From contig JADGOZ010000059.1 of NCBI GenBank assembly GCA_017882705.1, forward strand, positions 21,776 to 85,775: a DNA stretch of 64,000 bases, read 5' to 3'. This DNA is from Candidatus Nanopelagicales bacterium (GTDB lineage Bacteria; Actinomycetota; Actinomycetes; S36-B12; CAIYMF01). Each line of letters opens with the position of its first letter. Position 1 is the first letter of the stretch. Positions 1-64,000 of this stretch are shown in pieces. The notes under the pieces are model-generated. The model saw only the letters and a list, made by a program, of their open reading frames with translations, had not been told where the DNA came from and did no database searches. Both the position numbers and the translations under genes were made by a program.

Positions 1-1604
1 TGGCCGCGGCTCTGCAGGGCGCCCACCATCGCGCGCTTCTGGGCTGGCGTGACGCGGCCGAACACCGAGTGCTGCTCGAGCACCTCGGCGAGCTCCTCGC
101 GATCCTCCGGCAGCTCGCGGGCGTCGTACGGCGAGTCCGCTCCCGGGATGCCCGCCTGGGCGGCGATCGCCCCGACGGTGACGGCGTTGTCGCCGCTGAT
201 GACCTTGAGCCGGACGCTCTGCTCGAGGAAGTAGGCGACCGTCTCGGCGGCGTCGGAGCGCAGGGTCTGGTTGATGACGACGAGCGCCGCCGGGCTGAGC
301 CCGCCCGTGCCGTGCTCGGCGCTCGGCTCGCCGTCCGAGCGGGCCAGGACCAGGACGCGGGCGCCGTCGCCGGCGAGGTGGTCGCCCTGGGAACGCACCG
401 GGTGCCCGTCGGGCAGCAGCATCTCCGGAGCGCCGATGACCCAGGCGCCGTGCTCGCCGAACGAGGCCGACGACCACTTGCGCGAGCTCGAGAAGGGGAC
501 TGTCGCCGTGACCGCCCAGCCCGCGGGCGCGGCGTACTTCGCGGCGATCGCGATGAGGGTCTGGTTCGGCTCGGGCTCGCTCGCCCCGAGCGCGCCGAGC
601 GCGTCGTCGACCGGCAGGGAGCCGTCGACCACCACCACGCCGTGCACCGCCATGCCGGGCTCGGTGAGCGTGCCGGTCTTGTCGACGCAGACGACGTCGA
701 CCCGCGCGAGGACCTCGACCGCGGGCATGTCCTGCACCAGCGCGCGCTTCTGGGCCAGCGTGATGACCGAGACGGCCATCGCGACGCTGGTGAGGAGGAC
801 GAGTCCCTCGGGGACCATCGTGATGACACCCGGGACGGTCCCGGCGATCGCGGCGCGGATGTTGCCGTCGTTCGCGCGGTACTGCGACACGAACAGGAAG
901 ATTCCGATCGGCACCAGCGCGAAGGAGACGTACTTGATGAAGCGCTGGATGGAGTCGCGCAGCTCCGAGCGGGTGAGGCTGAACTTGCTCGCCTCGTCGG
1001 CGAGCTTGGCGGCGTAGGAGTCGCGGCCGACGCGCGTGGCGCGCACGAGGCCGGAGCCGGCGACGACGAAGGAGCCGGAGAGGACCTCGGCGGCGGGCTC
1101 CTTCTCGACCGGGTCGGCCTCGCCCGTGAGCAGCGACTCGTCGAGCTCGAGGCCGTTGCTCTCGACGACCGCGGAGTCGACGAGCATCTGGTCGCCGGTG
1201 CGGATGACGATCAGCTCGTCGAGCACGATCGAGCTCGGTGGCACCTCGACGTCGGTGCCGTCGCGGCGCACGAGCGCCTGCTGCTGGCCGACGAGCGAGA
1301 GCTTCGCGAGGGTGCGTGCGGCGCGGTACTCCTGGATCACGCCGATCGCGGTGTTGATGACGATGACGAAGCCGAACAGCGAGTCGATGAACGGCGCACT
1401 GACGAGCATGAGGACCCACAGCGACCCGATGAGGGCGTTGAAGTAGGTGAACGTGTTGGCCCGGAAGATGTCGCCGAGCGAGCGCGCGTTGCGGTCCTTG
1501 ACGGCGTTGACGTGGCCGGCGGCGACGCGCTCGGCGACCTGCGCCGAGGTGAGCCCGACGGCGGGGTCGATGACGGACACCGCGGAGCCTGTGCTGGCGC
1601 TCAT
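1..1604 (-). CDS. P-type cation-transporting ATPase, HAD superfamily (partial)
   Basis: An integral-membrane pump that couples ATP hydrolysis, through an aspartyl-phosphate, to cation movement. The first 534 codons are present; the C-terminus lies beyond the window edge. Visible in order: an N-terminal cytoplasmic segment, a TM hairpin, the actuator loop with LLTGEAD (the TGES-type motif), further TM segments with a PEGL motif, and the phosphorylation motif DKTGTLT (bases near 670-690), followed by nucleotide-binding and hinge sequence ending near [13 protein letters not shown] rather than a CPx motif argues against a heavy-metal pump and fits the Ca/Mg-type ATPases common in actinomycetes; the ion is not determined. 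The ATG shares four bases (ATGA) with the stop of the upstream exopolyphosphatase gene, so translation is probably coupled. Confidence 0.9.
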
Positions 1605-2530
1605 CGCTCGATCCGGTCGAGGCGCTCGAGGATGACGCCCTCGCGCAGCGCCCACGGCGCGATCTGCAGCCGCTCGACGTCGAGCAGGTCCATCGCGGCC
1701 TCGGCGACGACGGCGCCGGCGAGCAGCTGCGGCGCGCGGCTCGCGCTCACCCCGGGGAGGGACGTGCGCTCCTTGACGGTCATGGCCGCGAGCTTCGGGA
1801 CCCACAGCCGCAGGTCGTCGCGCTCCAGGGTCCGGCGTACGAAGGGGCCGTCGTTCGACGGCGCGGCGCCGGCGATGCGGGCCAGCGAGCGGAAGGTCTT
1901 GCTGGTGGCGACGACGTGGCGCGGGTCGCCAGCCCGGGTGACCTTCCCGGCGACGTCGGCGATGGTGGCGCGGGCGTGCTTGCGCATCGCCTTGACGTCC
2001 TCGGCGCGGGCCGGGTCCTGGGTGAGGAAGGCCCGGCTCAGCCGGCCGGCGCCGAGCGGGACCGAGACCGCGACGTCGGGGACCTCGTCGGCGCCGACCG
2101 CGATCTCGAGCGAACCGCCGCCGATGTCGAGCACGAGGAGCCGTCCCGACGACCAGCCGTACCAGCGGCGTACGGCGAGGAAGGTCAGCCGCGCCTCGTC
2201 GTCGCCGGAGAGCACCTGCAGCTCGACGCCGGTACGCCCGAGCACCTCGCGGAGGACCGCCTCGCCGTTCGCGGCCTCGCGGATGGCGGAGGTGGCGAAG
2301 GCGATCATCTCCGTCACGCCGAAGTCCTCGGCCACGTCCTGCGCGGACTGCACGAACGACACGAGGGTGTCGATGCCCGTCCGGGAGATCCGCTCGCCGT
2401 CGACGATGTGCTCGGCGAGGCGCATCTCGGTCTTGTGCGAGTGGGCCGGGATCGGCGCAGCACCATGGTGCGCATCGACCACCAGCAGGTGGACGGTGTT
2501 GGAACCGACGTCGAGGACTCCGAGGCGCAC
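1601..2530 (-). CDS. Exopolyphosphatase / guanosine pentaphosphate phosphohydrolase (Ppx/GppA) family
   Basis: An ASKHA-fold phosphatase expected to hydrolyse terminal phosphate from polyphosphate or pppGpp. The 309-residue length matches the short, actinobacterial type of about 300-320 residues, lacking the extra C-terminal domains of E. coli Ppx. Seen: the phosphate-1 motif [10 protein letters not shown] at residues 7-16 and the phosphate-2 motif DIGGGS at 135-140. The ATG at 2530 starts directly with the [12 protein letters not shown] core, so no earlier start is needed. It ends with a 4-bp overlap onto the ATPase gene. A stringent-response or phosphate role is inferred from the family only. 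Confidence 0.92.
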
Positions 2531-2598
2531 GGGTCGATGCTAGGGCGTCGGGGGTGGACCGCTACGTGGCCTCCGTGGACTGCCCCTAGGGTGGATGG

Positions 2599-3459
2599 GT
2601 GGCTGCACCGAAGAAGAGCAGGAAGTCCGGTCCCGTCGACGTCGCCCTGACGCGCCGGGACGAGGTCCCGCTCGACTTCGCGCGCGCCTACGTCGAGTTC
2701 CCGGACCCGCTCGACGAGGCGCAGGTCTACCGCTGCGACCTCACCTGGCTCACCAGCCGCTGGACCTGCATCTACGGCCGCGGCTGCCACGGCATCGACC
2801 GCACGAAGCCCGACGACGGATGCTGCGTGCTCGGGGCCCACTTCTCGGACAAGGCCGACGAGAAGAAGACGAAGAAGTACGCCGCGATGCTCACCGCCGA
2901 CACGTGGGAGTACCACGCCACGGGAACGAAGAAGGGCGTCACCGAGAAGGACGAGGAGGGGGCGAGCAAGACGCGCGTCGTCGACGGCGCCTGCGTGTTC
3001 CTCAACCGCACCGGCTTCTCAGGCGGCGCCGGGTGCGCCCTGCACACCCTCGCCGGCCGCATCGGCAAGGACTACGTCGAGGTCAAGCCCGACGTCTGCT
3101 GGCAGCTGCCCGTCCGCCGCACCTTCGAGCACGTCACGCGCACCGACGACACGAAGGTCCTCGTCATCACCATCGGCGAGTACGACCGCCGCGGCTGGGG
3201 TCCCGGCGGCCACGACCTCGACTGGTACTGCAGCGGCTCGACCGAGGCGCACGTCGCCACCGAGCCGGTCTTCGTGACCGAGCGGAGCACCCTGATCCAT
3301 CTGATGAGCACGCCGGCGTACGACATCCTCGCCGCCCACTGCGAGGCCAGGATGGCCGCCCTCACCGCCGCGAGGTCCGTCGCGAGCAAGCAGCGCACCC
3401 CCAAGGAGCGCCACGCCACGATGGCCGTCTTCGCCCCCCACCCCGCCGACCCCGAGTAG
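2599..3459 (+). CDS. Conserved Cys-rich protein of unknown function
   Basis: A soluble protein of 286 residues with no signal peptide or membrane segment. It begins at a GTG (MAAPKK). A Cys cluster lies near the N-terminus (C46, C57, C63, C75, C76) with further Cys in GACVFLNR and GGAGCALH and another before WQLPVRR. The spacing suggests a bound metal or Fe-S centre, reminiscent of DUF3109/YkgJ-type proteins, but I cannot assign the family with certainty. It is divergent from the Ppx gene, with about 70 bp between the starts. Copy 1 of the 53-bp repeat begins four bases after its stop. The function is unknown. Confidence 0.75.
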
Positions 3460-3462
3460 GTC

Positions 3463-3515
3463 GTAGTCACTGAAGGTGGCCTTCGTTGCTAAGAGCGCAA
3501 CAAACGCGGCCTTCA
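3463..3515 (+). repeat. 53-bp palindromic repeat, family A, copy 1
   Basis: It begins GTAGTCACTGAAGG and ends CGCGGCCTTCA. The reverse complement of bases 5138-5190 matches it at 52 of 53 positions. Each copy also folds on itself as an imperfect hairpin: a left arm TGAAGGTGGCCTTCGTTGC pairs with 15 of 19 positions of the right arm. It sits just after the stop of the Cys-rich gene. The architecture resembles REP-type or miniature palindromic elements; it could also serve as a terminator. Confidence 0.85.
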
Positions 3516-3585
3516 CCTCAAATCTCATCCACAGGTACGGCGCCGGGTTCCGAGAAGGCGGCCTCGCGCGCGGGACCGTGCCTCT

Positions 3586-4563
3586 ATGCCTCGTCCCGCT
3601 CGATGGTCCCGTGACGCCGTACTCGCAGCCGCGTCCGATCAGTACGGTCTGCTCACCGCCGCGCAACTGACGTCGCTCGGTGTGCAGAGATCGACGCTGA
3701 GCCGCTCACATCAGCTGGGCGGCATGTTCAGCCGGGTGCTCCACGGCGTCCACCGCGTGGACGGTCGCGGACCGCTGTCGACGGATCAGCGCGACATGGC
3801 GGCGCAGCTCTACGCCGGCGCCGAATCGCTGCTCACAGGCGCGCCGCTGCTGATGCGGAAGCGGGTGAAGGCTGCTGCCCACCCCGCGCTGCACGTCCCT
3901 GGGAACGCGCACGTCCTCGTCCCTCACGCGCACAAGCGCACCTCGCACGGCTTCGTGACGGTCGAGCGAACCGTCTTGATGCCGGCGTTTCGTGAGAAGG
4001 ACGGCCTGCGGTTCGCCGTCCTGCCGCGAGCCGTGCTCGATGCCGTACGACGATGCTCCGACGAGGACGCCGTGCGGGCGCTGATCTTCGAGGTCGTCCA
4101 ACGCGGCCTCGTCGCTCCCGAGGCTCTCGAGGACGAGCGGCGGCGCGGCCAGATCCGTGGCAGCCGGTTCGCCAGGCTCGCCCTGGAGGAGGTGTTCGGC
4201 GGTGCTCGATCGGTCGCGGAGGGCGACGTTCGGCAGGCGTTCCTCGCGCGCGGGTGGACCGACCTGCTGTTCAACCCGCGGCTCTCTTTGCCTGACGGTC
4301 GGTTCCTCGCGTGCCCGGACGTCTACCACGCGTCCGGCGTGTGCCTCGAGGTCGACAGCCGGGAGCATCACTTCTCCGTCGGCTCGTGGGAGGCGACGAT
4401 GCGGCGGAGCGCGGCCATGACGGCGGGCGGGCTCGCCGTGATCCACGTGCCACCGAGCCGCTTCCGCCGGGAGGCGGACGCTGTGATCGACGAGTTCGCC
4501 CAGGCCGTGGACATACGACGCGGCTGGTCGCCGCCCGCGCTGCTGGTGCGCGCCGCCGCATGA
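3586..4563 (+). CDS. AbiEi-type winged-helix / DUF559 (PD-(D/E)XK-like) fusion protein
   Basis: 325 residues. The N-terminal 60 or so residues (AVLAAASDQYGLLTAAQLT to VHRVDGR) match the AbiEi_4 winged-helix domain of type IV antitoxins. The C-terminal third (about 225-315) resembles the DUF559 endonuclease-like fold, with D and ExD positions in PDVYHASGVCLEVDSREHH. Such fusions are abundant in actinomycetes, usually without a recognisable AbiEii nucleotidyltransferase toxin, and none is seen here. The role as transcription factor, nuclease or defence protein is therefore open. It lies inside the segment bracketed by the two inverted 53-bp repeats. Confidence 0.8.
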   Translation: MPRPARWSRDAVLAAASDQYGLLTAAQLTSLGVQRSTLSRSHQLGGMFSRVLHGVHRVDGRGPLSTDQRDMAAQLYAGAESLLTGAPLLMRKRVKAAAHPALHVPGNAHVLVPHAHKRTSHGFVTVERTVLMPAFREKDGLRFAVLPRAVLDAVRRCSDEDAVRALIFEVVQRGLVAPEALEDERRRGQIRGSRFARLALEEVFGGARSVAEGDVRQAFLARGWTDLLFNPRLSLPDGRFLACPDVYHASGVCLEVDSREHHFSVGSWEATMRRSAAMTAGGLAVIHVPPSRFRREADAVIDEFAQAVDIRRGWSPPALLVRAAA

Positions 4564-4577
4564 GTGGTGGCTCGCGT

Positions 4578-4622
4578 TGAGGGACGCCCACGTAGTCCTC
4601 AAGGCACCGTGGGCGTCCTTCA
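4578..4622 (+). repeat. Hairpin element between genes (11-bp stem)
   Basis: The arms GGACGCCCACG (4582-4592) and CGTGGGCGTCC (4608-4618) are perfect reverse complements around a 15-base loop, and the flanks TTGAG/TTCA extend the pairing. There is no T-run, so a terminator role is possible but not shown. Its TGAGG/CTTCA edges resemble family A, which suggests a related palindromic element. Confidence 0.6.
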
Positions 4623-4662
4623 CCGCGCCGACCCTGTCGGCCCGGCCGCGTAGCGTGGCCGC

Positions 4663-5118
4663 ATGGCAGGCCGTAGCCGAACCGCGTCCCAGCGCGACCG
4701 GGTGATCCCCGTCCCGCTCGAGCTGCCGGGCGCCTCGCTGACCTACCCCTTCGGCGACGACGTCAACGTCTACAAAGTGGGCGTCCAGGCCGCCGCAGGC
4801 GCGGGCGGGCGGCACTCGGGCGGGAAGATGTTCTGCCTCGTCAGCCTCTACGGCGAGCCCGGCACGATGACGCTGAAGGTCGATCCGGACCACGGTGTCG
4901 AGCTGGTGCGCGAGCACGAGGCGATCTCGCCGGGCTACCACACCAACAAGCGGCACTGGATCACCGTGGTCCTCGACGGAAGCCTCGAGGACTCGCTCAT
5001 CCGGGAGCTCGTCGAGGACTCGTACGACCTCGTGGTCTCGACGCTCACCGCACTTACCCGCTTCGATGTCGACCCGGACCGTTTTCCACTTCCGCCCGCA
5101 CGGAGTCGGCGCACCTGA
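4663..5118 (+). CDS. MmcQ/YjbR family protein
   Basis: 151 residues, soluble. The core from LTYPFGDDVNVYKVG through GGKMFCLVSLYGEPG and YHTNKRHWITV to IRELVEDSYDLVVSTL matches the MmcQ/YjbR fold (a CyaY-like, putative DNA-binding domain) of about 110-120 residues. The molecular role is not established for the family. The last 18 residues (DVDPDRFPLPPARSRRT) lie beyond the domain and are basic. It ends 19 bp before copy 2 of the 53-bp repeat, so it belongs to the repeat-bracketed segment. Confidence 0.8.
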   Translation: MAGRSRTASQRDRVIPVPLELPGASLTYPFGDDVNVYKVGVQAAAGAGGRHSGGKMFCLVSLYGEPGTMTLKVDPDHGVELVREHEAISPGYHTNKRHWITVVLDGSLEDSLIRELVEDSYDLVVSTLTALTRFDVDPDRFPLPPARSRRT

Positions 5119-5137
5119 AGTCGCTCGCCGCGCTCGA

Positions 5138-5190
5138 TGAAGGCCGCGCTTGTTGCGCTCTTAGCAACGAAGGCCACCTTCAGTGACTAC
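5138..5190 (-). repeat. 53-bp palindromic repeat, family A, copy 2 (inverted)
   Basis: Reverse complement of the copy at 3463-3515 with one mismatch (GCGC for ACGC near one end). Inverted orientation and near-identity make the 1.7-kb segment between them a candidate for inversion or past transposition. It lies about 50 bp before the radA start. Confidence 0.85.
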
Positions 5191-5241
5191 CTCTGGGGAG
5201 CGGCGGGGCGGGGTGTCGGCGTGGGTCCGTAGGGTGCGGGG

Positions 5242-6738
5242 ATGGCCAAGGCTCGGGTGGATGCGTACCGCTGCACGGAGTGCGGGTGGACCTCGCCCAA
5301 GTGGGTAGGTCGGTGCGGTGAGTGCCAGGCCTGGGGCACGGTCGCGGAGGTGGCCGCGGCGGCGACCTCCAGCGGGCTGCGCAGCCGCACCTCCGGCGTC
5401 GCCCCGACCCGCAGCGCCCGCCCCGTCTCGGAGATCGCCGAGCAGCAGGTCGTCCGCCGCACCACCGGGCTCGGCGAGTTCGACCGCGTCCTCGGCGGCG
5501 GCCTCGTGCCCGGGCAGGTCGTGCTGCTCGCCGGAGAGCCCGGCGTCGGCAAGTCCACCCTGCTGCTCGAGGTCGGCCACCGTTACGCCGAAGGCGCCGG
5601 CGGCTCCCGGCACGCCACCGGCTCGGGCCGCGACGCGACGGCCTCCGGCGGCAGCCGCTCGGCCGGCTCCGGCACCAGCGGCCGCACCGTCCTCTACGTC
5701 TCGGGCGAGGAGTCCGTCGAGCAGATCGGCGTGCGCGCCCGCCGGATCGGCGCCGACTCCCAGCACCTCCTGCTCGCCGACGAGAACGACCTCGCCACCC
5801 TGCTCGGCCACATCGAGGAGCACGACCCGGCGCTCGTCGTCGTCGACTCGGTGCAGACCATCGCCTCGGGCGACATCGAGGGCCGCGCGGGCGGGATGAC
5901 CCAGGTCGTCGAGGTCACGCAGGTGCTCAGCCGGGTCGCGAAGTCGCGGCGGATGCCGATGCTCATCGTCGGGCAGTCGACCAAGGACTCGAGCATCGCC
6001 GGTCCCCGCGCCCTCGAGCACCTCGTCGACACCGTCCTCACCTTCGAGGGCGACCGCCACACCGCGCTGCGCCTGCTGCGCGCGGTGAAGAACCGCTACG
6101 GCCCGGCCGACGAGATCGTCTGCTTCGAGCAGGCCGACGACGGCCTGCGCGAGGTCCTCGACCCGTCCGACCTGTTCCGCGAGCACCGCGAGAAGCCGGT
6201 CCCGGGCACCTGCGTCACGGTCACGATGGAGGGCCGCCGGCCGATGCTGGCCGAGGTGCAGTCGCTCGTGACGATGTCGTCGATGCCCAACCCGCGCCGC
6301 GGCGTCACCGGCCTCGACTCCACCCGGGTGGCGATGCTCGTCGCCGTCACCGAGCGGGCCGGCAAGCTGCGCCTCGGCGACCGCGACGTGTTCGTCGCCA
6401 CCGTCGGCGGCGCGAAGCTGGCCGACCCGGCGTGCGACCTCGCGGTGTGCCTCGCCCTCGCCTCGGCGTCGGTCGACCGTGCCGTGGCCGCCGACGTCAT
6501 CGCGATCGGCGAGGTCGCGCTCTCCGGCGACGTGCGACCCGTCCCGTTCCTCAACCAGCGGGTCGCCGAGGCGGCCAGGCTCGGCTTCCGGCGCATCCTC
6601 GTGCCGCGCGGCACGAAGTCCGTGCTGGCCAAGAACGCCGACGGGTCCGCGGTCTCGGCCGGTCCGAAGCTGCACGAGGTGTCCCACCTCGAGGACGCCC
6701 TCACGATGCTGCGGCGCCTCGCCGCCGTCCCCGACTGA
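5242..6738 (+). CDS. radA: DNA repair ATPase RadA/Sms
   Basis: A cytoplasmic RecA-like branch-migration ATPase that helps process recombination intermediates. In order: zinc finger with C11, C14, C25 and C28; RecA-like ATPase with Walker A GEPGVGKST (98-106); the RadA-specific KNRYG motif (AVKNRYGP); and a C-terminal Lon-protease-like domain (from about TVTMEGRRP). At 498 residues it is some 30 longer than usual. The extra length lies between Walker A and LYVSGEES: residues about 118-148 are a Gly/Ser/Ala/Thr-rich insert, GGSRHATGSGRDATASGGSR and onward. disA follows after 124 bp, the usual actinomycete arrangement. Confidence 0.97.
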   Translation: MAKARVDAYRCTECGWTSPKWVGRCGECQAWGTVAEVAAAATSSGLRSRTSGVAPTRSARPVSEIAEQQVVRRTTGLGEFDRVLGGGLVPGQVVLLAGEPGVGKSTLLLEVGHRYAEGAGGSRHATGSGRDATASGGSRSAGSGTSGRTVLYVSGEESVEQIGVRARRIGADSQHLLLADENDLATLLGHIEEHDPALVVVDSVQTIASGDIEGRAGGMTQVVEVTQVLSRVAKSRRMPMLIVGQSTKDSSIAGPRALEHLVDTVLTFEGDRHTALRLLRAVKNRYGPADEIVCFEQADDGLREVLDPSDLFREHREKPVPGTCVTVTMEGRRPMLAEVQSLVTMSSMPNPRRGVTGLDSTRVAMLVAVTERAGKLRLGDRDVFVATVGGAKLADPACDLAVCLALASASVDRAVAADVIAIGEVALSGDVRPVPFLNQRVAEAARLGFRRILVPRGTKSVLAKNADGSAVSAGPKLHEVSHLEDALTMLRRLAAVPD

Positions 6739-6862
6739 TCGTGGTCGGGTCCACCCGCCCCGATCGGAGGAGCGCGCGGGGAACCGACCTCGCTAGAGTG
6801 CCGACCGCGGGGGCGCGTCGCACGACGCTGCCCACGACCAGGTCCGACATCAGGGGGCACAC

Positions 6863-7954
6863 GTGGCCGGCGAGAAGAACGTCGACGTCGACGCCGCGCT
6901 GCGCGCTGCCATCGCCTCCGTCGCACCCGGCACGGTCCTGCGCGACGGCCTCGAGCGCATCCTGCGGGGCCGCACCGGCGGGCTCGTCGTCCTCGGTCAC
7001 GACCGCACGGTCGAGACCATGGCCTCGGGCGGCTTCTCCCTCGACGTCGACTTCTCCGCCCAGCGCCTGCGCGAGCTGGCCAAGATGGACGGCGCGGTCA
7101 TCTGCGACGTCGGCGCCACGAAGATCCTGCGCGCGGCCGTGCAGCTGCTCCCCGACCCGACGATCCCGACGGACGAGCAGGGCACCCGCCACCGCACCGC
7201 GGACCGCGTGTCCAAGCAGGTCGGCTTCCCGGTCGTGAGCGTGAGCAAGTCGATGAACACCATCGCGCTCTACGTCGCCGGCCGTCGCTACGTCCTCGAG
7301 GACTCCGGCCAGATCCTCTCGCGCGCCAACCAGGCCCTCGCGACCCTCGAGCGCTACAAGATGCGCCTCGACGAGGTCAGCGGCACGCTCTCGGCCCTGG
7401 AGATCGAGGACCTCGTCACCGTGCGCGACGTCGCGGCCGTCGCGCAGCGCCTGGAGATGGTCCGGCGCATCTCCTCCGAGATCGCCGACTACCTCGTCGA
7501 GCTCGGCACCGACGGCCGGCTGATGTCCCTGCAGCTCGACGAGCTCATCGCCGGCGTCGAGGCCGACCGCCAGCTCGTGATCCGCGACTACCAGCCGGTG
7601 CACGGCCGCAAGACGAAGGGCATCGACGCCTCGCTCACCGAGCTCGACGGCCTGTCCGCCACGGACCTGCTCGACCTGCTCTCGGTGGCCCGCGCCCTCG
7701 GCTTCACGCCGTCGCCCGAGCTGCTCGACTCCGCGGTGAGCCCGCGCGGGTTCCGCCTGCTCGCGCGCGTGCCGCGGCTGCCCGAGCTCGTCGTCGAGCG
7801 ACTGGTCGACCACTTCGGCGGGCTGCAGCGCCTCCTCGCGGCGAGCATCGACGACCTGCAGGCCGTCGAGGGCGTCGGCGAGGCCCGGGCCCGGACCATC
7901 CGCGAGGGCCTGTCTCGCCTGGCCGAGTCGAGCATCCTAGAGCGCTACGTCTGA
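6863..7954 (+). CDS. disA: DNA integrity scanning diadenylate cyclase DisA
   Basis: Makes cyclic di-AMP from two ATP and scans DNA for branched intermediates; it forms an octamer and is inhibited by RadA in other bacteria. 363 residues. The DAC domain carries DGA at 76-78 and RHR at 109-111, the same positions as in B. subtilis DisA, so it should be active. A helical linker follows, and a C-terminal helix-hairpin-helix DNA-binding region (LQAVEGVGEARARTIREGL). The GTG at 6863 is chosen because CAGGGGG lies six bases upstream. Confidence 0.97.
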   Translation: MAGEKNVDVDAALRAAIASVAPGTVLRDGLERILRGRTGGLVVLGHDRTVETMASGGFSLDVDFSAQRLRELAKMDGAVICDVGATKILRAAVQLLPDPTIPTDEQGTRHRTADRVSKQVGFPVVSVSKSMNTIALYVAGRRYVLEDSGQILSRANQALATLERYKMRLDEVSGTLSALEIEDLVTVRDVAAVAQRLEMVRRISSEIADYLVELGTDGRLMSLQLDELIAGVEADRQLVIRDYQPVHGRKTKGIDASLTELDGLSATDLLDLLSVARALGFTPSPELLDSAVSPRGFRLLARVPRLPELVVERLVDHFGGLQRLLAASIDDLQAVEGVGEARARTIREGLSRLAESSILERYV

Positions 7955-8044
7955 GCCACCGCTCGCCGGTCCGACCCGGTGGGGTGCTTCCCGTCGGCCG
8001 GACCCCGTCGCGTGGCCCCGGGTGAGCCCGGCGAGAATCAGGGC

Positions 8045-9112
8045 ATGACCAGCCGCCTGTTCGAGCCGTTGACCATGCGTGGCACGACGTTCCGCAACCG
8101 CGCGTGGGTGAGCCCCATGTGCCAGTACTCCAGCGTCGACGGGCTCGCGAACGACTGGCACCTCGTGCACCTCGGCTCCTTCGCGAGCGGGCGCGCCGGG
8201 CTCGTGCTCAGCGAGGCCATCGCGGTGACGCCCGAGGGACGGATCTCCCCCGACGACCTCGGCCTGTGGTCCGACGCCCACGCCGAGGCGGTCGCGCCCG
8301 TCGTCGACTTCGTCCGGAAGCAGGGGGTGGCCTTCGGCTTCCAGCTCGCGCACGCAGGCCGCAAGGCCTCCACCTATGCCCCGTGGCGCGGCCACGACTC
8401 CGTCCCGGTCGGCGCCGGCGGCTGGCAGACGGTCGGTCCGTCGGAGGAGCCCTTCGGCCGCTACGCCGCTCCGCGCGCCATGACCGCCGCGGACCTCGCC
8501 CACGCGCGCGCCGCCTTCGTCGCGGCCGCGCAGCGCGCCGCCGCGCTCGGCGCCGACACGGTCGAGCTGCACTTCGCCCACGGCTACCTCATGCACCAGT
8601 TCCTCTCGCCGCTGTCGAACGTCCGTGACGACGAGTACGGCGGCAGCCTCGAGAACCGCATGCGCTTCCCGCTAGAGGTGATCGACGCGGTCCGCGCCGT
8701 CTGGCCGGACGACCGGCCCCTGCTCGCCCGCATCTCGGCGACGGACTGGGTGCCCGGCGGGTGGGACGTCGAGCAGTCGGTCGTCTTCTGCCGCGAGGCA
8801 GCGGCTCGCGGCGTCGACCTCGTCGACGTGTCGTCGGCGGGCAACGACCCGCGCCAGGACATCGCGATCGGCCCGGGCTACCAGGTGCCGTTCGCGGCGC
8901 AGGTGCGCCGGGAGGCCGGCGTACCGACCGGCGCCGTGGGGCTCATCACCGAGCCGGCGCAGGCCGAGCAGGTCGTCGCGAGCGGCGACGCCGACGCAGT
9001 GCTGCTCGCCCGTGCGTTCCTGCGCGACCCGCACTGGGTGCTGCGCGCCGCGCACGAGCTCGGCGCCGACGTCGAGTGGCCGCCGCAGTACCTCCGCGGC
9101 GCGTTCTCCTGA
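8045..9112 (+). CDS. Old Yellow Enzyme family FMN oxidoreductase (YqjM-like)
   Basis: A TIM-barrel flavoprotein that reduces activated C=C bonds with NAD(P)H; the natural substrate is unknown. 355 residues from ATG 8045. Seen: SPMCQYS (Cys/Tyr active-site pair of the thermophilic-like YqjM class), QLAHAGRK (substrate His), HGYLMHQFLSP, and the FMN/phosphate motif YGGSLENRMRFPLEV. It is a single gene, converging on the FAD oxidoreductase with 7 bp between the stops. Confidence 0.92.
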   Translation: MTSRLFEPLTMRGTTFRNRAWVSPMCQYSSVDGLANDWHLVHLGSFASGRAGLVLSEAIAVTPEGRISPDDLGLWSDAHAEAVAPVVDFVRKQGVAFGFQLAHAGRKASTYAPWRGHDSVPVGAGGWQTVGPSEEPFGRYAAPRAMTAADLAHARAAFVAAAQRAAALGADTVELHFAHGYLMHQFLSPLSNVRDDEYGGSLENRMRFPLEVIDAVRAVWPDDRPLLARISATDWVPGGWDVEQSVVFCREAAARGVDLVDVSSAGNDPRQDIAIGPGYQVPFAAQVRREAGVPTGAVGLITEPAQAEQVVASGDADAVLLARAFLRDPHWVLRAAHELGADVEWPPQYLRGAFS

Positions 9113-9119
9113 CCTGTCG

Positions 9120-10328
9120 TCAGACGAGGTGGCGCTCGTCTCGGCGCCGGCCGAGTCCGAAGCGGTCGATCGACAGCGCCGACACGTCGATCTGCGGGTC
9201 GCGGCGCAGGACGAGGTCGCGCAGCGTCTCGCCGAGCGCCGGACCCTGCAGGAAGCCGTGGCCGGAGAAGCCGGTGGCGTAGAGCACGCGCGAGATCGAG
9301 CCGAGCTCGCCGACGATGCCGTCGTGGTCCGGGCTCACCTCGTAGAGCCCGGCCCAGCCGCCGATCACGTCGGCATCCAGCAACCGGGGCGCGCGGCGCT
9401 CGGCCTGCGCGACGATCCCCTCGAGGTACGCCGGGTCCCGCGACAGGTCGAATCCGTACGGCGTCTCCGGGTCGCTCCAGCCGGTGAGGATCCCCGGGCC
9501 CTCGCGGTGGAAGTAGAAGGTCGTCGCCGCGTCGATCGTGAACGCCTGCGGCACGTCCGGCGCGAAGCCCGGGACCGGACCGGTCACGACGATCTCGCGC
9601 TTGAGCGGACGGACCGGCAGCTCGAACCCGAGCAGGTCGCCGACCGACTGCGACCAGGCGCCGGCAGCCACCACGACCGTGCCGGTCGCGACCACGTGGT
9701 CGGCGCCGCCCGCGCGGATCGTCACCGAGCGCACCTCGCCTCCCGTGACGTCGGCGCCCACGACCTCGGCGCCGGCGACGAGCCGTGCTCCCGCGCGCCG
9801 CGCGCCGGCGGCGTAGGCCTGCACGACGGCCTCGGGGGTGACCGTGCCGTCGTCGGGCGACCAGCACGCGGCGATGACGTCCTCGGTGCTCGCGAGCGGT
9901 GAGCGGCGGGCGGCCTCGGCGCTGTCGACGAGGCTCGAGCGGACGCCGAGCGAGCGGTGCACCTCGACGGCGTGCCCGAACTCCTCGATCTGCTCGGGGG
10001 TCGTGAGCAGGAAGAGGTAGCCGCAGGTGTGCAGGTCGATCTCCCCGCCGGGGCGCGTGCCGAAGTCGCGCAGCAGCTCGAGGCTGCGCTTGCCGAGCGC
10101 GACGTTGACCGGGTCGGAGAAGCAGGCGCGCACGCCGCCCGCGGCCTTCGACGACGAGCCTGCGCCGTAGGTGTCCCGCTCGACGAGCAGGACGTCGACC
10201 CCGGCCTCGGCGAGGTGGAACGCGACCGAGCAGCCGACCACACCGCCGCCGATCACGACGACCTCGGCGCGCACGGGAAGCGCTGCCCGTTCCGGAGGCG
10301 CTGCCCGTTCGGGGGGTGCGGCGCTCAC
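9120..10328 (-). CDS. FAD-dependent amine/amino-acid oxidoreductase (DAO / sarcosine oxidase beta-like)
   Basis: 402 residues. An N-terminal FAD-binding motif VVIGGGVVGCSVAFHLAEAG follows a short Ala/Pro repeat (APPERAAPPERAALP); AAGGVR and the C-terminal GFSGHGFLQGPALG complete the DAO fold. It should oxidise a C-N bond of a secondary amine or amino acid, giving an imine or aldehyde. The GTG start overlaps the stop of the aldehyde dehydrogenase gene by 4 bp (GTGA), so both form one leftward operon and the dehydrogenase may oxidise the aldehyde released. The substrate is not deducible. Confidence 0.85.
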   Translation of the reverse strand: MSAAPPERAAPPERAALPVRAEVVVIGGGVVGCSVAFHLAEAGVDVLLVERDTYGAGSSSKAAGGVRACFSDPVNVALGKRSLELLRDFGTRPGGEIDLHTCGYLFLLTTPEQIEEFGHAVEVHRSLGVRSSLVDSAEAARRSPLASTEDVIAACWSPDDGTVTPEAVVQAYAAGARRAGARLVAGAEVVGADVTGGEVRSVTIRAGGADHVVATGTVVVAAGAWSQSVGDLLGFELPVRPLKREIVVTGPVPGFAPDVPQAFTIDAATTFYFHREGPGILTGWSDPETPYGFDLSRDPAYLEGIVAQAERRAPRLLDADVIGGWAGLYEVSPDHDGIVGELGSISRVLYATGFSGHGFLQGPALGETLRDLVLRRDPQIDVSALSIDRFGLGRRRDERHLV

Positions 10329-11827
10329 AGGCGGAACGACGCGTCGGAGGGGAGGTCCGCGACGTCCATCTGCGCCTTCTGGAGGCGGCCCGACCAGTCC
10401 CAGTTCATCGCCTGCCAGCGGGTGAACTGGTCGAGCACCCACACCCCGCTCTGGCGCGATCCGTTGCCGCTGCGGCCGTTGCCGCCGAAGGGCAGGTGCG
10501 CCTCGGCGCCGGACGTCGAGTTGTTGACCGACACCATGCCCGCGGAGATGCGCGACCGGAAGCGCCAGACCGACTCGGGGCTCGTCGTGTAGATCGACGA
10601 CGAGAGGCCGTAGCCGTGCCCGTTGGCGAGCTCGATCGCCTCGTCCAGGCTCGAGAAGCGCCCGAGGCCGACGAGCGGGCCGAACGTCTCGGTGTCGTAG
10701 AGCGCGTCCCCGGGCGTGATCCCCTCCACGACCGTCGGGTGCGCGAAGACGCCGGCGTCCGGGTCGCCGACGAAGCCGGCGCGCGGGTTGTCCGACGTGA
10801 TGCGACCGAGGCCGGTCGAGCCGTGCGTCGTGTGGTGGTCCGCGACCAGGCCGAGGTTGCGCTCGTGGTTGGCGAGGTAGGTCGGCGAGATCAGCGGGCC
10901 GTAGAGGACGTCCTTCGTGGGGTCGCCGACCACGGCGCTCTCGACCGCCGAGACGAAGCGGGCGCGCAGGTCGGCGTAGACGTCGTCGTGGACCCAGAGG
11001 GTGCCGAGCGACGTGCAGCGCTGGCCCGCGGCGCCGAAGCCGCCGAAGAGCGCGCCCTCGACGGCGAGGTCGAGGTCGGCGTCGGGCATGACGACCATCG
11101 GGTTCTTGCCGCCGAGCTCCAGGCACGGCGTCTGCAGGTGGCGACCGCAGAGCTCGCCGATCTGACGGCCCACGGCGGTCGACCCGGTGAAGCCGACCTT
11201 CTGCACGAGTCCCTCGTCGAGCGCCGTCTCGAGACCGGAGTACGTCGTGGGCCCGTCGGCGATCACCGCGATGAGCACGTCGGCGGGCACGCCGCCGGCG
11301 TGGAACAGAGCGGTGAGCGCGGTCGCGATCGCGGGCGAGACCTCGCCCGGCTTCCAGACGACCGTGTTGCCGCACAGCAGCGCAGGGACGAGGTACCAGG
11401 ACGGCACCGCGGTGGGGAAGTTGCCGGCGGTGATGATGAACGCCGTGCCGACCGGCATGCGGTGGGTGAACAGCTGCTTCGCGGGGAGCTCGCTCGGGAC
11501 CGTCTGGCCGTAGAGGCGCCGGCCCTCGCCGAGGAAGAAGTCGCAGGTGTCGATGACCTCCTGGACCTCGCCGAGGGCCTCGGCGTACGGCTTGCCGATC
11601 TCGCGCGTCACGAGCGCGGCGAGCGCCTCCTTGTTGGCCTCGACGAGCCGGCCGACCGCGGCGACGACCCGGCCGCGTGCCGGTGCGGGGATGTCCGACC
11701 ACGCCCGCTGCGCGGCGTGCGCGCGGCGGGTCGCATCGACGACGTCGCTCGCCGTGGCGAGCTCGATCGAGGTCACGACATCAGTGAGGTCGGCGGGGTT
11801 CAGGCTCTCGAAAGTCACGCCGCACAT
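10325..11827 (-). CDS. NAD(P)-dependent aldehyde dehydrogenase
   Basis: 500 residues as given. The ALDH fold shows AGNFPTAVPSW, FTGSTAVG, LELGGKNPM and the catalytic Cys in GQRCTS, so it should be active. A second start, GTG at 11818 (MTFESLNPAD), is better placed: GGCAGGA ends eight bases before it but abuts the ATG at 11827. I regard 11818 as the likelier start. It is translationally coupled to the FAD oxidoreductase. The sequence is near the alpha-aminoadipic/piperideine-carboxylate dehydrogenase branch in feel, but the substrate is an inference. Confidence 0.88.
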   Translation of the reverse strand: MCGVTFESLNPADLTDVVTSIELATASDVVDATRRAHAAQRAWSDIPAPARGRVVAAVGRLVEANKEALAALVTREIGKPYAEALGEVQEVIDTCDFFLGEGRRLYGQTVPSELPAKQLFTHRMPVGTAFIITAGNFPTAVPSWYLVPALLCGNTVVWKPGEVSPAIATALTALFHAGGVPADVLIAVIADGPTTYSGLETALDEGLVQKVGFTGSTAVGRQIGELCGRHLQTPCLELGGKNPMVVMPDADLDLAVEGALFGGFGAAGQRCTSLGTLWVHDDVYADLRARFVSAVESAVVGDPTKDVLYGPLISPTYLANHERNLGLVADHHTTHGSTGLGRITSDNPRAGFVGDPDAGVFAHPTVVEGITPGDALYDTETFGPLVGLGRFSSLDEAIELANGHGYGLSSSIYTTSPESVWRFRSRISAGMVSVNNSTSGAEAHLPFGGNGRSGNGSRQSGVWVLDQFTRWQAMNWDWSGRLQKAQMDVADLPSDASFRL

Positions 11828-12222
11828 CCTGCCGCGTCAGGGCGGGGGATGACCGCCAAGGGTGATCAACGTCCTTCACGGTGCAGATCGTGACCAGGCG
11901 TCGTGATCGTCAGCCGCGGCAACTCGGTCCCGTGACCCCGAGTTCCGCTCACCCGCCGACCGTGCAGCGCGCCAGCCGGTCGCTCCACACGCCCTGCACC
12001 GGTATCCACCGGCCGTCGCCCAGCTCCACCAGCGTGCTGCTCCCGCCGCGCATGCCGGCATGTCGGACACCACGGCGTCACGATCCTCCCCCGACGACCC
12101 CAGGGCCAGGCGCGAACGGGCTGACCCTCGGACCCGACGCCTACTCTCCGTGACACGTCACCCAGCGTGGTCGTCGCGTCGTGCCACGCCGACGCCCGCG
12201 CGCCTGCTGGTAGGACTACGCC
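11828..12222. other. Intergenic region between divergent genes
   Basis: About 395 bp separating divergent promoters for the aldehyde dehydrogenase operon and the ThDP enzyme. No convincing gene is seen. The best candidate is a leftward 34-codon frame at 12053-11949 (starts MRGGSSTLVELGDGRW) without a clear ribosome site. It is not annotated as a gene. Confidence 0.5.
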
Positions 12223-13851
12223 ATGGTTTCTGTCGGTGAGGCGCTGCTCGACCAGCTCGCGGACCACGGCGTGGAGGTCTGCTTCGGGGTTCCCGGCGTG
12301 CACAACCTGGCGTTCTGGGTCGGCGCCGGGGTCGGACGTCGGCCGCGGGTGGTCGGAGTCCGCCACGAGCAGGCCGCGGGCTACGCCGCCGACACGGGCG
12401 CACGCGCGAGCGGAGGCCTGGGCGTCGCGCTCACCACCACCGGCCCCGGCTTCGCCAACGCCCTCGCCGCCTTCGGCGAGGCCTACGCACGCTTCTCCCC
12501 GGTCGTCCTGATCTCCAGCGAGACGCCGGTCGCGCCGCGCCGGACCTCCGGGCACGACGACGGGCTCCTTCACGGCATGCGTAGCCAGGCCGACGTCATC
12601 GCGCACGGGTTCGGCGCCCGAGCGGTGTCGTCGCGCACCGCGCAGGAGGCGCTCGCCGCGCTGCCCGAGCTCGCCGCGCACGCCCTCGCCGCCGGACGAC
12701 CCGTCTACCTCGGGGTCCCCGCCGACGTCCTCGCGTCCGAGTGGGCCGGGGACGTCCCGGGCCCCGTCGCCGTCCCGCTCACCGCGCCCGACGCCACGAC
12801 GATCGAGGCGCTCGCGCGCACGCTCCGAGGCCGATGCGTCACGATCTGGCTCGGAGCGCGGGCGGTGCCGGCGGAGTCCGGCGTACGCCGACTGGCGGAG
12901 CGGCTCGGGGCGCTCGTGGTGCCGACGTTCCAGGCGCGCGGCATGCTCGCCGACTACGCCGGGACCGTGGTCGCACCGCCGCACGAGCCGCTCGTCGCCG
13001 AGGCGATCGCGGCGTGCGACGTGCTCCTCGTCGTCGGTGACGACCTGCACGGGATGACGACGCGCAACTGGCGGATGCCGGTGCCGCCGACGATCGTCGC
13101 GATCACCGACGACGTCGACGCGAGCCTCGGCGACTACGACCTCGCGGTGCGCGCGGTCGGTGATGTCGGACTCGCGGTCGACGCCCTCCTCGGCGCGCTC
13201 GGGACCGGCGAGCCCGTCACGGCACCGGACGGCGAGGCCCTCACCAGGGCGGTCCTGGACGAGGTCCGGGCCGACGGGCGCACGTCGGCAGCAGCCGCCT
13301 TCGTCGCCACGGTCGAGGAGTCGTGGCCCCTCGACGGCGCCCTCGTGGTCGACATGTGCATCGCGGGCTACTGGCTCGGCGGCTACTCGCGGCAGGGCCG
13401 GTCCGGGCGGCTGCAGTACCCGGTCGGGTGGGGCACGCTCGGCTTCGGCCTCCCGGCCGCGATCGGGCCGGCCGCGCTCGGGATCCCGACCCTCGCGGTC
13501 GTCGGCGACGGCGGTGCCGCGATGGGCCTCGGCGAGCTCGCGACCTACGCGCAGGAGGGGCTCCCCATCGCGCTGCTCGTCGTCTCCGACGGTGGCTACG
13601 GGATGCTCCGCTACGACCAGACCGTCGCGGGCGACCCGCACCGCGGCGTCGACCTGGTCGAGCCGAGGTGGGAGCACCTGGCTGCCGCCTACGGCTTCAC
13701 GGCTGTGCGCACCGACGACCCGGGGGCCGGTCTCGCCCGCGCGGTCGCGGCGGCGCGCGAGGGCCTGAACCGCGGCGAGCGCACCCTCGTCGTGCTGGAG
13801 CAGGAGTTCCACCCGCCGAGGACCACGTCTCCGCGCTGGCGCGAGGCCTGA
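12223..13851 (+). CDS. Thiamine diphosphate-dependent enzyme, acetolactate synthase-like
   Basis: 542 residues with the three-domain ThDP fold: the N-terminal Pyr domain with catalytic Glu (VRHEQAAGYAAD, E49), a central domain, and a C-terminal PP domain with the GDG motif (VVGDGGAAMGLGELAT) followed by SDGGYGM, where most family members have N before the GG. This is a large-subunit-type enzyme without a neighbouring IlvN regulatory subunit, so it is probably a catabolic acetolactate synthase-like, benzoylformate decarboxylase-like or related carboligase/decarboxylase rather than IlvB. No cofactor or substrate beyond ThDP and Mg can be assigned. Confidence 0.88.
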   Translation: MVSVGEALLDQLADHGVEVCFGVPGVHNLAFWVGAGVGRRPRVVGVRHEQAAGYAADTGARASGGLGVALTTTGPGFANALAAFGEAYARFSPVVLISSETPVAPRRTSGHDDGLLHGMRSQADVIAHGFGARAVSSRTAQEALAALPELAAHALAAGRPVYLGVPADVLASEWAGDVPGPVAVPLTAPDATTIEALARTLRGRCVTIWLGARAVPAESGVRRLAERLGALVVPTFQARGMLADYAGTVVAPPHEPLVAEAIAACDVLLVVGDDLHGMTTRNWRMPVPPTIVAITDDVDASLGDYDLAVRAVGDVGLAVDALLGALGTGEPVTAPDGEALTRAVLDEVRADGRTSAAAAFVATVEESWPLDGALVVDMCIAGYWLGGYSRQGRSGRLQYPVGWGTLGFGLPAAIGPAALGIPTLAVVGDGGAAMGLGELATYAQEGLPIALLVVSDGGYGMLRYDQTVAGDPHRGVDLVEPRWEHLAAAYGFTAVRTDDPGAGLARAVAAAREGLNRGERTLVVLEQEFHPPRTTSPRWREA

Positions 13852-13972
13852 TCTCGCGCACCTCTCGAGCCGCGCGGGTTCTCAGGTGCTTGCCAGATCC
13901 GGCCGATAGCGTGAGCAGGTGCGGGAACCTGCCCGCGGGTGCCGGTGCGCCCTGACACGACGAGGTGGAACG

Positions 13973-14746
13973 GTGGGCGACGCAGCACGGGCCGCAGCGG
14001 TGGTCGCCGCGTGCGCCCTCGCGGCGATCACGATGGTGCCGGTCGCGGCGAGCGCCACGGGGACCGCACCGACGCCCGGGCCGACCGCGCCGTCACCGCG
14101 ACCGACCCCGCCCCCGCCGCCGACGCCCCCGCCGGTCGACCACAACAAGACGCACCTGCCCGTCGGTCCCGCGGACACCGGTCCGCTCGTCGCCGCGGTC
14201 CAGCAGCGGCTCATCTGGCTCGGTGCGCCGATCCGGCCGACCTCGGTGATGGACGCAGCGACCACCGCCGCGGTGGCGCACTTCCGCGCGAAGTTCGGGC
14301 TCGGCACCGGGACGACGGTGACGACGGCCGTGTTCGCCACGCTCTCGTCGGTCTCGCGCGCGCACGGTGCGCTCCCGGCCGCCTGCCGCACGTCGGGCAC
14401 CGTGCTCTGCGTCGACAAGACGCAGAAGTCGCTCCGGCTCGTGCGGGCCGGCAAGGTCGTGCTCACCACCGACGCGCGGTTCGGCAGCGACGCGCTGCCC
14501 ACCCGTGAGGGCACGTTCCACGTGCAGCGCAAGGACGCGACGCACGTGTCGAGCCTGTATCACACGTCCATGCCGTACGCGATGTTCTTCTCCGGCGGTC
14601 AGGCCGTGCACTACTCGCCGTACTTCCACCGCGACGGTTACAGCGGGCACTCCCACGGCTGCGTCAACATCCGCGACTACGCGACGGCGGCGTACCTCTT
14701 CGCGCACTCGCCGATCGGCACGAAGGTCGTCGTCTACCGCTCGTAG
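13973..14746 (+). CDS. Secreted L,D-transpeptidase with peptidoglycan-binding domain
   Basis: Crosslinks peptidoglycan stem peptides (3-3 links) outside the membrane. 257 residues from GTG 13973, preceded by GAGGTGG. Order: signal peptide (AAAVVAACALAAITMVPVAASA), a Thr/Pro-rich linker (TAPSPRPTPPPPPTPPP), a peptidoglycan_binding_1 domain (LVAAVQQRLIWLG to VAHFRAKFGL), then the YkuD domain with the catalytic SHGCVN motif (Cys near 230) and upstream His in VHYSPYFHRDG. An upstream ATG at 13919 would add residues before the signal peptide and is less likely. Confidence 0.93.
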   Translation: MGDAARAAAVVAACALAAITMVPVAASATGTAPTPGPTAPSPRPTPPPPPTPPPVDHNKTHLPVGPADTGPLVAAVQQRLIWLGAPIRPTSVMDAATTAAVAHFRAKFGLGTGTTVTTAVFATLSSVSRAHGALPAACRTSGTVLCVDKTQKSLRLVRAGKVVLTTDARFGSDALPTREGTFHVQRKDATHVSSLYHTSMPYAMFFSGGQAVHYSPYFHRDGYSGHSHGCVNIRDYATAAYLFAHSPIGTKVVVYRS

Positions 14747-14937
14747 CGTCGCGGGTCCGCGGCCGTGTCCACGCGTGACCTGGGTCTCTCCGCGTGCTCA
14801 CGGAGGTTCGCGATTCGTCGGTAAGGGCATGCTCCCGCTACCCTGGCAAGGCTTCCTAGAAGCACATCCAGACCTGCGTCGCCTTGGTAGCTCTCATTGA
14901 CGCGTCTGTTTCCGCGTCCATCGATTGAGGCTCACCC

Positions 14938-16185
14938 GTGACTGCCGTGCTCCCTGACTCCACCGTGCCCGCGTTCGACGCGGCCGACGACGTCTTCGCC
15001 GACGACGTCCCCACCCCCACGTTCGCCGACCTCGGCCTTCCCGCGCCGGTCGTCGCCGCGCTGGCCCGAGCCGGCATCACGACGCCGTTCCCGATCCAGG
15101 TCGAGACGATCCCGGACGCCCTCGCAGGCCACGACCTGCTCGGTCGCGGCAGCACGGGCTCGGGCAAGACGCTCGCGTTCGGCCTGCCGATGATCGCGCG
15201 CATCGCCTCGCTGCCCCCGCAGCCCAAGCGCCCGCGCGGCCTCGTGCTCGTGCCGACCCGCGAGCTGGCCATGCAGGTCAACGACGCGCTCGAGCCGCTC
15301 GGCCGCTCGCTCGGACTGCACTTCAAGACCGTCGTCGGCGGTACGTCGATGGAGAAGCAGGTCTACGCCCTGCGCCGCGGTGTCGACGTCCTCGTCGCCA
15401 CCCCGGGCCGGCTCGGCGACCTCATCCGCCAGGGCGAGTGCTTCCTCGACGACATCGAGGTCGTCGTGCTCGACGAGGCCGACCAGATGGCCGACATGGG
15501 CTTCCTCCCCGAGGTCACCGCGCTGCTCGAGCTCTGCTCGCCGGCCGCCCAGACCCTGCTGTTCTCCGCGACGCTCGACGGCGACGTCGACACCCTCGTG
15601 CGCGAGCACATGCACGACCCGATCAAGCACGAGCTCGAGCCCGCGACCTCGCCGGTCGACACCATGGAGCACCACCTGCTCGTCGTGAACCGCGAGGACA
15701 AGGCCGTTGTCGCCACCGAGATCGCGCGGCGCGACGGTCGCACGATCATGTTCGTCCGCTCGCAGCTCGGCGCCGAGCGCGTGGCCGGCAACATCGCCGA
15801 CCGCGGCGTCAACGCCCGTGCGCTGCACGGTGGCATGTCGCAGAACGCCCGCACACGCACGATGGCGGAGTTCAAGGAGGGAAAGATCGACGTCCTCGTG
15901 GCCACCGACGTCGCCGCACGCGGCATCCACGTCGACGACATCTCGCTCGTCGTCCACGTCGACCCGCCCGAGGACCCCAAGGCCTACCTGCACCGCGCCG
16001 GCCGCACCGCCCGCGCCGGGGCCACGGGTCGCGTCGTCACCCTCGTCCTGCGCAACCAGCGCAAGAGCATGCAGCGCCTGCACGAGAAGGCCGGCGTCAC
16101 CGCCAGCGAGCACGAGGTCGCTCCCGGCTCCGACGTCCTTGCCGACCTCACCGGCAGCAGGACCGCCCGCGAGGCCCGCGCCTGA
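14938..16185 (+). CDS. DEAD-box ATP-dependent RNA helicase
   Basis: Unwinds RNA duplexes in ribosome assembly or mRNA turnover. 415 residues from GTG 14938. Motifs in order: Q motif (TPFPIQ), I (STGSGKT), Ia (PTRELA), Ib (TPGR), II (DEAD), III (SAT), IV (IMFVRS), V (ATDVAARGIH) and VI (HRAGRTARAG). There is no long basic tail, unlike CsdA/DeaD. The 190-bp upstream spacer has no gene and may contain a long 5' leader, as in cold-induced helicases; that is inference. A family B palindrome follows its stop. Confidence 0.95.
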   Translation: MTAVLPDSTVPAFDAADDVFADDVPTPTFADLGLPAPVVAALARAGITTPFPIQVETIPDALAGHDLLGRGSTGSGKTLAFGLPMIARIASLPPQPKRPRGLVLVPTRELAMQVNDALEPLGRSLGLHFKTVVGGTSMEKQVYALRRGVDVLVATPGRLGDLIRQGECFLDDIEVVVLDEADQMADMGFLPEVTALLELCSPAAQTLLFSATLDGDVDTLVREHMHDPIKHELEPATSPVDTMEHHLLVVNREDKAVVATEIARRDGRTIMFVRSQLGAERVAGNIADRGVNARALHGGMSQNARTRTMAEFKEGKIDVLVATDVAARGIHVDDISLVVHVDPPEDPKAYLHRAGRTARAGATGRVVTLVLRNQRKSMQRLHEKAGVTASEHEVAPGSDVLADLTGSRTAREARA

Positions 16186-16201
16186 CCGCTCCACACTCCA
16201 C

Positions 16202-16256
16202 GTAACTGGCGAAAGCGTCGTTTCCCGAGCCGGGAAGCGACGCTTTCGCCAGTTAC
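16202..16256. repeat. 55-bp near-perfect palindrome, family B (variant copy)
   Basis: Arms start GTAACTGGCGAAAGCGTCG and close with its exact reverse complement. Including the inner TTCCCG/CGGGAA pairs, 25 of 26 positions pair around a 3-base loop. It lies between two convergent genes (helicase and MFS) and could end transcription from both sides. It shares the outer GTAACTGG, the length and the central CCGG core with the copies near 31.2, 43.5 and 48.5 kb, but not the middle of the stem. Confidence 0.85.
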
Positions 16257-16266
16257 GTCGCAGGTG

Positions 16267-17469
16267 TCAGGTGGTGACGGTGTCGCCGACGATGTGACCG
16301 CCGGTGTCGGGGGCGTCGTGCGGGGCGATGCGGAACCAGGACGCGAACAGTGGCACGACCATGAGCACGGGGATCAGCGCGGCGAAGGCCCAGCGCAGCG
16401 ACGCGCCCTGGGCGATGCCACCGATGAGCGGGGCTCCGACCACGAACCCGATGTAGTTGAAGATGTTGACGCGGGCGACGGCGACCCCGCTGGACGTCCT
16501 GTCGTGGGACGCGGCCGCCGTGAAGGCCAGCGGGATGGCGGGGCTGATGGCCAGGCCGAGGAGGGCGAACCCCGCGATCGCCACGGCCGGGCTCGGAGCC
16601 AGCGTCACGAGGGTCGCCGCCGCGACCGCGGTGAACCCGCCGACCCGGACGAGGCGCACGGCGCCGACGCGACCGACGGTGCGGTCGACGATGAGCCGGC
16701 CCGCCACGGTCATGAGCGAGTAGGCCGCCAGTGCCAGCGCCGCCACCGACTCGGTGCCGCCGAGGCCCTTGTGCAGGTAGTCGGCGCTGAAGGTCGAGGC
16801 GCCGGAGTCGGCGATGTAGACGCACATGAGGGCGATGCCGACCAGCATCACCGGACGCCAGTTGATGCGGGGGGCCGTCCCCTCCGCGGCCGCCGCCTGC
16901 AGAGGCGTCGGCACCGGATGCCCGACGAGAAGGAAGCGGCCTGCCACCAGCTGGAGCGGTATGAGCACGACCGCGATGAGGGAGAAGAACACGCCCAGCG
17001 ACATCGTCGTGCCCGCGGCGGCGCTCGCCAGCAGTGCTCCGGTGAAGCCCGCCAGGCTCCACGCGGCGTAGAACGAGGCGACGACCGCTCGTCCCATGTC
17101 GTCCTGCACCCGCACGCCCTGGACGTTCATCATCGCGTCGACCGAGCCGAGCCCGAACCCGAGGACGACGAGCGCCGCGAGCAGCACGCCGAGGTTGGAG
17201 GCCCACCCGGCGGCCGCCAGCGCGATCGGCACCACCGGACCCAGCACCCGCAGGACCGGTCGGCTGCCGTGCTTCTCCGCGAGCGACCCGGCCACCACGC
17301 TGCCGACGCCCGCGATGATCGGCACGAGGCCCACGATCAGCCCGAGCGACCCGTCGGACAGCTCGAACTTGGCCTGCACCGCCGGCACGCGCGACACCAG
17401 CGCGGCGAAGCACACGCCCTGTCCGACGTACGACACCGTGACCGCAAGACGTGCCCGACGGAGATCCAC
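16267..17469 (-). CDS. MFS transporter
   Basis: About 12 membrane segments in 400 residues. The MFS loop motif between TM2 and TM3 is AGSLAEKHGSRPV, and an internal repeat of the motif occurs in the second half (AGRLIVDRTVGRVG). The sequence is similar in feel to the fucose-permease/YbjJ-type MFS proteins with GSVDAMMNVQG in TM4. Substrate unknown. The GTG start gives MDLRRARLAVTVSYVGQG. It is a single gene, convergent with the helicase. Confidence 0.88.
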   Translation of the reverse strand: MDLRRARLAVTVSYVGQGVCFAALVSRVPAVQAKFELSDGSLGLIVGLVPIIAGVGSVVAGSLAEKHGSRPVLRVLGPVVPIALAAAGWASNLGVLLAALVVLGFGLGSVDAMMNVQGVRVQDDMGRAVVASFYAAWSLAGFTGALLASAAAGTTMSLGVFFSLIAVVLIPLQLVAGRFLLVGHPVPTPLQAAAAEGTAPRINWRPVMLVGIALMCVYIADSGASTFSADYLHKGLGGTESVAALALAAYSLMTVAGRLIVDRTVGRVGAVRLVRVGGFTAVAAATLVTLAPSPAVAIAGFALLGLAISPAIPLAFTAAASHDRTSSGVAVARVNIFNYIGFVVGAPLIGGIAQGASLRWAFAALIPVLMVVPLFASWFRIAPHDAPDTGGHIVGDTVTT

Positions 17470-17615
17470 GCGCGGAATCTCTCACACCCGCCCGTCCGAA
17501 GCGGGGGCAACGGCCAGGACCGTCAGGTGGCGGGCGGCTTCGTCGGACCGAGCGGAGCCGAGCGCTTCGGCGACCGAGGGAGGACGTGGCCGACCGCCAC
17601 CGCGAGCCAGGACCG

Positions 17616-18560
17616 TCAGGCTGCGTGCCGGGCGGCTACGGCGTAGGCCGACAGGATCGCGCGCAGGACGTCGTCGGTCGGCGTCGGGACGAGGCCGAGC
17701 TCGTGCTGCGCGGCCGAGGAGTCCATCACGAACGGCTGGTCGAGCTGGTACGCCACCTCGGGAAGCTCGCGCATCATCGGGTTCACGAGCCCGAGCGCCT
17801 TGACCAGCACGCCGGGGATCGTCCCCACCTTCGGCATCGGTACGCCGGCCATCGCAGCCAGGCGCGCGATGGCCTCCCGCTGCGTGCACTCCAGGGCGCT
17901 CGGCACGTGCCAGGCACGTCCCCAGGCCCGCTCGTCGGCGCCGAGCGCGACGAGGGTCATGGCCATGTCCTCGGTGTAGGTCCAGGTGTGCAGCGTGTCG
18001 GGGCTGCCGAGGACCTGGATGCTCTTGCCCGCGAGCAGCTTCGGGACCGTGCGGTCGCCGAGGTGCGACTCGGAGCCGGGGCCGACGTAGTCGGCGCCAC
18101 GTGCCTCGGTCGCGCGGATGCGACCCGCGTGGTGCGCCGCGAGCGCGTCCTCCCACATCCGGATCCGGACCTTCGCCTTCGTACCGGCGCCGTTCAGCGG
18201 CGTCTGCTCCGTCATCGGCGCGTCGACGTGCCCGTAGCCGTAGAGGTTCGAGGTGGTCACGAGGACCGCGCCTGAGGACTCGGCCGCGGCCAGCAGGGCG
18301 TTCGCGACGGGCGGCCAGTCGGTGGCCCAGCGGTGGTACTGCGGGTTCACGCAGTTGTAGATCACGTCGGCACCCGCGGCGAGCTCGGCGAGGCGCGCCG
18401 CGTCGGCGGCGTCGGCGGCGGCCTTCTCGACGCCGGGGAGGTCCGGACCCGACCCGGACCGGGTGACGACGCGGACCTGGTCGCCCGACGCGGCGACACG
18501 GCGCACGACCGCCGACCCGATCGGTCCGGCTCCGACCACGAGGTGGGTGCGCTGGCTCAT
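17616..18560 (-). CDS. NAD-dependent epimerase/dehydratase (extended SDR-like)
   Basis: Rossmann-fold protein, 314 residues. GAGPIGSAVVRRVAASG near the N-terminus is the nucleotide site; TTSNLYGYGHV holds the Ser/Tyr region, but the canonical YxxxK is not clean (no Lys four residues after the Tyr), so it may be an atypical extended SDR or a non-catalytic member. ATG 18560 is preferred because GGAG lies seven bases upstream; an ATG at 18572 would add MEID. It is divergent from a TetR gene whose operators overlap its promoter, so it is almost certainly the repressor's target. Confidence 0.85.
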   Translation of the reverse strand: MSQRTHLVVGAGPIGSAVVRRVAASGDQVRVVTRSGSGPDLPGVEKAAADAADAARLAELAAGADVIYNCVNPQYHRWATDWPPVANALLAAAESSGAVLVTTSNLYGYGHVDAPMTEQTPLNGAGTKAKVRIRMWEDALAAHHAGRIRATEARGADYVGPGSESHLGDRTVPKLLAGKSIQVLGSPDTLHTWTYTEDMAMTLVALGADERAWGRAWHVPSALECTQREAIARLAAMAGVPMPKVGTIPGVLVKALGLVNPMMRELPEVAYQLDQPFVMDSSAAQHELGLVPTPTDDVLRAILSAYAVAARHAA

Positions 18561-18594
18561 GTCGATCTCCATCCGTTCGTCCCGGCGTTTCCGA

Positions 18595-18648
18595 GAGCAC
18601 TGCTCACACTATGGATCGGTGCACTGAGATTTGTCAAGAGCAGTGCTC
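18595..18648. promoter_or_regulatory. Paired TetR operators and divergent promoter
   Basis: Two near-identical palindromic sites lie 43 bp apart, centre to centre: GAGCACTGCTC (18595-18605) and GAGCAGTGCTC (18638-18648). The leftward promoter is visible between them: -35 TTGACA (complement of 18632-18637), an 18-bp spacer and -10 CATAGT (complement of 18608-18613). The first operator then covers the expected transcription start. The second sits in the region of the rightward TetR promoter. This is a textbook autoregulated divergent pair; binding by the adjacent TetR is inferred. Confidence 0.8.
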
Positions 18649-18689
18649 ACAAACATGGACACCGCTCTTGTTTCTGGCATGATGGCTCC

Positions 18690-19397
18690 GTGACCGACGC
18701 CTCGCCCCCGACCGCGCCCCGCACCGCACGCGAGCGGGCCCGCGCGGAGCTGACCCGCGAGATCGTCGACACCGCGCGCACCCACCTCGCGGCCGACGGC
18801 GCGGCCGGGCTGTCGCTGCGCGCCGTCGCGCGCGACCTCGGCATGGTGAGCAGCGCCGTCTACCGCTACTTCCCCAGCCGTGACGACCTGCTCACCCGGC
18901 TGATCATCGACGCCTACGACGCGCTCGGCGACGCCGCCGAGACGGCCGAGGCCGAGGTGAGGCGGACGGACCTGCGCGGCCGCTGGATGGCCATCGCCCA
19001 CGGCGCACGCGACTGGGCGCTCGCGCACCCCCAGGAGTGGTCGCTGATCTACGGCTCGCCGGTGCCCGGCTACGTCGCCCCCGCCGACACGATCGGTCCG
19101 GCCAGCCGCACGACCACCCTGCTCATCACGATCCTCGCCGACCTGCAGGCCCAGGGCGGCGTGTCCGATCCGCAGAAGGTCGGCCGCCTCGTCCGCGCGG
19201 CGATGACCCCGATCCGGGCCGCCGTGCCCGAGCAGGTCCCGGACGACCTGATCGTCCGGGGACTGATGGCCTGGACCGAGCTGATCGGGACGATCTCGCT
19301 CGAGATCAACGGCCAGTTCCACAACGTCATCGACGACATGAGCGAGTACTTCGACCACGTCATGAACCGGATCGCCGGCGTCCTCGAGCTCGGCTGA
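18690..19397 (+). CDS. TetR/AcrR family transcriptional repressor
   Basis: 235 residues from GTG 18690. The N-terminal HTH (EIVDTARTHLAADGAAGLSLRAVARDLGMVSSAVYRYFPSR region, residues about 24-66) is canonical, and the C-terminal ligand domain has the WxxxAxGARDWALAHPQEWSLIYGSPVPGY pattern of the TetR_C_13/WHG-type group. It probably represses itself and the divergent epimerase-like gene through the two GAGCANTGCTC sites. Confidence 0.93.
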   Translation: MTDASPPTAPRTARERARAELTREIVDTARTHLAADGAAGLSLRAVARDLGMVSSAVYRYFPSRDDLLTRLIIDAYDALGDAAETAEAEVRRTDLRGRWMAIAHGARDWALAHPQEWSLIYGSPVPGYVAPADTIGPASRTTTLLITILADLQAQGGVSDPQKVGRLVRAAMTPIRAAVPEQVPDDLIVRGLMAWTELIGTISLEINGQFHNVIDDMSEYFDHVMNRIAGVLELG

Positions 19398-19447
19398 CAG
19401 GGCTGCGCGCCTCTCCGCATCGCGACGAGGAGGCGCCCTGCCGCCGC

Positions 19448-20650
19448 ATGCGTGATGATCGACCGGTGCCCCGCATCCTCACGATCCTCGGCTCGGGCGA
19501 GACCAGCCCGACGATGGTCACCCCCCACCAGCGCACGTTCGCCCGGCTGGGGAGCGACGTTCGTGCCGTGCTCCTGGACTCGCCGTACGGCTTCCAGGAG
19601 AACGCCGACGAGCTGACCGAGAAGGCCCAGCAGTTCTTCCGCGAGAGCGTCGGGCGCGAGGTCGAGGCGGTCACGTTCCGCAGCACTCCTCCCGCGGACT
19701 CCGTCGCGCACGCGTTCGAGATGGCGCGGCTCCGCGCCGCCGACTGGGTCTTCGCCGGCCCGGGATCACCGTCGTACGCCCTGCGCACCTGGGCCGGGAG
19801 CGCCGTGCCGGAGGCTCTGCACGCCCGCCTGGCCGACGGCGGCGCGGTGACGTTCGCCTCCGCCGCGGCACTCACGCTCGGGCTCGTGACCATCCCGGTC
19901 TACGAGGTCTACAAGGTCGGCGAGGACCCGCACTGGCTCGAGGGCCTCGATGTCGTCGGCCGCGCGACCGGCCTGCGTGCGGCGGTCGTCCCGCACTGGA
20001 ACAACGCCGAGGGCGGCACGCACGACACGCGCTTCTGCTGGCAGGGCGAGCGTCGGCTCAAGGTCCTCGAGTCGCTCCTCCCCGACGACGCGTTCGTCCT
20101 CGGCGTCGACGAGCACACGGGTCTCGTCATCGACCTCGACAGCGGGGCGTGCGAGGTCGTGGGGCGCGGCACGGTGGTCGTGCGGGTGCAGGGCGACGAG
20201 TGGGTCGTGCCCACCGGCGAGACCATCTCGCTCGAGCAGATCGCCGAGCACGGCCGAGGCTCCGGTGCGGCGACGCCGGAGCCGGTGCTGGTGCTGGTGC
20301 CCGATCCGGCGCTGATCCTCCCGGACGCGGCCATCGACGACGCGCTGGCGACGGGCGACGTCACGACGCCGCTGGCCCTGATCCTCGACGCGCTGCAGGA
20401 TGACGACATGCCGGCCGAGGGTCGCCAGTGGGTGAGGTCGAGGATCGCGCGGGTGATGACGTCGATCGAGGAGCCGGTCGACGTCACCGACACGGTCCGG
20501 CCGCTCGTGGACGTGCTGCTCGAGCTGCGGGCGCAGGCGCGGGCCGAGAAGCGCTGGGCCGAGAGCGACACGATCCGGGACGGGCTCGCCGCCGCCGGAA
20601 TCGAGGTCAGGGACACACCCGATGGGGTCGAGTGGGAGGTACGCCGATGA
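19448..20650 (+). CDS. S51/type 1 glutamine amidotransferase-like domain fused to a CysS-like C-terminus
   Basis: About 400 residues. The first 200 or so (ILTILGSGETSPTMV, VFAGPGSPSYAL, FASAAALTLG) match the class I glutamine amidotransferase-like / peptidase S51 fold. The Ser sits in an ASAA context instead of the usual GxSAGA. The last 60 or so residues (LLELRAQARAEKRWAESD to DTPDGVEWEVRR) look like the C-terminal domain of cysteinyl-tRNA synthetase, where AWAESDxIRDxLAxxGIxxxDTPxGxxW is typical. ATG 19448 is chosen for the GAGGAGG 14 bases upstream; GTG 19466 is an alternative. It overlaps the next gene by 4 bp. Function unknown. Confidence 0.75.
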   Translation: MRDDRPVPRILTILGSGETSPTMVTPHQRTFARLGSDVRAVLLDSPYGFQENADELTEKAQQFFRESVGREVEAVTFRSTPPADSVAHAFEMARLRAADWVFAGPGSPSYALRTWAGSAVPEALHARLADGGAVTFASAAALTLGLVTIPVYEVYKVGEDPHWLEGLDVVGRATGLRAAVVPHWNNAEGGTHDTRFCWQGERRLKVLESLLPDDAFVLGVDEHTGLVIDLDSGACEVVGRGTVVVRVQGDEWVVPTGETISLEQIAEHGRGSGAATPEPVLVLVPDPALILPDAAIDDALATGDVTTPLALILDALQDDDMPAEGRQWVRSRIARVMTSIEEPVDVTDTVRPLVDVLLELRAQARAEKRWAESDTIRDGLAAAGIEVRDTPDGVEWEVRR

Positions 20651-21354
20651 GCACCGCACCTGTCGCACTCGTGGGGTCCGGCGAGTACCTCCCGGTCATG
20701 ACCGAGATCGAGCGGGCGCTGATCGCCGGGCGGCCGGCGCGCTACGTGCAGCTCGCCACCGCGGCCGCGCCCGAGGGCGACGACTCGCTGGCACGCTGGC
20801 ACCGGCTCGGCCGGGAGCAGGCCGAGCGGCTCGGCGCGGAGCAGGTCGTCGTCGACGTCCGCACCCGCGCGGACGCGGAGTCCCAGAACTGGGCGGACGC
20901 CATCAAGGACGCCGGGCTCATCTACCTGTCCGGAGGCAACCCGGCGTTCCTCGCGGAGACGCTGCGCGGCACGGCGGTGTGGCACGCGATCGTCTCCGCG
21001 CACGAGCAGGGCGCCGCGCTCGCCGGCTGCAGCGCCGGCGCGATGGCGCTGTCGGACTGGGCGCCGCGCATGCGCGACCTCGTGCACCCGAACCAGCCCA
21101 CCGGGCTGCGCCTCGTGCAGCAGGTGCGCGTCATCCCGCACTTCGACAAGATGCTCGGCTGGATGCCGGACATGCTGCGCAACGCGCTGCTGCACAAGCC
21201 CGAGGGCACGACGCTCATCGGCATCGACGAGGACACCGCGCTCGTGAGCCTTGGCCACGGCGAGTGGGAGGTGCAGGGCCGTCAGTCGGTGTGGGTGCTC
21301 GGCCCGGGCTCCCGCGTCGAGCACCCGTCCGGCGCCCGCCTCACGCTCCCCTGA
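20647..21354 (+). CDS. Peptidase S51-like / type 1 glutamine amidotransferase-like protein
   Basis: 235 residues. VALVGSGEYLP at the start, YLSGGNPAFL and the nucleophile elbow GCSAGAMAL (Ser in GxSAGA) match the S51 dipeptidase E / cyanophycinase fold, and the motif is intact, so this member is likely a Ser hydrolase. The ATG overlaps the upstream paralogue's stop by 4 bp. The tandem pair suggests a common substrate or complex; the substrate is not known. Confidence 0.85.
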   Translation: MSTAPVALVGSGEYLPVMTEIERALIAGRPARYVQLATAAAPEGDDSLARWHRLGREQAERLGAEQVVVDVRTRADAESQNWADAIKDAGLIYLSGGNPAFLAETLRGTAVWHAIVSAHEQGAALAGCSAGAMALSDWAPRMRDLVHPNQPTGLRLVQQVRVIPHFDKMLGWMPDMLRNALLHKPEGTTLIGIDEDTALVSLGHGEWEVQGRQSVWVLGPGSRVEHPSGARLTLP

Positions 21355-21408
21355 CGCACGTCACGACATCAGCGCGCCCCCAGGAGCTCGCCCGTGTCAT
21401 GACATCGG

Positions 21409-22344
21409 CTACTCGGAGCGGCCCTTGTCGTCGTCCATCTCGCGCAGGAACGCCTCGAGCTGCGCGGCGATCTCGTCACCGCTGGGGATGGGCTCGTCGG
21501 CCATCGCGGACGCGTCGGCCATCTGCAGCGCCGACTCCGCTCCGCGTACGACGGCGTCGTACTGCTCCTCGAGCGCACGTACGGCCTCGACGTTCTCGGG
21601 GCTCGTCGACACTTGCTGGTCGATCTCGCGGTCGCTGTCGTCCGCGGCCACCGCCAGCGCGAGCAGGTCGACGTCGAGGTCGCCCGCGATGGCGGTCTCC
21701 TCGAGCAGCCGCAGCGAGGCGCGCGGGAACTCGACCTGGGTGAGGTAGTGCGGGACGTGCACGGCGAATCCCATCGCCTCGTGCCCCGCCGCGCCGAGGG
21801 CGAGCTCGAGGCCGCCGGCGAGATGGCCCGGCACCTCGATGGCGCCGACGAATGTCGGACGTCCCGACACCAGGCTCGGGTCGGTGGCGTGGGCGGTCAC
21901 GCCCACGGGACGCGTGTGCGGTGCCGGCCACGGGATCGCGTTGAGCCCGATGGAGCGGCGTACGCCGAAGCGCTCGACGAGCTGCACGACGGCAGCGCCG
22001 AACGCCTGCCACGCGAAGTCGGGCTCGGGGCCGTGGAGCACGAGGAAGCCCTTGCCGCGCTTGTCCGTCACCTCGGTGAGCAGCAGCTCGGGGAACTCGA
22101 TCGAGGCGTAGTGGTCGGTGTCGAAGACCATGCGCGGGCGGCGCGCGCGGTAGTCGTAGATCGCGTCCAGGTCGAACGTGGCGATCGTGCGGCTCTCGTG
22201 GGTGGCGAGCAGGTGACCCACGGCCAGCTGGCGGGCAGCACCGGCGTCGAGGAACCCGGACAGTGCGTGCACGAGGACCGGCGCGTCGAGGACGACGTCG
22301 TCGGTCACGATCTCGTACAGGCTCTCGGGCTGCATGGCCACCAT
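21409..22344 (-). CDS. PAC2 (proteasome assembly chaperone) family protein
   Basis: 311 residues, soluble. The core from LVHALSGFLDAGAARQLA through FDLDAIYDYRARRPRM to PWPAPHTRPVGVTAHAT matches the actinobacterial PAC2 family, often encoded in proteasome-bearing actinomycetes. The role is not established: eukaryotic members assist 20S assembly. The C-terminal 80 residues are acidic and probably helical (EEQYDAVVRGAESALQMADA). No proteasome genes lie in the window. Start may be the ATG here or the ATG three codons in. Confidence 0.88.
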   Translation of the reverse strand: MVAMQPESLYEIVTDDVVLDAPVLVHALSGFLDAGAARQLAVGHLLATHESRTIATFDLDAIYDYRARRPRMVFDTDHYASIEFPELLLTEVTDKRGKGFLVLHGPEPDFAWQAFGAAVVQLVERFGVRRSIGLNAIPWPAPHTRPVGVTAHATDPSLVSGRPTFVGAIEVPGHLAGGLELALGAAGHEAMGFAVHVPHYLTQVEFPRASLRLLEETAIAGDLDVDLLALAVAADDSDREIDQQVSTSPENVEAVRALEEQYDAVVRGAESALQMADASAMADEPIPSGDEIAAQLEAFLREMDDDKGRSE

Positions 22345-22452
22345 TCTCTCGCAGGAGGAACCTCGTCGGCGCTCCGAACGTCAGGCTCGTGGGCGTCCAC
22401 CTGATAACGCCTCCGGCAGGTGCCGTGATTCCCGATCCGCAAGGATGCCCCC

Positions 22453-23250
22453 GTGACGACCGAGCCCGCCACCACGCCCGACGAGGCGTGGACACCCTCG
22501 ATGCCCGACCGCGGCACGCTGCGCGCGGAGATGTGGCTGGTGCTGTGGGTCTCGATCGCGGCGACGGCGCTCAAGGCGACGCTCTCGCTCATCGACACCC
22601 TCACCAGCGGCGCCCCGATCAGCGGCCACACCTCTACGCTCGTCGGGACGTTCATCGTCGACCGGCAGTGGCTCGACATGCTCTACCAGGCGACGTTCAT
22701 CGCCCTGCCGCTCGTCCCGGTGCTGCTCGTGATCCACCTGCTGCGCCGCAGCGGCGAGGGCCGTCAGGCGATCGGCCTCGACATGCGCAGCTGGCCGAGC
22801 GACCTCGCGAAGGGCGCCGTCCTCGCGGCAGTCCTCGGTGGCCTCGGTCTCGCCTTCTACCTGCTGGCCTTCAAGCTCGGGATGAACGTGCGCATCGCCG
22901 CCGTCACCGCCGACCGGCACTGGTGGACGCCGATCCTGCTCGTGGCCTCGGCGTCGTACAACGCCATCCTCGAAGAGGTCATCGTCCTGGCCTACTTCAT
23001 CCACCGGGCCGCCCAGATCGGCTGGAAGCCGTGGCAGCAGGTCGGAAGCAGCGCCCTGCTCCGCGGCGCGTACCACCTCTACCAGGGCTTCGGCGGCTTC
23101 CTCGGCAACCTCGCGATGGGCACGGTCTTCGCGGTGCTCTACCGCCGCTGGGGCCGCGTGATGCCGTTCCTCTGGGCGCACCTGTTCATCGACGCGGTGG
23201 CCTTCCTCGGCTACTACTACCTCGGCGGCCACCTCTCCTGGCTGCCGTAG
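22453..23250 (+). CDS. CPBP family intramembrane glutamic endopeptidase
   Basis: 265 residues from GTG 22453 with about seven membrane segments. The CPBP motif region shows the paired Glu (NAILEEVIVLAYF), a later His/Asn element (FGGFLGNLAMG) and the final His in FLWAHLFIDAVAF. The family includes CAAX prenyl protease 2/Rce1-like and bacteriocin-immunity proteins; the substrate is unknown. A small hairpin (23249-23265) overlaps its stop. Confidence 0.88.
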   Translation: MTTEPATTPDEAWTPSMPDRGTLRAEMWLVLWVSIAATALKATLSLIDTLTSGAPISGHTSTLVGTFIVDRQWLDMLYQATFIALPLVPVLLVIHLLRRSGEGRQAIGLDMRSWPSDLAKGAVLAAVLGGLGLAFYLLAFKLGMNVRIAAVTADRHWWTPILLVASASYNAILEEVIVLAYFIHRAAQIGWKPWQQVGSSALLRGAYHLYQGFGGFLGNLAMGTVFAVLYRRWGRVMPFLWAHLFIDAVAFLGYYYLGGHLSWLP

Positions 23251-23265
23251 CCGGCGGCGCCGGCT
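23249..23265 (+). terminator. Possible terminator hairpin at the CPBP gene end
   Basis: AGCCGGC and GCCGGCT pair perfectly around a 3-base loop, overlapping the stop codon. There is no T-run, so termination is plausible but not shown. Confidence 0.35.
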
Positions 23266-23399
23266 GCGGGTTCCTCCTCGCTTCGGCACGGCTGCGTGCC
23301 GGTTCACCTCGGGCCGCGCCCCCGGCAACCCCGCGACACCCGGTCAGGGGCGATTCTCTCGGCGAAACCCTCGTGCGGTAGCGCCAGGAGGACGTACCG

Positions 23400-23612
23400 T
23401 CGTCCCACACGTGAGAGGAGGTGGTCCGATTCATGAGTGAACATCGGATTCGTGAGGTGGCTGCCCGCTAGCCAGGACAGCCCGCTGACTGTGAGTCGCG
23501 TCCTTCCCGGCGCGAGTACCAGGCAGCCACCGGACCCCCGGGTGTCGGCCCGTCCAGCCGATCCTCGCCCGTGTCACCGACACGGACGCGGCCCGCCCGG
23601 GGGTCTTCCACG
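23400..23612 (+). ncRNA. Candidate structured small transcript between convergent genes
   Basis: The 382-bp gap after the CPBP gene holds ordered signals on the + strand: an extended ribosome site, a 12-codon ORF (23433-23471), then nested hairpins. CCGTGTC and GACACGG pair around ACC (about 23569-23585). They sit inside a long stem where GGACCCCCGGG and GGCC near 23532-23550 pair with GGCC and CCCGGGGGTC near 23590-23606. No rightward gene follows for 1.5 kb, so it would be a stand-alone transcript, perhaps a dual-function RNA. Transcription and family membership are unproven. Confidence 0.4.
23433..23471 (+). CDS. 12-residue ORF behind an extended Shine-Dalgarno
   Basis: Encodes MSEHRIREVAAR. 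It is preceded by GAGGAGGTGGTCC (about 23415-23427), which complements at least 12 bases of the 16S rRNA 3' end allowing one G-U pair, far more than normal genes. Spacing to the ATG is suitable. The peptide is charged and has no hydrophobic segment. It may be a leader or regulatory peptide, or the motif may serve to capture ribosomes. I do not recognise it as a named gene. Confidence 0.45.
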   Translation: MSEHRIREVAAR

Positions 23613-23632
23613 TCCCGAGCGGGCACCGGCGC

Positions 23633-24853
23633 CTACGGCGCGGAGCCGTTGCCCTGCTCGCTCAGCACGTCGACGATCGTCGTGAGGGCGGAGTCGAGGT
23701 CGTCCTCGCAGACCACGAGCGGCGGGGCGAAGCGGATCGTCCAGGTGTGCGTGTCCTTGGCGAGGATGCCGCGCGCGAGCAGCTCGAGGCTCACCTCGCG
23801 ACCGGTGCGCCCGGTGCCGTCGAGCTCGATCGCCCACCACAGCCCGCTGCCGCGGATCTCCTTGACGCCTGGGAGGTTCGCGCCTCGGAGCGTCGCGAGC
23901 ACGTGCTCGCCGAGCCGCTTCGAGCGCTCCTGCACCTCGCCGGTCTCGAGCAGCGCCACCACCGCGATGCCGACGGCCGCCGCGAGCGGGTTGCCGCCGA
24001 ACGTGCTGCCGTGCTGGCCGGGCCGGATGACCGACAGGACGTCCCAGTCGGCCGTGACGGCCGAGACCGGGATGATGCCGCCGCCGAGCGCCTTGCCGAG
24101 GATCCGGACGTCGGGCTGCACGTCGACGAGGTCGCACGCGAAGGTCGCTCCGGCGCGGCCTAGCCCGGCCTGGATCTCGTCGGCCACGAACAGCACGTTG
24201 CGCTCCGAGCACAGCGCTCGCGCCGCCCGGAGGAACCCGGTCGGCGGCAGCACCACGCCGGCCTCGCCCTGGATGGGCTCGACGAGGAACGCCACGGTGT
24301 TCTCGGTGATCGCTGCCGAGAGCGCATCGATGTCGCCGTAGGGCACGGTCACGAAGCCGGGCGTGTAGGGCCCGTAGTGCTCGCGCGCCTCGGGGTCGTC
24401 GGAGAACGAGATGATCGTCGTGGTGCGGCCGTGGAAGTTCCCGGCGCACACGATGATCTCGGCCCGGTCGGCCGCGACGCCCTTCTTCTCGTAGCCCCAC
24501 TTGCGCGAGAGCTTGAGCGCCGTCTCGACCGCTTCAGCCCCGGAGTTCATCGGGAGCACGGCGTCGTGCCGCGCCAGGCGCGCGAGCGCGGAGCAGAACT
24601 CGCCGAGCTGGTCGTTGTGGAAGGCACGGCTGGTGAGCGTGATCCGGTGCAGCTGCGCCTCGGCGGCAGCGATGAGCACGGCGTTGCTGTGGCCGAAGTT
24701 GATCGCGGAGTAGGCGGAGAGCATGTCGAGGTAGCGACGGCCCTCGATGTCGGTGACCCACGCGCCGTCGCCCTCGTGGATGACCACGGGCAGCGGGTGG
24801 TAGTTGTGCGCGCAGTGCTCGTGCTCGAAGGCGATCGCCTGGTCCGTGCTCAC
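23633..24853 (-). CDS. rocD: Ornithine--oxo-acid aminotransferase
   Basis: PLP class III aminotransferase converting ornithine plus 2-oxoglutarate to glutamate semialdehyde and glutamate, in arginine/ornithine breakdown. 406 residues. Seen: MNSGAEAVETALKLSRKWGY, VADEIQAGLGR with D225 for the pyridine N, and Schiff-base Lys K254 in ILGKALGGG. The GTG at 24853 is the start because AGGAGGAACT lies just upstream. The spacer to the divergent PQ-loop gene has a perfect palindrome (25008-25027) that could be a regulator site. Confidence 0.93.
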   Translation of the reverse strand: MSTDQAIAFEHEHCAHNYHPLPVVIHEGDGAWVTDIEGRRYLDMLSAYSAINFGHSNAVLIAAAEAQLHRITLTSRAFHNDQLGEFCSALARLARHDAVLPMNSGAEAVETALKLSRKWGYEKKGVAADRAEIIVCAGNFHGRTTTIISFSDDPEAREHYGPYTPGFVTVPYGDIDALSAAITENTVAFLVEPIQGEAGVVLPPTGFLRAARALCSERNVLFVADEIQAGLGRAGATFACDLVDVQPDVRILGKALGGGIIPVSAVTADWDVLSVIRPGQHGSTFGGNPLAAAVGIAVVALLETGEVQERSKRLGEHVLATLRGANLPGVKEIRGSGLWWAIELDGTGRTGREVSLELLARGILAKDTHTWTIRFAPPLVVCEDDLDSALTTIVDVLSEQGNGSAP

Positions 24854-25007
24854 AGTTCCTCCTGTCGGCGGCACACCGGCGGGCCGCCCGGGGACACGGT
24901 GCCACGTCGGGCCCGGCGCAGGAAAGCCGAACCACCGGAGCGCTATGCGCGGGATCACACCGAACTGATTCGTCGGTCAGCAACCGGAGCGGATACAGTT
25001 CTCCTGT

Positions 25008-25027
25008 TACTGACTCACCAGTCAGTA
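25008..25027. promoter_or_regulatory. Palindromic operator candidate in the rocD/PQ-loop divergent spacer
   Basis: TACTGACT and AGTCAGTA are perfect reverse complements around CACC, and GGTCAGC about 30 bp to the left gives a second, partial TCAG half-site. The shape is typical of TetR operators. No regulator gene adjoins; the only TetR gene in the window recognises a different-looking site. Confidence 0.6.
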
Positions 25028-25110
25028 GCGGGAGCGGGCCGTCCGATCTGCGGGGCGGCTCGAAGCACGTCCGGAGCAGGTCCGGGCACCTGATGCCGAA
25101 GGAGGCAGCC

Positions 25111-25746
25111 ATGTCGAACGACCTTCTCGTGATCGTCACGGGTGCTGCCACGGCGACCCTGGCACTGGCCTTCGGCCTCCCCCAGTTCTTCCGCGTACGG
25201 CGGACCGGCTCGGTCGCCGGAGTCTCCCTGCCGAGCGTGACGAACACCCTCGTGTCCACGACCGCCTGGCTGTTCTACGGCCTGCACCTGCAGGACTTCT
25301 GGGTCACGCTGACCTCCGTCGTGGGGCTGCCGTCGCTCGTCGCGACGTTCGTCGCGATCGTCCGCCGCAGCGACGACCGATCCGGCATGTGGCTGCCCCT
25401 CGGCTGGGCCGCCCTGCTCGCCGCCACCGCGACCGCGACGCCGTGGGCACCCGCGCTGTTCCCGACCGTGCTCGGGGGGTCCGCGCTCTGGTACGTCACG
25501 CCCGCTGCCGTCACCGCGTGGCGCAGCGCCGACGTGTCAGGGATCGCCTCCGGCACCTGGCTGCTGCTCGGCATCGACGGCCTGGTGGCCGGCGCCTACG
25601 GCGTCGCAGCCGGCGTGACGGCTTATCTGGTCTACGCCTCCATCGCCGTCCTCGGCGCGCTCGTGGTGCTCGCCCGCGTCTACTGGCGCTGGGTCCCCGA
25701 GTGTGGCGAGTGCGCGCCGATCACCGGCTGCACCTGCACCGCCTGA
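25111..25746 (+). CDS. PQ-loop repeat / SemiSWEET-like membrane protein
   Basis: 211 residues. Seven or so hydrophobic segments contain two PQ-loop-like units: GLPQFFRVRRTGSVAGVSL in the first half and YVTPAAVTAWRSADVSG in the second, the arrangement of SWEET/PQ-loop transporters for sugars or amino acids. The C-terminus is a short Cys-rich tail (CGECAPITGCTCTA), possibly metal-binding or a disulfide pair. ATG 25111 is preferred, as GGAGG sits seven bases upstream; an ATG at 25093 would add MPKEAA. Substrate unknown. Confidence 0.8.
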   Translation: MSNDLLVIVTGAATATLALAFGLPQFFRVRRTGSVAGVSLPSVTNTLVSTTAWLFYGLHLQDFWVTLTSVVGLPSLVATFVAIVRRSDDRSGMWLPLGWAALLAATATATPWAPALFPTVLGGSALWYVTPAAVTAWRSADVSGIASGTWLLLGIDGLVAGAYGVAAGVTAYLVYASIAVLGALVVLARVYWRWVPECGECAPITGCTCTA

Positions 25747-25849
25747 CCCGGCCCTCGGAGCCGCACGAGGTCGCCTAGGCTGCGGATCGCCACCCGGCGG
25801 GCGAGGGCGCTCCGGCCCGTCGCTGCGCCGCGAGCCGAGGAGAGGTCCC

Positions 25850-27187
25850 ATGCCCGAGCGTCCGCTGACGATCCTGTTCATGCCCGAGTCGGCGTACGGC
25901 CCGACGAACCAGTGCGTCGGCCTCGGCAACGTGCTGCTCGGCCGTGGTCACCGCGTCGTCTTCGCCGCCGAGGCGTCGTGGAAGGGCAAGCTCGCTCCGC
26001 TCGGGTTCGAGGAGGACCTCGTCGACCTCGCGCCCGCGCCCGAGGCCGACGACACCGACCAGGATCCCGGGGCGTTCTGGAAGGAGTTCATCCGCGACAC
26101 CGCGCCGGAGTTCCGCAAGCCCACGGTCGAGCAGCTCGAGACGTTCATGCTGCCCACCTGGCAGGCGCTCATCGACGGCGCGCAGTTCTGCGAGCCGCAG
26201 CTGCGCGAGATCATCGCCCGGGTGAAGCCGGACGTCATCGTCGAGGACAACGTCGTCGCGTTCCCCGCGCTGCTCACCTCGGGTGCGCCGTTCGTCCGGA
26301 TCATGTCGTGCAACCCGCTCGAGGCTCCCGGCAGCGGGATCCCGCCGGCCTACTCCGGCCTCCCGGCCGACGACCGCTCCGAGTGGGCGTCCTTCCGCGC
26401 GGAGTACGACCGCACGCACCGCGGGCCGTGGGAGTCGTTCAACGCCTGGGTCGTCGCTCAGGGCGCTCCCCCGCTGCCCGACCTCGAGTTCGTGCACACG
26501 AGCGAGGCGGCCAACCTCTACGTGTTCCCCGAGGAGGCCGACTACACCGGTGCTCGCCCGCTCGACGCGACGTGGCACCGGCTGGACTCCAGCGTGCGCG
26601 AGACGGACGAGCACTACGTCGTGCCCGCGGAGGCGGCCGACCGCCCCGAGGGCAGCGCGCTGATCTACCTGTCCCTCGGATCGCTCGGCAGCGCCGACGT
26701 CGACCTGATGAAGCGCCTCGTCGACGTGCTCGGCCGCACGCCGCACCGCTACATCGTGAGCAAGGGCCCGCAGGCGGGCGAGTACGAGCTGGCCGACAAC
26801 ATGGTCGGCGCGGAGTTCCTGCCGCAGACCACGGTCATCCCGCAGGTCGACGCCGTCATCACCCACGGTGGCAACAACACGACCACCGAGTCGCTCCACT
26901 TCGGCAAGCCGATGGTGCTGCTGCCGCTGTTCTGGGACCAGTACGACAACGCGCAGCGGATGGACGAGCTCGGGTTCGGCGTGCGTCTCGGGACCTACAC
27001 GTTCACCGAGCACGACATGCACGCCGCGCTCGCAGTCGTGCTCGACCCGGCGAAGCGGGCCGAGCTCGCCGCCGTCGGCGCGCGGGTGCGCGCACGCGAC
27101 GGCCTGCGCCGCGGGGCAGACGTGATCGAGCAGGTGGCGCGCGCGCACGCCGAGGGCAGCACCTCCGAGGGCAGCGCGACCGCATGA
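25850..27187 (+). CDS. Glycosyltransferase, GT1/UGT (MGT) family
   Basis: 445 residues, GT-B fold. The C-terminal donor-binding region shows FLPQTTVIPQVDAVITHGG, then NNTTTESLHFGKPMVLLP and FWDQYDNAQR, close to the UGT signature with HGGxxT and the later D/Q. The N-terminal half begins ILFMPESAYGPTNQCVGLG. The acceptor is unknown; related macrolide-glycosyltransferase proteins use nucleotide sugars. The ATG at 25850 follows GAGGAGAGG. It overlaps the next gene by 4 bp (GCATGA), so the three genes to 29529 form an operon. Confidence 0.9.
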   Translation: MPERPLTILFMPESAYGPTNQCVGLGNVLLGRGHRVVFAAEASWKGKLAPLGFEEDLVDLAPAPEADDTDQDPGAFWKEFIRDTAPEFRKPTVEQLETFMLPTWQALIDGAQFCEPQLREIIARVKPDVIVEDNVVAFPALLTSGAPFVRIMSCNPLEAPGSGIPPAYSGLPADDRSEWASFRAEYDRTHRGPWESFNAWVVAQGAPPLPDLEFVHTSEAANLYVFPEEADYTGARPLDATWHRLDSSVRETDEHYVVPAEAADRPEGSALIYLSLGSLGSADVDLMKRLVDVLGRTPHRYIVSKGPQAGEYELADNMVGAEFLPQTTVIPQVDAVITHGGNNTTTESLHFGKPMVLLPLFWDQYDNAQRMDELGFGVRLGTYTFTEHDMHAALAVVLDPAKRAELAAVGARVRARDGLRRGADVIEQVARAHAEGSTSEGSATA

Positions 27188-28554
27188 GCTCGCGCGAGGA
27201 GCTCGCCCGACTCGTCGGTGCCAGCCCGGGCGGTCTCGTGCTGCCCGGCGGCGACCGCCGGGCAGCACGACACGTAGCGACGCCGCTGCGGCTCGTCGAC
27301 GCGGCGGACCTCTCCACCGGGCGATGGATCGGGGTCGTGGAGGACGCCGACGGGGACCGCTGGACAGTGCCGATGATCGTCGAGTCGGGTGCGCTCCGCC
27401 GGGCCGTCGCCGGCGACGGCGTGGCGGAGGCCCTCGTGCGCGGCATCGTCGACGTGCACGAGATGCACCGGACCCGAGGATCGGCCACGACGCCGGAAGG
27501 GCGCGCGATCCAGGGCGACCGCCCGTTCGTCGCCGACGGCTGGCACTCGGCGGAGGCGGTCGGCGAGCGCGCCGTCACGGTCGACCAGACCAACGAGTCC
27601 GTCGTCGTCGGCGAGCGCGCGATCGTGAAGTGGACCGTCGCTCTGCCGCGTCCCGGTGTCACCGGGGCGCAGCCCGCGGGTCATCGCCTCGCCACGCTCC
27701 GCGGCGCCGGGTTCGCCAGCACGCCCCTGCCGTGGGGGCTGCTCTGGTTCGCCGAGCAGGACGCGCCGAACCGGCTGCTCGCGACCGTCGCCGAGTTCCT
27801 GCCCGGCGCCGAGGACGGCTGGGACTGGGCCGTCGAGGACGTACGCCGCCTGGCTCGCGGTGACTCGACGCTCGAGGACGCCGTCGCTCCTGCGGCGAGG
27901 CTCGGCGAGCTCACGGCCCGCATGCACCAGGCGCTGGCCTCGGCCGGCGTGAGCAGCGCCGACGACCGGCTCACGGCCCGCTGGACCGCGCGCGCCTACG
28001 ACGACCTCGACGCCGCCGTGCAGCTCGTCGACGGCCCGGAGGGCGCGCGGCTGCGCGCTCGCGCCGGCCGCGTCGCCGTGGCGTTCGCCGCGTTCCGTGA
28101 GTGCGTCGGGACGCCACTCATCGACGTGCACGGGGACCTCCACGTCGGCCAGGTGCTGCGGCACGGCGACCCGGCGGACTACGCCGTCACCGACTTCGAC
28201 GGTAACCCGGTGCTCGCCCCGGAGGAGCGGTCCGAGCCCCAGCCGGCCGCGCTCGACGTCGCCGGGATGCTCGCGTCCCTCGACCACGTGGGTCGCGTGG
28301 TCCTGAAGCGCACGGACGGCGTCGACCCGGCGGTCGTGCGCCAGTGGATCTCGGCGGCGCAGGTCGCGTTCGTCGACGCGTACCGCGCGACCCTCGCCTC
28401 CGTCGGGTCGCTCGAGCTGCTCGACGAGCGGCTGCTCGTACCGCTGCGCCTGCAGCAGGAGTGCCGCGAGTTCCTCTACGCCGTGCGCCACCTCCCGCGC
28501 TGGCGGTACGTGCCGGACGCCGCCCTGCTCGACCTGCTGCCCGACGAGGAGTGA
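27184..28554 (+). CDS. Aminoglycoside-phosphotransferase-fold kinase, probable glucosamine kinase (GlcNK-like)
   Basis: 456 residues. The C-terminal lobe has the catalytic motif DVHGDLHVGQ (about 313-322) and the metal motif TDFDGNP (about 336-342), as in the maltokinase/glucosamine-kinase group of actinobacterial kinases. A 100-residue N-terminal cap precedes the phosphotransferase core. The position between a glycosyltransferase and a SIS protein suits amino-sugar phosphorylation: GlcN 6-phosphate made here could be used by the SIS protein. I assign it from the family and operon, not from an identified substrate signature; a maltokinase-like role is the alternative. Confidence 0.75.
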   Translation: MSSREELARLVGASPGGLVLPGGDRRAARHVATPLRLVDAADLSTGRWIGVVEDADGDRWTVPMIVESGALRRAVAGDGVAEALVRGIVDVHEMHRTRGSATTPEGRAIQGDRPFVADGWHSAEAVGERAVTVDQTNESVVVGERAIVKWTVALPRPGVTGAQPAGHRLATLRGAGFASTPLPWGLLWFAEQDAPNRLLATVAEFLPGAEDGWDWAVEDVRRLARGDSTLEDAVAPAARLGELTARMHQALASAGVSSADDRLTARWTARAYDDLDAAVQLVDGPEGARLRARAGRVAVAFAAFRECVGTPLIDVHGDLHVGQVLRHGDPADYAVTDFDGNPVLAPEERSEPQPAALDVAGMLASLDHVGRVVLKRTDGVDPAVVRQWISAAQVAFVDAYRATLASVGSLELLDERLLVPLRLQQECREFLYAVRHLPRWRYVPDAALLDLLPDEE

Positions 28555-28557
28555 GCC

Positions 28558-29529
28558 ATGGACCCCGCCCTGTTCCTGACCGACCTCGAGCGCAAGCCCG
28601 AGGCGCTCCACGCGCTCGCCGAGCACCTGGAGGCTCACGACCCGTGGGGCGTCCTCCCCATGGCGTCGCACTTCGTCCTGCTCGGGATGGGGTCGTCTTT
28701 CTACGCCGCAGGCGTCGCCGCGGCCCGGCTGCGGGCCCTGGGCATCAACGCCGTGGCCGAGCTCGCGAGCAGCGACCTGCTCCCCGCTGCGGACGGCCAC
28801 ACCGTCGTCATCGCCGTCACGGCCGGCGGCGGATCGCGCGAGACGCGGGCCGCGGCCGCGCACTACCGCGACCGGTGCCCGGTCGTGCTCGTCACCAACT
28901 CCCTCGACGGCGACCTGGCGCGCGACGTCGAGGGCGGGGTCCACGAGGTCGTCGACATGCGCGCCGGGATCGAGGCCGGCGGTGTCGCCTGCCGGTCGTT
29001 CCAGCACACGCTCGCCCTGCTCCTCGCCCTCGAGCCGCGCGTCGCCCGCGCCGACCTCGACGTCCCGGCCCTGGTGCGCCGCGCCGCCGTCGCCTCGGCG
29101 GACCTCCTCGCCTCTCGCGCGGACTGGCTGCCCGAGGTGCGCCGCCTCCTCGTCGGGCCGCAGGGCACGCACGTCGTGGCTCCCGCGCGTCGGCTGTCGT
29201 CGGCGCAGCAGTCGGCGCTCATGATGCGCGAGGGCCCGCGGGTCCCGGCGTACGCCTGCGAGACGGGCGACTGGAGCCACGTCGACGTCTACCTCACGAA
29301 GACCACCGACTACCGCATGCTCCTGCTGGCCGGCTCGCGCTGGGAGGACGAGCTGCTGCGCTGGACCGCCGAGCGGGGATCGACGGTCGTCGCGGTCGGT
29401 GCCGACGTCGAGGGCGCGGCGTACTCCCTGCGCTACGCGGGTGACGAGGACGACGACGTACGCCTGCTGTCCGAGGTGCTCGTGGCGGAGCTCCTCGCCG
29501 CCGACCTCTGGGCCGCCGCGGGGGGTTGA
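28558..29529 (+). CDS. SIS-domain protein (glucosamine-6-phosphate isomerase/deaminase-like)
   Basis: 323 residues with two SIS domains: GMGSSFYAAGVAAARLRA near residue 44 and AVTAGGGSRETR near 90 in the first; VGPQGTHVVAPARRLS and the EGPRVPAYACETGDWSHVD region in the second. This resembles the isomerase half of GlmS or AgaS-type deaminases, without a glutaminase domain. The ATG is 3 bp after the kinase stop. Together with the kinase it suggests salvage or synthesis of an amino sugar, perhaps for the glycosyltransferase's donor. Confidence 0.85.
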   Translation: MDPALFLTDLERKPEALHALAEHLEAHDPWGVLPMASHFVLLGMGSSFYAAGVAAARLRALGINAVAELASSDLLPAADGHTVVIAVTAGGGSRETRAAAAHYRDRCPVVLVTNSLDGDLARDVEGGVHEVVDMRAGIEAGGVACRSFQHTLALLLALEPRVARADLDVPALVRRAAVASADLLASRADWLPEVRRLLVGPQGTHVVAPARRLSSAQQSALMMREGPRVPAYACETGDWSHVDVYLTKTTDYRMLLLAGSRWEDELLRWTAERGSTVVAVGADVEGAAYSLRYAGDEDDDVRLLSEVLVAELLAADLWAAAGG

Positions 29530-29659
29530 CCCGCACGGCGCGACACGGCCGCGTGACAGTTGGGCCGTTCCGCGCGCCGACCGCCGCGCTCTGGACCACA
29601 CTGCCCTCACCCGCACGCCCTGACCCCAGCAACGACGCTGCCCGGAAGGTGGACCACCG

Positions 29660-31204
<1,545 letters not shown>

Positions 31205-31248
31205 CCCACCTCAGTACCTCGGCGTAGTCCACAAGTTCCCACGCGCGC

Positions 31249-31300
31249 AACTGGTGCTGTGGTCGCTTCCCGGCCCGGGGCGCAGCCACAGCACCGGTTT
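31249..31300. repeat. Palindromic repeat, family B, copy 1
   Basis: AACTGGTGCTGTGG and CCACAGCACCGGTTT close a hairpin with one mismatch; the centre is TTCCCGGCCCGGGG. It lies between two convergent genes, as do other copies. The same CACAGCACC stem recurs at 43476-43530 and 48506-48561. Confidence 0.85.
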
Positions 31301-31332
31301 CATGCGGTCCCGGCTGTGGACGGGAGCAGCCG

Positions 31333-33420
31333 TCAGACGGTGAGCTCGTCGCGGACGACGTGGCCCTCCTCGTCGGCGTGGCCCTGACCGTCGACCTCGC
31401 TCGGCCACCAGAAGCGCTCGCCGAGGATGAAGGCGAGCGCGGGCACGAGGACCGTGCGCACGAGCAGGGTGTCGAGCAGCACACCGACGCACACGATGAT
31501 GCCGACCTGCGCGAGTGCGATCAGCGGGAGTACGCCGAGGACTGCGAAGACGGCCGCGAGCAGGATCCCCGCGCTCGTGATGACGCCGCCCGTAGCGCGG
31601 AGCGCGGTGAGCATGCCGTCCCTCGTGTCGCTGACGATCGCCTCCTCCCGCGCACGCGTCGCGAGGAAGATGTTGTAGTCGACGCCGAGCGCGACGAGGA
31701 ACAGGAACGACAGCAGCAGCACCTGGTTGTCGAGCGCCGGGTAGTGCAGCACGTGCTCGAACACGAACCACGAGACGCCGAGCGCGGCGAAGAACGTGCC
31801 GAGCACGGTCGCGACGAGCAGGGCGGCCGCCAGCAGCGAGCGCAGCAGCACCACGAGCACGAGCGCCACGAGGACCAGCACGATCGGGATCACGACCTTC
31901 GCGTCGCGCAGTGCGGCGTCCTTCGCGTCGAGCCGTTGCGCGACGTCGCCGCCGACGACGGCGTCGGCGCCCGGCACGTCGCCCACGGCCGCACGTAGCG
32001 CGCGGATCTGGTCGTAGGACCCCTCGCTCCCGGGATCGCCGGACAGCACGACGTCGACCTGCGCGACGTCGGCGGAGGCCGCGCCCGGGGTCGCGGACAC
32101 GACACCGTCGACGGTCTTCGCCGCCGCGACGACCGCCGGCACCGACGCCGGGTTCGTCAGGATGGCGGCCGGCGCGCTCGCGCCGGCGGGGAAGGCGCTC
32201 GAGAGCGTCTCCTGGCCGAGCACGGCCTCCGGCTTCACCCGGAACTGGTCGTTCTGGCTGAGCCCGACCTGCACGCCGATCCCGCCGAGCGCCATCACGA
32301 CCAGGAGACCGGTCGCGGCCGCGCCCACGAGCTCGGGCCGACGTCGGACCGCCTCGCCGACCCGGCCCCAGAACCGGCCCTCGCGCGGGGCGTCGCCGAC
32401 GTGCGGCACGAACGGCCAGAACAGGCCACGGCCGAACACGACCATCGCAGCGGGCAGCACGAACAGTCCGGACACCATGGCGACCACGACGCCGACGGCC
32501 GAGGAGAAGCCGATCGCGCGGAGGTTCTCCTGCTGCGCGAGCAGGAGGGCGAGCAGCGAGAGCGTGACGGTCAGCCCGGAGGCGAGGATGGCCTCCGACG
32601 TACGCCGGAGCGCCACCTGCATCGCGTGGAAGCGGCTGTCCTCCTGGCGCAGGCGGTCGCGGTAGCGCGCGATGAGCAGCAGGGCGTAGTCGGTCGCGGC
32701 ACCGAACACGAGCACGCTCGTGATGCCCGCCGCCGAGGGATCGACGACGATCCCGAAGTGCGGCGCGAGCAGCGCCACGAGCTTCGTCGTGACCTGCTCG
32801 GCGATGCCCACGACGAGCAGCGGCACGAGCCAGAGCCAGGGGCTGCGGTAGGTGATGAGGAGCAGCAGCGCGACGATCGAGGCGGTCGCGATGAGCAGGG
32901 TGGTGTCGGCGCCCTCGAAGACCTTGGTGAGGTCGGTGATGATCGCCGGGCCACCGGTCACCTGCGCCTGCAGCCCCGCGGGCAGGTCGGCAGCCGCGGT
33001 CGCGCGGATCTCGGTGACCTTCGGGCCGACCTTCGCGTCGTCGCTCGTGTCGACGGGTACGGCGACGACCGCGACCGTGCCGTCCTGGGAGTAGACCGGC
33101 GGCGCGGTCTGTCCGCCGACCGCGAGCGGGGCGAGCGCCGCGGCGCGGGCGGTGATCGCCGCCTTGTCGTCGGCCGTCAGCGGGGCGCCGTCGGTGCTGC
33201 TGTAGACCACGATCGCCGGCGCGACGCCGTTGCTCGGGAGCGCCTGCTGGCGCAGCTCGGCCTCGGCCGACTGGTAGCTCGTCGGGAGGCCGGACGACAC
33301 CAGAGGTGCGACCTTGGCCGGCGCCGGGATCGCGAAGATCGCGCCGACGAGCAGCACGACGAGCCCGAGGACGAGGAAGGCGTGGCGACGGCGCGCGACG
33401 TGGACGGTCGGGAAGGACAC
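31333..33420 (-). CDS. MMPL/RND family exporter
   Basis: 695 residues from GTG 33420 (GGAG six bases upstream). It has about 12 membrane segments in two halves, each with a large periplasmic loop. RYRDRLRQ and VVVFGRGLF loops and GVDYNIFLATRAREE in the second half match MMPL/HAE proteins; the loop after TM4 carries FGAATDYALLLIARYRDR. It should be proton-driven export of lipids or hydrophobic compounds. It is divergent from a MarR gene whose operators cover its promoter, so it is probably ligand-inducible. Confidence 0.9.
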   Translation of the reverse strand: MSFPTVHVARRRHAFLVLGLVVLLVGAIFAIPAPAKVAPLVSSGLPTSYQSAEAELRQQALPSNGVAPAIVVYSSTDGAPLTADDKAAITARAAALAPLAVGGQTAPPVYSQDGTVAVVAVPVDTSDDAKVGPKVTEIRATAAADLPAGLQAQVTGGPAIITDLTKVFEGADTTLLIATASIVALLLLITYRSPWLWLVPLLVVGIAEQVTTKLVALLAPHFGIVVDPSAAGITSVLVFGAATDYALLLIARYRDRLRQEDSRFHAMQVALRRTSEAILASGLTVTLSLLALLLAQQENLRAIGFSSAVGVVVAMVSGLFVLPAAMVVFGRGLFWPFVPHVGDAPREGRFWGRVGEAVRRRPELVGAAATGLLVVMALGGIGVQVGLSQNDQFRVKPEAVLGQETLSSAFPAGASAPAAILTNPASVPAVVAAAKTVDGVVSATPGAASADVAQVDVVLSGDPGSEGSYDQIRALRAAVGDVPGADAVVGGDVAQRLDAKDAALRDAKVVIPIVLVLVALVLVVLLRSLLAAALLVATVLGTFFAALGVSWFVFEHVLHYPALDNQVLLLSFLFLVALGVDYNIFLATRAREEAIVSDTRDGMLTALRATGGVITSAGILLAAVFAVLGVLPLIALAQVGIIVCVGVLLDTLLVRTVLVPALAFILGERFWWPSEVDGQGHADEEGHVVRDELTV

Positions 33421-33454
33421 AGGGGCTCCAGAGCAGGCGCAACACGGGGCGAGA

Positions 33455-33514
33455 GTCACTAGATTGACTAGCGAGATGGACACTAACTCGGAAGTCACTA
33501 GACTGTCTAGTGAC
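33455..33514. promoter_or_regulatory. Paired MarR operators between MMPL and MarR genes
   Basis: A perfect palindrome at 33494-33514 has the 10-bp arm GTCACTAGAC, a single centre base and its reverse complement. A second, imperfect site with the same GTCACTAGA arm lies at 33455-33474. A leftward promoter fits between: -35 TAGACA and -10 TAGTGT, 18 bp apart, inside and between the sites. The next rightward ATG (33515) abuts the palindrome. Repression of both genes by the adjacent MarR is inferred. Confidence 0.8.
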
Positions 33515-34006
33515 ATGGACGCTACCGCGGCTCCCGATGACCCGCACCTCGGAGCACCCGAGGGCTGGCCGGCGTCCCCGCTCGCCGACGCGCTGTACGC
33601 CGTGCTGCGCGCGACCCCCGAGACACGCGCCGGCATCGCCCGCCGCCTCGAGCTCAACCCGAGCGAGGTCGACGCGATGGAGCACCTCATGGGCGAGCCG
33701 ATCGGCCCCGTGGAGCTCTCCCGGCGCCTGCACATGACCTCGGCCTCGGCGACCGTCCTGGTCGACCGGCTCGAGGACGCGGGGCACGTCGTGCGCGAGG
33801 CCGACCCGCACGACGGCCGTCGTCGCGTCGTCCGTCCGACCCCGCAGGGCATGCAGTCGGTCTACGCCCAGATCGGCCCGATGGTCGCCGACCTCATCGC
33901 GGTCGAGGACGGCATGTCCGAGCATGACCGCGCGGCCGTCGTCGCCTACCTGCAGCGGGTGCTCGCGGTGCTCGAGCATCACGGCGAGGGAGCTCCACCC
34001 GGCTGA
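33515..34006 (+). CDS. MarR family transcriptional regulator
   Basis: 163 residues. The winged helix includes IGPVELSRRLHMTSASATVL and VDRLEDAGHVVREADPHDGRR, the usual DxRxxR wing. An earlier in-frame ATG (33476) would only translate the operator DNA (MDTNSEVTRLSSD); I prefer 33515, which has no Shine-Dalgarno and so would be leaderless. It is divergent from the MMPL exporter and very likely controls it. Confidence 0.88.
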   Translation: MDATAAPDDPHLGAPEGWPASPLADALYAVLRATPETRAGIARRLELNPSEVDAMEHLMGEPIGPVELSRRLHMTSASATVLVDRLEDAGHVVREADPHDGRRRVVRPTPQGMQSVYAQIGPMVADLIAVEDGMSEHDRAAVVAYLQRVLAVLEHHGEGAPPG

Positions 34007-34078
34007 GCGCCGGCTGCCCGACGGCCGGTACGGGGGTCCGGCCGTCGAGCAGCCTCCGCCTGCTGCTACCAATGCGGG

Positions 34079-34672
34079 GTGAGCATCGAGGCGACCGTCC
34101 GCGAGATCGACCGGGCCGCGTGGGCGGCCGCGACCCCGCTCGCCGCCCGCGCGTTCTTCGACGAGGAGTTCATCGTCGGGATGCTCGGCCCGCACCCGCT
34201 GCGCCGCTGGGCCGACGCCCACCACTTCTACGCCGCCGAGCCCTTCGACGACTCCGCGGTCCATCTCGGGGCCTTCCTCGGCGACGTGCTCGGCGGCATC
34301 ATCCGCATCTCGCCCTTCGGCGCCTGCTCCGTCTGCGCGCACGTCGACCCCACCACGCCACCGGACGACGAGATCCTCGCCCGCGACTGGCGTTTCGAGG
34401 TCGAGGTCCTCAAGTCCCACGCGGGCTATGCCGAGCACGCGTGGATCTCCCGCGTGGCCGTCGAGCCCCAGCTGCACGGCACCGGCCTCGGCAAGCTGCT
34501 CGTCGACGCCGCGGTCGACCACCTCGAGCGCACCGGGTCGGGCACGGTGCTGCTCGAGTGCCTCGCGCAGCGCGAGGGGTTCTACACCGGCCGCGGGTTC
34601 CGTCGCGACGCCGAGGTCGTCGACGTGCACGCGGACACGTCGTACCTCATGCGCCTCGACCTACCGCGCTGA
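34079..34672 (+). CDS. GNAT family N-acetyltransferase
   Basis: 197 residues from GTG. The acetyl-CoA loop is in VAVEPQLHGTGLGKLLVDAAV (Q/RxxGxG/A). FYTGRGFRRDAEV is the motif B/C strand. The substrate is unknown. The family B-type palindromes do not occur here; it lies 72 bp after the MarR gene and may share its transcript. Confidence 0.85.
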   Translation: MSIEATVREIDRAAWAAATPLAARAFFDEEFIVGMLGPHPLRRWADAHHFYAAEPFDDSAVHLGAFLGDVLGGIIRISPFGACSVCAHVDPTTPPDDEILARDWRFEVEVLKSHAGYAEHAWISRVAVEPQLHGTGLGKLLVDAAVDHLERTGSGTVLLECLAQREGFYTGRGFRRDAEVVDVHADTSYLMRLDLPR

Positions 34673-34696
34673 CGCGCGCCGTGGCACGCTCGTGCG

Positions 34697-35263
34697 ATGG
34701 GCCGACTCGTCTACGCCGTCATCGCCTCGCTCGACGGCTTCGTCAACGACGAGTCCGGCGGCTTCGAGTGGGCGGCTCCCGCCGAGGACGTCCACCGGTT
34801 CGTCAACGAGCTCGAGCGCCCGGTCGGCACGTACCTCTACGGCCGTCGCATCTACGAGGTCATGGCCGTGTGGCAGGACATGCCGGGCATCGAGCACGAG
34901 CCCGACGTGATGCAGGAGTTCGCCGCCATCTGGCGCGCTGCGGACAAGGTCGTCTATTCGAGCACCCTCGCCGAGGTCACGACCCCGCGCACCCGCCTCG
35001 AGCGCACCTTCGACCCGCTCGCCGTGCGGGCGATGGTCGGCGGGCTCGACACCGACGTGTCCCTCGCCGGGCCGACGCTCGCCGCGCACGCGCTGCGTGC
35101 CGGCATCGTCGACGACGTGCACGTGTTCCTGCTGCCGATCGTCGTGGGCGGCGGCACGCCCTGCTGGCCCTCCGGCGCACGGCTCGACCTCGAGCTCGTC
35201 GACGAGCACCGCTTCGACGACGGCACCGTCCACCTCCACCACCGAGCGCATCGCCCGTCCTGA
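34697..35263 (+). CDS. Dihydrofolate reductase/RibD C-terminal-like protein
   Basis: 188 residues. LVYAVIASLDGFVNDESGGFEW and TYLYGRRIYEVMAVW match the RibD_C / DHFR fold of NADPH-using reductases; VVGGGTPCWP is near the C-terminus. The substrate is unknown and no folate or riboflavin genes adjoin. The last three genes, MarR to here, are close and codirectional. Confidence 0.85.
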   Translation: MGRLVYAVIASLDGFVNDESGGFEWAAPAEDVHRFVNELERPVGTYLYGRRIYEVMAVWQDMPGIEHEPDVMQEFAAIWRAADKVVYSSTLAEVTTPRTRLERTFDPLAVRAMVGGLDTDVSLAGPTLAAHALRAGIVDDVHVFLLPIVVGGGTPCWPSGARLDLELVDEHRFDDGTVHLHHRAHRPS

Positions 35264-35273
35264 ACGGGATCGG

Positions 35274-36371
35274 TCAGGGGATGAGGAGCTGGCGGAGCGC
35301 CGCTCCGGTGGCGAGCTCGTCGAGGGCGGCCGCCGCCTCGGCGAGCGGGCGTCGCGCGGAGACCATCTCCTCGAGGCGCAGGTCGCCGCTCATCACCAGG
35401 TCGACGAGCTGCGGGATGTCGACGGCCGGGCGGATGCCGCCGTAGTTCGAGCCGAGGATGCGCTGGTCGAGCTCGACGAGCAGAAGCGGGTCGAACGACG
35501 CCGACGAACCCTCGGGAGGTATGCCGACGACGACCGCCGTGCCGCCGAGCCCGAGCAGATGGATCGCGGTCTCCGTCGTGGTGGTGCGGCCGATCGCGTC
35601 GAACGCGTAGTCGACGCCGTCGGGCAGCAGGGCGCGTACGGCGTCCTCCGCACCGGCTCCTGCACCGACGATCGCGTCGGTCGCGCCGAGCTCCAGCGCG
35701 AGGTCGACCTTGTCCTGCCGGAGGTCGATCGCGACGATGCGCGACGCACCCGCGAGGCGTGCGCCCTGCACGACGCTGAGACCCACTCCGCCGCAACCGA
35801 TGACGACCACGGTCGACCCTGCCTCGACCTGGGCGGTGTTGCGCACCGCACCCACTCCGGTCGCGACGGCGCAGCCCACGAGCGCGATGAGGTCGAGCGG
35901 CGCGTCGTCGCGCACCTTGATCGCGCCCGACTCGGGCACGACCGCGTACTCGGCGTAGGAGGAGACCGCGAGGTAGTGGTACGCCGTCTCGCCGTCGATC
36001 GACAGCCGGCTCGTGCCGTCGTTGAGGCCGCCCGTCGGGCCGACGACGTTGGCCGCCACCTCGCACCGCGCCTCGACGCCGGCCTTGCAGTGACGGCACT
36101 CGCCGCAGGGCGCGACCCACGACAGCACGACGTGGTCGCCGGGCTGCAGCGACGTCACGCCGGGACCGACCTCGACGACCGTGCCCGATCCCTCGTGGCC
36201 GAGGACGGTCGGCAGACGGCGGGACCACTCGCCCTTCACGACGTGCAGGTCGCTGTGGCAGACCCCGGCCGCGGCGATCTTCACCAGCACCTCGTGCGGC
36301 CGCGGTGCCGCGAGCTGCACCTCGGTCACCTCGAGAGGTACGTCGGTACCGCGGAACACGACCGCCTTCAT
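35274..36371 (-). CDS. Zn-dependent alcohol dehydrogenase (MDR family)
   Basis: 365 residues. Catalytic Zn ligands C38 and H59/E60 (GVCHSDLH, GHE), with CAVATG for the third site. The structural Zn lobe has C89, C92, C95 and C103. The NAD motif is GCGGVGLSVV. It is close to class III/aryl-alcohol type dehydrogenases. It follows the amidase by 57 bp on the same strand and is probably the last gene of the operon beginning at 41107. It could oxidise or reduce an alcohol/aldehyde from the same pathway. Confidence 0.9.
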   Translation of the reverse strand: MKAVVFRGTDVPLEVTEVQLAAPRPHEVLVKIAAAGVCHSDLHVVKGEWSRRLPTVLGHEGSGTVVEVGPGVTSLQPGDHVVLSWVAPCGECRHCKAGVEARCEVAANVVGPTGGLNDGTSRLSIDGETAYHYLAVSSYAEYAVVPESGAIKVRDDAPLDLIALVGCAVATGVGAVRNTAQVEAGSTVVVIGCGGVGLSVVQGARLAGASRIVAIDLRQDKVDLALELGATDAIVGAGAGAEDAVRALLPDGVDYAFDAIGRTTTTETAIHLLGLGGTAVVVGIPPEGSSASFDPLLLVELDQRILGSNYGGIRPAVDIPQLVDLVMSGDLRLEEMVSARRPLAEAAAALDELATGAALRQLLIP

Positions 36372-36428
36372 GAGTCCTCCTGCTGGGTGCGCTGTCGGGC
36401 GTGCGTCGGGATCTGGCTCACCGCGTCG

Positions 36429-37841
36429 TCATCCGACTCGGAACTCGTCGTAGCCGGGCGCTGTGCGCGGCCAGGGACGAGCCTGCTCCCACAGCTCTGC
36501 CACGTCGAGCAGCGACGAGTCGGACCACCGCGCGCCGGTCACCTGCAGCCCGAACGGCAGGCCGCTCGCGTGGCGCCCGGCCGGCACCGACACGGCGGGG
36601 TGCCCGGTCAGGTTCTGCACGGCGGTGGAGAACGCCGCGGGGGGCGTCATGCCGACCACGCCGTCGGGCTCGGTGCGGCCGTCGGCGAACCACGTGTCGA
36701 CCGCGACCGTCGGCGTGAGGAGCACCGCGTCGTCGCCGAGCAGCTCGTCGAGGCGCCTGGTGTAGAGCGTGCGGCGGCGGCGGGCGGCGAGGTAGTCGTC
36801 GACGCCGATCGTGAGGCCGTGCCGCATGAACTCGGCGGTTGCCGGATGCATGGCATCGAGGTTCTCCTCGACGAAGGCCCGGCCGAGGGCGTTCACGTGC
36901 TCGGCCGGCGCGAGGACGAACCAGTCGAGATCCGGGTCGCCGAGGTCGGCGAACAGCTCGTGGTCCTCGAGCACCACCTGCTGCGCGCCGAGCACCTCGG
37001 CCATCGACGACGCCGCGGAGTGGAAGGCGTCGGCGACCGGCCCCGGCAGCGGTCCGAGCGGCGACGTGCGCTCGGCGACGATGACACGCGTCGGACGGCT
37101 TCTCGTCGGCACGGGGAAGGGCGCGGAGTCCGGGTCGCCCGCGACGACGCCGGTCATGAGGAGGAACAGCAGGCGGAGGTCGTCGACGGTGGTCGCCATC
37201 GGGCCATATGTCGAGAGGTCGAGCCAGTCCGCCGCCGGCCACCGGCCGACCGCACCATGGGTCGGCTTGAGTCCGACGAGCCCGCACACGGCCGCGGGGA
37301 TCCGCACCGAGCCGCCGCCGTCGGTCGCGGTGGCGATCGGGGCGAGGCCTGCGGCCAGCGCGGCACCGGAGCCGCCGCTCGAACCGCCTGGCGTCTGCGC
37401 GAGGTCCCACGGGTTGCGGGTGGTCCCGTCGAGCAGGTTGTCGGTGAAGCCCTCGGTGGCGAACTCGGGCAGGTTCGTCTTGCCGACGATGACGGCGCCG
37501 GCGCGACGCAGGCGTGCGGGAACGACCTCGTCGACGGTTGCCGGCGGCGCGTCGACGAGCAGTCGTGAGCCCCTGCGGGTCGGCATCCCGGCGACGTCCT
37601 CGAGGTCCTTCACCAGCACCGGTACGCCGTGCAGCGGTCCTGCTGCCGCACCTGAGGCGCGACGAGCGTCGAGGTCCGCCGCCTCCGCGAGCGCCTCCTC
37701 GACGCGCAGCGCGACGACCGACCCGAGAGCGTCGTCGCGCTCGCGGATCCGGCGTACGCACTCCTCGACGGCGTCGACGGCCGTGGCTCGACCGGACACG
37801 ATCGCCTCGGCCGTGGTCCGGATCGCTCCCGGTGTCGTCAC
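36429..37841 (-). CDS. Amidase signature enzyme
   Basis: 470 residues, the usual amidase length. Catalytic triad: K78 (PVLVKDLEDV), S154 (PGGSSGGSG) and S178 (TDGGGSVRIP). It hydrolyses a carboxamide to the acid and ammonia. The GTG start overlaps the stop of the upstream universal stress protein by 4 bp (GTGA), so it is within the leftward operon. In the guanidino model it would act on 4-guanidinobutyramide (inferred), but a general aliphatic/aryl amidase is equally compatible. Confidence 0.9.
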   Translation of the reverse strand: MTTPGAIRTTAEAIVSGRATAVDAVEECVRRIRERDDALGSVVALRVEEALAEAADLDARRASGAAAGPLHGVPVLVKDLEDVAGMPTRRGSRLLVDAPPATVDEVVPARLRRAGAVIVGKTNLPEFATEGFTDNLLDGTTRNPWDLAQTPGGSSGGSGAALAAGLAPIATATDGGGSVRIPAAVCGLVGLKPTHGAVGRWPAADWLDLSTYGPMATTVDDLRLLFLLMTGVVAGDPDSAPFPVPTRSRPTRVIVAERTSPLGPLPGPVADAFHSAASSMAEVLGAQQVVLEDHELFADLGDPDLDWFVLAPAEHVNALGRAFVEENLDAMHPATAEFMRHGLTIGVDDYLAARRRRTLYTRRLDELLGDDAVLLTPTVAVDTWFADGRTEPDGVVGMTPPAAFSTAVQNLTGHPAVSVPAGRHASGLPFGLQVTGARWSDSSLLDVAELWEQARPWPRTAPGYDEFRVG

Positions 37842-38254
37842 CGGACGACGAGCACCGGTCGGTCCGAGAGCTGGACGAGACGGTCCGTCACGCTGCCGAC
37901 GAGCAGGCCGGCGAGCCGCCCGAGGCCGCGCGGACCGACGACGACGATGTCGGCCTCCTCGTCGCGGGCGACGTCCATGATCGCCTGCGCCTCCTCGCCC
38001 TTGAGCCCCCGCACGACGCGGCCGGTGGCGGACGCGGCTCCGGCGGCGCGCAACGCCATCACGGCGACGTCGACGATCGCCTGCGCGGATTCGGAGCCCT
38101 CGTCGGACGGCAGGGTCGGACCGTGGTCCGCCACCCCGTCCGAGCGCTGGTGCACCACGACCACGTGCGCGTTCGACGCGGCCGCGAGCCGCCCAGCGGC
38201 CTCGACCGCCTTCGCCGCGTGCTCGGACCCGTCCACCGCAACCAGCAGCTTCAT
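37838..38254 (-). CDS. Universal stress protein (UspA family)
   Basis: 138 residues, one USP domain. The nucleotide motif [20 protein letters not shown] has the G-2x-G-9x-G-S pattern of ATP-binding members. [13 protein letters not shown] is the N-terminal strand. It sits between the ureohydrolase and amidase genes with 4-bp overlaps on both sides, an odd place for a stress protein. It may serve as a regulator of the pathway; that is a guess. Confidence 0.9.
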
Positions 38255-39261
38255 CTCGCGCTCCCGTCAGAGTTGTCACCGTGGGCGCCGCCGCGGCGAC
38301 CACCGGTCGTGTCCAGTGCCATCAGGCCGAGCAGCTCGTAGACGACGTTCGCCGCGGCGATGGTCGTGAGCTCGGCATGGTCGTACGCCGGCGCCACCTC
38401 GACGACGTCGCCGCCGACGAGGTTCAGGTCGGTGAAGCCGCGCAGGATCATCTGCAGCTCGCGCGACGTGAGACCACCGGGCTCCGGCGTACCGGTGCCC
38501 GGCGCGTGCGCCGGGTCGAGGACGTCGATGTCGATGGAGACGTAGACCGGCCGGTTGCCGACCCGCTCACGGACCTTGTCGATCGCCTCGTCGACCCCCT
38601 TGCGAGCGACGTCCTCGGTGCTCACGATGGCGAACCCGAGGTCCTGGTCGTCGATGAGGTCCTGTGCCGAGTAGAGCGGTCCGCGGATGCCGACGTGCGC
38701 GGAGACGTCGAGGTCGAGAAGGCCCTCCTCGACGGCGCGCCGGAACGGGGTCCCGTGCGTGTAGGGCGCACCGAAGTACGTGTCCCAGGTGTCGAGGTGC
38801 GCGTCGAAGTGCACGAGCGCGATCGGCCCGTGCTCGGCCGCGAACGCACGTAGGAGGGGCAGGGCCACCGTGTGGTCGCCACCGATCGTGACGATGCGAT
38901 CTGCCTTCGTGAGAAGCGATCGCGCCGCGGCCTCGACCTGTCCGACGGCCGCCACGAGATCGAACGGGTTCACGGCGACGTCGCCCGCATCGACGACCTG
39001 GTGGACGTCCCACGGGTTCACGTCGAGCGCCGGGTGGTAGGGCCGCAGCAGCTTCGAGCCCGCGCGGATCCCCTGAGGTCCGAACCGGGCTCCAGGTCGG
39101 TAGGAGACGCCGGAGTCGAACGGGATGCCGAGGACGGCGACACCCGCATGATCGACCTGGTCGAGCCGCGGGAGCCGGGCGAACGTGTCCGGACCCACGA
39201 ACCGGGGGACCTCCGCGGCGTTCGGCGGCCCGAGGGGCCGGCTCGGCTCGTCGGCGGTCAT
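38251..39261 (-). CDS. Agmatinase-family ureohydrolase
   Basis: 336 residues of the arginase/agmatinase fold, dinuclear Mn. Metal ligands: H130 (GGDHTVALP), D153, H155 and D157 ([10 protein letters not shown]), then D244 and D246 ([16 protein letters not shown]). All are present, so it should split a guanidino compound into an amine plus urea. The substrate could be agmatine, 4-guanidinobutyrate, 3-guanidinopropionate or guanidine. AGGAGGACGC lies before ATG 39261. With the amidase in the operon, guanidinobutyrate is the attractive guess. No urease is seen in the window. Confidence 0.9.
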
Positions 39262-39659
39262 GCGTCCTCCTGGGGATCGGGCGAGAGGTGCTCGTGCACC
39301 GCCACCCACGTGTCGTCCGGCGTGCGCCGGAACACGATGGTCTCGCGCTCGCGCTGCGTCTCCGGCACGCCCGCGAGGCGAGTCCGGACCCGGTGCGTGA
39401 GGACCGCGACGTCCGGGCTGACGAGGTCGATGCGCCGGTCGCGCGTGTCGCACCCGTCGACGTGGAACCCGTCGGCCTCCCACATCGCCCACTCCTGCTC
39501 GTAGGACGCACGCGACGCGAGGAGCTCCGGGCTGGTGTGGAACAGGAAGGTGGCGTCCGGCGCGAAGCACGCGAAGTACCCGTCGCGGTCGTGCGCGGCG
39601 AACGCCCCGAGCAGGCGGTCGGCCGCCGCCGTCACGGCGGCGAGCTCGTCCGTCGTCAT
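39258..39659 (-). CDS. NTF2-like / SnoaL-type protein
   Basis: 133 residues: [27 protein letters not shown] and [21 protein letters not shown] with [21 protein letters not shown] at the end, the cone-shaped NTF2-like fold. Members may be polyketide cyclases, dehydratases or binding proteins. ATGA overlaps connect it to the permease and the ureohydrolase genes. It may handle the same small molecule, but no catalytic residues are diagnostic. Confidence 0.8.
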
Positions 39660-41107
39660 CGCGCGGCACCCGTGTCGTGGAGCACCTGCTCGCTCGCCTC
39701 GATCGCGACCGACTCGGCCTCGAGGTCGAGGGACCGGGTGAACACGAAGTAGAGGCCCCCCGCGACGACCATGCCGACGATCCACGAGATGTCGACGAGC
39801 TGGAGGTAGTCGTTCGCGACGAACCCGACGTACGTCGTGCCGACCACCATGAACGGGAACTCGACGAGGATGCCGACGAGGAACGCGACCACGCCGCGCC
39901 AGGCCCAGGAGCCGTAGATCCCGTTCGGGGTGAACAGGTCGGTGATCGCGTAGTGGCCGCGACGCACGAAGAAGTAGTCCATCAGGTTGATCGCCGTCCA
40001 CGGCGCCAGCAGGTAGAGCATCACGAGGAGGCTGTTGCTCAGGGTCGACGACGCGTTCTCCAGGACGTTGCCCAGCAGCAGCCAGACCACGGCGAGCACG
40101 ATGATCACGACTACGCGGATCCGTCGCGAGGGCTTCACCGGACGTAGCGAGTCGATGCCGGTCACGATCGTGAGCATGCCGCTGTAGGCGTTGAGGCCCA
40201 TGGTCGCGACCAGCGCGAGGACGGAGAGGACGGCGAGGATCCCGCCGAGCCCGCCGACCACGTTGTTGCCCGCGTTGTAGATGCCGAGCAGCGGGTCGGA
40301 GACGCCGAGCGCGGACCCCAGCCACGCGCCGAGCGGGATGAGCCAGATCGGCGAACCGGCGGCACCGAGGAACACCGAGGTGACGATGGCGCTGACCTTG
40401 GTGTCCTTCGGCAGGTAGCGCGAGTAGTCGGAGACGTACGGCGCGTACGTGATGTTGTACGACGCCGCGACGGTGAACATCCCGAGGAACCCGGCGACCG
40501 TCATCTCGGTCGGCGCGGCCGCCTGGCCGCCTGCGTGCCCGGTCACGATCCCGATCGTGAGCACGACCCAGAAGGGCAGCGACACCCAGAACAGCACCTG
40601 GAACACCCGGTGCAGCCAGTCGTGACCGTAGATCGCGAGGACGGTGCCGATCACCGTGATCGCGACGGCGACCGTCGTCGCGTTCCATCCGAAGATGCCG
40701 TTGAGGCCGAGCTTGATGATCACCGTGTCGACGACGTTGAACATGACGAACGTGAACGCGGTCGCGACGAGTGCGAGGATCACGCCGCGGTAGCCGAGCT
40801 GGGCGCGCGACTGCACCATCTGCGGAAGGCCGAAGGTGGGGCCCTGCGAGGCGTGGAACGCCATGAACACGGTGCCGAACAGGATGCCGAGGATGCCCGC
40901 GATCGCCGTCTGCACGAGCGAGAGCCCGAAGACCGTCGGCCCCAGCACCCCGATGCCGACGGTGAAGGGCTGGAAGTTGCCGAGGAACCAGAACGGTCCC
41001 TGCATCCAGACCCGGCCGTGCCGCTCGGTCTCCGGGATCCAGTCGATCGACCGGGACTCGATGCCCCCGACGACCGCTGGTCCGCGCTCGCTCACGACCT
41101 CCGCCAT
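39656..41107 (-). CDS. NCS1-type permease (cytosine/purine/allantoin family)
   Basis: 483 residues, about 12 membrane segments. NCS1 features: [19 protein letters not shown] in TM1, [28 protein letters not shown] and VSDYSRYLP. It imports a nitrogen-rich nucleobase or hydantoin/guanidino-like compound with Na+ or H+. It is the first gene of the operon and is divergent from PucR by 126 bp. Starts at ATG 41107 after a poor Shine-Dalgarno (GGGAGGCACC). Its link to PucR and the amide/guanidino enzymes suggests it imports the pathway substrate. Confidence 0.9.
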
Positions 41108-41185
41108 GGTGCCTCCCGATCTCGCTGACGCCCGCCGTGGGTGCCTGCCTGGTCGGATGCTCCTGGGTCGGGGCGATCCGCCGCG

Positions 41186-41235
41186 CTGGAGGAACCTGGC
41201 GAGTTCTCCCATCATCACTGTAGATTCCTCCAGTG
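41186..41235 (+). promoter_or_regulatory. pucR promoter, leaderless start, with inverted-repeat operator candidate
   Basis: -10 TAGATT (41221-41226) lies six bases before GTG 41233, so transcription probably begins at or next to the GTG: a leaderless mRNA. CTGGAGGAA (41186-41194) and TTCCTCCAG (41225-41233) are perfect reverse complements 30 bp apart, bracketing the core promoter and overlapping the start codon. A regulator bound to both arms would block pucR and touch the permease promoter. Confidence 0.6.
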
Positions 41236-42753
41236 CCCACGACGATCCGCGACCTGCTCGAGGAGCCGACCCTCGGCCTCGAGCTGCTCGTGGACGGCGA
41301 CCTCGACCGGGAGATCCGGTGGGTCCACGTGACCGAGCTCGCCGATGCCTCGCCCTACCTCGTGGGCGACGAGTTCGTCCTCACCGCGGGCGTCTGGCGC
41401 GGCCGACGCAGCTCCGCGGAGGGGTTCGTCCGCGCGCTGCGCAGCCGCGACGTGGCGGGGATCGGCTACGGCCTCCTGGTCGGCGACCCTGGCGTGCCAC
41501 CGGCCGTGGTGCGGGCCTGCCGCGAGAACGGCGTACCGCTCCTGGTCGTCCCGCTCACGACGCCGTTCGTCGCGATCTCTCAGTGGTTCGTGGAGCGGCT
41601 GAGCGCCGATCGCGAGGGCGCCCTGCGCGCGACGCTCACGCTGACGTCGGACCTGATCTCGGCCGCCGAGAACTCGTCGGCGGCGGCGGCACTCTCCTCG
41701 GTCGCGCGCATCCTGCGCCGGTCCACGGGCCGCGACGTCTGGATCGCCGACGCAGTCGGGCGTCCGCTCGCCCACGCGGGCGTCACGCCGGATGCTGCGG
41801 TTCGCGAGCGCGCAGCTGCGGCAGCGGCGGGTGGTCGCGCGGTGGTCGACGGCTGGGCCGTCGAGCCGGTCGGGACCCGGGCCTCCCCCGACGCGGTCAT
41901 CGCGGTGGCGACGGCCGACGAGGACGACCTCGAGGTCCGCTCGCGCATCGATGCGGCGCGCCCGGTGGTGAGCCTCGTCCTGGCGCGCGAACGTGCGGTC
42001 AAGGAGTCCGAGCGCCGGCTGGCCGGAGAGGTCGTGTCGCTGGTGCTCGGCCGGCAGGTGGAGGCCGCTGCAGCTCGGATGGCCTCCTATGGCCTCGATC
42101 CCTCGTCGGCGCTGCTCCCGCTCGTGTGCGCGGTCACCCACCGCGAGCACGCGCTCGAGTCGGCCGAGCGATGGCTCGACGGCAGCCGCACGAACGGCGT
42201 CCTGGCCCTGCGTGGCGACGAGCTGATGCTCGTCGTCGACGGCCGGACTCTCCGTGACCCCAGTGCCGCCGTCGCAGCCGCTGCGTCGCTGGCGCGCAGC
42301 GTCGGGGCCGTCGCCGTCGGCACGGGCTCGGTCGCAGACGGCGTCGAGGGCCTGCGCCGCAGCCTCGTGCAGGCCCGCCAGGCGTGCGAGCTCGGCCGAC
42401 GTCGCGGGGGCGGCGCGGTCGTGTCCCACGAGCTGACCGGCAGCCACGCGCTGCTGCTCGCGCTGCAGGACCAGGACGTCCTCGACGCGTTCCGCGAGTC
42501 GCTGCTCGCCCCGCTCGAGGAGTACGACGCCTCGAGCGGCGGCGCACTCGTCGAGACCGTGCGGACGTTCCTCGAGACGGGTGGCCGCTGGCAGGAGACC
42601 GCGGACCTCCTGCACGTCCACGTCAACACCCTGCGCAACCGGCTCGAGCGCGTGGAGTCCCTGACCGGGCGGCGGCTGGACTCGACGCCGGACCGGGTCG
42701 ACCTGTGGCTCGCGCTGCAGGCGGCGAGCGCGGGCACCACCGGCCAGCGCTGA
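41233..42753 (+). CDS. PucR family transcriptional regulator
   Basis: 506 residues. An N-terminal PucR ligand domain (IRDLLEEPTLGLELLV to PLTTPFVAISQWFVERL), a central GGDEF-like region, and a C-terminal HTH_30 (ADLLHVHVNTLRNRLERVE). PucR proteins regulate purine/allantoin and other nitrogen catabolism genes. It is divergent from the permease-led operon, which is its probable target. GTG 41233 is supported by the immediately upstream -10 element. Confidence 0.92.
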   Translation: MPTTIRDLLEEPTLGLELLVDGDLDREIRWVHVTELADASPYLVGDEFVLTAGVWRGRRSSAEGFVRALRSRDVAGIGYGLLVGDPGVPPAVVRACRENGVPLLVVPLTTPFVAISQWFVERLSADREGALRATLTLTSDLISAAENSSAAAALSSVARILRRSTGRDVWIADAVGRPLAHAGVTPDAAVRERAAAAAAGGRAVVDGWAVEPVGTRASPDAVIAVATADEDDLEVRSRIDAARPVVSLVLARERAVKESERRLAGEVVSLVLGRQVEAAAARMASYGLDPSSALLPLVCAVTHREHALESAERWLDGSRTNGVLALRGDELMLVVDGRTLRDPSAAVAAAASLARSVGAVAVGTGSVADGVEGLRRSLVQARQACELGRRRGGGAVVSHELTGSHALLLALQDQDVLDAFRESLLAPLEEYDASSGGALVETVRTFLETGGRWQETADLLHVHVNTLRNRLERVESLTGRRLDSTPDRVDLWLALQAASAGTTGQR

Positions 42754-42847
42754 CCAGGTCGGGCCCGCTCCCCCTGCGTCCGGTCCCGCGCAGGGATGGC
42801 GTCCAGAGCGAGGGCGCGCTCTGACGACGCCCGGAGGAAGGACTCAC

Positions 42848-43444
42848 AGGGACACCACCCGCCACGCCGGTAAGGTCGCACTGGTCACCGGTGCCGCGAA
42901 CGGCATCGGCCGCGCGACCGCGCTGCGGCTGGCCCGTGAGGGCGCCCGCGTCCTCGGCTGCGACGTGGACCCGACCGCGCTCGACGAGGTCGACGACGAG
43001 ACGTGGAACCGCGTGCTCGACGTCAACCTCACCGGAGTCATGCGCCTCACCCGCGCGGTGATCCCGATCATGAAGGAGCATGGCGGCGGGGCGATCGTCA
43101 CCGTGGCGTCGAAGGCCTCGCTCGGAGCCGGCGCCTCGGGCGTCGCCTACGCCGCGTCGAAGCACGGGGTGATCGGCCTCGTGAAGAGCGTGGCGTACTT
43201 CTACGGGCCCGACCGCATCCGCTCCAACGCCGTGCTCCCGGGGCCGGTCGAGACCGGGATCGGTGCGACCGCGTCACCGGCCTCGGACTGGGCGATGCAG
43301 CGCGCGATGCTCTCGATGGCCACGATGGCGGCGCCGGCCCAGCCCGACCAGATCTCCAGCGGGGTGTCCTGGCTGGCCAGCGACGAGGCCTCGAACGTCA
43401 ACGGCGCCCTCGTCAGCGACGACGGTGGCTGGTCCACCGCCTGA
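42848..43444 (+). pseudogene. Short-chain dehydrogenase, start codon lost and internal deletion
   Basis: The frame reads AGKVALVTGAANGIGRATA, the SDR cofactor motif, then jumps from CDVDPTALDE to VDDETWNRVLDVNLTGVM. About 55-60 residues are missing, including the NNAG motif. The active-site region is intact (Y and K in AYAASKHG). After the Shine-Dalgarno GGAGGAAGG at 42833, the expected start reads AGG at 42848; no ATG, GTG or TTG is nearby. The deletion is in-frame, with GACGAGGTCGACGACGAG flanking the junction, consistent with slippage. A GTG at 42965 could begin a 159-residue remnant without the cofactor motif. Confidence 0.7.
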
Positions 43445-43475
43445 TCCCACCGCCGATCCACAGGCCCGACCGCGT

Positions 43476-43530
43476 GTCACAGGTGCTGTGGCTATTTCCG
43501 ACCGCCGGTAGCGACCACAGCACCAGTTAC
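43476..43530. repeat. Palindromic repeat, family B, copy 2
   Basis: GTCACAGGTGCTGTGG and CCACAGCACCAGTTAC pair at 14 of 16 positions around a TTCCGACCGCCGGTA centre. It lies between the convergent SDR remnant and NmrA-like gene, covering the latter's stop codon. Confidence 0.85.
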
Positions 43531-44378
43531 ATCGCGGACGTGAGGGAGCGCAGGACGGTGCGGAGGTCTCGTGGCGCGTGGCCGGTGAGGTCGCGCACGG
43601 TGGGCGTGACCTCGGCGAGCTCGCCGTTCGCGATCGCGGTGTAGGTCGACACCCACGCGTCGACCTGCCAGTCCGGTGCGCCGTACGACGCGCGCGAGGC
43701 ATAGGCCTCCTCGACCGACTCGTCGACGTAGGTGACCTTCCGCCCGGTCTCCTGCGTGAGCGCCCGCGCGACGTCCCGGAAGCTCAACGCGTCCGGGCCG
43801 GTGAGGGGATACGCCGTGTCCCGGTGCAGGGACGGGTCGCGCAGGATCGTCACCGCGGCGTCGACGACGTCGCCGATCGCGAGGAGCGCGACGCGGCCCT
43901 CGCCGGCGGGACCGCGGATCACGCCGTCGGCACCGACGAAGTCGGGCATCACGTCGGAGTAGAAGTTGTCGCGGAGCAGCGTGAACGCCATGCCGCTGCT
44001 GATGATCCGCTCCTCGGTGGCGCCGTGGTCTCGCGCCAGGGTGAACGTGGCGTAGGGGCCGGCGCCGCAGAACGACGTGTAGACCACGTGCTCGACCCCG
44101 GCGAGACGCGCACCCTCCACGAACGAGAGGTGCTCCGCGACGCGGTCGCGCGACTCCGACGCCGACACCATGAGGACCGTCGCGACACCCTCGAGGGCGC
44201 GACGCACGGCGTCGGTGTCGGAGTACGCCGCCACCGCGACCTCCGCGCCCTGGAGGGCGGGAGCCCGCGCGGCGTCACGCACGACCAGTCGCTGAGCCAC
44301 GCCGGCCGTGGCGAGACGCCGCGCGACGCGGCCTCCGACCCGACCGGTCGCCCCGGTCACCGCGACGAGGGAGGTCAC
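43527..44378 (-). CDS. NmrA/NAD(P)H-binding family oxidoreductase (quinone-reductase-like)
   Basis: 283 residues with the Rossmann motif VAVTGATGRVGGRVARRL at the start, and VYTSFCGAG and the substrate-binding region similar to QOR2/NmrA-type proteins. It probably senses or reduces using NAD(P)H; a regulator-like role is also possible as no YxxxK Tyr/Lys is seen. The GTG start overlaps the pepN stop by 4 bp (GTGA), so it is the second gene of a pepN operon. Confidence 0.85.
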   Translation of the reverse strand: MTSLVAVTGATGRVGGRVARRLATAGVAQRLVVRDAARAPALQGAEVAVAAYSDTDAVRRALEGVATVLMVSASESRDRVAEHLSFVEGARLAGVEHVVYTSFCGAGPYATFTLARDHGATEERIISSGMAFTLLRDNFYSDVMPDFVGADGVIRGPAGEGRVALLAIGDVVDAAVTILRDPSLHRDTAYPLTGPDALSFRDVARALTQETGRKVTYVDESVEEAYASRASYGAPDWQVDAWVSTYTAIANGELAEVTPTVRDLTGHAPRDLRTVLRSLTSAM

Positions 44379-46885
44379 GGCCGGGCCCAGGCCGCGCGGA
44401 CGTCGAGGGCGCGGCGGTAGTCGTCGGCCCGGTCGGCGAACGCACGCCGCAGCGGGACGGTCGGGCCCGGGCCGGCCAGGCACTCGAGGAGCAGCGCCTC
44501 GGTCGAGTCGAGCACGTCGTGGAACGGGAAGGCGCGGAACGCGACCGCCTGCGCGATGGCGGGTCCGCGCTGCCGCGCCGCCGCGACGGCCGCGGGGAAG
44601 AGCTGCTCGACCCATGGGGCGATCAGCTCGCGCTGCTCGGGCTGCCAGAAGCCCTCCAGCGTCGCGAGCACGACGTAGGTCGAGGCCGAGTCGCCGCCCA
44701 GCGCGAGCTCCCAGGCGCGGCCCTTCGCGACGACGTCGGGCAGGGCGGCGCGGGAGTACGCCGCGTTGCGCCCGGCCTCCTCGTCCGGGGAGCTGCGCTC
44801 CAGCGCGTCGATCTCCGCGAGGTCGGTCGCGCCGAGCACCGCGAGCCGCCGCACGATCCGCCAGCGCATGTCGTCGTCGAGCGGCGGACCGCCCGGCACG
44901 CCCGACGTCAGCCAGCCACGGAGGATGTCGGCGCCCTCGGCCGAGACCGACGCGACCATCCAGCGCGATGCGGAGAGCCGTGTGTCGGCGGCCGACGTCG
45001 GGTCCGCGAGCAGGTCGCGGCAGACGCCGCGCACCTCGTGCAGCACCCGCGCCCGCTCCTCCGCGGAGACGTAGCGGTCGGCCAGCTCCACCCGCGCGAA
45101 GTCGAGGACGGTGTCGACGACGAGCGCGTCGGTCTCGAGCGGCAGGTGGCGACGCAGGATCTCGACGTACGCCGTCGGAGCGAGCTCGGCGTCGCGGACC
45201 TGGTCGCGCAGCGAGGACCACACGGTCGTGCGCGCGAGCGGGTCGGCGATCGAGGACAGCCCCGCGGTGATCGCCGCCTGCGTCGCGGAGTCGTAGCGCA
45301 CCTTCGCCCAGCTGAGGCTCGCGTCGTCGAGCAGGATCGCCGCGGGCGGCGGTCCTGCCCCGAGGTCCAGCGGGACGACCGTGCGTGCCGGGTCGAGCAG
45401 CAGGCGGTCGCGGCGCCGCAGCACGAGGTCGGTCGAGCCGGGACCGGCGACGTCGTAGAGACCGACCGAGACGACGTGAGGACGCTGCGCCGGGTGGGTC
45501 ACGACGGTGCCGGTGCCGAGCCGCTCGACGTGGAGCGGGTCGACGCCCGTGGTGCGCAGCCACGCCTGCGCCCACGCGTGCACGTCGTGCTCGGAGCGCG
45601 CGTCGAGCGCGGCGAGCATGTCGGCGAGCGTCGCGTTGCCGAACGCGTGCGCAGTCAGCAGGTCGTTGATGCCGGCGAGGAACACGTCGTCGCCCAGCCA
45701 CGCGACGAGCTGCCGCAGCACGGACGCACCCTTCGCGTAGGAGATGCCGTCGAAGTTCTCGAACGCGCTCTCGGTGTCCTGCACGTCATCCGCGCGTGGT
45801 GCGACCGGGTGCGTGGAGGTGCGCTCGTCGGCGTCGTAGCCCCACGGCTTGCGCTCGGCCGCGAACCAGGTCCACGCGCCGGTGAACCGCGTCGCGTCGA
45901 CGAGGGTGCGCGATCCCATGTACTCGGCGAAGGACTCGCTGAGCCAGAGGTCGTCCCACCACTCCATCGTCACGAGGTCGCCGAACCACATGTGCGCCAT
46001 CTCGTGCGCGATCGCGTTGGCGCGGGTGAGCCGGTCCAGGGCGGTCGGCGTCGACGTGAACAGCATCTCGTCGCGGAACAGGATCGCCCCGGGCTGCTCG
46101 AGGGCGCCCCAGTTGAGCTCCGGCACGAAGGCCTGGCCGTAGGACGCGAACGGGAAGGGCTCGTCGAAGATCTCGGCGTAGCGGTCGAAGCAGGCGGTGG
46201 TGACCTCGAGGATCTCGGCGGCGTCGGCGTCGAGCGCCGCCGCGAGCGAGCGACGGCAGCTCAGCACGAACGGGATGCCCGCGTGCTCGCTCGTCAGCAC
46301 GTGCAGCGGTCCGGCGACGACCACGAAGAGGTACGACGACAGCCGCGGCGTGGTCGCGAGCTCCCACCGCCCGGTGGTCGCGTCGCCGCTCGTGGCGAGA
46401 CCGTTGCCGAGCACCGTCCATCCGACCGGCGCGGTGACGCGCGTGGTGATCGTCGCCTTGAGGTCGGGCTGGTCGAAGTTCGCGAAGACGTGCTGGGCGT
46501 TGACGACACCCACGTAGGCGCCGACATAGACCTCGTCGTCGACGGGGTCGACGTAGCGGTGCATGCCGTCACCGGTCGTCGTGTAGGGGATCTCCGCCTC
46601 GACGACGAGCTCGTTGACGCGCTCCAGAGCGGTGAGGGCGATGCGGGCCCCGTCGTACGCCGGCTCCTCGAGCACGCGCCCGTTGAGCACCGCCGACACG
46701 AGCCGGGTCGCCCGGAGCTCCGCGAACGTCGACGCACCCTGCTCGGCGCTCGCGAAGCGGATCACCACGCGCGAGCGGAAGACCTCGTCGCCGCCGGTCA
46801 GGTCCAGGTCGACGTCGTACGACGACACCTCGAGCAACCGCGCGCGCCGCCGTGCCTCGTCGCGGGTCAGGGGGTGGCCGGTCAC
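44375..46885 (-). CDS. pepN: Aminopeptidase N, M1 family
   Basis: 836 residues from GTG 46885. The gluzincin motif HEMAH is at 294-298 and the third Zn ligand E317 in SESFAE, so the Zn site is intact. The exopeptidase motif, normally GAMEN, reads GALEQ at 260-264 (NWGALEQPG): the amine-binding Glu is kept but Met and Asn are altered. The N-terminal saddle and C-terminal ERAP1-like domain are present. It removes N-terminal residues from peptides in the cytoplasm. It shares an operon with the NmrA-like gene. A regulatory or narrower specificity is possible owing to the motif change. Confidence 0.93.
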   Translation of the reverse strand: MTGHPLTRDEARRRARLLEVSSYDVDLDLTGGDEVFRSRVVIRFASAEQGASTFAELRATRLVSAVLNGRVLEEPAYDGARIALTALERVNELVVEAEIPYTTTGDGMHRYVDPVDDEVYVGAYVGVVNAQHVFANFDQPDLKATITTRVTAPVGWTVLGNGLATSGDATTGRWELATTPRLSSYLFVVVAGPLHVLTSEHAGIPFVLSCRRSLAAALDADAAEILEVTTACFDRYAEIFDEPFPFASYGQAFVPELNWGALEQPGAILFRDEMLFTSTPTALDRLTRANAIAHEMAHMWFGDLVTMEWWDDLWLSESFAEYMGSRTLVDATRFTGAWTWFAAERKPWGYDADERTSTHPVAPRADDVQDTESAFENFDGISYAKGASVLRQLVAWLGDDVFLAGINDLLTAHAFGNATLADMLAALDARSEHDVHAWAQAWLRTTGVDPLHVERLGTGTVVTHPAQRPHVVSVGLYDVAGPGSTDLVLRRRDRLLLDPARTVVPLDLGAGPPPAAILLDDASLSWAKVRYDSATQAAITAGLSSIADPLARTTVWSSLRDQVRDAELAPTAYVEILRRHLPLETDALVVDTVLDFARVELADRYVSAEERARVLHEVRGVCRDLLADPTSAADTRLSASRWMVASVSAEGADILRGWLTSGVPGGPPLDDDMRWRIVRRLAVLGATDLAEIDALERSSPDEEAGRNAAYSRAALPDVVAKGRAWELALGGDSASTYVVLATLEGFWQPEQRELIAPWVEQLFPAAVAAARQRGPAIAQAVAFRAFPFHDVLDSTEALLLECLAGPGPTVPLRRAFADRADDYRRALDVRAAWARP

Positions 46886-47016
46886 GCGCCCACCCTGCCA
46901 CCGTCGTCGCAGATGTGGTGCCACGACGGTCGCCCGCCCGTCCTGACGCCACCTCTCGCGACCTGCGTGCACGGCGATGGCTAGGGTCGCTGGGGTCAAC
47001 GACGACAGGAGACGAC

Positions 47017-48468
47017 ATGAGCCGGCAGATCACCTCGGTCGTGGGCGGGTCGACCGTCACGGGCGGCGACGCGCACGCGGACCTCAACCCCTCGGACCTC
47101 TCCGACGTCGTCCTGGAGTACGGCGGCGTCGACGCCTCCGCCGCGAAGGCCGCGCTCGAGGCGGCCGCCGCCGCGTTCCCCCTCTGGTCGCGCACCACGC
47201 CGTGGGAGAGGTCGACCGTCCTCGACAAGGCGGGCAGCGAGGTGCTCGCGCGCGCCGACGAGCTCGGGGATCTCCTCGCGCGCGAGGAGGGCAAGACGCT
47301 GCCGGAGGCGAAGGGCGAGGTCGTCCGTGCCGGGCAGATCCTCAAGTACTTCGCCGGCGCCGCCCTGCAGCCGCACGGCCACCTGCTCGACTCGGTGCGC
47401 CCGGGCGTCGAGGTGTCGGTGACGCGTGAGCCGATCGGCGTCGTCAGCGTGATCACGCCGTGGAACTTCCCGATCGCCATCCCGGCGTGGAAGATCGCGC
47501 CGGCGCTCGCCTACGGCAACTCCGTGGTGTTCAAGCCCGCGGAGCTCGTGCCGGGCAGCGCGTGGGAGCTCGTCGACATCCTCAACCGCGCGGGCCTGCC
47601 GGCCGGTGCGCTCAACCTCGTGCTCGGCCGCGGCTCGGTCGTCGGCCCGGTGCTCACCACGGACCCGCTCGTCAACGGCGTCACGTTCACCGGCTCGGTC
47701 GGGACCGGCCGCGGCATCCTTGACGCCGACGCGCCGCTCGGCCGCAAGGTGCAGCTCGAGCTCGGCGGCAAGAACCCGCTCGTCATCGTCGACGACGCCG
47801 ACCTCGCGACCGCAGTCGAGGTGCTCGTGCAGGGCGGCTTCGGCTCGACCGGGCAGCGCTGCACGGCGTCGTCGTTCGCCGTCGTCACCGACGCGATCCA
47901 CGACCGGCTGGTCGCCGCGGTGCAGGAGCGGCTCTCGCGGTGGACCGTCGGAGACGCGCGCGCCGCGGGGATCGAGATGGGCCCGGTCGTCGACCCGTCG
48001 CAGCTCGCCCAGGACCTGCGCTACCTCGACGTCGCCCGCAGCGAGGGCGGCGAGGTGCACGGCGGCGAGGTGCTCGAGCTCGGCACGGCCGGCCACTACC
48101 TCTCGCCCGCGCTCGTCCTCGGCACGAAGTCCTCCGACACGATCAACCGCGAGGAGGTCTTCGGGCCGGTCGTGTCCGTGATCCGGGTGGCGGACTACGA
48201 CGAGGCGCTCGCGACGGCCAACGCCAGCACGATGAACCTCTCCGCCGGCGTGGTGACCACCGACCTCGCGACCGCCACGCACTTCCGGCGTAGCTCCAAG
48301 GCCGGCATGGTGATGGTGAACCTCCCGACCGCGGGCGTCGACTTCCACGTGCCCTTCGGCGGCCGCGGCGACTCCAGCCACGGCCCGCGCGAGCAAGGCT
48401 TCGCCGCGATCGACTTCTTCACCACGAGCAAGACCGCCTACACCGCCCCCGGCTCCCCGAGGAACTGA
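47017..48468 (+). CDS. NAD(P)-dependent aldehyde dehydrogenase (2-oxoglutarate semialdehyde/SSADH-like)
   Basis: 483 residues. ITPWNFPIAIPAWKIAPAL, FTGSVGTG, LELGGKNPL and the catalytic Cys in GQRCTA are all present. The sequence is in the family of succinate-semialdehyde and alpha-ketoglutarate semialdehyde dehydrogenases. The ATG at 47017 follows ACAGGAGACGAC. It is monocistronic by orientation. If the operon at 35-41 kb yields 4-aminobutyrate, this enzyme could oxidise the semialdehyde; no GABA aminotransferase is in the window. Confidence 0.9.
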   Translation: MSRQITSVVGGSTVTGGDAHADLNPSDLSDVVLEYGGVDASAAKAALEAAAAAFPLWSRTTPWERSTVLDKAGSEVLARADELGDLLAREEGKTLPEAKGEVVRAGQILKYFAGAALQPHGHLLDSVRPGVEVSVTREPIGVVSVITPWNFPIAIPAWKIAPALAYGNSVVFKPAELVPGSAWELVDILNRAGLPAGALNLVLGRGSVVGPVLTTDPLVNGVTFTGSVGTGRGILDADAPLGRKVQLELGGKNPLVIVDDADLATAVEVLVQGGFGSTGQRCTASSFAVVTDAIHDRLVAAVQERLSRWTVGDARAAGIEMGPVVDPSQLAQDLRYLDVARSEGGEVHGGEVLELGTAGHYLSPALVLGTKSSDTINREEVFGPVVSVIRVADYDEALATANASTMNLSAGVVTTDLATATHFRRSSKAGMVMVNLPTAGVDFHVPFGGRGDSSHGPREQGFAAIDFFTTSKTAYTAPGSPRN

Positions 48469-48505
48469 CCTCCTCACCCCTGCCCCCCACAGGCTGAATG
48501 CGCCT

Positions 48506-48561
48506 GGAACTGGTGCTGTGGCTGATTCCGGGGCCGGGGTAACGACCACAGCACCAGTTCC
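48506..48561. repeat. Palindromic repeat, family B, copy 3 (perfect arms)
   Basis: GGAACTGGTGCTGTGG and its exact reverse complement, 16-bp arms, with ATTCCGGGGCCGGGG in the centre. Located after the aldehyde dehydrogenase stop and before the MFS gene, both rightward. Confidence 0.88.
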
Positions 48562-48644
48562 TCGGCGCCCAGCCTGGGGAGCGGAGATCCCAGTCCGCGG
48601 ACCGGGCGGTCGGGATGTGCGTTCTCTGCGGGAGACTGACTCTC

Positions 48645-49949
48645 GTGGAGCGGACATCGGCACGGGCGTGGCTCGTCTGGGGCATCGCCGTCGGCGCCTA
48701 CGTCGTCGCGGTGCTGCAGCGCACGTCGCTCGGCGTCTCCGGCCTCGACGCCGCGGCGCGCTTCGAGATCTCCGCAGGCCTGCTGGGCACGTTCGCCGTC
48801 GTACAGCTGCTGGTCTACGCCGCGATGCAGGTGCCCGTCGGGGCGATGGTGGACCGGATCGGTCCTCGGGCCATGGTGGTCGGCGGCTCGTTGCTCATGG
48901 CGTTCGGTCAGGTCGCGCTCGCATTCGCGCACTCGTTCCCCGCCGCGATCCTCGCGCGCGTGCTCGTCGGCGCCGGCGACGCGATGACCTTCATCAGCGT
49001 GCTGCGCCTGGTCAACTCCTGGTTCCCGCCGCGGCAGGTGCCGGTGCTCACCCAGGTGACCGGGCTCGTCGGCCAGACCGGGCAGCTGCTCAGCGTCATC
49101 CCGCTCGTGGCGATCCTGCACTCCGCAGGGTGGACGCCGGCCTTCCTGTCCGCGGCGTCGCTCGGCATCCTCGCGGCCGTGCTCACGGCGGTCGCCGTAC
49201 GCGACTCGCCCGACGGCCGCGTGTCCGACGAGGAGTCGCCGACCTGGACTCAGATCCGGCACGACCTCGCCTCCGCGTGGCAGCACCCCGGCACGCGCCT
49301 CGGGCTCTGGACGCACTTCACCACGCAGTTCTCCGGAACCATGTTCGTGATGCTCTGGGGCTACCCGTTCCTGATCTCCGGCGAGGGCCTCAGCCGTCAG
49401 AGCGCGAGCGCGCTCTTCACGGTGATGGTGCTGTCGGGCATGGCCGCGGGCCCGGTCATCGGCGTTCTCGTGTCGCGGCACCCGCTGCGCCGCTCGTGGC
49501 TCGTGCTCGGCATCATCGGCGCGGCCATCACCGTGTGGACCGTCGTCCTCGCGCTCCCGACGCCCGCGCCGGGATGGCTGCTTCTGGTCATGGTCCTGGT
49601 GCTCAGCGTGTGCGGTCCGGGCTCGATGATCGGCTTTGACTACGCGCGCACGTTCAACCCGCCGAACCGCTTCGGCACCGCGACCGGCATCGTCAACGTC
49701 GGCGGCTTCGTCGCCGCGCTCGTCACGATCCTGCTCGTCGGGCTCGTGCTCGACCTCGTCGGGCAGGGCGAGACCTACACGCTGGCCGGCTTCCGTGTCG
49801 CCCTGTCGGTGCAGTACCTCGTCTGGGCCGTCGGTCTCACCGGCTTCCTCCGCGCACGGCACGCGGTCCGCGCCCGGATGGCGTCGGAGGGCACCCCCGT
49901 CCCGCCCCTGCGTGAGGCGCTACGCCGACGCCGCGCCGCCCGGCCCTGA
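48645..49949 (+). CDS. MFS transporter
   Basis: 434 residues from GTG 48645; GGGAG lies 13 bases upstream. An ATG at 48615 would add MCVLCGRLTL and has no clear ribosome site. About 12 membrane segments; the TM2-3 loop reads GAMVDRIGPRAM. DYARTFNPPNRFGTATG in the second half matches sugar-phosphate/nitrate-type MFS of actinomycetes. Substrate unknown. The Rieske oxygenase follows after 53 bp and may share the transcript: uptake plus oxidation of an aromatic acid is a fair guess. Confidence 0.85.
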   Translation: MERTSARAWLVWGIAVGAYVVAVLQRTSLGVSGLDAAARFEISAGLLGTFAVVQLLVYAAMQVPVGAMVDRIGPRAMVVGGSLLMAFGQVALAFAHSFPAAILARVLVGAGDAMTFISVLRLVNSWFPPRQVPVLTQVTGLVGQTGQLLSVIPLVAILHSAGWTPAFLSAASLGILAAVLTAVAVRDSPDGRVSDEESPTWTQIRHDLASAWQHPGTRLGLWTHFTTQFSGTMFVMLWGYPFLISGEGLSRQSASALFTVMVLSGMAAGPVIGVLVSRHPLRRSWLVLGIIGAAITVWTVVLALPTPAPGWLLLVMVLVLSVCGPGSMIGFDYARTFNPPNRFGTATGIVNVGGFVAALVTILLVGLVLDLVGQGETYTLAGFRVALSVQYLVWAVGLTGFLRARHAVRARMASEGTPVPPLREALRRRRAARP

Positions 49950-50002
49950 CGGCGTACCCTCGCGCCCAACGCCATCGCCGCCGCACACCCGAGGGAGTCG
50001 CC

Positions 50003-51010
50003 GTGTACGTCCGCAACGCCTGGTACGTCACCGCGTGGTCGCACGAGGTCTCCCGCGACCCGGTCCGCCGCACGGTCTGCGAGATCCCGGTGACGCTCTA
50101 CCGCAAGCGCGACGGCGAGCCCGTCGCGCTCGCAGACCGCTGCTCGCACCGCGGCTACCCGCTGTCCGCGGGGAAGCTCGTCGACGACGCGATCGAGTGC
50201 GGCTACCACGGCTTCCGGTTCGACTGCTCGGGAACGTGCGTGCGGATCCCCGCACAGGAGATCATCCCGCCGCGGACCACGATCCGGTCGTTCCCGCTCG
50301 TCGAGAAGGACGGCTGGATCTGGATCTGGATCGGCGACTCCGAGCGGGCCGACGCCGCGGCCGTGCCCGACACGCACTGGATGACCGACCCCGAGTGGGC
50401 CACGGTCACGCACTCGTTCCCGTTCGCGTGCCGCGCCGAGCTGATCCACGACAACCTGCTCGACCTCACCCACGAGTCGTTCATCCACCTCTCGACCGTC
50501 GGTGACGACTACATCTACAAGCACGGCCTCACGGTCGTGGTCGAGGGCGACGTCGTGTCGGCGGACCGCCTCATGCCCGGTGTCGAGGCCCCGCCGCTCT
50601 ACGCCGCGACCATGGGGCTCTCCGGTCTCTGGGACCGCTTCCACTGCACGGAGTTCCACGCCCCGAGCTTCCACGCGCTGCACTCCGGCATCACCGGCCT
50701 CGGCCGCCCGCGCGAGGAGGGCTACCTCATCAAGGTGATGAACGGCATCACGCCGATCGACGCCCACACGTCGCACTACTACTACGCGTTCTCGCGCAAC
50801 TTTGGCGTCGACGACCAGTCGGCCACCGACGCCCTCGTGGAGGGTCTGCGCACGGTGCTGCAGGAGGACGCCGACGCCATGGCCCTGCAGGAGACCGGCG
50901 TCCAGTCCCGTCCCGCAGGAGAGTCCGACGTGCTCATCGGCCAGGACGCCGGCCTCGCCAAGGCCCGCAAGGTGATGGCACGCCTCCTCGCCGCCGAGCA
51001 GCCCGCCTGA
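50003..51010 (+). CDS. Rieske non-heme iron oxygenase, vanillate O-demethylase-like
   Basis: 335 residues from GTG 50003. Rieske [2Fe-2S] ligands C47/H49 (CSHRGYPL) and C66/H69 (CGYHGF). The mononuclear iron site includes H157 and H162 in DNLLDLTHESFIH, the VanA-type pattern. It should oxygenate or demethylate an aromatic/amine substrate using a partner reductase. No ferredoxin reductase (VanB) gene is seen nearby, so the electron donor must be elsewhere. Preceded by the MFS gene. Confidence 0.9.
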   Translation: MYVRNAWYVTAWSHEVSRDPVRRTVCEIPVTLYRKRDGEPVALADRCSHRGYPLSAGKLVDDAIECGYHGFRFDCSGTCVRIPAQEIIPPRTTIRSFPLVEKDGWIWIWIGDSERADAAAVPDTHWMTDPEWATVTHSFPFACRAELIHDNLLDLTHESFIHLSTVGDDYIYKHGLTVVVEGDVVSADRLMPGVEAPPLYAATMGLSGLWDRFHCTEFHAPSFHALHSGITGLGRPREEGYLIKVMNGITPIDAHTSHYYYAFSRNFGVDDQSATDALVEGLRTVLQEDADAMALQETGVQSRPAGESDVLIGQDAGLAKARKVMARLLAAEQPA

Positions 51011-51061
51011 GCCAAGGGGGAACGGCTCGGACGGAGCGCCCGCCATCAGCGGCGAGCTCGG

Positions 51062-51274
51062 TCAGAGGCGGTCGTTGAGGTACTGCGGCGGCTCGAACGC
51101 CGTGAGGCCGACCGAGGCGGCGCAGATCTCCTCGAAGTGGTCCTGGCTGTGGTGACCGACGCGTGCGACGACGGCCTGGGCCGCATGCAGCGTGAGCAAC
51201 GACGCGAGGACGGTCGTGTGCGCGAGCAGGTGGGCGGCGCGGTCCACCTCGTGCACCACCGCGGTGGTCGCCAT
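51062..51274 (-). CDS. Small protein of unknown function, 70 residues
   Basis: Starts MATTAVVHEVDRAAHLLAH; preceded by GGAGGAG five bases before the ATG, which argues strongly for a real gene. One moderately hydrophobic stretch (TTVLASLLTLHAAQAVVA), then HHSQDHFEEICAASVG and YLNDRL. It is His-rich (H8, H15, H18, H30, H41, H42, H46). Function unknown. It converges with the Rieske gene (51 bp between the stops). Confidence 0.65.
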   Translation of the reverse strand: MATTAVVHEVDRAAHLLAHTTVLASLLTLHAAQAVVARVGHHSQDHFEEICAASVGLTAFEPPQYLNDRL

Positions 51275-51402
51275 GGGGGCTCCTCCGACCTGGGGCCGGC
51301 ACGCGCCGGTCCTCTCCCCCTAGATCGGCACGGGAACCACCGGGACTGAGCGACCCGGACGGGTGATTCGCGACGGCGGGCTGCCCTGTCCGTCGCCTCG
51401 GT

Positions 51403-52431
51403 TCAGGCGGTGCGACGACGGGTCGCCCTGGGCGTCGACGATGCCTTCGCCGACGTCGCCACCTTCTTCGCCGCCGGGGCGCTCGTGGTCGTCTTCACCG
51501 CCCGGGTGGGCGCCGCCGCCTTCTTGGCCGGCGGCTTCGTCGTGGTCTTCGCGACCGTCCTGGTCGGCGTGGTCGTCGCCTTGGGCGTCGCGGCCGCCTT
51601 CCGGCGCGGTGGGGCAGCAGGGCCTGCGGCAGCGGTTGCCGATCTCGTGGACTGGTTTCGCTCGACCGACTCCCGCAGCGCGGCCATCAGGTCGAGGACG
51701 ATGCCGTCGCCGCCGTCGCCGGTGTCCGACTGCGCGACCGGCGTCATTCCCATGCCTCCGGCGAGCTTGCGGTCGATGACGGCCAGCAACGCCTCGCGGT
51801 ACTCGTCGCGGAACTCGTTCGGGTCGAAGTCGGTGGCCAGGCTGTCGATCAGCGAGGACGCCATGCTGAGCTCCTGCGGGCGGATCTCGACGTCGTCGGA
51901 GAGGACGTCGAAGTCAGCCTTGCGGACCTCGTCGGGCCACAGCATCGTCTGCAGCACCAGCACGTCGTCGCGCACGCGGAGCGCACCGAGCTGGGTCTTG
52001 TAGCGCAGCACGACTCGCACGATCGCGGTGCGGTCCGTCGCCGCGAGCGCCTCGCGGAGGAGCACGTAGGGCTTGAGCGCCCGCGGCTCCGGCTCGAGGT
52101 AGTAGCTCCGGTCGAGCAGGAGCGGGTCGACTTGGTCGCTGGGCACGAACTCGACGACCTCGATCTCTCGCATGCCCGGCACGGGCAGGCCCTCGAAGTC
52201 GGATTCCTCCATGACCACGACCTGTCCGGTGTCGGACTCGTAGGCCTTCGCCAGCTCCTTGAACTCGATCGGCTTCCCGTCCACGGAGCAGGTGCGGAGC
52301 ATCTTCACCCGGCCACCGTCGGCCGCGTGCACCTGATGGAACTTGACGTCATGGTCCTCGGTCGCCGCGTAGAGCTTGATCGGCACGTTGACCAGGCCGA
52401 AGGCGACCGCGCCCTTCCACATCGCACGCAT
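51403..52431 (-). CDS. ku: Ku protein (non-homologous end joining)
   Basis: A ring-forming DNA end-binding protein that recruits LigD. 342 residues. MRAMWKGAVAFGLVNVPIKLY and the bridge region RTCSVDGKPIEFKELAKAYE match bacterial Ku, about 270 residues. The last 70 or so are a Lys/Ala/Thr/Pro tail, common in actinomycetes, that may aid DNA threading. GAGGAGAACGCC lies before ATG 52431. It is divergent from the LigD genes, with 72 bp between the starts. Confidence 0.95.
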   Translation of the reverse strand: MRAMWKGAVAFGLVNVPIKLYAATEDHDVKFHQVHAADGGRVKMLRTCSVDGKPIEFKELAKAYESDTGQVVVMEESDFEGLPVPGMREIEVVEFVPSDQVDPLLLDRSYYLEPEPRALKPYVLLREALAATDRTAIVRVVLRYKTQLGALRVRDDVLVLQTMLWPDEVRKADFDVLSDDVEIRPQELSMASSLIDSLATDFDPNEFRDEYREALLAVIDRKLAGGMGMTPVAQSDTGDGGDGIVLDLMAALRESVERNQSTRSATAAAGPAAPPRRKAAATPKATTTPTRTVAKTTTKPPAKKAAAPTRAVKTTTSAPAAKKVATSAKASSTPRATRRRTA

Positions 52432-52503
52432 GGCGTTCTCCTCACCGGTGGGGAAGTCACCTGACGGGGAGTGCACAGGTGCCGGATCACCCATGATGAA
52501 CCC

Positions 52504-53451
52504 GTGCAGCCGATGCTCGCTAGCCCCGGGGAGCTACCGGATCAGGCCGATCATTCGTGGTCGTACGAGGTCAAATGGGACGGAATGCGCGTGCTGGCGA
52601 CCCGGTCCCGCGGTCGGCTCCGGCTCACCGCACGCTCGGGCTCCGACGCCACGAGCCGTTTCCCGGAGCTCGTCGAGGCGGCCCCGGAGCGCCTCCCCGA
52701 AGGCTCGATCCTCGACGGCGAGGTGGTGATGCTCGACGGCGCGGGCAAGCCCTCGTTCGCACTCCTCGCACCACGGATCCAGCGGGCGCGACCCGCGTCG
52801 ACGGTCGTGAGACCGGTCGCCTACGTCGCCTTCGACCTGCTGCGGCTCGGCTCCGACGACGTCGTGGACCGGACCTACGACGACCGCCGTCGCCTGCTCC
52901 GCGAGGCCGTCGACGACAACCCGCGCGTCACGGTGCCGGGCAGCTTCGAGGACGGCGTGGCGCTGGTCGCGAGCACGCTGAGCGAAGGACTCGAGGGCGT
53001 CGTGGCGAAACGACACCGTTCGGTCTACCGGCCCGGTGTGCGCAGCCCGGACTGGATCAAGGTGCCGAACAGGCGCACGCGCTCCGTCGTGATCGGTGGC
53101 TGGAAGTCGCGTGCGGACTCGCCGGCACGGCTGGCATCGCTGCTCGTCGGCACGCCGACCGACGACGGGCTGCTCCGCTACGACGGTGCGGTCGGCTCGG
53201 GCCTGTCGGACTCGGAGAGCCGTACGGTGCTCGACGTGCTGCGCGACATCACCAGCGCCACCACCCCGTTCCACGGCTACCCCGCTCCGGAACCGGCACG
53301 TCGTGACGTGCTGACGTGGGTCGAGCCCCTTCTCGTCGTGGACGTGGAGCACCTCGGACGCTCCGCGAACGGCCTGCTGCGCCAACCGACGGTCGCGCGG
53401 CTGCGACCGGACCTGTCCTACCGCGACGTGGTCGAGGGCGAGGGTGCGTGA
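52504..53451 (+). CDS. ATP-dependent DNA ligase, LigD ligase-domain type
   Basis: 315 residues from GTG 52504. The nucleotidyl-transfer motif YEVKWDGMR has the AMP-accepting K24; DGEVVML and EGLEGVVAKR are motifs III and IV, WIKV near motif V. A C-terminal OB-fold follows. There is no polymerase or phosphoesterase domain: those activities are encoded separately. Overlaps the next gene by one base (TGATG). Works with Ku in end joining. Confidence 0.93.
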   Translation: MQPMLASPGELPDQADHSWSYEVKWDGMRVLATRSRGRLRLTARSGSDATSRFPELVEAAPERLPEGSILDGEVVMLDGAGKPSFALLAPRIQRARPASTVVRPVAYVAFDLLRLGSDDVVDRTYDDRRRLLREAVDDNPRVTVPGSFEDGVALVASTLSEGLEGVVAKRHRSVYRPGVRSPDWIKVPNRRTRSVVIGGWKSRADSPARLASLLVGTPTDDGLLRYDGAVGSGLSDSESRTVLDVLRDITSATTPFHGYPAPEPARRDVLTWVEPLLVVDVEHLGRSANGLLRQPTVARLRPDLSYRDVVEGEGA

Positions 53452-54347
53452 TGGCGAGCAAGGACGACGGCGGGACCCTCGAGGTCGACGGTCGCGCGGT
53501 ACGCGTGACCAACCTGGACAAGGTCCTCTATCCGGCGACGGGCACGACGAAGAGCGACGTGCTGCACTACTACCTCGGGGTCGCGCCGCTGATCCTGCCG
53601 CTGCTCCAGGACCGCCCGGTGACCCGCAAGCGCTGGCCGGACGGAGTGGGCCACGACCCGTTCTTCGAGAAGAACCTGCCGCGCGGCACACCCGACTGGA
53701 TCCCGCGGACGACGCTGCACCACACGGGATCCCGGTCCGGCCGCGGCGCGCGCGACCTCGACTACCCGCTCGTCGAGGAGCGCGCGACGCTCGTGTGGCT
53801 CGCCCAGTCCGGCGCGCTCGAGCTGCACGCGCCGCAGTGGCGCACGGACCGACTGACCGGGGATCCGCGACCGCCGGACCGCCTCGTGGTCGACCTGGAC
53901 CCAGGCCCGCCCGCAGGGCTGGACGAGTGCAGGACTGTGGCGCTCGTCGCGCGCGACATGCTGCAGGGTCACGGACTCGACGCGTGGGCGGTCACGAGCG
54001 GATCGAAGGGCATGCAGCTCTACGCCGACCTGCCACCGCGGACGGAGCGCGGACGCGACGTCCTGGCGCGCGCCGGCTCCACGAGCGACTACGCGCGCAA
54101 CCTCGCCATCGCGCTCGAGCGGCAACTCCCCGACCTCGTCGTGTCCGCGATGGCCCGTGAGCTGCGACCCGGACGCGTCCTCGTCGACTGGAGCCAGAAC
54201 AACCCGGCGAAGACCACGATCGTGCCGTGGTCCCTGCGCGGACGGGAGCGGCCGACCGCCGCGACCCCGGTCACGTGGGACGACGTCGAGGCAGGGCGCC
54301 TCACCCAGCGGACCCTCGACGAGGCACTGACGCTCGCCGGAGCGTGA
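53451..54347 (+). CDS. LigD-type polymerase domain protein (NHEJ primase-polymerase)
   Basis: 298 residues. The AEP superfamily polymerase: [14 protein letters not shown] at the start, catalytic D148/D150 (VVDLDPG), SGSKGMQLY and [13 protein letters not shown], which holds a third Asp. It fills gaps at double-strand breaks. It is coupled to the ligase. No LigD phosphoesterase (3'-phosphatase) gene is present here. Confidence 0.93.
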
Positions 54348-54388
54348 CCGACCACGGCGCTGCGCGCGCCCTGACCTATCGTGAGGAA

Positions 54389-55393
54389 GTGACCCGCCTC
54401 TCCGTCCTCGACCTCTCGCCGATCCGACAGGGGTCCGACGCCGGGCAGGCGCTGCGCGACAGCCGAGACCTGGCCGTGCACGCGGAACGCCTGGGCTACG
54501 TCCGCTTCTGGCTCGCCGAGCACCACAACATGCCGGGGGTGGCGAGCGCCGCCACCGCCGTCGCGATCGGCTACGTCGCCGAGGGCACGAGCACGATCCG
54601 CGTCGGCGCGGGCGGCATCATGCTGCCGAACCACGCACCGCTCGTGATCGCCGAGCAGTTCGGCACGCTCGCGAGCCTCTACCCCGGTCGCATCGACCTC
54701 GGCATCGGCCGCGCGCCGGGCACCGACCCGGTCACGGCGCACGCCTTGCGGCGCACTCTCGTGGGCGACGTCGACGACTTCCCGCAGAGCGTGCTCGAGC
54801 TGATGGCCTACTTCGACGACCCGCAGCCCGGCCAGCGCGTGCACGCCGTTCCCGGCGAGGGCACCCGCGTGCCCGTGATCGTCCTCGGCTCCTCGACGTA
54901 CGGCGCACGGCTGGCGGCAGCGCTCGGGCTGCCGTTCGCGTTCGCGTCGCACTTCGCGCCGGCTGACCTGGACATCGCGCTGCGCCTCTACCGCGAGGGC
55001 TTCCAGCCGTCGGAGGAGCTGCCGGAGCCGTACGTCATCGTGGGCCTCACCGTGCTCGCGGCACCGACGGACGACGAGGCGCTGCACCTCTTCACCTCGG
55101 CGCAGCAGGGCTTCGTCAACCTGCGGACCGGGCGCCCTGGGCCGCTGCCACCACCGGTCGACGACCTCGCCGCGCTCTACCCGCCGCAGGTGCACCTGCT
55201 CCTCGACGAGGTGCTGAGCCGTTCTGTCGTGGGGTCGCCGGAGACCGTGGCCGCGGGGCTCGCCGCGTTCGCCGCGCGCACCGGCGCGGACGAGATCATC
55301 GTGGCGAGCCAGCTCTTCTCCCACGAGCACCGCGTCCGCTCCCTCGAGCTCACCGCCGCCGGCGGTGCCGGTCTCGCTCACCTCCCTGCCTGA
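54389..55393 (+). CDS. LLM class flavin-dependent oxidoreductase (luciferase-like)
   Basis: 334 residues, TIM barrel. [41 protein letters not shown] and [11 protein letters not shown] are the typical bacterial luciferase-like signatures of the MsnO8/YceB group. FMN/F420 use is not decided. GTG 54389 follows GTGAGGAA. It is single and converges with the adenosine deaminase gene. Confidence 0.9.
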
Positions 55394-55547
55394 ATCGGTG
55401 GAGAACGGCGCCGTTTCCGAGGATCCGGGCGGGAAGGTGGACCGTCGTCCGCGCATCGGCGGCGGGCGACCGGCAGGCTGAGTTCGGCGGCGACACGCAC
55501 TTCGAGCGAGGACTCGCCCGCCGGGCTCTCGCCGCTCCGCTGAGCAG

Positions 55548-56705
55548 TCAGCGGGCGTTCGCGTCGACGGCCGCCAGCCACGCGTCGACGCCGGCGAGCA
55601 TGGTCGTCCTGCGGTCGACGGGTGCCAGCGAGGCGCGGATCGAGTCGCGTGCGAGGTCGGCGAGGCCGGCGTCGTCGAACCCGTGGTCGTCGCGCGCGAC
55701 GCGGTACTGCGCAGCGAGCCGCGCCCCGAACAGCAACGGGTCGTCGGCCCCGAGCGCGACCGGCACCCCCGCGGATCGCAGCCGCGCCAACGGAACCTCG
55801 GCGTGGTCGGAGTAGACGCCGAGCGCCACGTTGCTCGTCGGGCACACCTCCGCTGCTACGCCGAGGTCCGCCATCAGCTCCAGCGTCCGGTCATCCTCGA
55901 CCGCGCGCACGCCGTGCCCGACGCGCGTGGCTCCGAGGTGCTCGACGGCGGCGCGGACCGACTCCGCGCCGACGAGCTCGCCGGCGTGCGGGACCGACGC
56001 GAGTCCTGCCGCACGGGCGATCCGGAACGCCTGGGTGAACTCCTCCGCCGGCCCGAGCACCTCGTTGTTGCTCAGCCCGAAGCCGACGACCGACACGACC
56101 CCGCGACCGACCGAGTCGAGCCCCCAGCGCGACCCGGGTGCGTACATCGCCGCGAGCCGCGCCAGCGTCGCCGCGGTCTGCGGGTGCGCCGTGCGGTTCG
56201 CCGCGATGACGAGGCCTACGCCGACTCCTGTCGCGAGACTCGCCCCGGCCGCCGCGTCGAGCAGCGAGTCGATCACCTCGTGGAGCCCGCCGAACCTCGC
56301 GGCGTACCCGCTCGGGTCGACCTGCAGCTCGACCCAGGACGAGCCCTCGGCCGCTTCGTCCGCGCACATCTCGGCGACCATGCGGGAGATGACGTCGGGG
56401 CCGTCGACCTGGCGGCGGGCGGCGTCGTAGAGATGCTGGAACTTCGCCCACGAGCGACGCGACACCGGCGCGCTCAGGTGCAGCGGCTCTGGGTCACGGA
56501 GGCGGTCCGGAAGATGGGCGCCGCGCTCCACGGCGAGCTCGAGCAGCGTCGCGTGCCGCATCCCGCCGGTGAGGTGCAGGTGCAGGTGGGCCTTCGGCAG
56601 CCGCGAGACGCAGCGCGAGCCGTGCGTGTCGGTGCACGCGACGCCGGCGGGGAGGTCCGGGCACACGCAGACCGTGGTCGCGTCGGCCGCAGGTCCCCTG
56701 GTCAT
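55548..56705 (-). CDS. add: Adenosine deaminase-like metal hydrolase
   Basis: 385 residues. Zn site residues: LPKAHLHLHLTGG (H42/H44), SVPHAGE (His and Glu), GHGVRA and ADDPLLFG (Asp). Classic enzymes have PKAELHVHLEG; this one reads PKAHLHLHLTG, as in many actinomycete members. The N-terminal 34 residues have a Cys cluster (CVCPDLPAGVACTDTHGSRC) that is unusual and might bind metal; a later start would drop it. It deaminates adenosine or a related purine nucleoside, giving ammonia. Confidence 0.88.
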   Translation of the reverse strand: MTRGPAADATTVCVCPDLPAGVACTDTHGSRCVSRLPKAHLHLHLTGGMRHATLLELAVERGAHLPDRLRDPEPLHLSAPVSRRSWAKFQHLYDAARRQVDGPDVISRMVAEMCADEAAEGSSWVELQVDPSGYAARFGGLHEVIDSLLDAAAGASLATGVGVGLVIAANRTAHPQTAATLARLAAMYAPGSRWGLDSVGRGVVSVVGFGLSNNEVLGPAEEFTQAFRIARAAGLASVPHAGELVGAESVRAAVEHLGATRVGHGVRAVEDDRTLELMADLGVAAEVCPTSNVALGVYSDHAEVPLARLRSAGVPVALGADDPLLFGARLAAQYRVARDDHGFDDAGLADLARDSIRASLAPVDRRTTMLAGVDAWLAAVDANAR

Positions 56706-56891
56706 GCCAGGAGCCTGTCATCCCCGTCACCGCGCAGTCGGCGCGGGCGGGCGTCCGTGCGTGGACGTGACGCTCGACACCAGCATCCCGACGAACCAGG
56801 CAGTTACCACGACGAGCGGGGGACAGATCCGAGTCGGAGCGTGCCTACGTTCGATGTGTAGGACGTTCCGCTTCAGAGGAGAACCGACCAC

Positions 56892-57410
56892 ATGAACCCG
56901 AACCTGATGAGCCCGAAGCTTGCCGCACCCGCGATCGCTGCAGCCCTGGTGCTGCTCGGATCGACGGCCGCCTTCGCCTCCACGCACGTTCCGGCCGCCG
57001 CCTCCGGCGCGCCGACCGCGAGCGTGTCGGCCTCGGCCACCGGCTCCACCACGGCGGCGCCGGTGCTGCCGACCCCCGTCGTCACCCCGGTGCCCGTGGT
57101 GACCCCCGTCGTCGCCACCACCCCCGTCGTCGCCACCCCGGCCGTGACCGGGTCCGACGAGGCGAACGAGGCGGCCGAGGTGGCCGCGACGCCGGTCCCG
57201 ACCACGACCACGACGCCCGCGGTCGACCCGGCCGCAGCTCCCACCGGGATCTGTGACGGTGACGGCGACAGCAACCGCGGGACCGACCGCGTGAGTGCCT
57301 TCGGCCAGAACCAGAGCGCCAGCGCCTTCGGCCACCTGCAGGGTCGCCACGGCGGCGGCCACCTGCAGGGTCACGGCGGCGGCCACGGTCACGGCGGCTC
57401 GGGCCGCTAG
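56892..57410 (+). CDS. Secreted protein with Thr/Pro/Val repeats and His/Gly-rich tail
   Basis: 172 residues. Signal peptide PAIAAALVLLGSTAAFA, then a low-complexity region of repeated PVVTPV and VVATT units (residues 55-85), an acidic segment, DGDGDSN with possible cation ligands, and a C-terminal tail (GRHGGGHLQGHGGGHGHGG). The His/Gly tail suggests metal binding. AGAGGAGAACC lies before the ATG. A strong terminator follows. No family recognised. Confidence 0.75.
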   Translation: MNPNLMSPKLAAPAIAAALVLLGSTAAFASTHVPAAASGAPTASVSASATGSTTAAPVLPTPVVTPVPVVTPVVATTPVVATPAVTGSDEANEAAEVAATPVPTTTTTPAVDPAAAPTGICDGDGDSNRGTDRVSAFGQNQSASAFGHLQGRHGGGHLQGHGGGHGHGGSGR

Positions 57411-57432
57411 CAGCCCGGCACACCAGTCAGCA

Positions 57433-57470
57433 GACGACGCCCGTCCTCGTACCCGAGGGCGGGCGTCGTC
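57433..57470 (+). terminator. Strong hairpin after the His/Gly-tail gene
   Basis: GACGACGCCCG and CGGGCGTCGTC pair perfectly (11 bp), continued by CCTCG/CGAGG around a four-base loop. No T-run follows, as usual in high-GC actinomycetes. Confidence 0.75.
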
Positions 57471-57531
57471 CGTCCTGGCCGGCTCAGCACTCGACCGGGA
57501 ATGAGCTCGTCGAGGGTGACCGCGGTGGCCG

Positions 57532-59580
57532 TCACGTCCGGCGGCGCACCGCCTGTTCGGCCGCGACCTCCGCGTCGATGAGGCGCCAGGCGACCACGCG
57601 CCCGGTGGGGTTGCCGTTCTCGTCGTTGGTCGGACGCGCTGTGCCGGACACCCAGCGATGACCGCCCTGCGCGGTCCGGACCCGCGTCCGGAACCCGTCG
57701 CTCTCACCGGCACGGATCCTGGCTCGTTCCGCGTGGATCCTCGCGGCGTCGGTGGGTTCCGCGAGTTCCAGGACGTCGCGTCCGATCAGGCGGTCCGGCG
57801 CCCAGCCCAGAAGCGTCTCCACCGACGGGGAGACCCACTCGATGATGCCCGCGTCATCCAGACGCCACACGACATCGGCTGCGTTCTCGGCCAGAGCCTT
57901 GTACTGCTCCAGGGCCTTCGCCGCGAGCGTGCGGGCAACCACAAGCTCGGTGATGTCGCGCAACCCGACGACGAGCCCCGAGACGGCACCGTCGCTGCCG
58001 ATCGGGTGCACCGAGACCGACATCCAGCGCTCCTGTCCGTCCGCGGTGAGGAAGCGCAGATCCACCACGGCCGTGCCTCCGGTCGAGATCGCCGTGACCC
58101 GGACCTCCACGGCTGCCGGTACGTCGTCGGGATGGAGCAGGTCGTGCAGCCGGGTGCCGACCAGCGCGTCGGCGTCGTGGCCCAGCACCAGGGCGATCGA
58201 CCGGGAGACCCACGTGATGACGCCGTCGGCGTCGGTCTCGCAGACGACGTCCGAGGCGTGCTCCGCCAACGACCGGAAGCGGGCCTCGCCGTCGATGCGG
58301 TCCCCTGCGCGGGACGTCGAGGGGTCATGGGCACCCATCTGACGGCGTTCGCCGACATAGGGGGCGCCGGTACCGAGGGATCGGCGAGCCATCACCTCGA
58401 CGGATCCGGACCCGGGCAGTCCGACGGCCGCAGCCAGCTGTGCCTGGTCACCCCGTCCGCACGCGGCGCAGCCCGTCAGCGCCATCGCGCGGGAGCGGGT
58501 CAGGTCGTGCGGCAGGACGTCGAGGATGGCTTCGAACGTGACGATCGCCCACTCGAGCGGCTGCGACCGGGCTGCGAGCGTCCCCTCCAGCCAGCGTGCG
58601 TGCTCGGTGGCGACGGACGGGTCTGCCACCACGGTCGCCGACGCGACGATCCGCAGGGCGGAGTCGATCCGCTCCCTCGCGGCCACTCGCGCCTGGTCCG
58701 TCGCGACCAGGGCCGGCAGCCGGCGGGCCGCGGACCTGACGGCGGCCAGCACGAGGTCGTGGTGCTCCCGGCCGAGCACGTCGAGCTCACGGGCGGCCTC
58801 GGCATCGACCGCGGGCTCTCGGAGCGCACGTCGCGGGCCGTCGTTGACCATGAGGACCCGGTCCGCGCCCACGGTGAAGTCCGATGCCCACTGGTCCGCG
58901 CCGAGAGGCCAGCTCCAACGGCCCTCAGCGCCGAACCCCCGCCCCCCGCACACGACCGTCATCCCTCGCGATCTCAGCAGTCTGATGCTCCGCCACGCAC
59001 CCGCGAGGTTCATCGGTGCGGTGCAGGCCATGACGACGACAGACGTGCCGTCGTCGAGCAGGTGCTCCACCAGATCCTCGGCCGGGACGGACGGGCCGAC
59101 GAAGGTCACCCGGACCCCGCGCAGGCGCAGCACGGCCGCGGCCATGAGGGCGGGCAGGGTGTGCCACTCACCGTCGGCACAGACGACGACAGCCCGACCT
59201 CGGGAGCCAGGCACGGGGGCGTCCTGGGCGCGCAGGGCCTCGTGGGTCAGGACCTCCAGCACCGACTCGGTGATGGCGGTCGCGATGTGTTCCCCCGAGA
59301 TGGACCAGCTGTCCTGCTCCCATGCGTCACCGACCTGGGCCTGGGAGCGGGCGAGCACGTCGCCGATGATGCGTTCGGCGGACGCACCACGTACGAGCAG
59401 CCCGAGCGCGGTCGTCGTCGCGACGGAGCGCTCGCCGCTTCGCAGCGCATCGAAGTACCGGCTCGCGGCCGCGGACCAGTCCATCGCGCTGAGCACGGTG
59501 GTACCGCTCCCACCGGGCGACTGGGCGAGATCCGCGGTCCGCCGGTCCCCTGGAGGCGACTGGTCGAGGTTCGGGGTCAT
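57532..59580 (-). CDS. Cobalamin-binding photoreceptor-like sensor with two PAS domains
   Basis: 682 residues. Residues about 45-115 form a helical cap with W87, E97 and H98 (W-x9-E-H), the motif that defines adenosylcobalamin photoreceptors of the CarH type. The B12-binding Rossmann domain (about 128-250) has E138-x-H140 as the lower axial ligand motif; the usual Gly three residues after His is Pro. A helical middle (260-365) follows, then PAS1 (about 433-550) and PAS2 (about 557-675). No HTH, kinase or cyclase domain is present, so output is unknown. The ATG 59580 follows GGACAGGA; an upstream TTG is unlikely. It may relay light or redox by protein contact. Confidence 0.8.
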   Translation of the reverse strand: MTPNLDQSPPGDRRTADLAQSPGGSGTTVLSAMDWSAAASRYFDALRSGERSVATTTALGLLVRGASAERIIGDVLARSQAQVGDAWEQDSWSISGEHIATAITESVLEVLTHEALRAQDAPVPGSRGRAVVVCADGEWHTLPALMAAAVLRLRGVRVTFVGPSVPAEDLVEHLLDDGTSVVVMACTAPMNLAGAWRSIRLLRSRGMTVVCGGRGFGAEGRWSWPLGADQWASDFTVGADRVLMVNDGPRRALREPAVDAEAARELDVLGREHHDLVLAAVRSAARRLPALVATDQARVAARERIDSALRIVASATVVADPSVATEHARWLEGTLAARSQPLEWAIVTFEAILDVLPHDLTRSRAMALTGCAACGRGDQAQLAAAVGLPGSGSVEVMARRSLGTGAPYVGERRQMGAHDPSTSRAGDRIDGEARFRSLAEHASDVVCETDADGVITWVSRSIALVLGHDADALVGTRLHDLLHPDDVPAAVEVRVTAISTGGTAVVDLRFLTADGQERWMSVSVHPIGSDGAVSGLVVGLRDITELVVARTLAAKALEQYKALAENAADVVWRLDDAGIIEWVSPSVETLLGWAPDRLIGRDVLELAEPTDAARIHAERARIRAGESDGFRTRVRTAQGGHRWVSGTARPTNDENGNPTGRVVAWRLIDAEVAAEQAVRRRT

Positions 59581-59912
59581 CAGAATCCTGTCCGAGGTCA
59601 ACTACCCCTGTGGCACAGTGCCGGAGCGGATCGTTCAGGAGCTAGGTCGCTGAAGAATGCGCATCGCTCGGTCGCGTGCCCGAGAGAGTAGGGCAGTCGA
59701 CGCGGGCCGTCGAGGCTGCACGCACATGAGCGAACACCTCCAGCGCCGTCATGGGTGCACAACAGCGGGTGAGCACCCCCCGGACAGGTTGGGCCGGGCG
59801 GAGCGGCCACGACCAGGGCGTGACGTTCGCGGACAGGCGTGCCTGGCATGATCGGGTCGTCAGGGACTGCTCCGATTCGCGGAGCGCTACGTGGGCGGAT
59901 CCCGGACGTGCC
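59581..59912. other. Intergenic region upstream of tRNA-Lys
   Basis: 332 bp; nothing coding is seen. It must hold the leftward promoter of the sensor gene and the rightward promoter of tRNA-Lys. No repeats from families A or B are found. Confidence 0.6.
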
Positions 59913-59985
59913 GGGCCGTTAGCTCAACCGGCAGAGCAGCGGACTTTTAATCCGCGGGTTCTGGGTTCGATCCCCAGGCGGCCCA
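59913..59985 (+). tRNA. tRNA-Lys (anticodon UUU)
   Basis: GGGCCGT at the 5' end pairs with GCGGCCC (59978-59984). The anticodon stem GCGGA/TCCGC encloses the loop CTTTTAA, giving TTT in DNA. The T-loop is TTCGATC. The 3' CCA is not encoded in full. The tRNA is the attachment site of the adjacent decayed element: the integrase remnant's last codons are read from its opposite strand. Confidence 0.97.
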
Positions 59986-60250
59986 CCCCGTGACCTGCAT
60001 CGATACCCGATGCGCCAGTGTCACCAGGGCGATTTGGGGCCGACCTGGGTTCATTCTGGGTTCGGCGGTCTGTGCGCGGTACCAGCGCCGCTGCGGCGAT
60101 GGCTGCCTGCTGGCCGACCCCTTCGAGCAGGTGCGAGTAGGTGTCCGACGTGATCGCGAGTGAGCTGTGTCCCAGCCGCTTGCTCACGACGGCCATGGGG
60201 ACGCCGGCGGCGGCGGAGAGCTCGCGGAAGCGTTTGGTGACGGTCTGCTC
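59924..60250 (-). pseudogene. Tyrosine recombinase (integrase) C-terminal remnant
   Basis: The frame reads VTKRFRELSAAAGVP, MAVVSKRLGHSSLAITSDTY and on, the last third of a phage/ICE integrase. It keeps the GH of the LGHSS motif and the catalytic Tyr (DTYSH), but the HDLRH segment between two AGVP-like strings is missing, so the HxxR pair is lost. It is joined in frame to relaxase sequence upstream. The last 20 residues (LGIEPRTRGLKVRCSAG) are the tRNA-Lys antisense strand, the classic read-through at a tRNA attachment site. Confidence 0.8.
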
Positions 60251-61700
60251 ACGATCGAGACCGGCACGGGCCAGGACGATGCCGATGTCCGCGGTCGCGC
60301 CCTGCGCACCGTCGATGGTCGCGGCCCACCCGTACTCGGCGTTCCGGGCCAGGTAGGCGTCCGGGAGGGTAAGGGTGCCGCGACCGCTGAGGTCCGCCAC
60401 GACGAGCCCACCGGTGTCGCTGGCGGTCAGGACGCGGAACCGGTCGTCGTGGCGCAGGGTCTCGCCCCCGATGTGGGTACGGCTGTTGTTCTTCTTCGCG
60501 AGCAGAACGTCCCCGGCGCGCCACGACCGATGCTCGATCTGGGCGCGGGTCGACGCCGACCGGGTCGCGATGATGGCCAGGTCGGGGCCGGTGACAGCAC
60601 CGGTGGCGATCGCGACGGCCCGGGCGCGGGCGTTGAGCGCGTTCACGTCCGTCCACGCCCGCGCCAGCATCAACGCATCAGCGCCCTTGATGGTGGCGTG
60701 GTGCCAGCGGTCGAAGACCGCGTCCGCCGCGTCCTCACTCGACGCGCCGGGGTGGACCCGACCCCGCTCCGCGTAGGTCGCGAGGACGCCCGGGTCACCG
60801 GCACGCAGCGGGAGGGTGGCGGCGGCCTCCCACTTGTGGGTGAACCGGTGCAGCTCGGTGAGCTCCACGACCTGACGGCCGAGCTCGTGGGTGAGGTGTT
60901 CGAACATGCCCCGGGGGCGTTGACCGCACCGATCTGCCCGGGGTCCCCGACCAGGACCAGACGGGCCCGGTGTCGGGTGGCGTAGGCGGTGAGGGCGTCG
61001 AGATCCGAGGTGGTCAGCATCGAGGCATCGTCGACCAGGATCACCTCCCGGCGCATGTACCCCGGATCGGCCGGGACCTTCACCGGGGTGGGGTCCGTCG
61101 CCTCGGTGAGCAGCCAGCGGGCCACGGTCTGCCCCGGCGCCCCGGTCGCGGCCGCGAGTTGGGCGGCGGCGCGCGCGGACGGGGCCAGCGCGATCACGTC
61201 CTTCCAGTCGTTGGCCCAGATCGTTGCGGCGGCGGCCAGGGTGGTGATCTTCCCCGCCCCGCCCCGGCCGGTGCGGTCATGACCGTGACCAGGTCCCGGG
61301 TCGCGACCAGGCGAACCACGGCCCGGCCCTGCTCGACGGAGAGCCCCGCCTCACCGGACAGCAGCGCGGCCACGAAATCCGGGCGCAACCGCTCTGGGGG
61401 CCGGAACCCGCCCGAGACGGCGCGCTCCAGGATCCGGGCCTCGGTGTCCACGAGCTCACGGGACGCGTAGCGGGCATCCGAGGCCCGCGCGGTCACCCCG
61501 GACGGGTCCGAGCCCAAGGCCACGGCGCCGGAGAGCCCGACCTGGGTGAGCGCGATGTCGGTGAGCTCTTCCCCACCCATGCCACCGCATCCGCCGCCGT
61601 CCTCAGGGTGGGGACTCCGGTCGTCGGGACCCTCGCCGCGACCGCGACGGTCAGGTCCGCGCGCGACCAGATCGCCTTGCGCCGCCCGACTATCCCTTAC
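60251..61700 (-). pseudogene. MobF/TraA-type relaxase-helicase fragment, frameshifted
   Basis: Translated in pieces, it gives the conjugative relaxase helicase half: IWSRADLTVAVAARVP, GLSVEQGRAVVRLVATRDLV, VMTAPAGAG, then KITTLAAAATIWANDWKDVI, VILVDDASMLTTSDLDALTAY, VLVGDPGQIGAVNAPG, and EYGWAATIDGAQGATADIGI. Reading frame breaks occur near 61575, near 61268 (a GGGGC duplication inside Walker A, before GKITT) and near 60912 (one G missing from a G-run). The relaxase N-terminus (three-His nuclease) is absent; homology stops near 61700, where the Fic promoter begins. Its 3' end is fused to the integrase remnant. Non-functional unless sequence errors explain all three breaks. Confidence 0.75.
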
Positions 61701-61712
61701 CACCTCAGTCCC

Positions 61713-61743
61713 TTGGTATGGTTTAGCCATCTTTCCATACCAA
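61713..61743. promoter_or_regulatory. Palindromic operator upstream of the Fic gene
   Basis: TTGGTATGG (61713-61721) and CCATACCAA (61735-61743) are perfect reverse complements 13 bp apart in a locally AT-richer stretch, ending 21 bp before the Fic ATG. Likely autoregulation by the Fic protein's own HTH; inferred. Confidence 0.6.
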
Positions 61744-61764
61744 CGGGTCGGGAGGGTTCGGTCT

Positions 61765-63000
61765 ATGAGAGGCATGTTCCAGCGAGAGACCTGGCAGCAC
61801 GATCCGGCGTTGTACGCCCCGGCTCGCTATCGCAAGGCCTGTTCCTACGACGCGTTCATCCCCGAACCCATCGCCGCCTTCGCTGACCCGCTCAGCACAG
61901 AGACCGCGGCGGCGGTGTCCGACGCGGAGACGGCGATCCACGCGCTGAACGCCCGGGCACGACCTGCTCTGGCCCCCCTTGCGCGTCTGCTCCTACGCAC
62001 GGAATCGATCGCGTCATCGAAGGTCGAGGGAATGCAGATGGACGGACGGGATCTGGCTCGCGCCGAGGCCCGCGTCGAAACCGGCGGCAAGACCGGACCC
62101 GATGCCCGGGAGATCCTGAGCAACATCGACGCCATGGAGCTGGCAGTCGACGCGGCGAGTTCCAGCCGGGACGTCACCGTCGACGTCGTCACCTCCATCC
62201 ACCGGGCACTGATGTCCGGTGCTCCCAACGCGAAGATCGCCGGCGTCGTGAGAGCCGAGCAGAACTGGATCGGCGGCAATGATTACAACCCGTGCGGCTC
62301 TGCGTTCGTCCCTCCGCCTCCGGATCATGTTCATCCGCTGCTGGCCGACCTCTGTTTCTCAGTGACTGAGGAGTCCTTGCCTCCGCTCGTGCAGGCGGCT
62401 TTGGTGCACGCGCAGTTCGAGACGATCCACCCCTTCGTGGACGGCAACGGGCGCACGGGGCGAGCTCTGATTCACGTGGTACTGCGCCGGCGAGGTTTGA
62501 CCCCCGCGTACGTGCCGCCCATCAGCGTGGTGCTCGCGGCGAACAAGTCCCGCTACATCGCAGGCCTGACTCGCTTCCGTGACGGCGACGTCGACGGGTG
62601 GATCACCCAGTTCGCCGCAGCGGCCACCCAGGCCGCGGGTCTCGCTCAGGCGTACCTGGGAGCCGTTGAGGACCTGCAGGCCACCTGGCGCGAGCAGCTC
62701 CGCAATAGCCTCGATCCCCGCGCAGACGCCGCCGCGTGGCGCCTGATCGACGTGCTCCCCGCACACCCCGTGATCACCCTGGCGGTCGCGGTCGCCGCCA
62801 CTCAGCGAACGAAAGCAGTGGTCAACCAGGCACTCGGACAACTCGAGCGGGCCGGAGTGCTCATCCGCATGTCACAGGGGGAGCGCAACCGCGCGTGGGA
62901 AGCCGACGGACTGCTCGACCTGCTGGCCGATCTCGAAGCCGGCGTTCCACCCCACGCCGCACGACGTGGCCGCGAGACTTCACGTCACCGTTCCACCTGA
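61765..63000 (+). CDS. Fic family protein with N-terminal inhibitory helix and C-terminal winged helix
   Basis: 411 residues. Fic proteins transfer AMP (or another moiety) from nucleotides onto target side chains. The catalytic motif HPFVDGNGRTGR begins at H222. The inhibitory motif S-x3-E-G lies at S84-E88-G89 (SSKVEG), placing it in class II (intramolecular). The C-terminal 90 residues look like a winged HTH (ITLAVAVAATQRTKAVVNQALGQLERAGVLIR), as in SoFic-like members. The ATG at 61765 follows GGAGGG. A palindrome overlaps its promoter. Likely a toxin-like or defence cargo of the decayed element; the target is unknown. Confidence 0.9.
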   Translation: MRGMFQRETWQHDPALYAPARYRKACSYDAFIPEPIAAFADPLSTETAAAVSDAETAIHALNARARPALAPLARLLLRTESIASSKVEGMQMDGRDLARAEARVETGGKTGPDAREILSNIDAMELAVDAASSSRDVTVDVVTSIHRALMSGAPNAKIAGVVRAEQNWIGGNDYNPCGSAFVPPPPDHVHPLLADLCFSVTEESLPPLVQAALVHAQFETIHPFVDGNGRTGRALIHVVLRRRGLTPAYVPPISVVLAANKSRYIAGLTRFRDGDVDGWITQFAAAATQAAGLAQAYLGAVEDLQATWREQLRNSLDPRADAAAWRLIDVLPAHPVITLAVAVAATQRTKAVVNQALGQLERAGVLIRMSQGERNRAWEADGLLDLLADLEAGVPPHAARRGRETSRHRST

Positions 63001-63019
63001 CGAGGGATGGTTCCGCTAC

Positions 63020-63163
63020 TCAGGCTCCAGCGTTAGCGGGCTCCATCTCATCCGTAGTCCGGGCTGAGGCGTCCTGGTCGTGTGCGATGGTGTCCTGCCG
63101 TGCTCTCGTGCGGCCGGGCCGGCTCTTCGTGACACCTGGTGCGCTCTGGTTTGTGTCACTCAT
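63020..63163 (-). CDS. Possible 47-residue ORF
   Basis: Frame MSDTNQSAPGVTKSRPGRTR and onward, basic, then acidic, ending EPANAGA. There is no ribosome site, and an exact 11-bp tandem repeat (TGTGTCACTCA twice, 63152-63173) overlaps its start. It fills the gap after the Fic gene. More likely non-coding than not. Confidence 0.2.
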   Translation of the reverse strand: MSDTNQSAPGVTKSRPGRTRARQDTIAHDQDASARTTDEMEPANAGA

Positions 63164-63173
63164 GTGTCACTCA
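63152..63173. repeat. 11-bp tandem repeat, two copies
   Basis: TGTGTCACTCA twice without a gap, between the Fic gene and the dehydrogenase gene. It has the one-turn spacing of a direct-repeat binding site. Function unknown. Confidence 0.5.
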
Positions 63174-63226
63174 AGAACCGAGAGCTACGACCGCCCATCT
63201 CTTGAGATGCTGCCGCGGATCCGGGC

Positions 63227-64000
63227 TCAGAGCCGCTCGATGACGGCGGCGACGATGTCGTCGGTCCTGGCCGTGCCGCCGAGGTCAGGCGGCAGTATCC
63301 CGGAGGCCGTCGTCGCTTCAACTGCGGCTTCGAGCCGGGTCGCCTCGGCGGTGAGCCCGAGGTGGGCGAGCATCAGGGCACCGCTACTTATCGCGCCGAT
63401 CGGGTTGGCAATGCCCATGCCCGCGATGTCGGGGGCGCTGCCATGGACTGGCTCGAACATGCTGGGGGTACGACGCTCCGGATTGATGTTCGCGCTCGCA
63501 GCGATTCCGAGGCTGCCCGCGAGCGCGCTGCCGAGGTCCGAGAGGATGTCGGCGTGGAGGTTTGAGGCCACCACCACTGACAGGTCCTCCGGGCGGAGGA
63601 CGAACCGGGCTGCCATGGCGTCAACATGGCAGCTCTCGTGCTCCACGTCGGGGTACGCCGCGGCTACCCGCGCAAACACCTCGTCCCACAAGACCATGCC
63701 GTACTGCTGGGCGTTGCTCTTGGTCACGCACGTGACCTTGTGCCGGTCACGGGTGCGTGCGAGCTCGAATGCGAAGCGGATGATCCGCTCCGATCCGGTC
63801 ATGGTGAAGATGGCGCTCTGAATAGCGATCTCGCCCTGACCCGGGCGGCCGGCGAAGTTGCGACCACCGATCCCCGAGTACTCGCCTTCGGAGTTTTCAC
63901 GCACGATGACCCAGTTCAGGTCGTCTGCGCTGCAGCGTTTGAGCGGACTGTCAATGCCGGGCAAGATGCGCGTCGGCCGCACGTTGGCGTACTGGTCGAA
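63227..64000 (-). CDS. Tartrate/isopropylmalate dehydrogenase-like protein (partial)
   Basis: 257 residues to the window edge; the N-terminal portion is beyond it. Begins FDQYANVRPTRILPGIDSPL and has RENSEGEYSGIGGR (substrate Arg/Ser region), VTKSNAQQYGMVLWDE, VDAMAARFVLRPED and NLHADILSDLGSALAGSLG, with GSAPDIAGMGIANPIG, the metal and cofactor motifs of the isocitrate/isopropylmalate dehydrogenase family. FDQYANVRP is typical of tartrate dehydrogenase/D-malate dehydrogenase (TtuC/YeaU-like). NAD and a divalent metal are required. A tail of the operon or a single gene; not decidable. Confidence 0.85.
   Translation of the reverse strand, partial: FDQYANVRPTRILPGIDSPLKRCSADDLNWVIVRENSEGEYSGIGGRNFAGRPGQGEIAIQSAIFTMTGSERIIRFAFELARTRDRHKVTCVTKSNAQQYGMVLWDEVFARVAAAYPDVEHESCHVDAMAARFVLRPEDLSVVVASNLHADILSDLGSALAGSLGIAASANINPERRTPSMFEPVHGSAPDIAGMGIANPIGAISSGALMLAHLGLTAEATRLEAAVEATTASGILPPDLGGTARTDDIVAAVIERL

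What the first reader, a model, noticed from the sequence alone, without database searches (positions are those of the whole stretch)
57532..59580. CarH-type cobalamin light-sensor motif joined to two PAS domains without an output domain
W87-x9-E97-H98 in the helical cap and E138-x-H140 in the Rossmann domain are the residues that define adenosylcobalamin photoreceptors. Here the module is not fused to MerR DNA binding but to a helical region and PAS-PAS. No kinase, cyclase or DNA-binding domain is visible, so it would signal through protein partners. The Pro in place of the conserved Gly after His may change cobalamin affinity. This architecture could be an undescribed light-responsive sensor.
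Basis: partly seen in the sequence, partly recalled or inferred. Interest (0 to 1): 0.75.

Follow-up and report, generated by a model that had tools for sequence, protein, structure and literature searches.

The report
Photocobilin light sensor with PAS tail
This bacterial gene encodes a protein with the predicted fold of a vitamin-B12 light sensor of the photocobilin family, joined to two PAS domains and to no recognisable enzyme or DNA-binding part; it would likely sense light with B12 alone, because the residue that holds the family's second pigment is replaced, and likely passes the signal on by binding partner proteins.

The parts
57532..59580 (-). whole gene: B12-binding / globin / PAS-PAS protein, 682 aa
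59248..59460 (-). four-helix cap of the B12-binding unit (residues 41-111, B12-binding_2)
59287..59322 (-). W87-x9-E97-H98, predicted adenosyl pocket and dimer contact (W61, E71, H72 of SasPcob)
   Evidence: roles from PMC10979010
58915..59199 (-). Rossmann B12-binding domain (residues 128-222)
59161..59169 (-). E138-W139-H140; H140 is the predicted lower cobalt ligand (H108 of SasPcob)
59083..59097 (-). G162-P-S-V-P166, the GxxxP element of the light-response signature
   Evidence: signature from PMC11796333
58669..58671 (-). Arg304 in place of the biliverdin-contact Asp270 of SasPcob
58591..58593 (-). Trp330, equivalent of SasPcob Trp296
58282..58425 (-). low-confidence, probably flexible linker between globin and PAS1 (about residues 386-433)
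   Evidence: pLDDT mostly under 50
57952..58281 (-). PAS domain 1 (residues 434-543)
57577..57909 (-). PAS domain 2 (about residues 558-668)
57532..57573 (-). C-terminal helix and stop, about two residues before the point where the GGDEF domain starts in three own-genome PAS-GGDEF proteins
   Evidence: lined up by eye
57431..57472 (-). strong hairpin between this gene and the convergent gene, possible terminator; no T run
   Evidence: z -2.9, 2 of 200 shuffles as stable; one search found no consensus terminator

Best explanation
The gene encodes a protein with the predicted fold of a photocobilin (B12-binding helix bundle, Rossmann domain and globin domain) followed by two PAS domains and no recognisable output domain; it would likely sense light with adenosylcobalamin alone and likely relays the state by protein-protein contact. 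Steps: (1) in the dark AdoCbl would sit between W87 and H140 and hold a head-to-tail dimer (by homology to SasPcob). (2) Green or blue light would break the Co-C bond and expel the adenosyl group; the E97-H98 helix would shift and the dimer loosen. A CarH-like bis-His light state is not expected, because the CarH His132 position is E88. (3) The bilin site is probably empty or weak, because SasPcob Asp270 is Arg304. (4) The change would reach the PAS pair through the globin and a flexible linker. (5) With no catalytic domain of its own, the PAS pair would act in trans, most likely on PAS-GGDEF(-EAL) cyclic-di-GMP enzymes. Shown here: sequence, domain order, residues, neighbourhoods of relatives. 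Predicted: the fold. Inferred from homologues: steps 1, 2 and 4. Inference: steps 3 and 5.
Against: No partner gene lies next to this gene: neighbours are adenosine deaminase, an unknown small protein and tRNA-Lys. SpoIIE is the commoner neighbour of photocobilins (26 of 42 against 7 for GGDEF), which favours the rival. 11 of 54 relatives of the PAS pair list no output domain either, and 14 carry kinase domains. Arg304 could still bind a bilin carboxylate. Haem-oxygenase absence is weak: G007 has Asp and also none, the genome is 91% complete, and other bilin-making enzymes were not sought. Full-length model poor (pLDDT 56.5). The globin piece alone finds no PDB chain by phmmer.
Confidence: 0.5

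Rival explanations
1. The same B12 light sensor feeds a SpoIIE / STAS / anti-sigma partner switch (general stress response) rather than c-di-GMP; the PAS pair would recruit the genome's SpoIIE phosphatase or its STAS proteins.
For: The gene directly upstream of the photocobilin encodes SpoIIE in 17 of 17 class-level loci outside the order (Pfam) and 9 of 22 phylum-level loci. STAS genes lie within 4 kb in 12 of 17 and within 1.5 kb in 6 of 22. The sister clade fuses an N-terminal STAS-type domain to the sensor. The genome has one SpoIIE and a STAS/HATPase pair (HATPase named by eye). PMC10979010 reports STAS, SpoIIE and PP2C in a predicted interaction network of SasPcob.
Against: This protein has no STAS domain, no STAS remnant was found in the window (tblastn), and the single SpoIIE lies on another contig (C140). 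Only 1 of 54 database relatives of the PAS pair carries SpoIIE. The two nearest photocobilin loci with a readable upstream neighbour, G007 and G113, have GGDEF.
Confidence: 0.25
2. Degenerate or truncated gene: a former photocobilin-PAS-PAS-GGDEF protein that lost its cyclase and is now without function or a dominant-negative relic.
For: The ORF stops about two residues before the GGDEF start of three own-genome PAS-GGDEF proteins (by eye); only one member sequence was found in the protein database.
Against: All photoreceptor residues are kept; the frame is open over 682 codons; no GGDEF remnant is visible in the three minus-strand frames of the 121 bases after the stop, and a strong hairpin follows. 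No photocobilin-PAS-GGDEF relative was found.
Confidence: 0.15
3. A B12-status (not light) sensor: the protein reports AdoCbl occupancy to PAS partners.
For: Some B12-binding regulators act without light (recalled). Nothing in the sequence proves light use.
Against: The signature that PMC11796333 derived for light-responsive domains is complete, and the closest solved structures are light-responsive.
Confidence: 0.1

Closest known systems
SasPcob, standalone photocobilin of Saccharothrix syringae (PDB 8j2w, 8j2x)
   Different: SasPcob has the biliverdin-contact Asp270 (Arg304 here) and His137 (Asp here), and no PAS domains.
AbDPcob, photocobilin-diguanylate cyclase fusion (PDB 8j2y, sensor part)
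   Same: Photocobilin with a C-terminal module; bilin-contact Asp also replaced (His) with weak biliverdin binding (PMC10979010).
   Different: Its C-terminal module is a catalytic GGDEF domain; here PAS-PAS with nothing after.
STAS-B12-globin proteins P0002-P0013, P0069, P0070 (metagenomic and genomic sources; function not tested)
   Same: 57-60% identity over the sensor for the 12; same clade (100/100) and same loss of the Asp.
   Different: They carry 143-179 extra N-terminal residues and end after the globin. STAS is precomputed on 10 of these 14; P0006 hits STAS_2 only below its cut-off. P0001 has PAS-PAS instead.
Photocobilin-GAF-ANTAR protein in G792 (L089)
   Same: Photocobilin with a C-terminal module; ANTAR and GAF are among the output labels in PMC11796333.
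   Different: RNA-binding ANTAR output rather than PAS.
CarH (MerR-B12) and AerR-CrtJ / AppA-PpsR2
   Different: CarH has a DNA-binding domain and His132, no globin. In AerR-CrtJ the PAS domains are on the partner, here in the same chain.

Membership tests
Photocobilin (B12-binding domain plus globin, Pcob) | B12-binding helix bundle and Rossmann domain with W-x9-EH and E/D-x-H | tested here: met
Photocobilin (B12-binding domain plus globin, Pcob) | globin (photoglobin) domain packed C-terminal to the B12 unit | tested here: met
Photocobilin (B12-binding domain plus globin, Pcob) | binds AdoCbl and loses the adenosyl group in light, changing quaternary structure | not testable with these tools
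   needs purified protein
Dual-chromophore (B12 plus biliverdin) photocobilin of the SasPcob type | Asp270 contact to the bilin pyrroles | tested here: not met
   Arg304; AbDPcob also lacks it, so this marks the subtype and not the family
Dual-chromophore (B12 plus biliverdin) photocobilin of the SasPcob type | biliverdin supply in the cell | tested here: inconclusive
   no PF01126 match in a 91% complete genome; G007 with Asp also has none
CarH (MerR-type B12 repressor) | N-terminal MerR DNA-binding domain | tested here: not met
   no such domain; only about 33 residues lie before the first helix
CarH (MerR-type B12 repressor) | His132 for bis-His light state | tested here: not met
   E88 at this position
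PAS-GGDEF diguanylate cyclase | GGDEF domain | tested here: not met
STAS-B12-globin proteins | N-terminal STAS domain | tested here: not met
   no remnant by tblastn in the window

The most novel reading that the evidence does not exclude
A bilin-blind photocobilin clade has traded its second pigment for fused interaction domains, and this member is a light-gated PAS adaptor: freed by light, its PAS pair docks onto the organism's PAS-GGDEF(-EAL) enzymes and tunes the whole cyclic-di-GMP network in trans, a B12 light switch that carries no enzyme of its own.
Probability: 0.22. Interest if true: 0.72.

Novelty: new variant of a known kind. Interest (0 to 1): 0.5.

Why it matters
Photocobilins were described in 2024 from two proteins. 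This case gives a natural B12 sensor that appears to have dropped the bilin channel and has interaction domains as its only visible output, so it could separate the two chromophore roles and offer a green-light recruitment module for optogenetics. The neighbourhood survey (SpoIIE upstream in 26 and GGDEF in 7 of 42 loci) makes the open question of what standalone photocobilins control directly testable.

Tried and rejected
CarH-type sensor as such: rejected, because photocobilins match better and over the whole sensor. Pro143 as a special change: rejected. A frameshifted GGDEF or a STAS remnant beside the gene: none seen. Operon partner beside the gene: none. Globin piece alone against PDB sequences: no hit at E up to 10. 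First full-length AlphaFold2 model: too poor for fold search. Genome-contig scan: one relative only, 38%, which looks frame-broken and was not used. Plasmid records: 5 with partial matches, none covering 80% of the query. LOV-type cysteine motif in the PAS domains: not seen by eye; motif recalled.

Limits. Protein searches scored only the candidates sharing most words: 7,994, 7,991, 7,991. One search did not return P0001 itself, so its silence on PAS fusions is weak evidence. Own-genome PAS relatives: 5 proteins scanned of 7 hit; the C103 protein was judged from coordinates only, and L008 (103-aa frame with stops) was not examined. HMMs were built partly from the class loci and L029/L030, which therefore match by construction; Pfam confirms SpoIIE for those 17 and GGDEF for those two. 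The 22 phylum loci were seen only within 1.5 kb of the match. Tree support for P0001 outside its 17 clade-mates is moderate (93/76), and long outgroup branches meet. Three of these mates (P0068, P0071, P0072) lack the N-terminal part and may be truncated.

Full report
What is there. The minus-strand ORF 57532-59580 encodes 682 residues. Pfam finds B12-binding_2 (41-111), B12-binding (128-222) and two PAS domains (434-543 and about 558-668); no catalytic or DNA-binding family is listed at E up to 1. The four-part signature that PMC11796333 gives for light-responsive cobalamin domains (GxxW, EH, GxxH, GxxxP; section read) is complete: G84-D-A-W87, E97-H98, G137-E-W-H140, G162-P-S-V-P166.

What differs. 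SasPcob holds biliverdin through Asp270; here it is Arg304, with the spacing of 26 residues to the conserved globin Trp kept. In a 30-row tree P0001 groups with 17 relatives (100/100). In these 18 rows the position is Arg in 14, Met in 3 and Thr in 1; of the other 12 rows 11 have Asp and AbPcob has His. In 40 further photocobilin ORFs from class and phylum genomes it is Asp in 36 and Glu, Thr, Ala and His in one each. In AbDPcob a His at this place goes with about 20% biliverdin occupancy (PMC10979010). No PF01126 haem oxygenase was found in the window's genome, 91% complete. This is weak support: G091, with Asp, has one and G113 a fragment, but G007, also with Asp, has none. The second CarH ligand His132 is E88; relatives also mostly lack a His there. 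The Pro after the axial His is ordinary: 28 of 30 rows, 36 of 40.

Fusion partners. One search (7,994 candidates scored) gave 12 relatives at 57-60% identity over the sensor, none with a PAS domain. In the tree, 14 of the 17 clade-mates have 143-179 residues before the sensor. STAS is precomputed for 10 of these 14; P0006, one of the other four, scores 20.9 bits to STAS_2, below the cut-off of 29.2. P0001 has no such domain, and tblastn found no remnant in the window. It branches outside the 17 others with moderate support (93/76), so loss of STAS or a separate gain of PAS cannot be told apart. The profile search returned 24 proteins, none with PAS, but it also missed P0001 itself. In class and phylum genomes, 39 of 40 photocobilin ORFs have at most 56 residues after the globin; the exception is L089, a photocobilin-GAF-ANTAR protein.

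Where the PAS pair belongs. In the same genome, five PAS relatives scanned of seven hit are PAS-GGDEF proteins, two of them with EAL. A sixth hit lies directly before a GGDEF match in one frame; the seventh, L008, was not examined. The genome has 22 GGDEF matches. Of 54 database relatives of the pair, 21 carry GGDEF, 14 kinase domains, 5 HD-GYP-type domains, 1 SpoIIE, 2 other regulators, and 11 list no output (my count of the precomputed accessions). The present ORF stops about two residues before the place where the GGDEF domain begins in three own-genome relatives, lined up by eye. A strong hairpin follows the stop (z -2.9), though no consensus terminator with a T run was found.

What photocobilins sit next to. 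The sensor is patchy: 4 of 166 genomes of the order at E up to 1e-40, 20 of 394 of the class at 1e-40 and 20 of 396 of the phylum at 1e-25, own genome included each time. In the family search (17 genomes, whole protein as query) only the own genome and G007 matched in the sensor part; the other matches were PAS only. I examined 42 related loci (G007, G113, G091, 17 class, 22 phylum). The gene directly upstream on the same strand encodes SpoIIE in 26 and GGDEF in 7; 9 show neither, one of them at a contig start. Pfam confirms SpoIIE in 17 of 17 class loci and GGDEF in G007, where a CheB-CheR-PAS-GGDEF-EAL gene overlaps the start of the photocobilin gene, and in G113. STAS genes lie near 12 of 17 class and 6 of 22 phylum loci. 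This agrees with the trans-activation of a diguanylate cyclase and the predicted SpoIIE/STAS network in PMC10979010.

Reading. The sensor would work as in SasPcob: an AdoCbl-held dark dimer and light-driven loss of the adenosyl group. Here the bilin antenna is probably gone and the only visible output surface is the PAS pair. Two partner classes are plausible. I put PAS-GGDEF(-EAL) proteins first, because of the kinship of the PAS pair and the neighbours in the same genus and order. The SpoIIE/STAS switch comes second: it is the commoner neighbour overall, and a STAS-type domain is fused in the sister group. A relic that lost its cyclase is third. None of this has been tested at the bench.

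Novelty. The family is known. The word photocobilin occurs in 3 papers of the held library. The main text of PMC10979010 and of PMC11796333 does not contain the word PAS, and the output labels in the Fig. 9 legend of PMC11796333 include neither PAS nor STAS. The photoglobin survey PMC8717448 is not held, so an earlier mention of a PAS fusion cannot be ruled out. I rate it a new variant of a known kind.

Noticed in passing
L051-L067, L077-L080, L082-L084, L093, L097: SpoIIE gene directly upstream of a standalone photocobilin at 26 of 42 loci, often with a STAS gene nearby: a candidate light-controlled partner-switch operon.
   Followed up: partly
L029:1110-7192: Same-genus genome: a 1675-aa CheB-CheR-PAS-GGDEF-EAL gene overlaps the start of a standalone photocobilin gene.
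   Followed up: partly
P0002-P0013, P0068-P0072: A clade of STAS-type B12-globin proteins in which the biliverdin-contact Asp is Arg, Met or Thr throughout: a possible bilin-blind branch of photocobilins.
   Followed up: partly
59913-60907: tRNA-Lys, followed on its 3' side by a minus-strand ORF whose start matches an AAA_30 helicase domain and whose later part reads by eye like the end of a tyrosine recombinase: looks like a remnant of an integrated element. The photocobilin gene lies on the other side of the tRNA.
   Followed up: no
56892-57410: Convergent gene for a 172-aa Ala/Thr/Val/Pro-rich protein with a Gly/His-rich tail, signal-peptide-like by eye, no Pfam match.
   Followed up: no
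51403-54347: Ku, ATP-dependent ligase and LigD-polymerase-like genes side by side (read by eye, not scanned): a probable NHEJ cluster.
   Followed up: no
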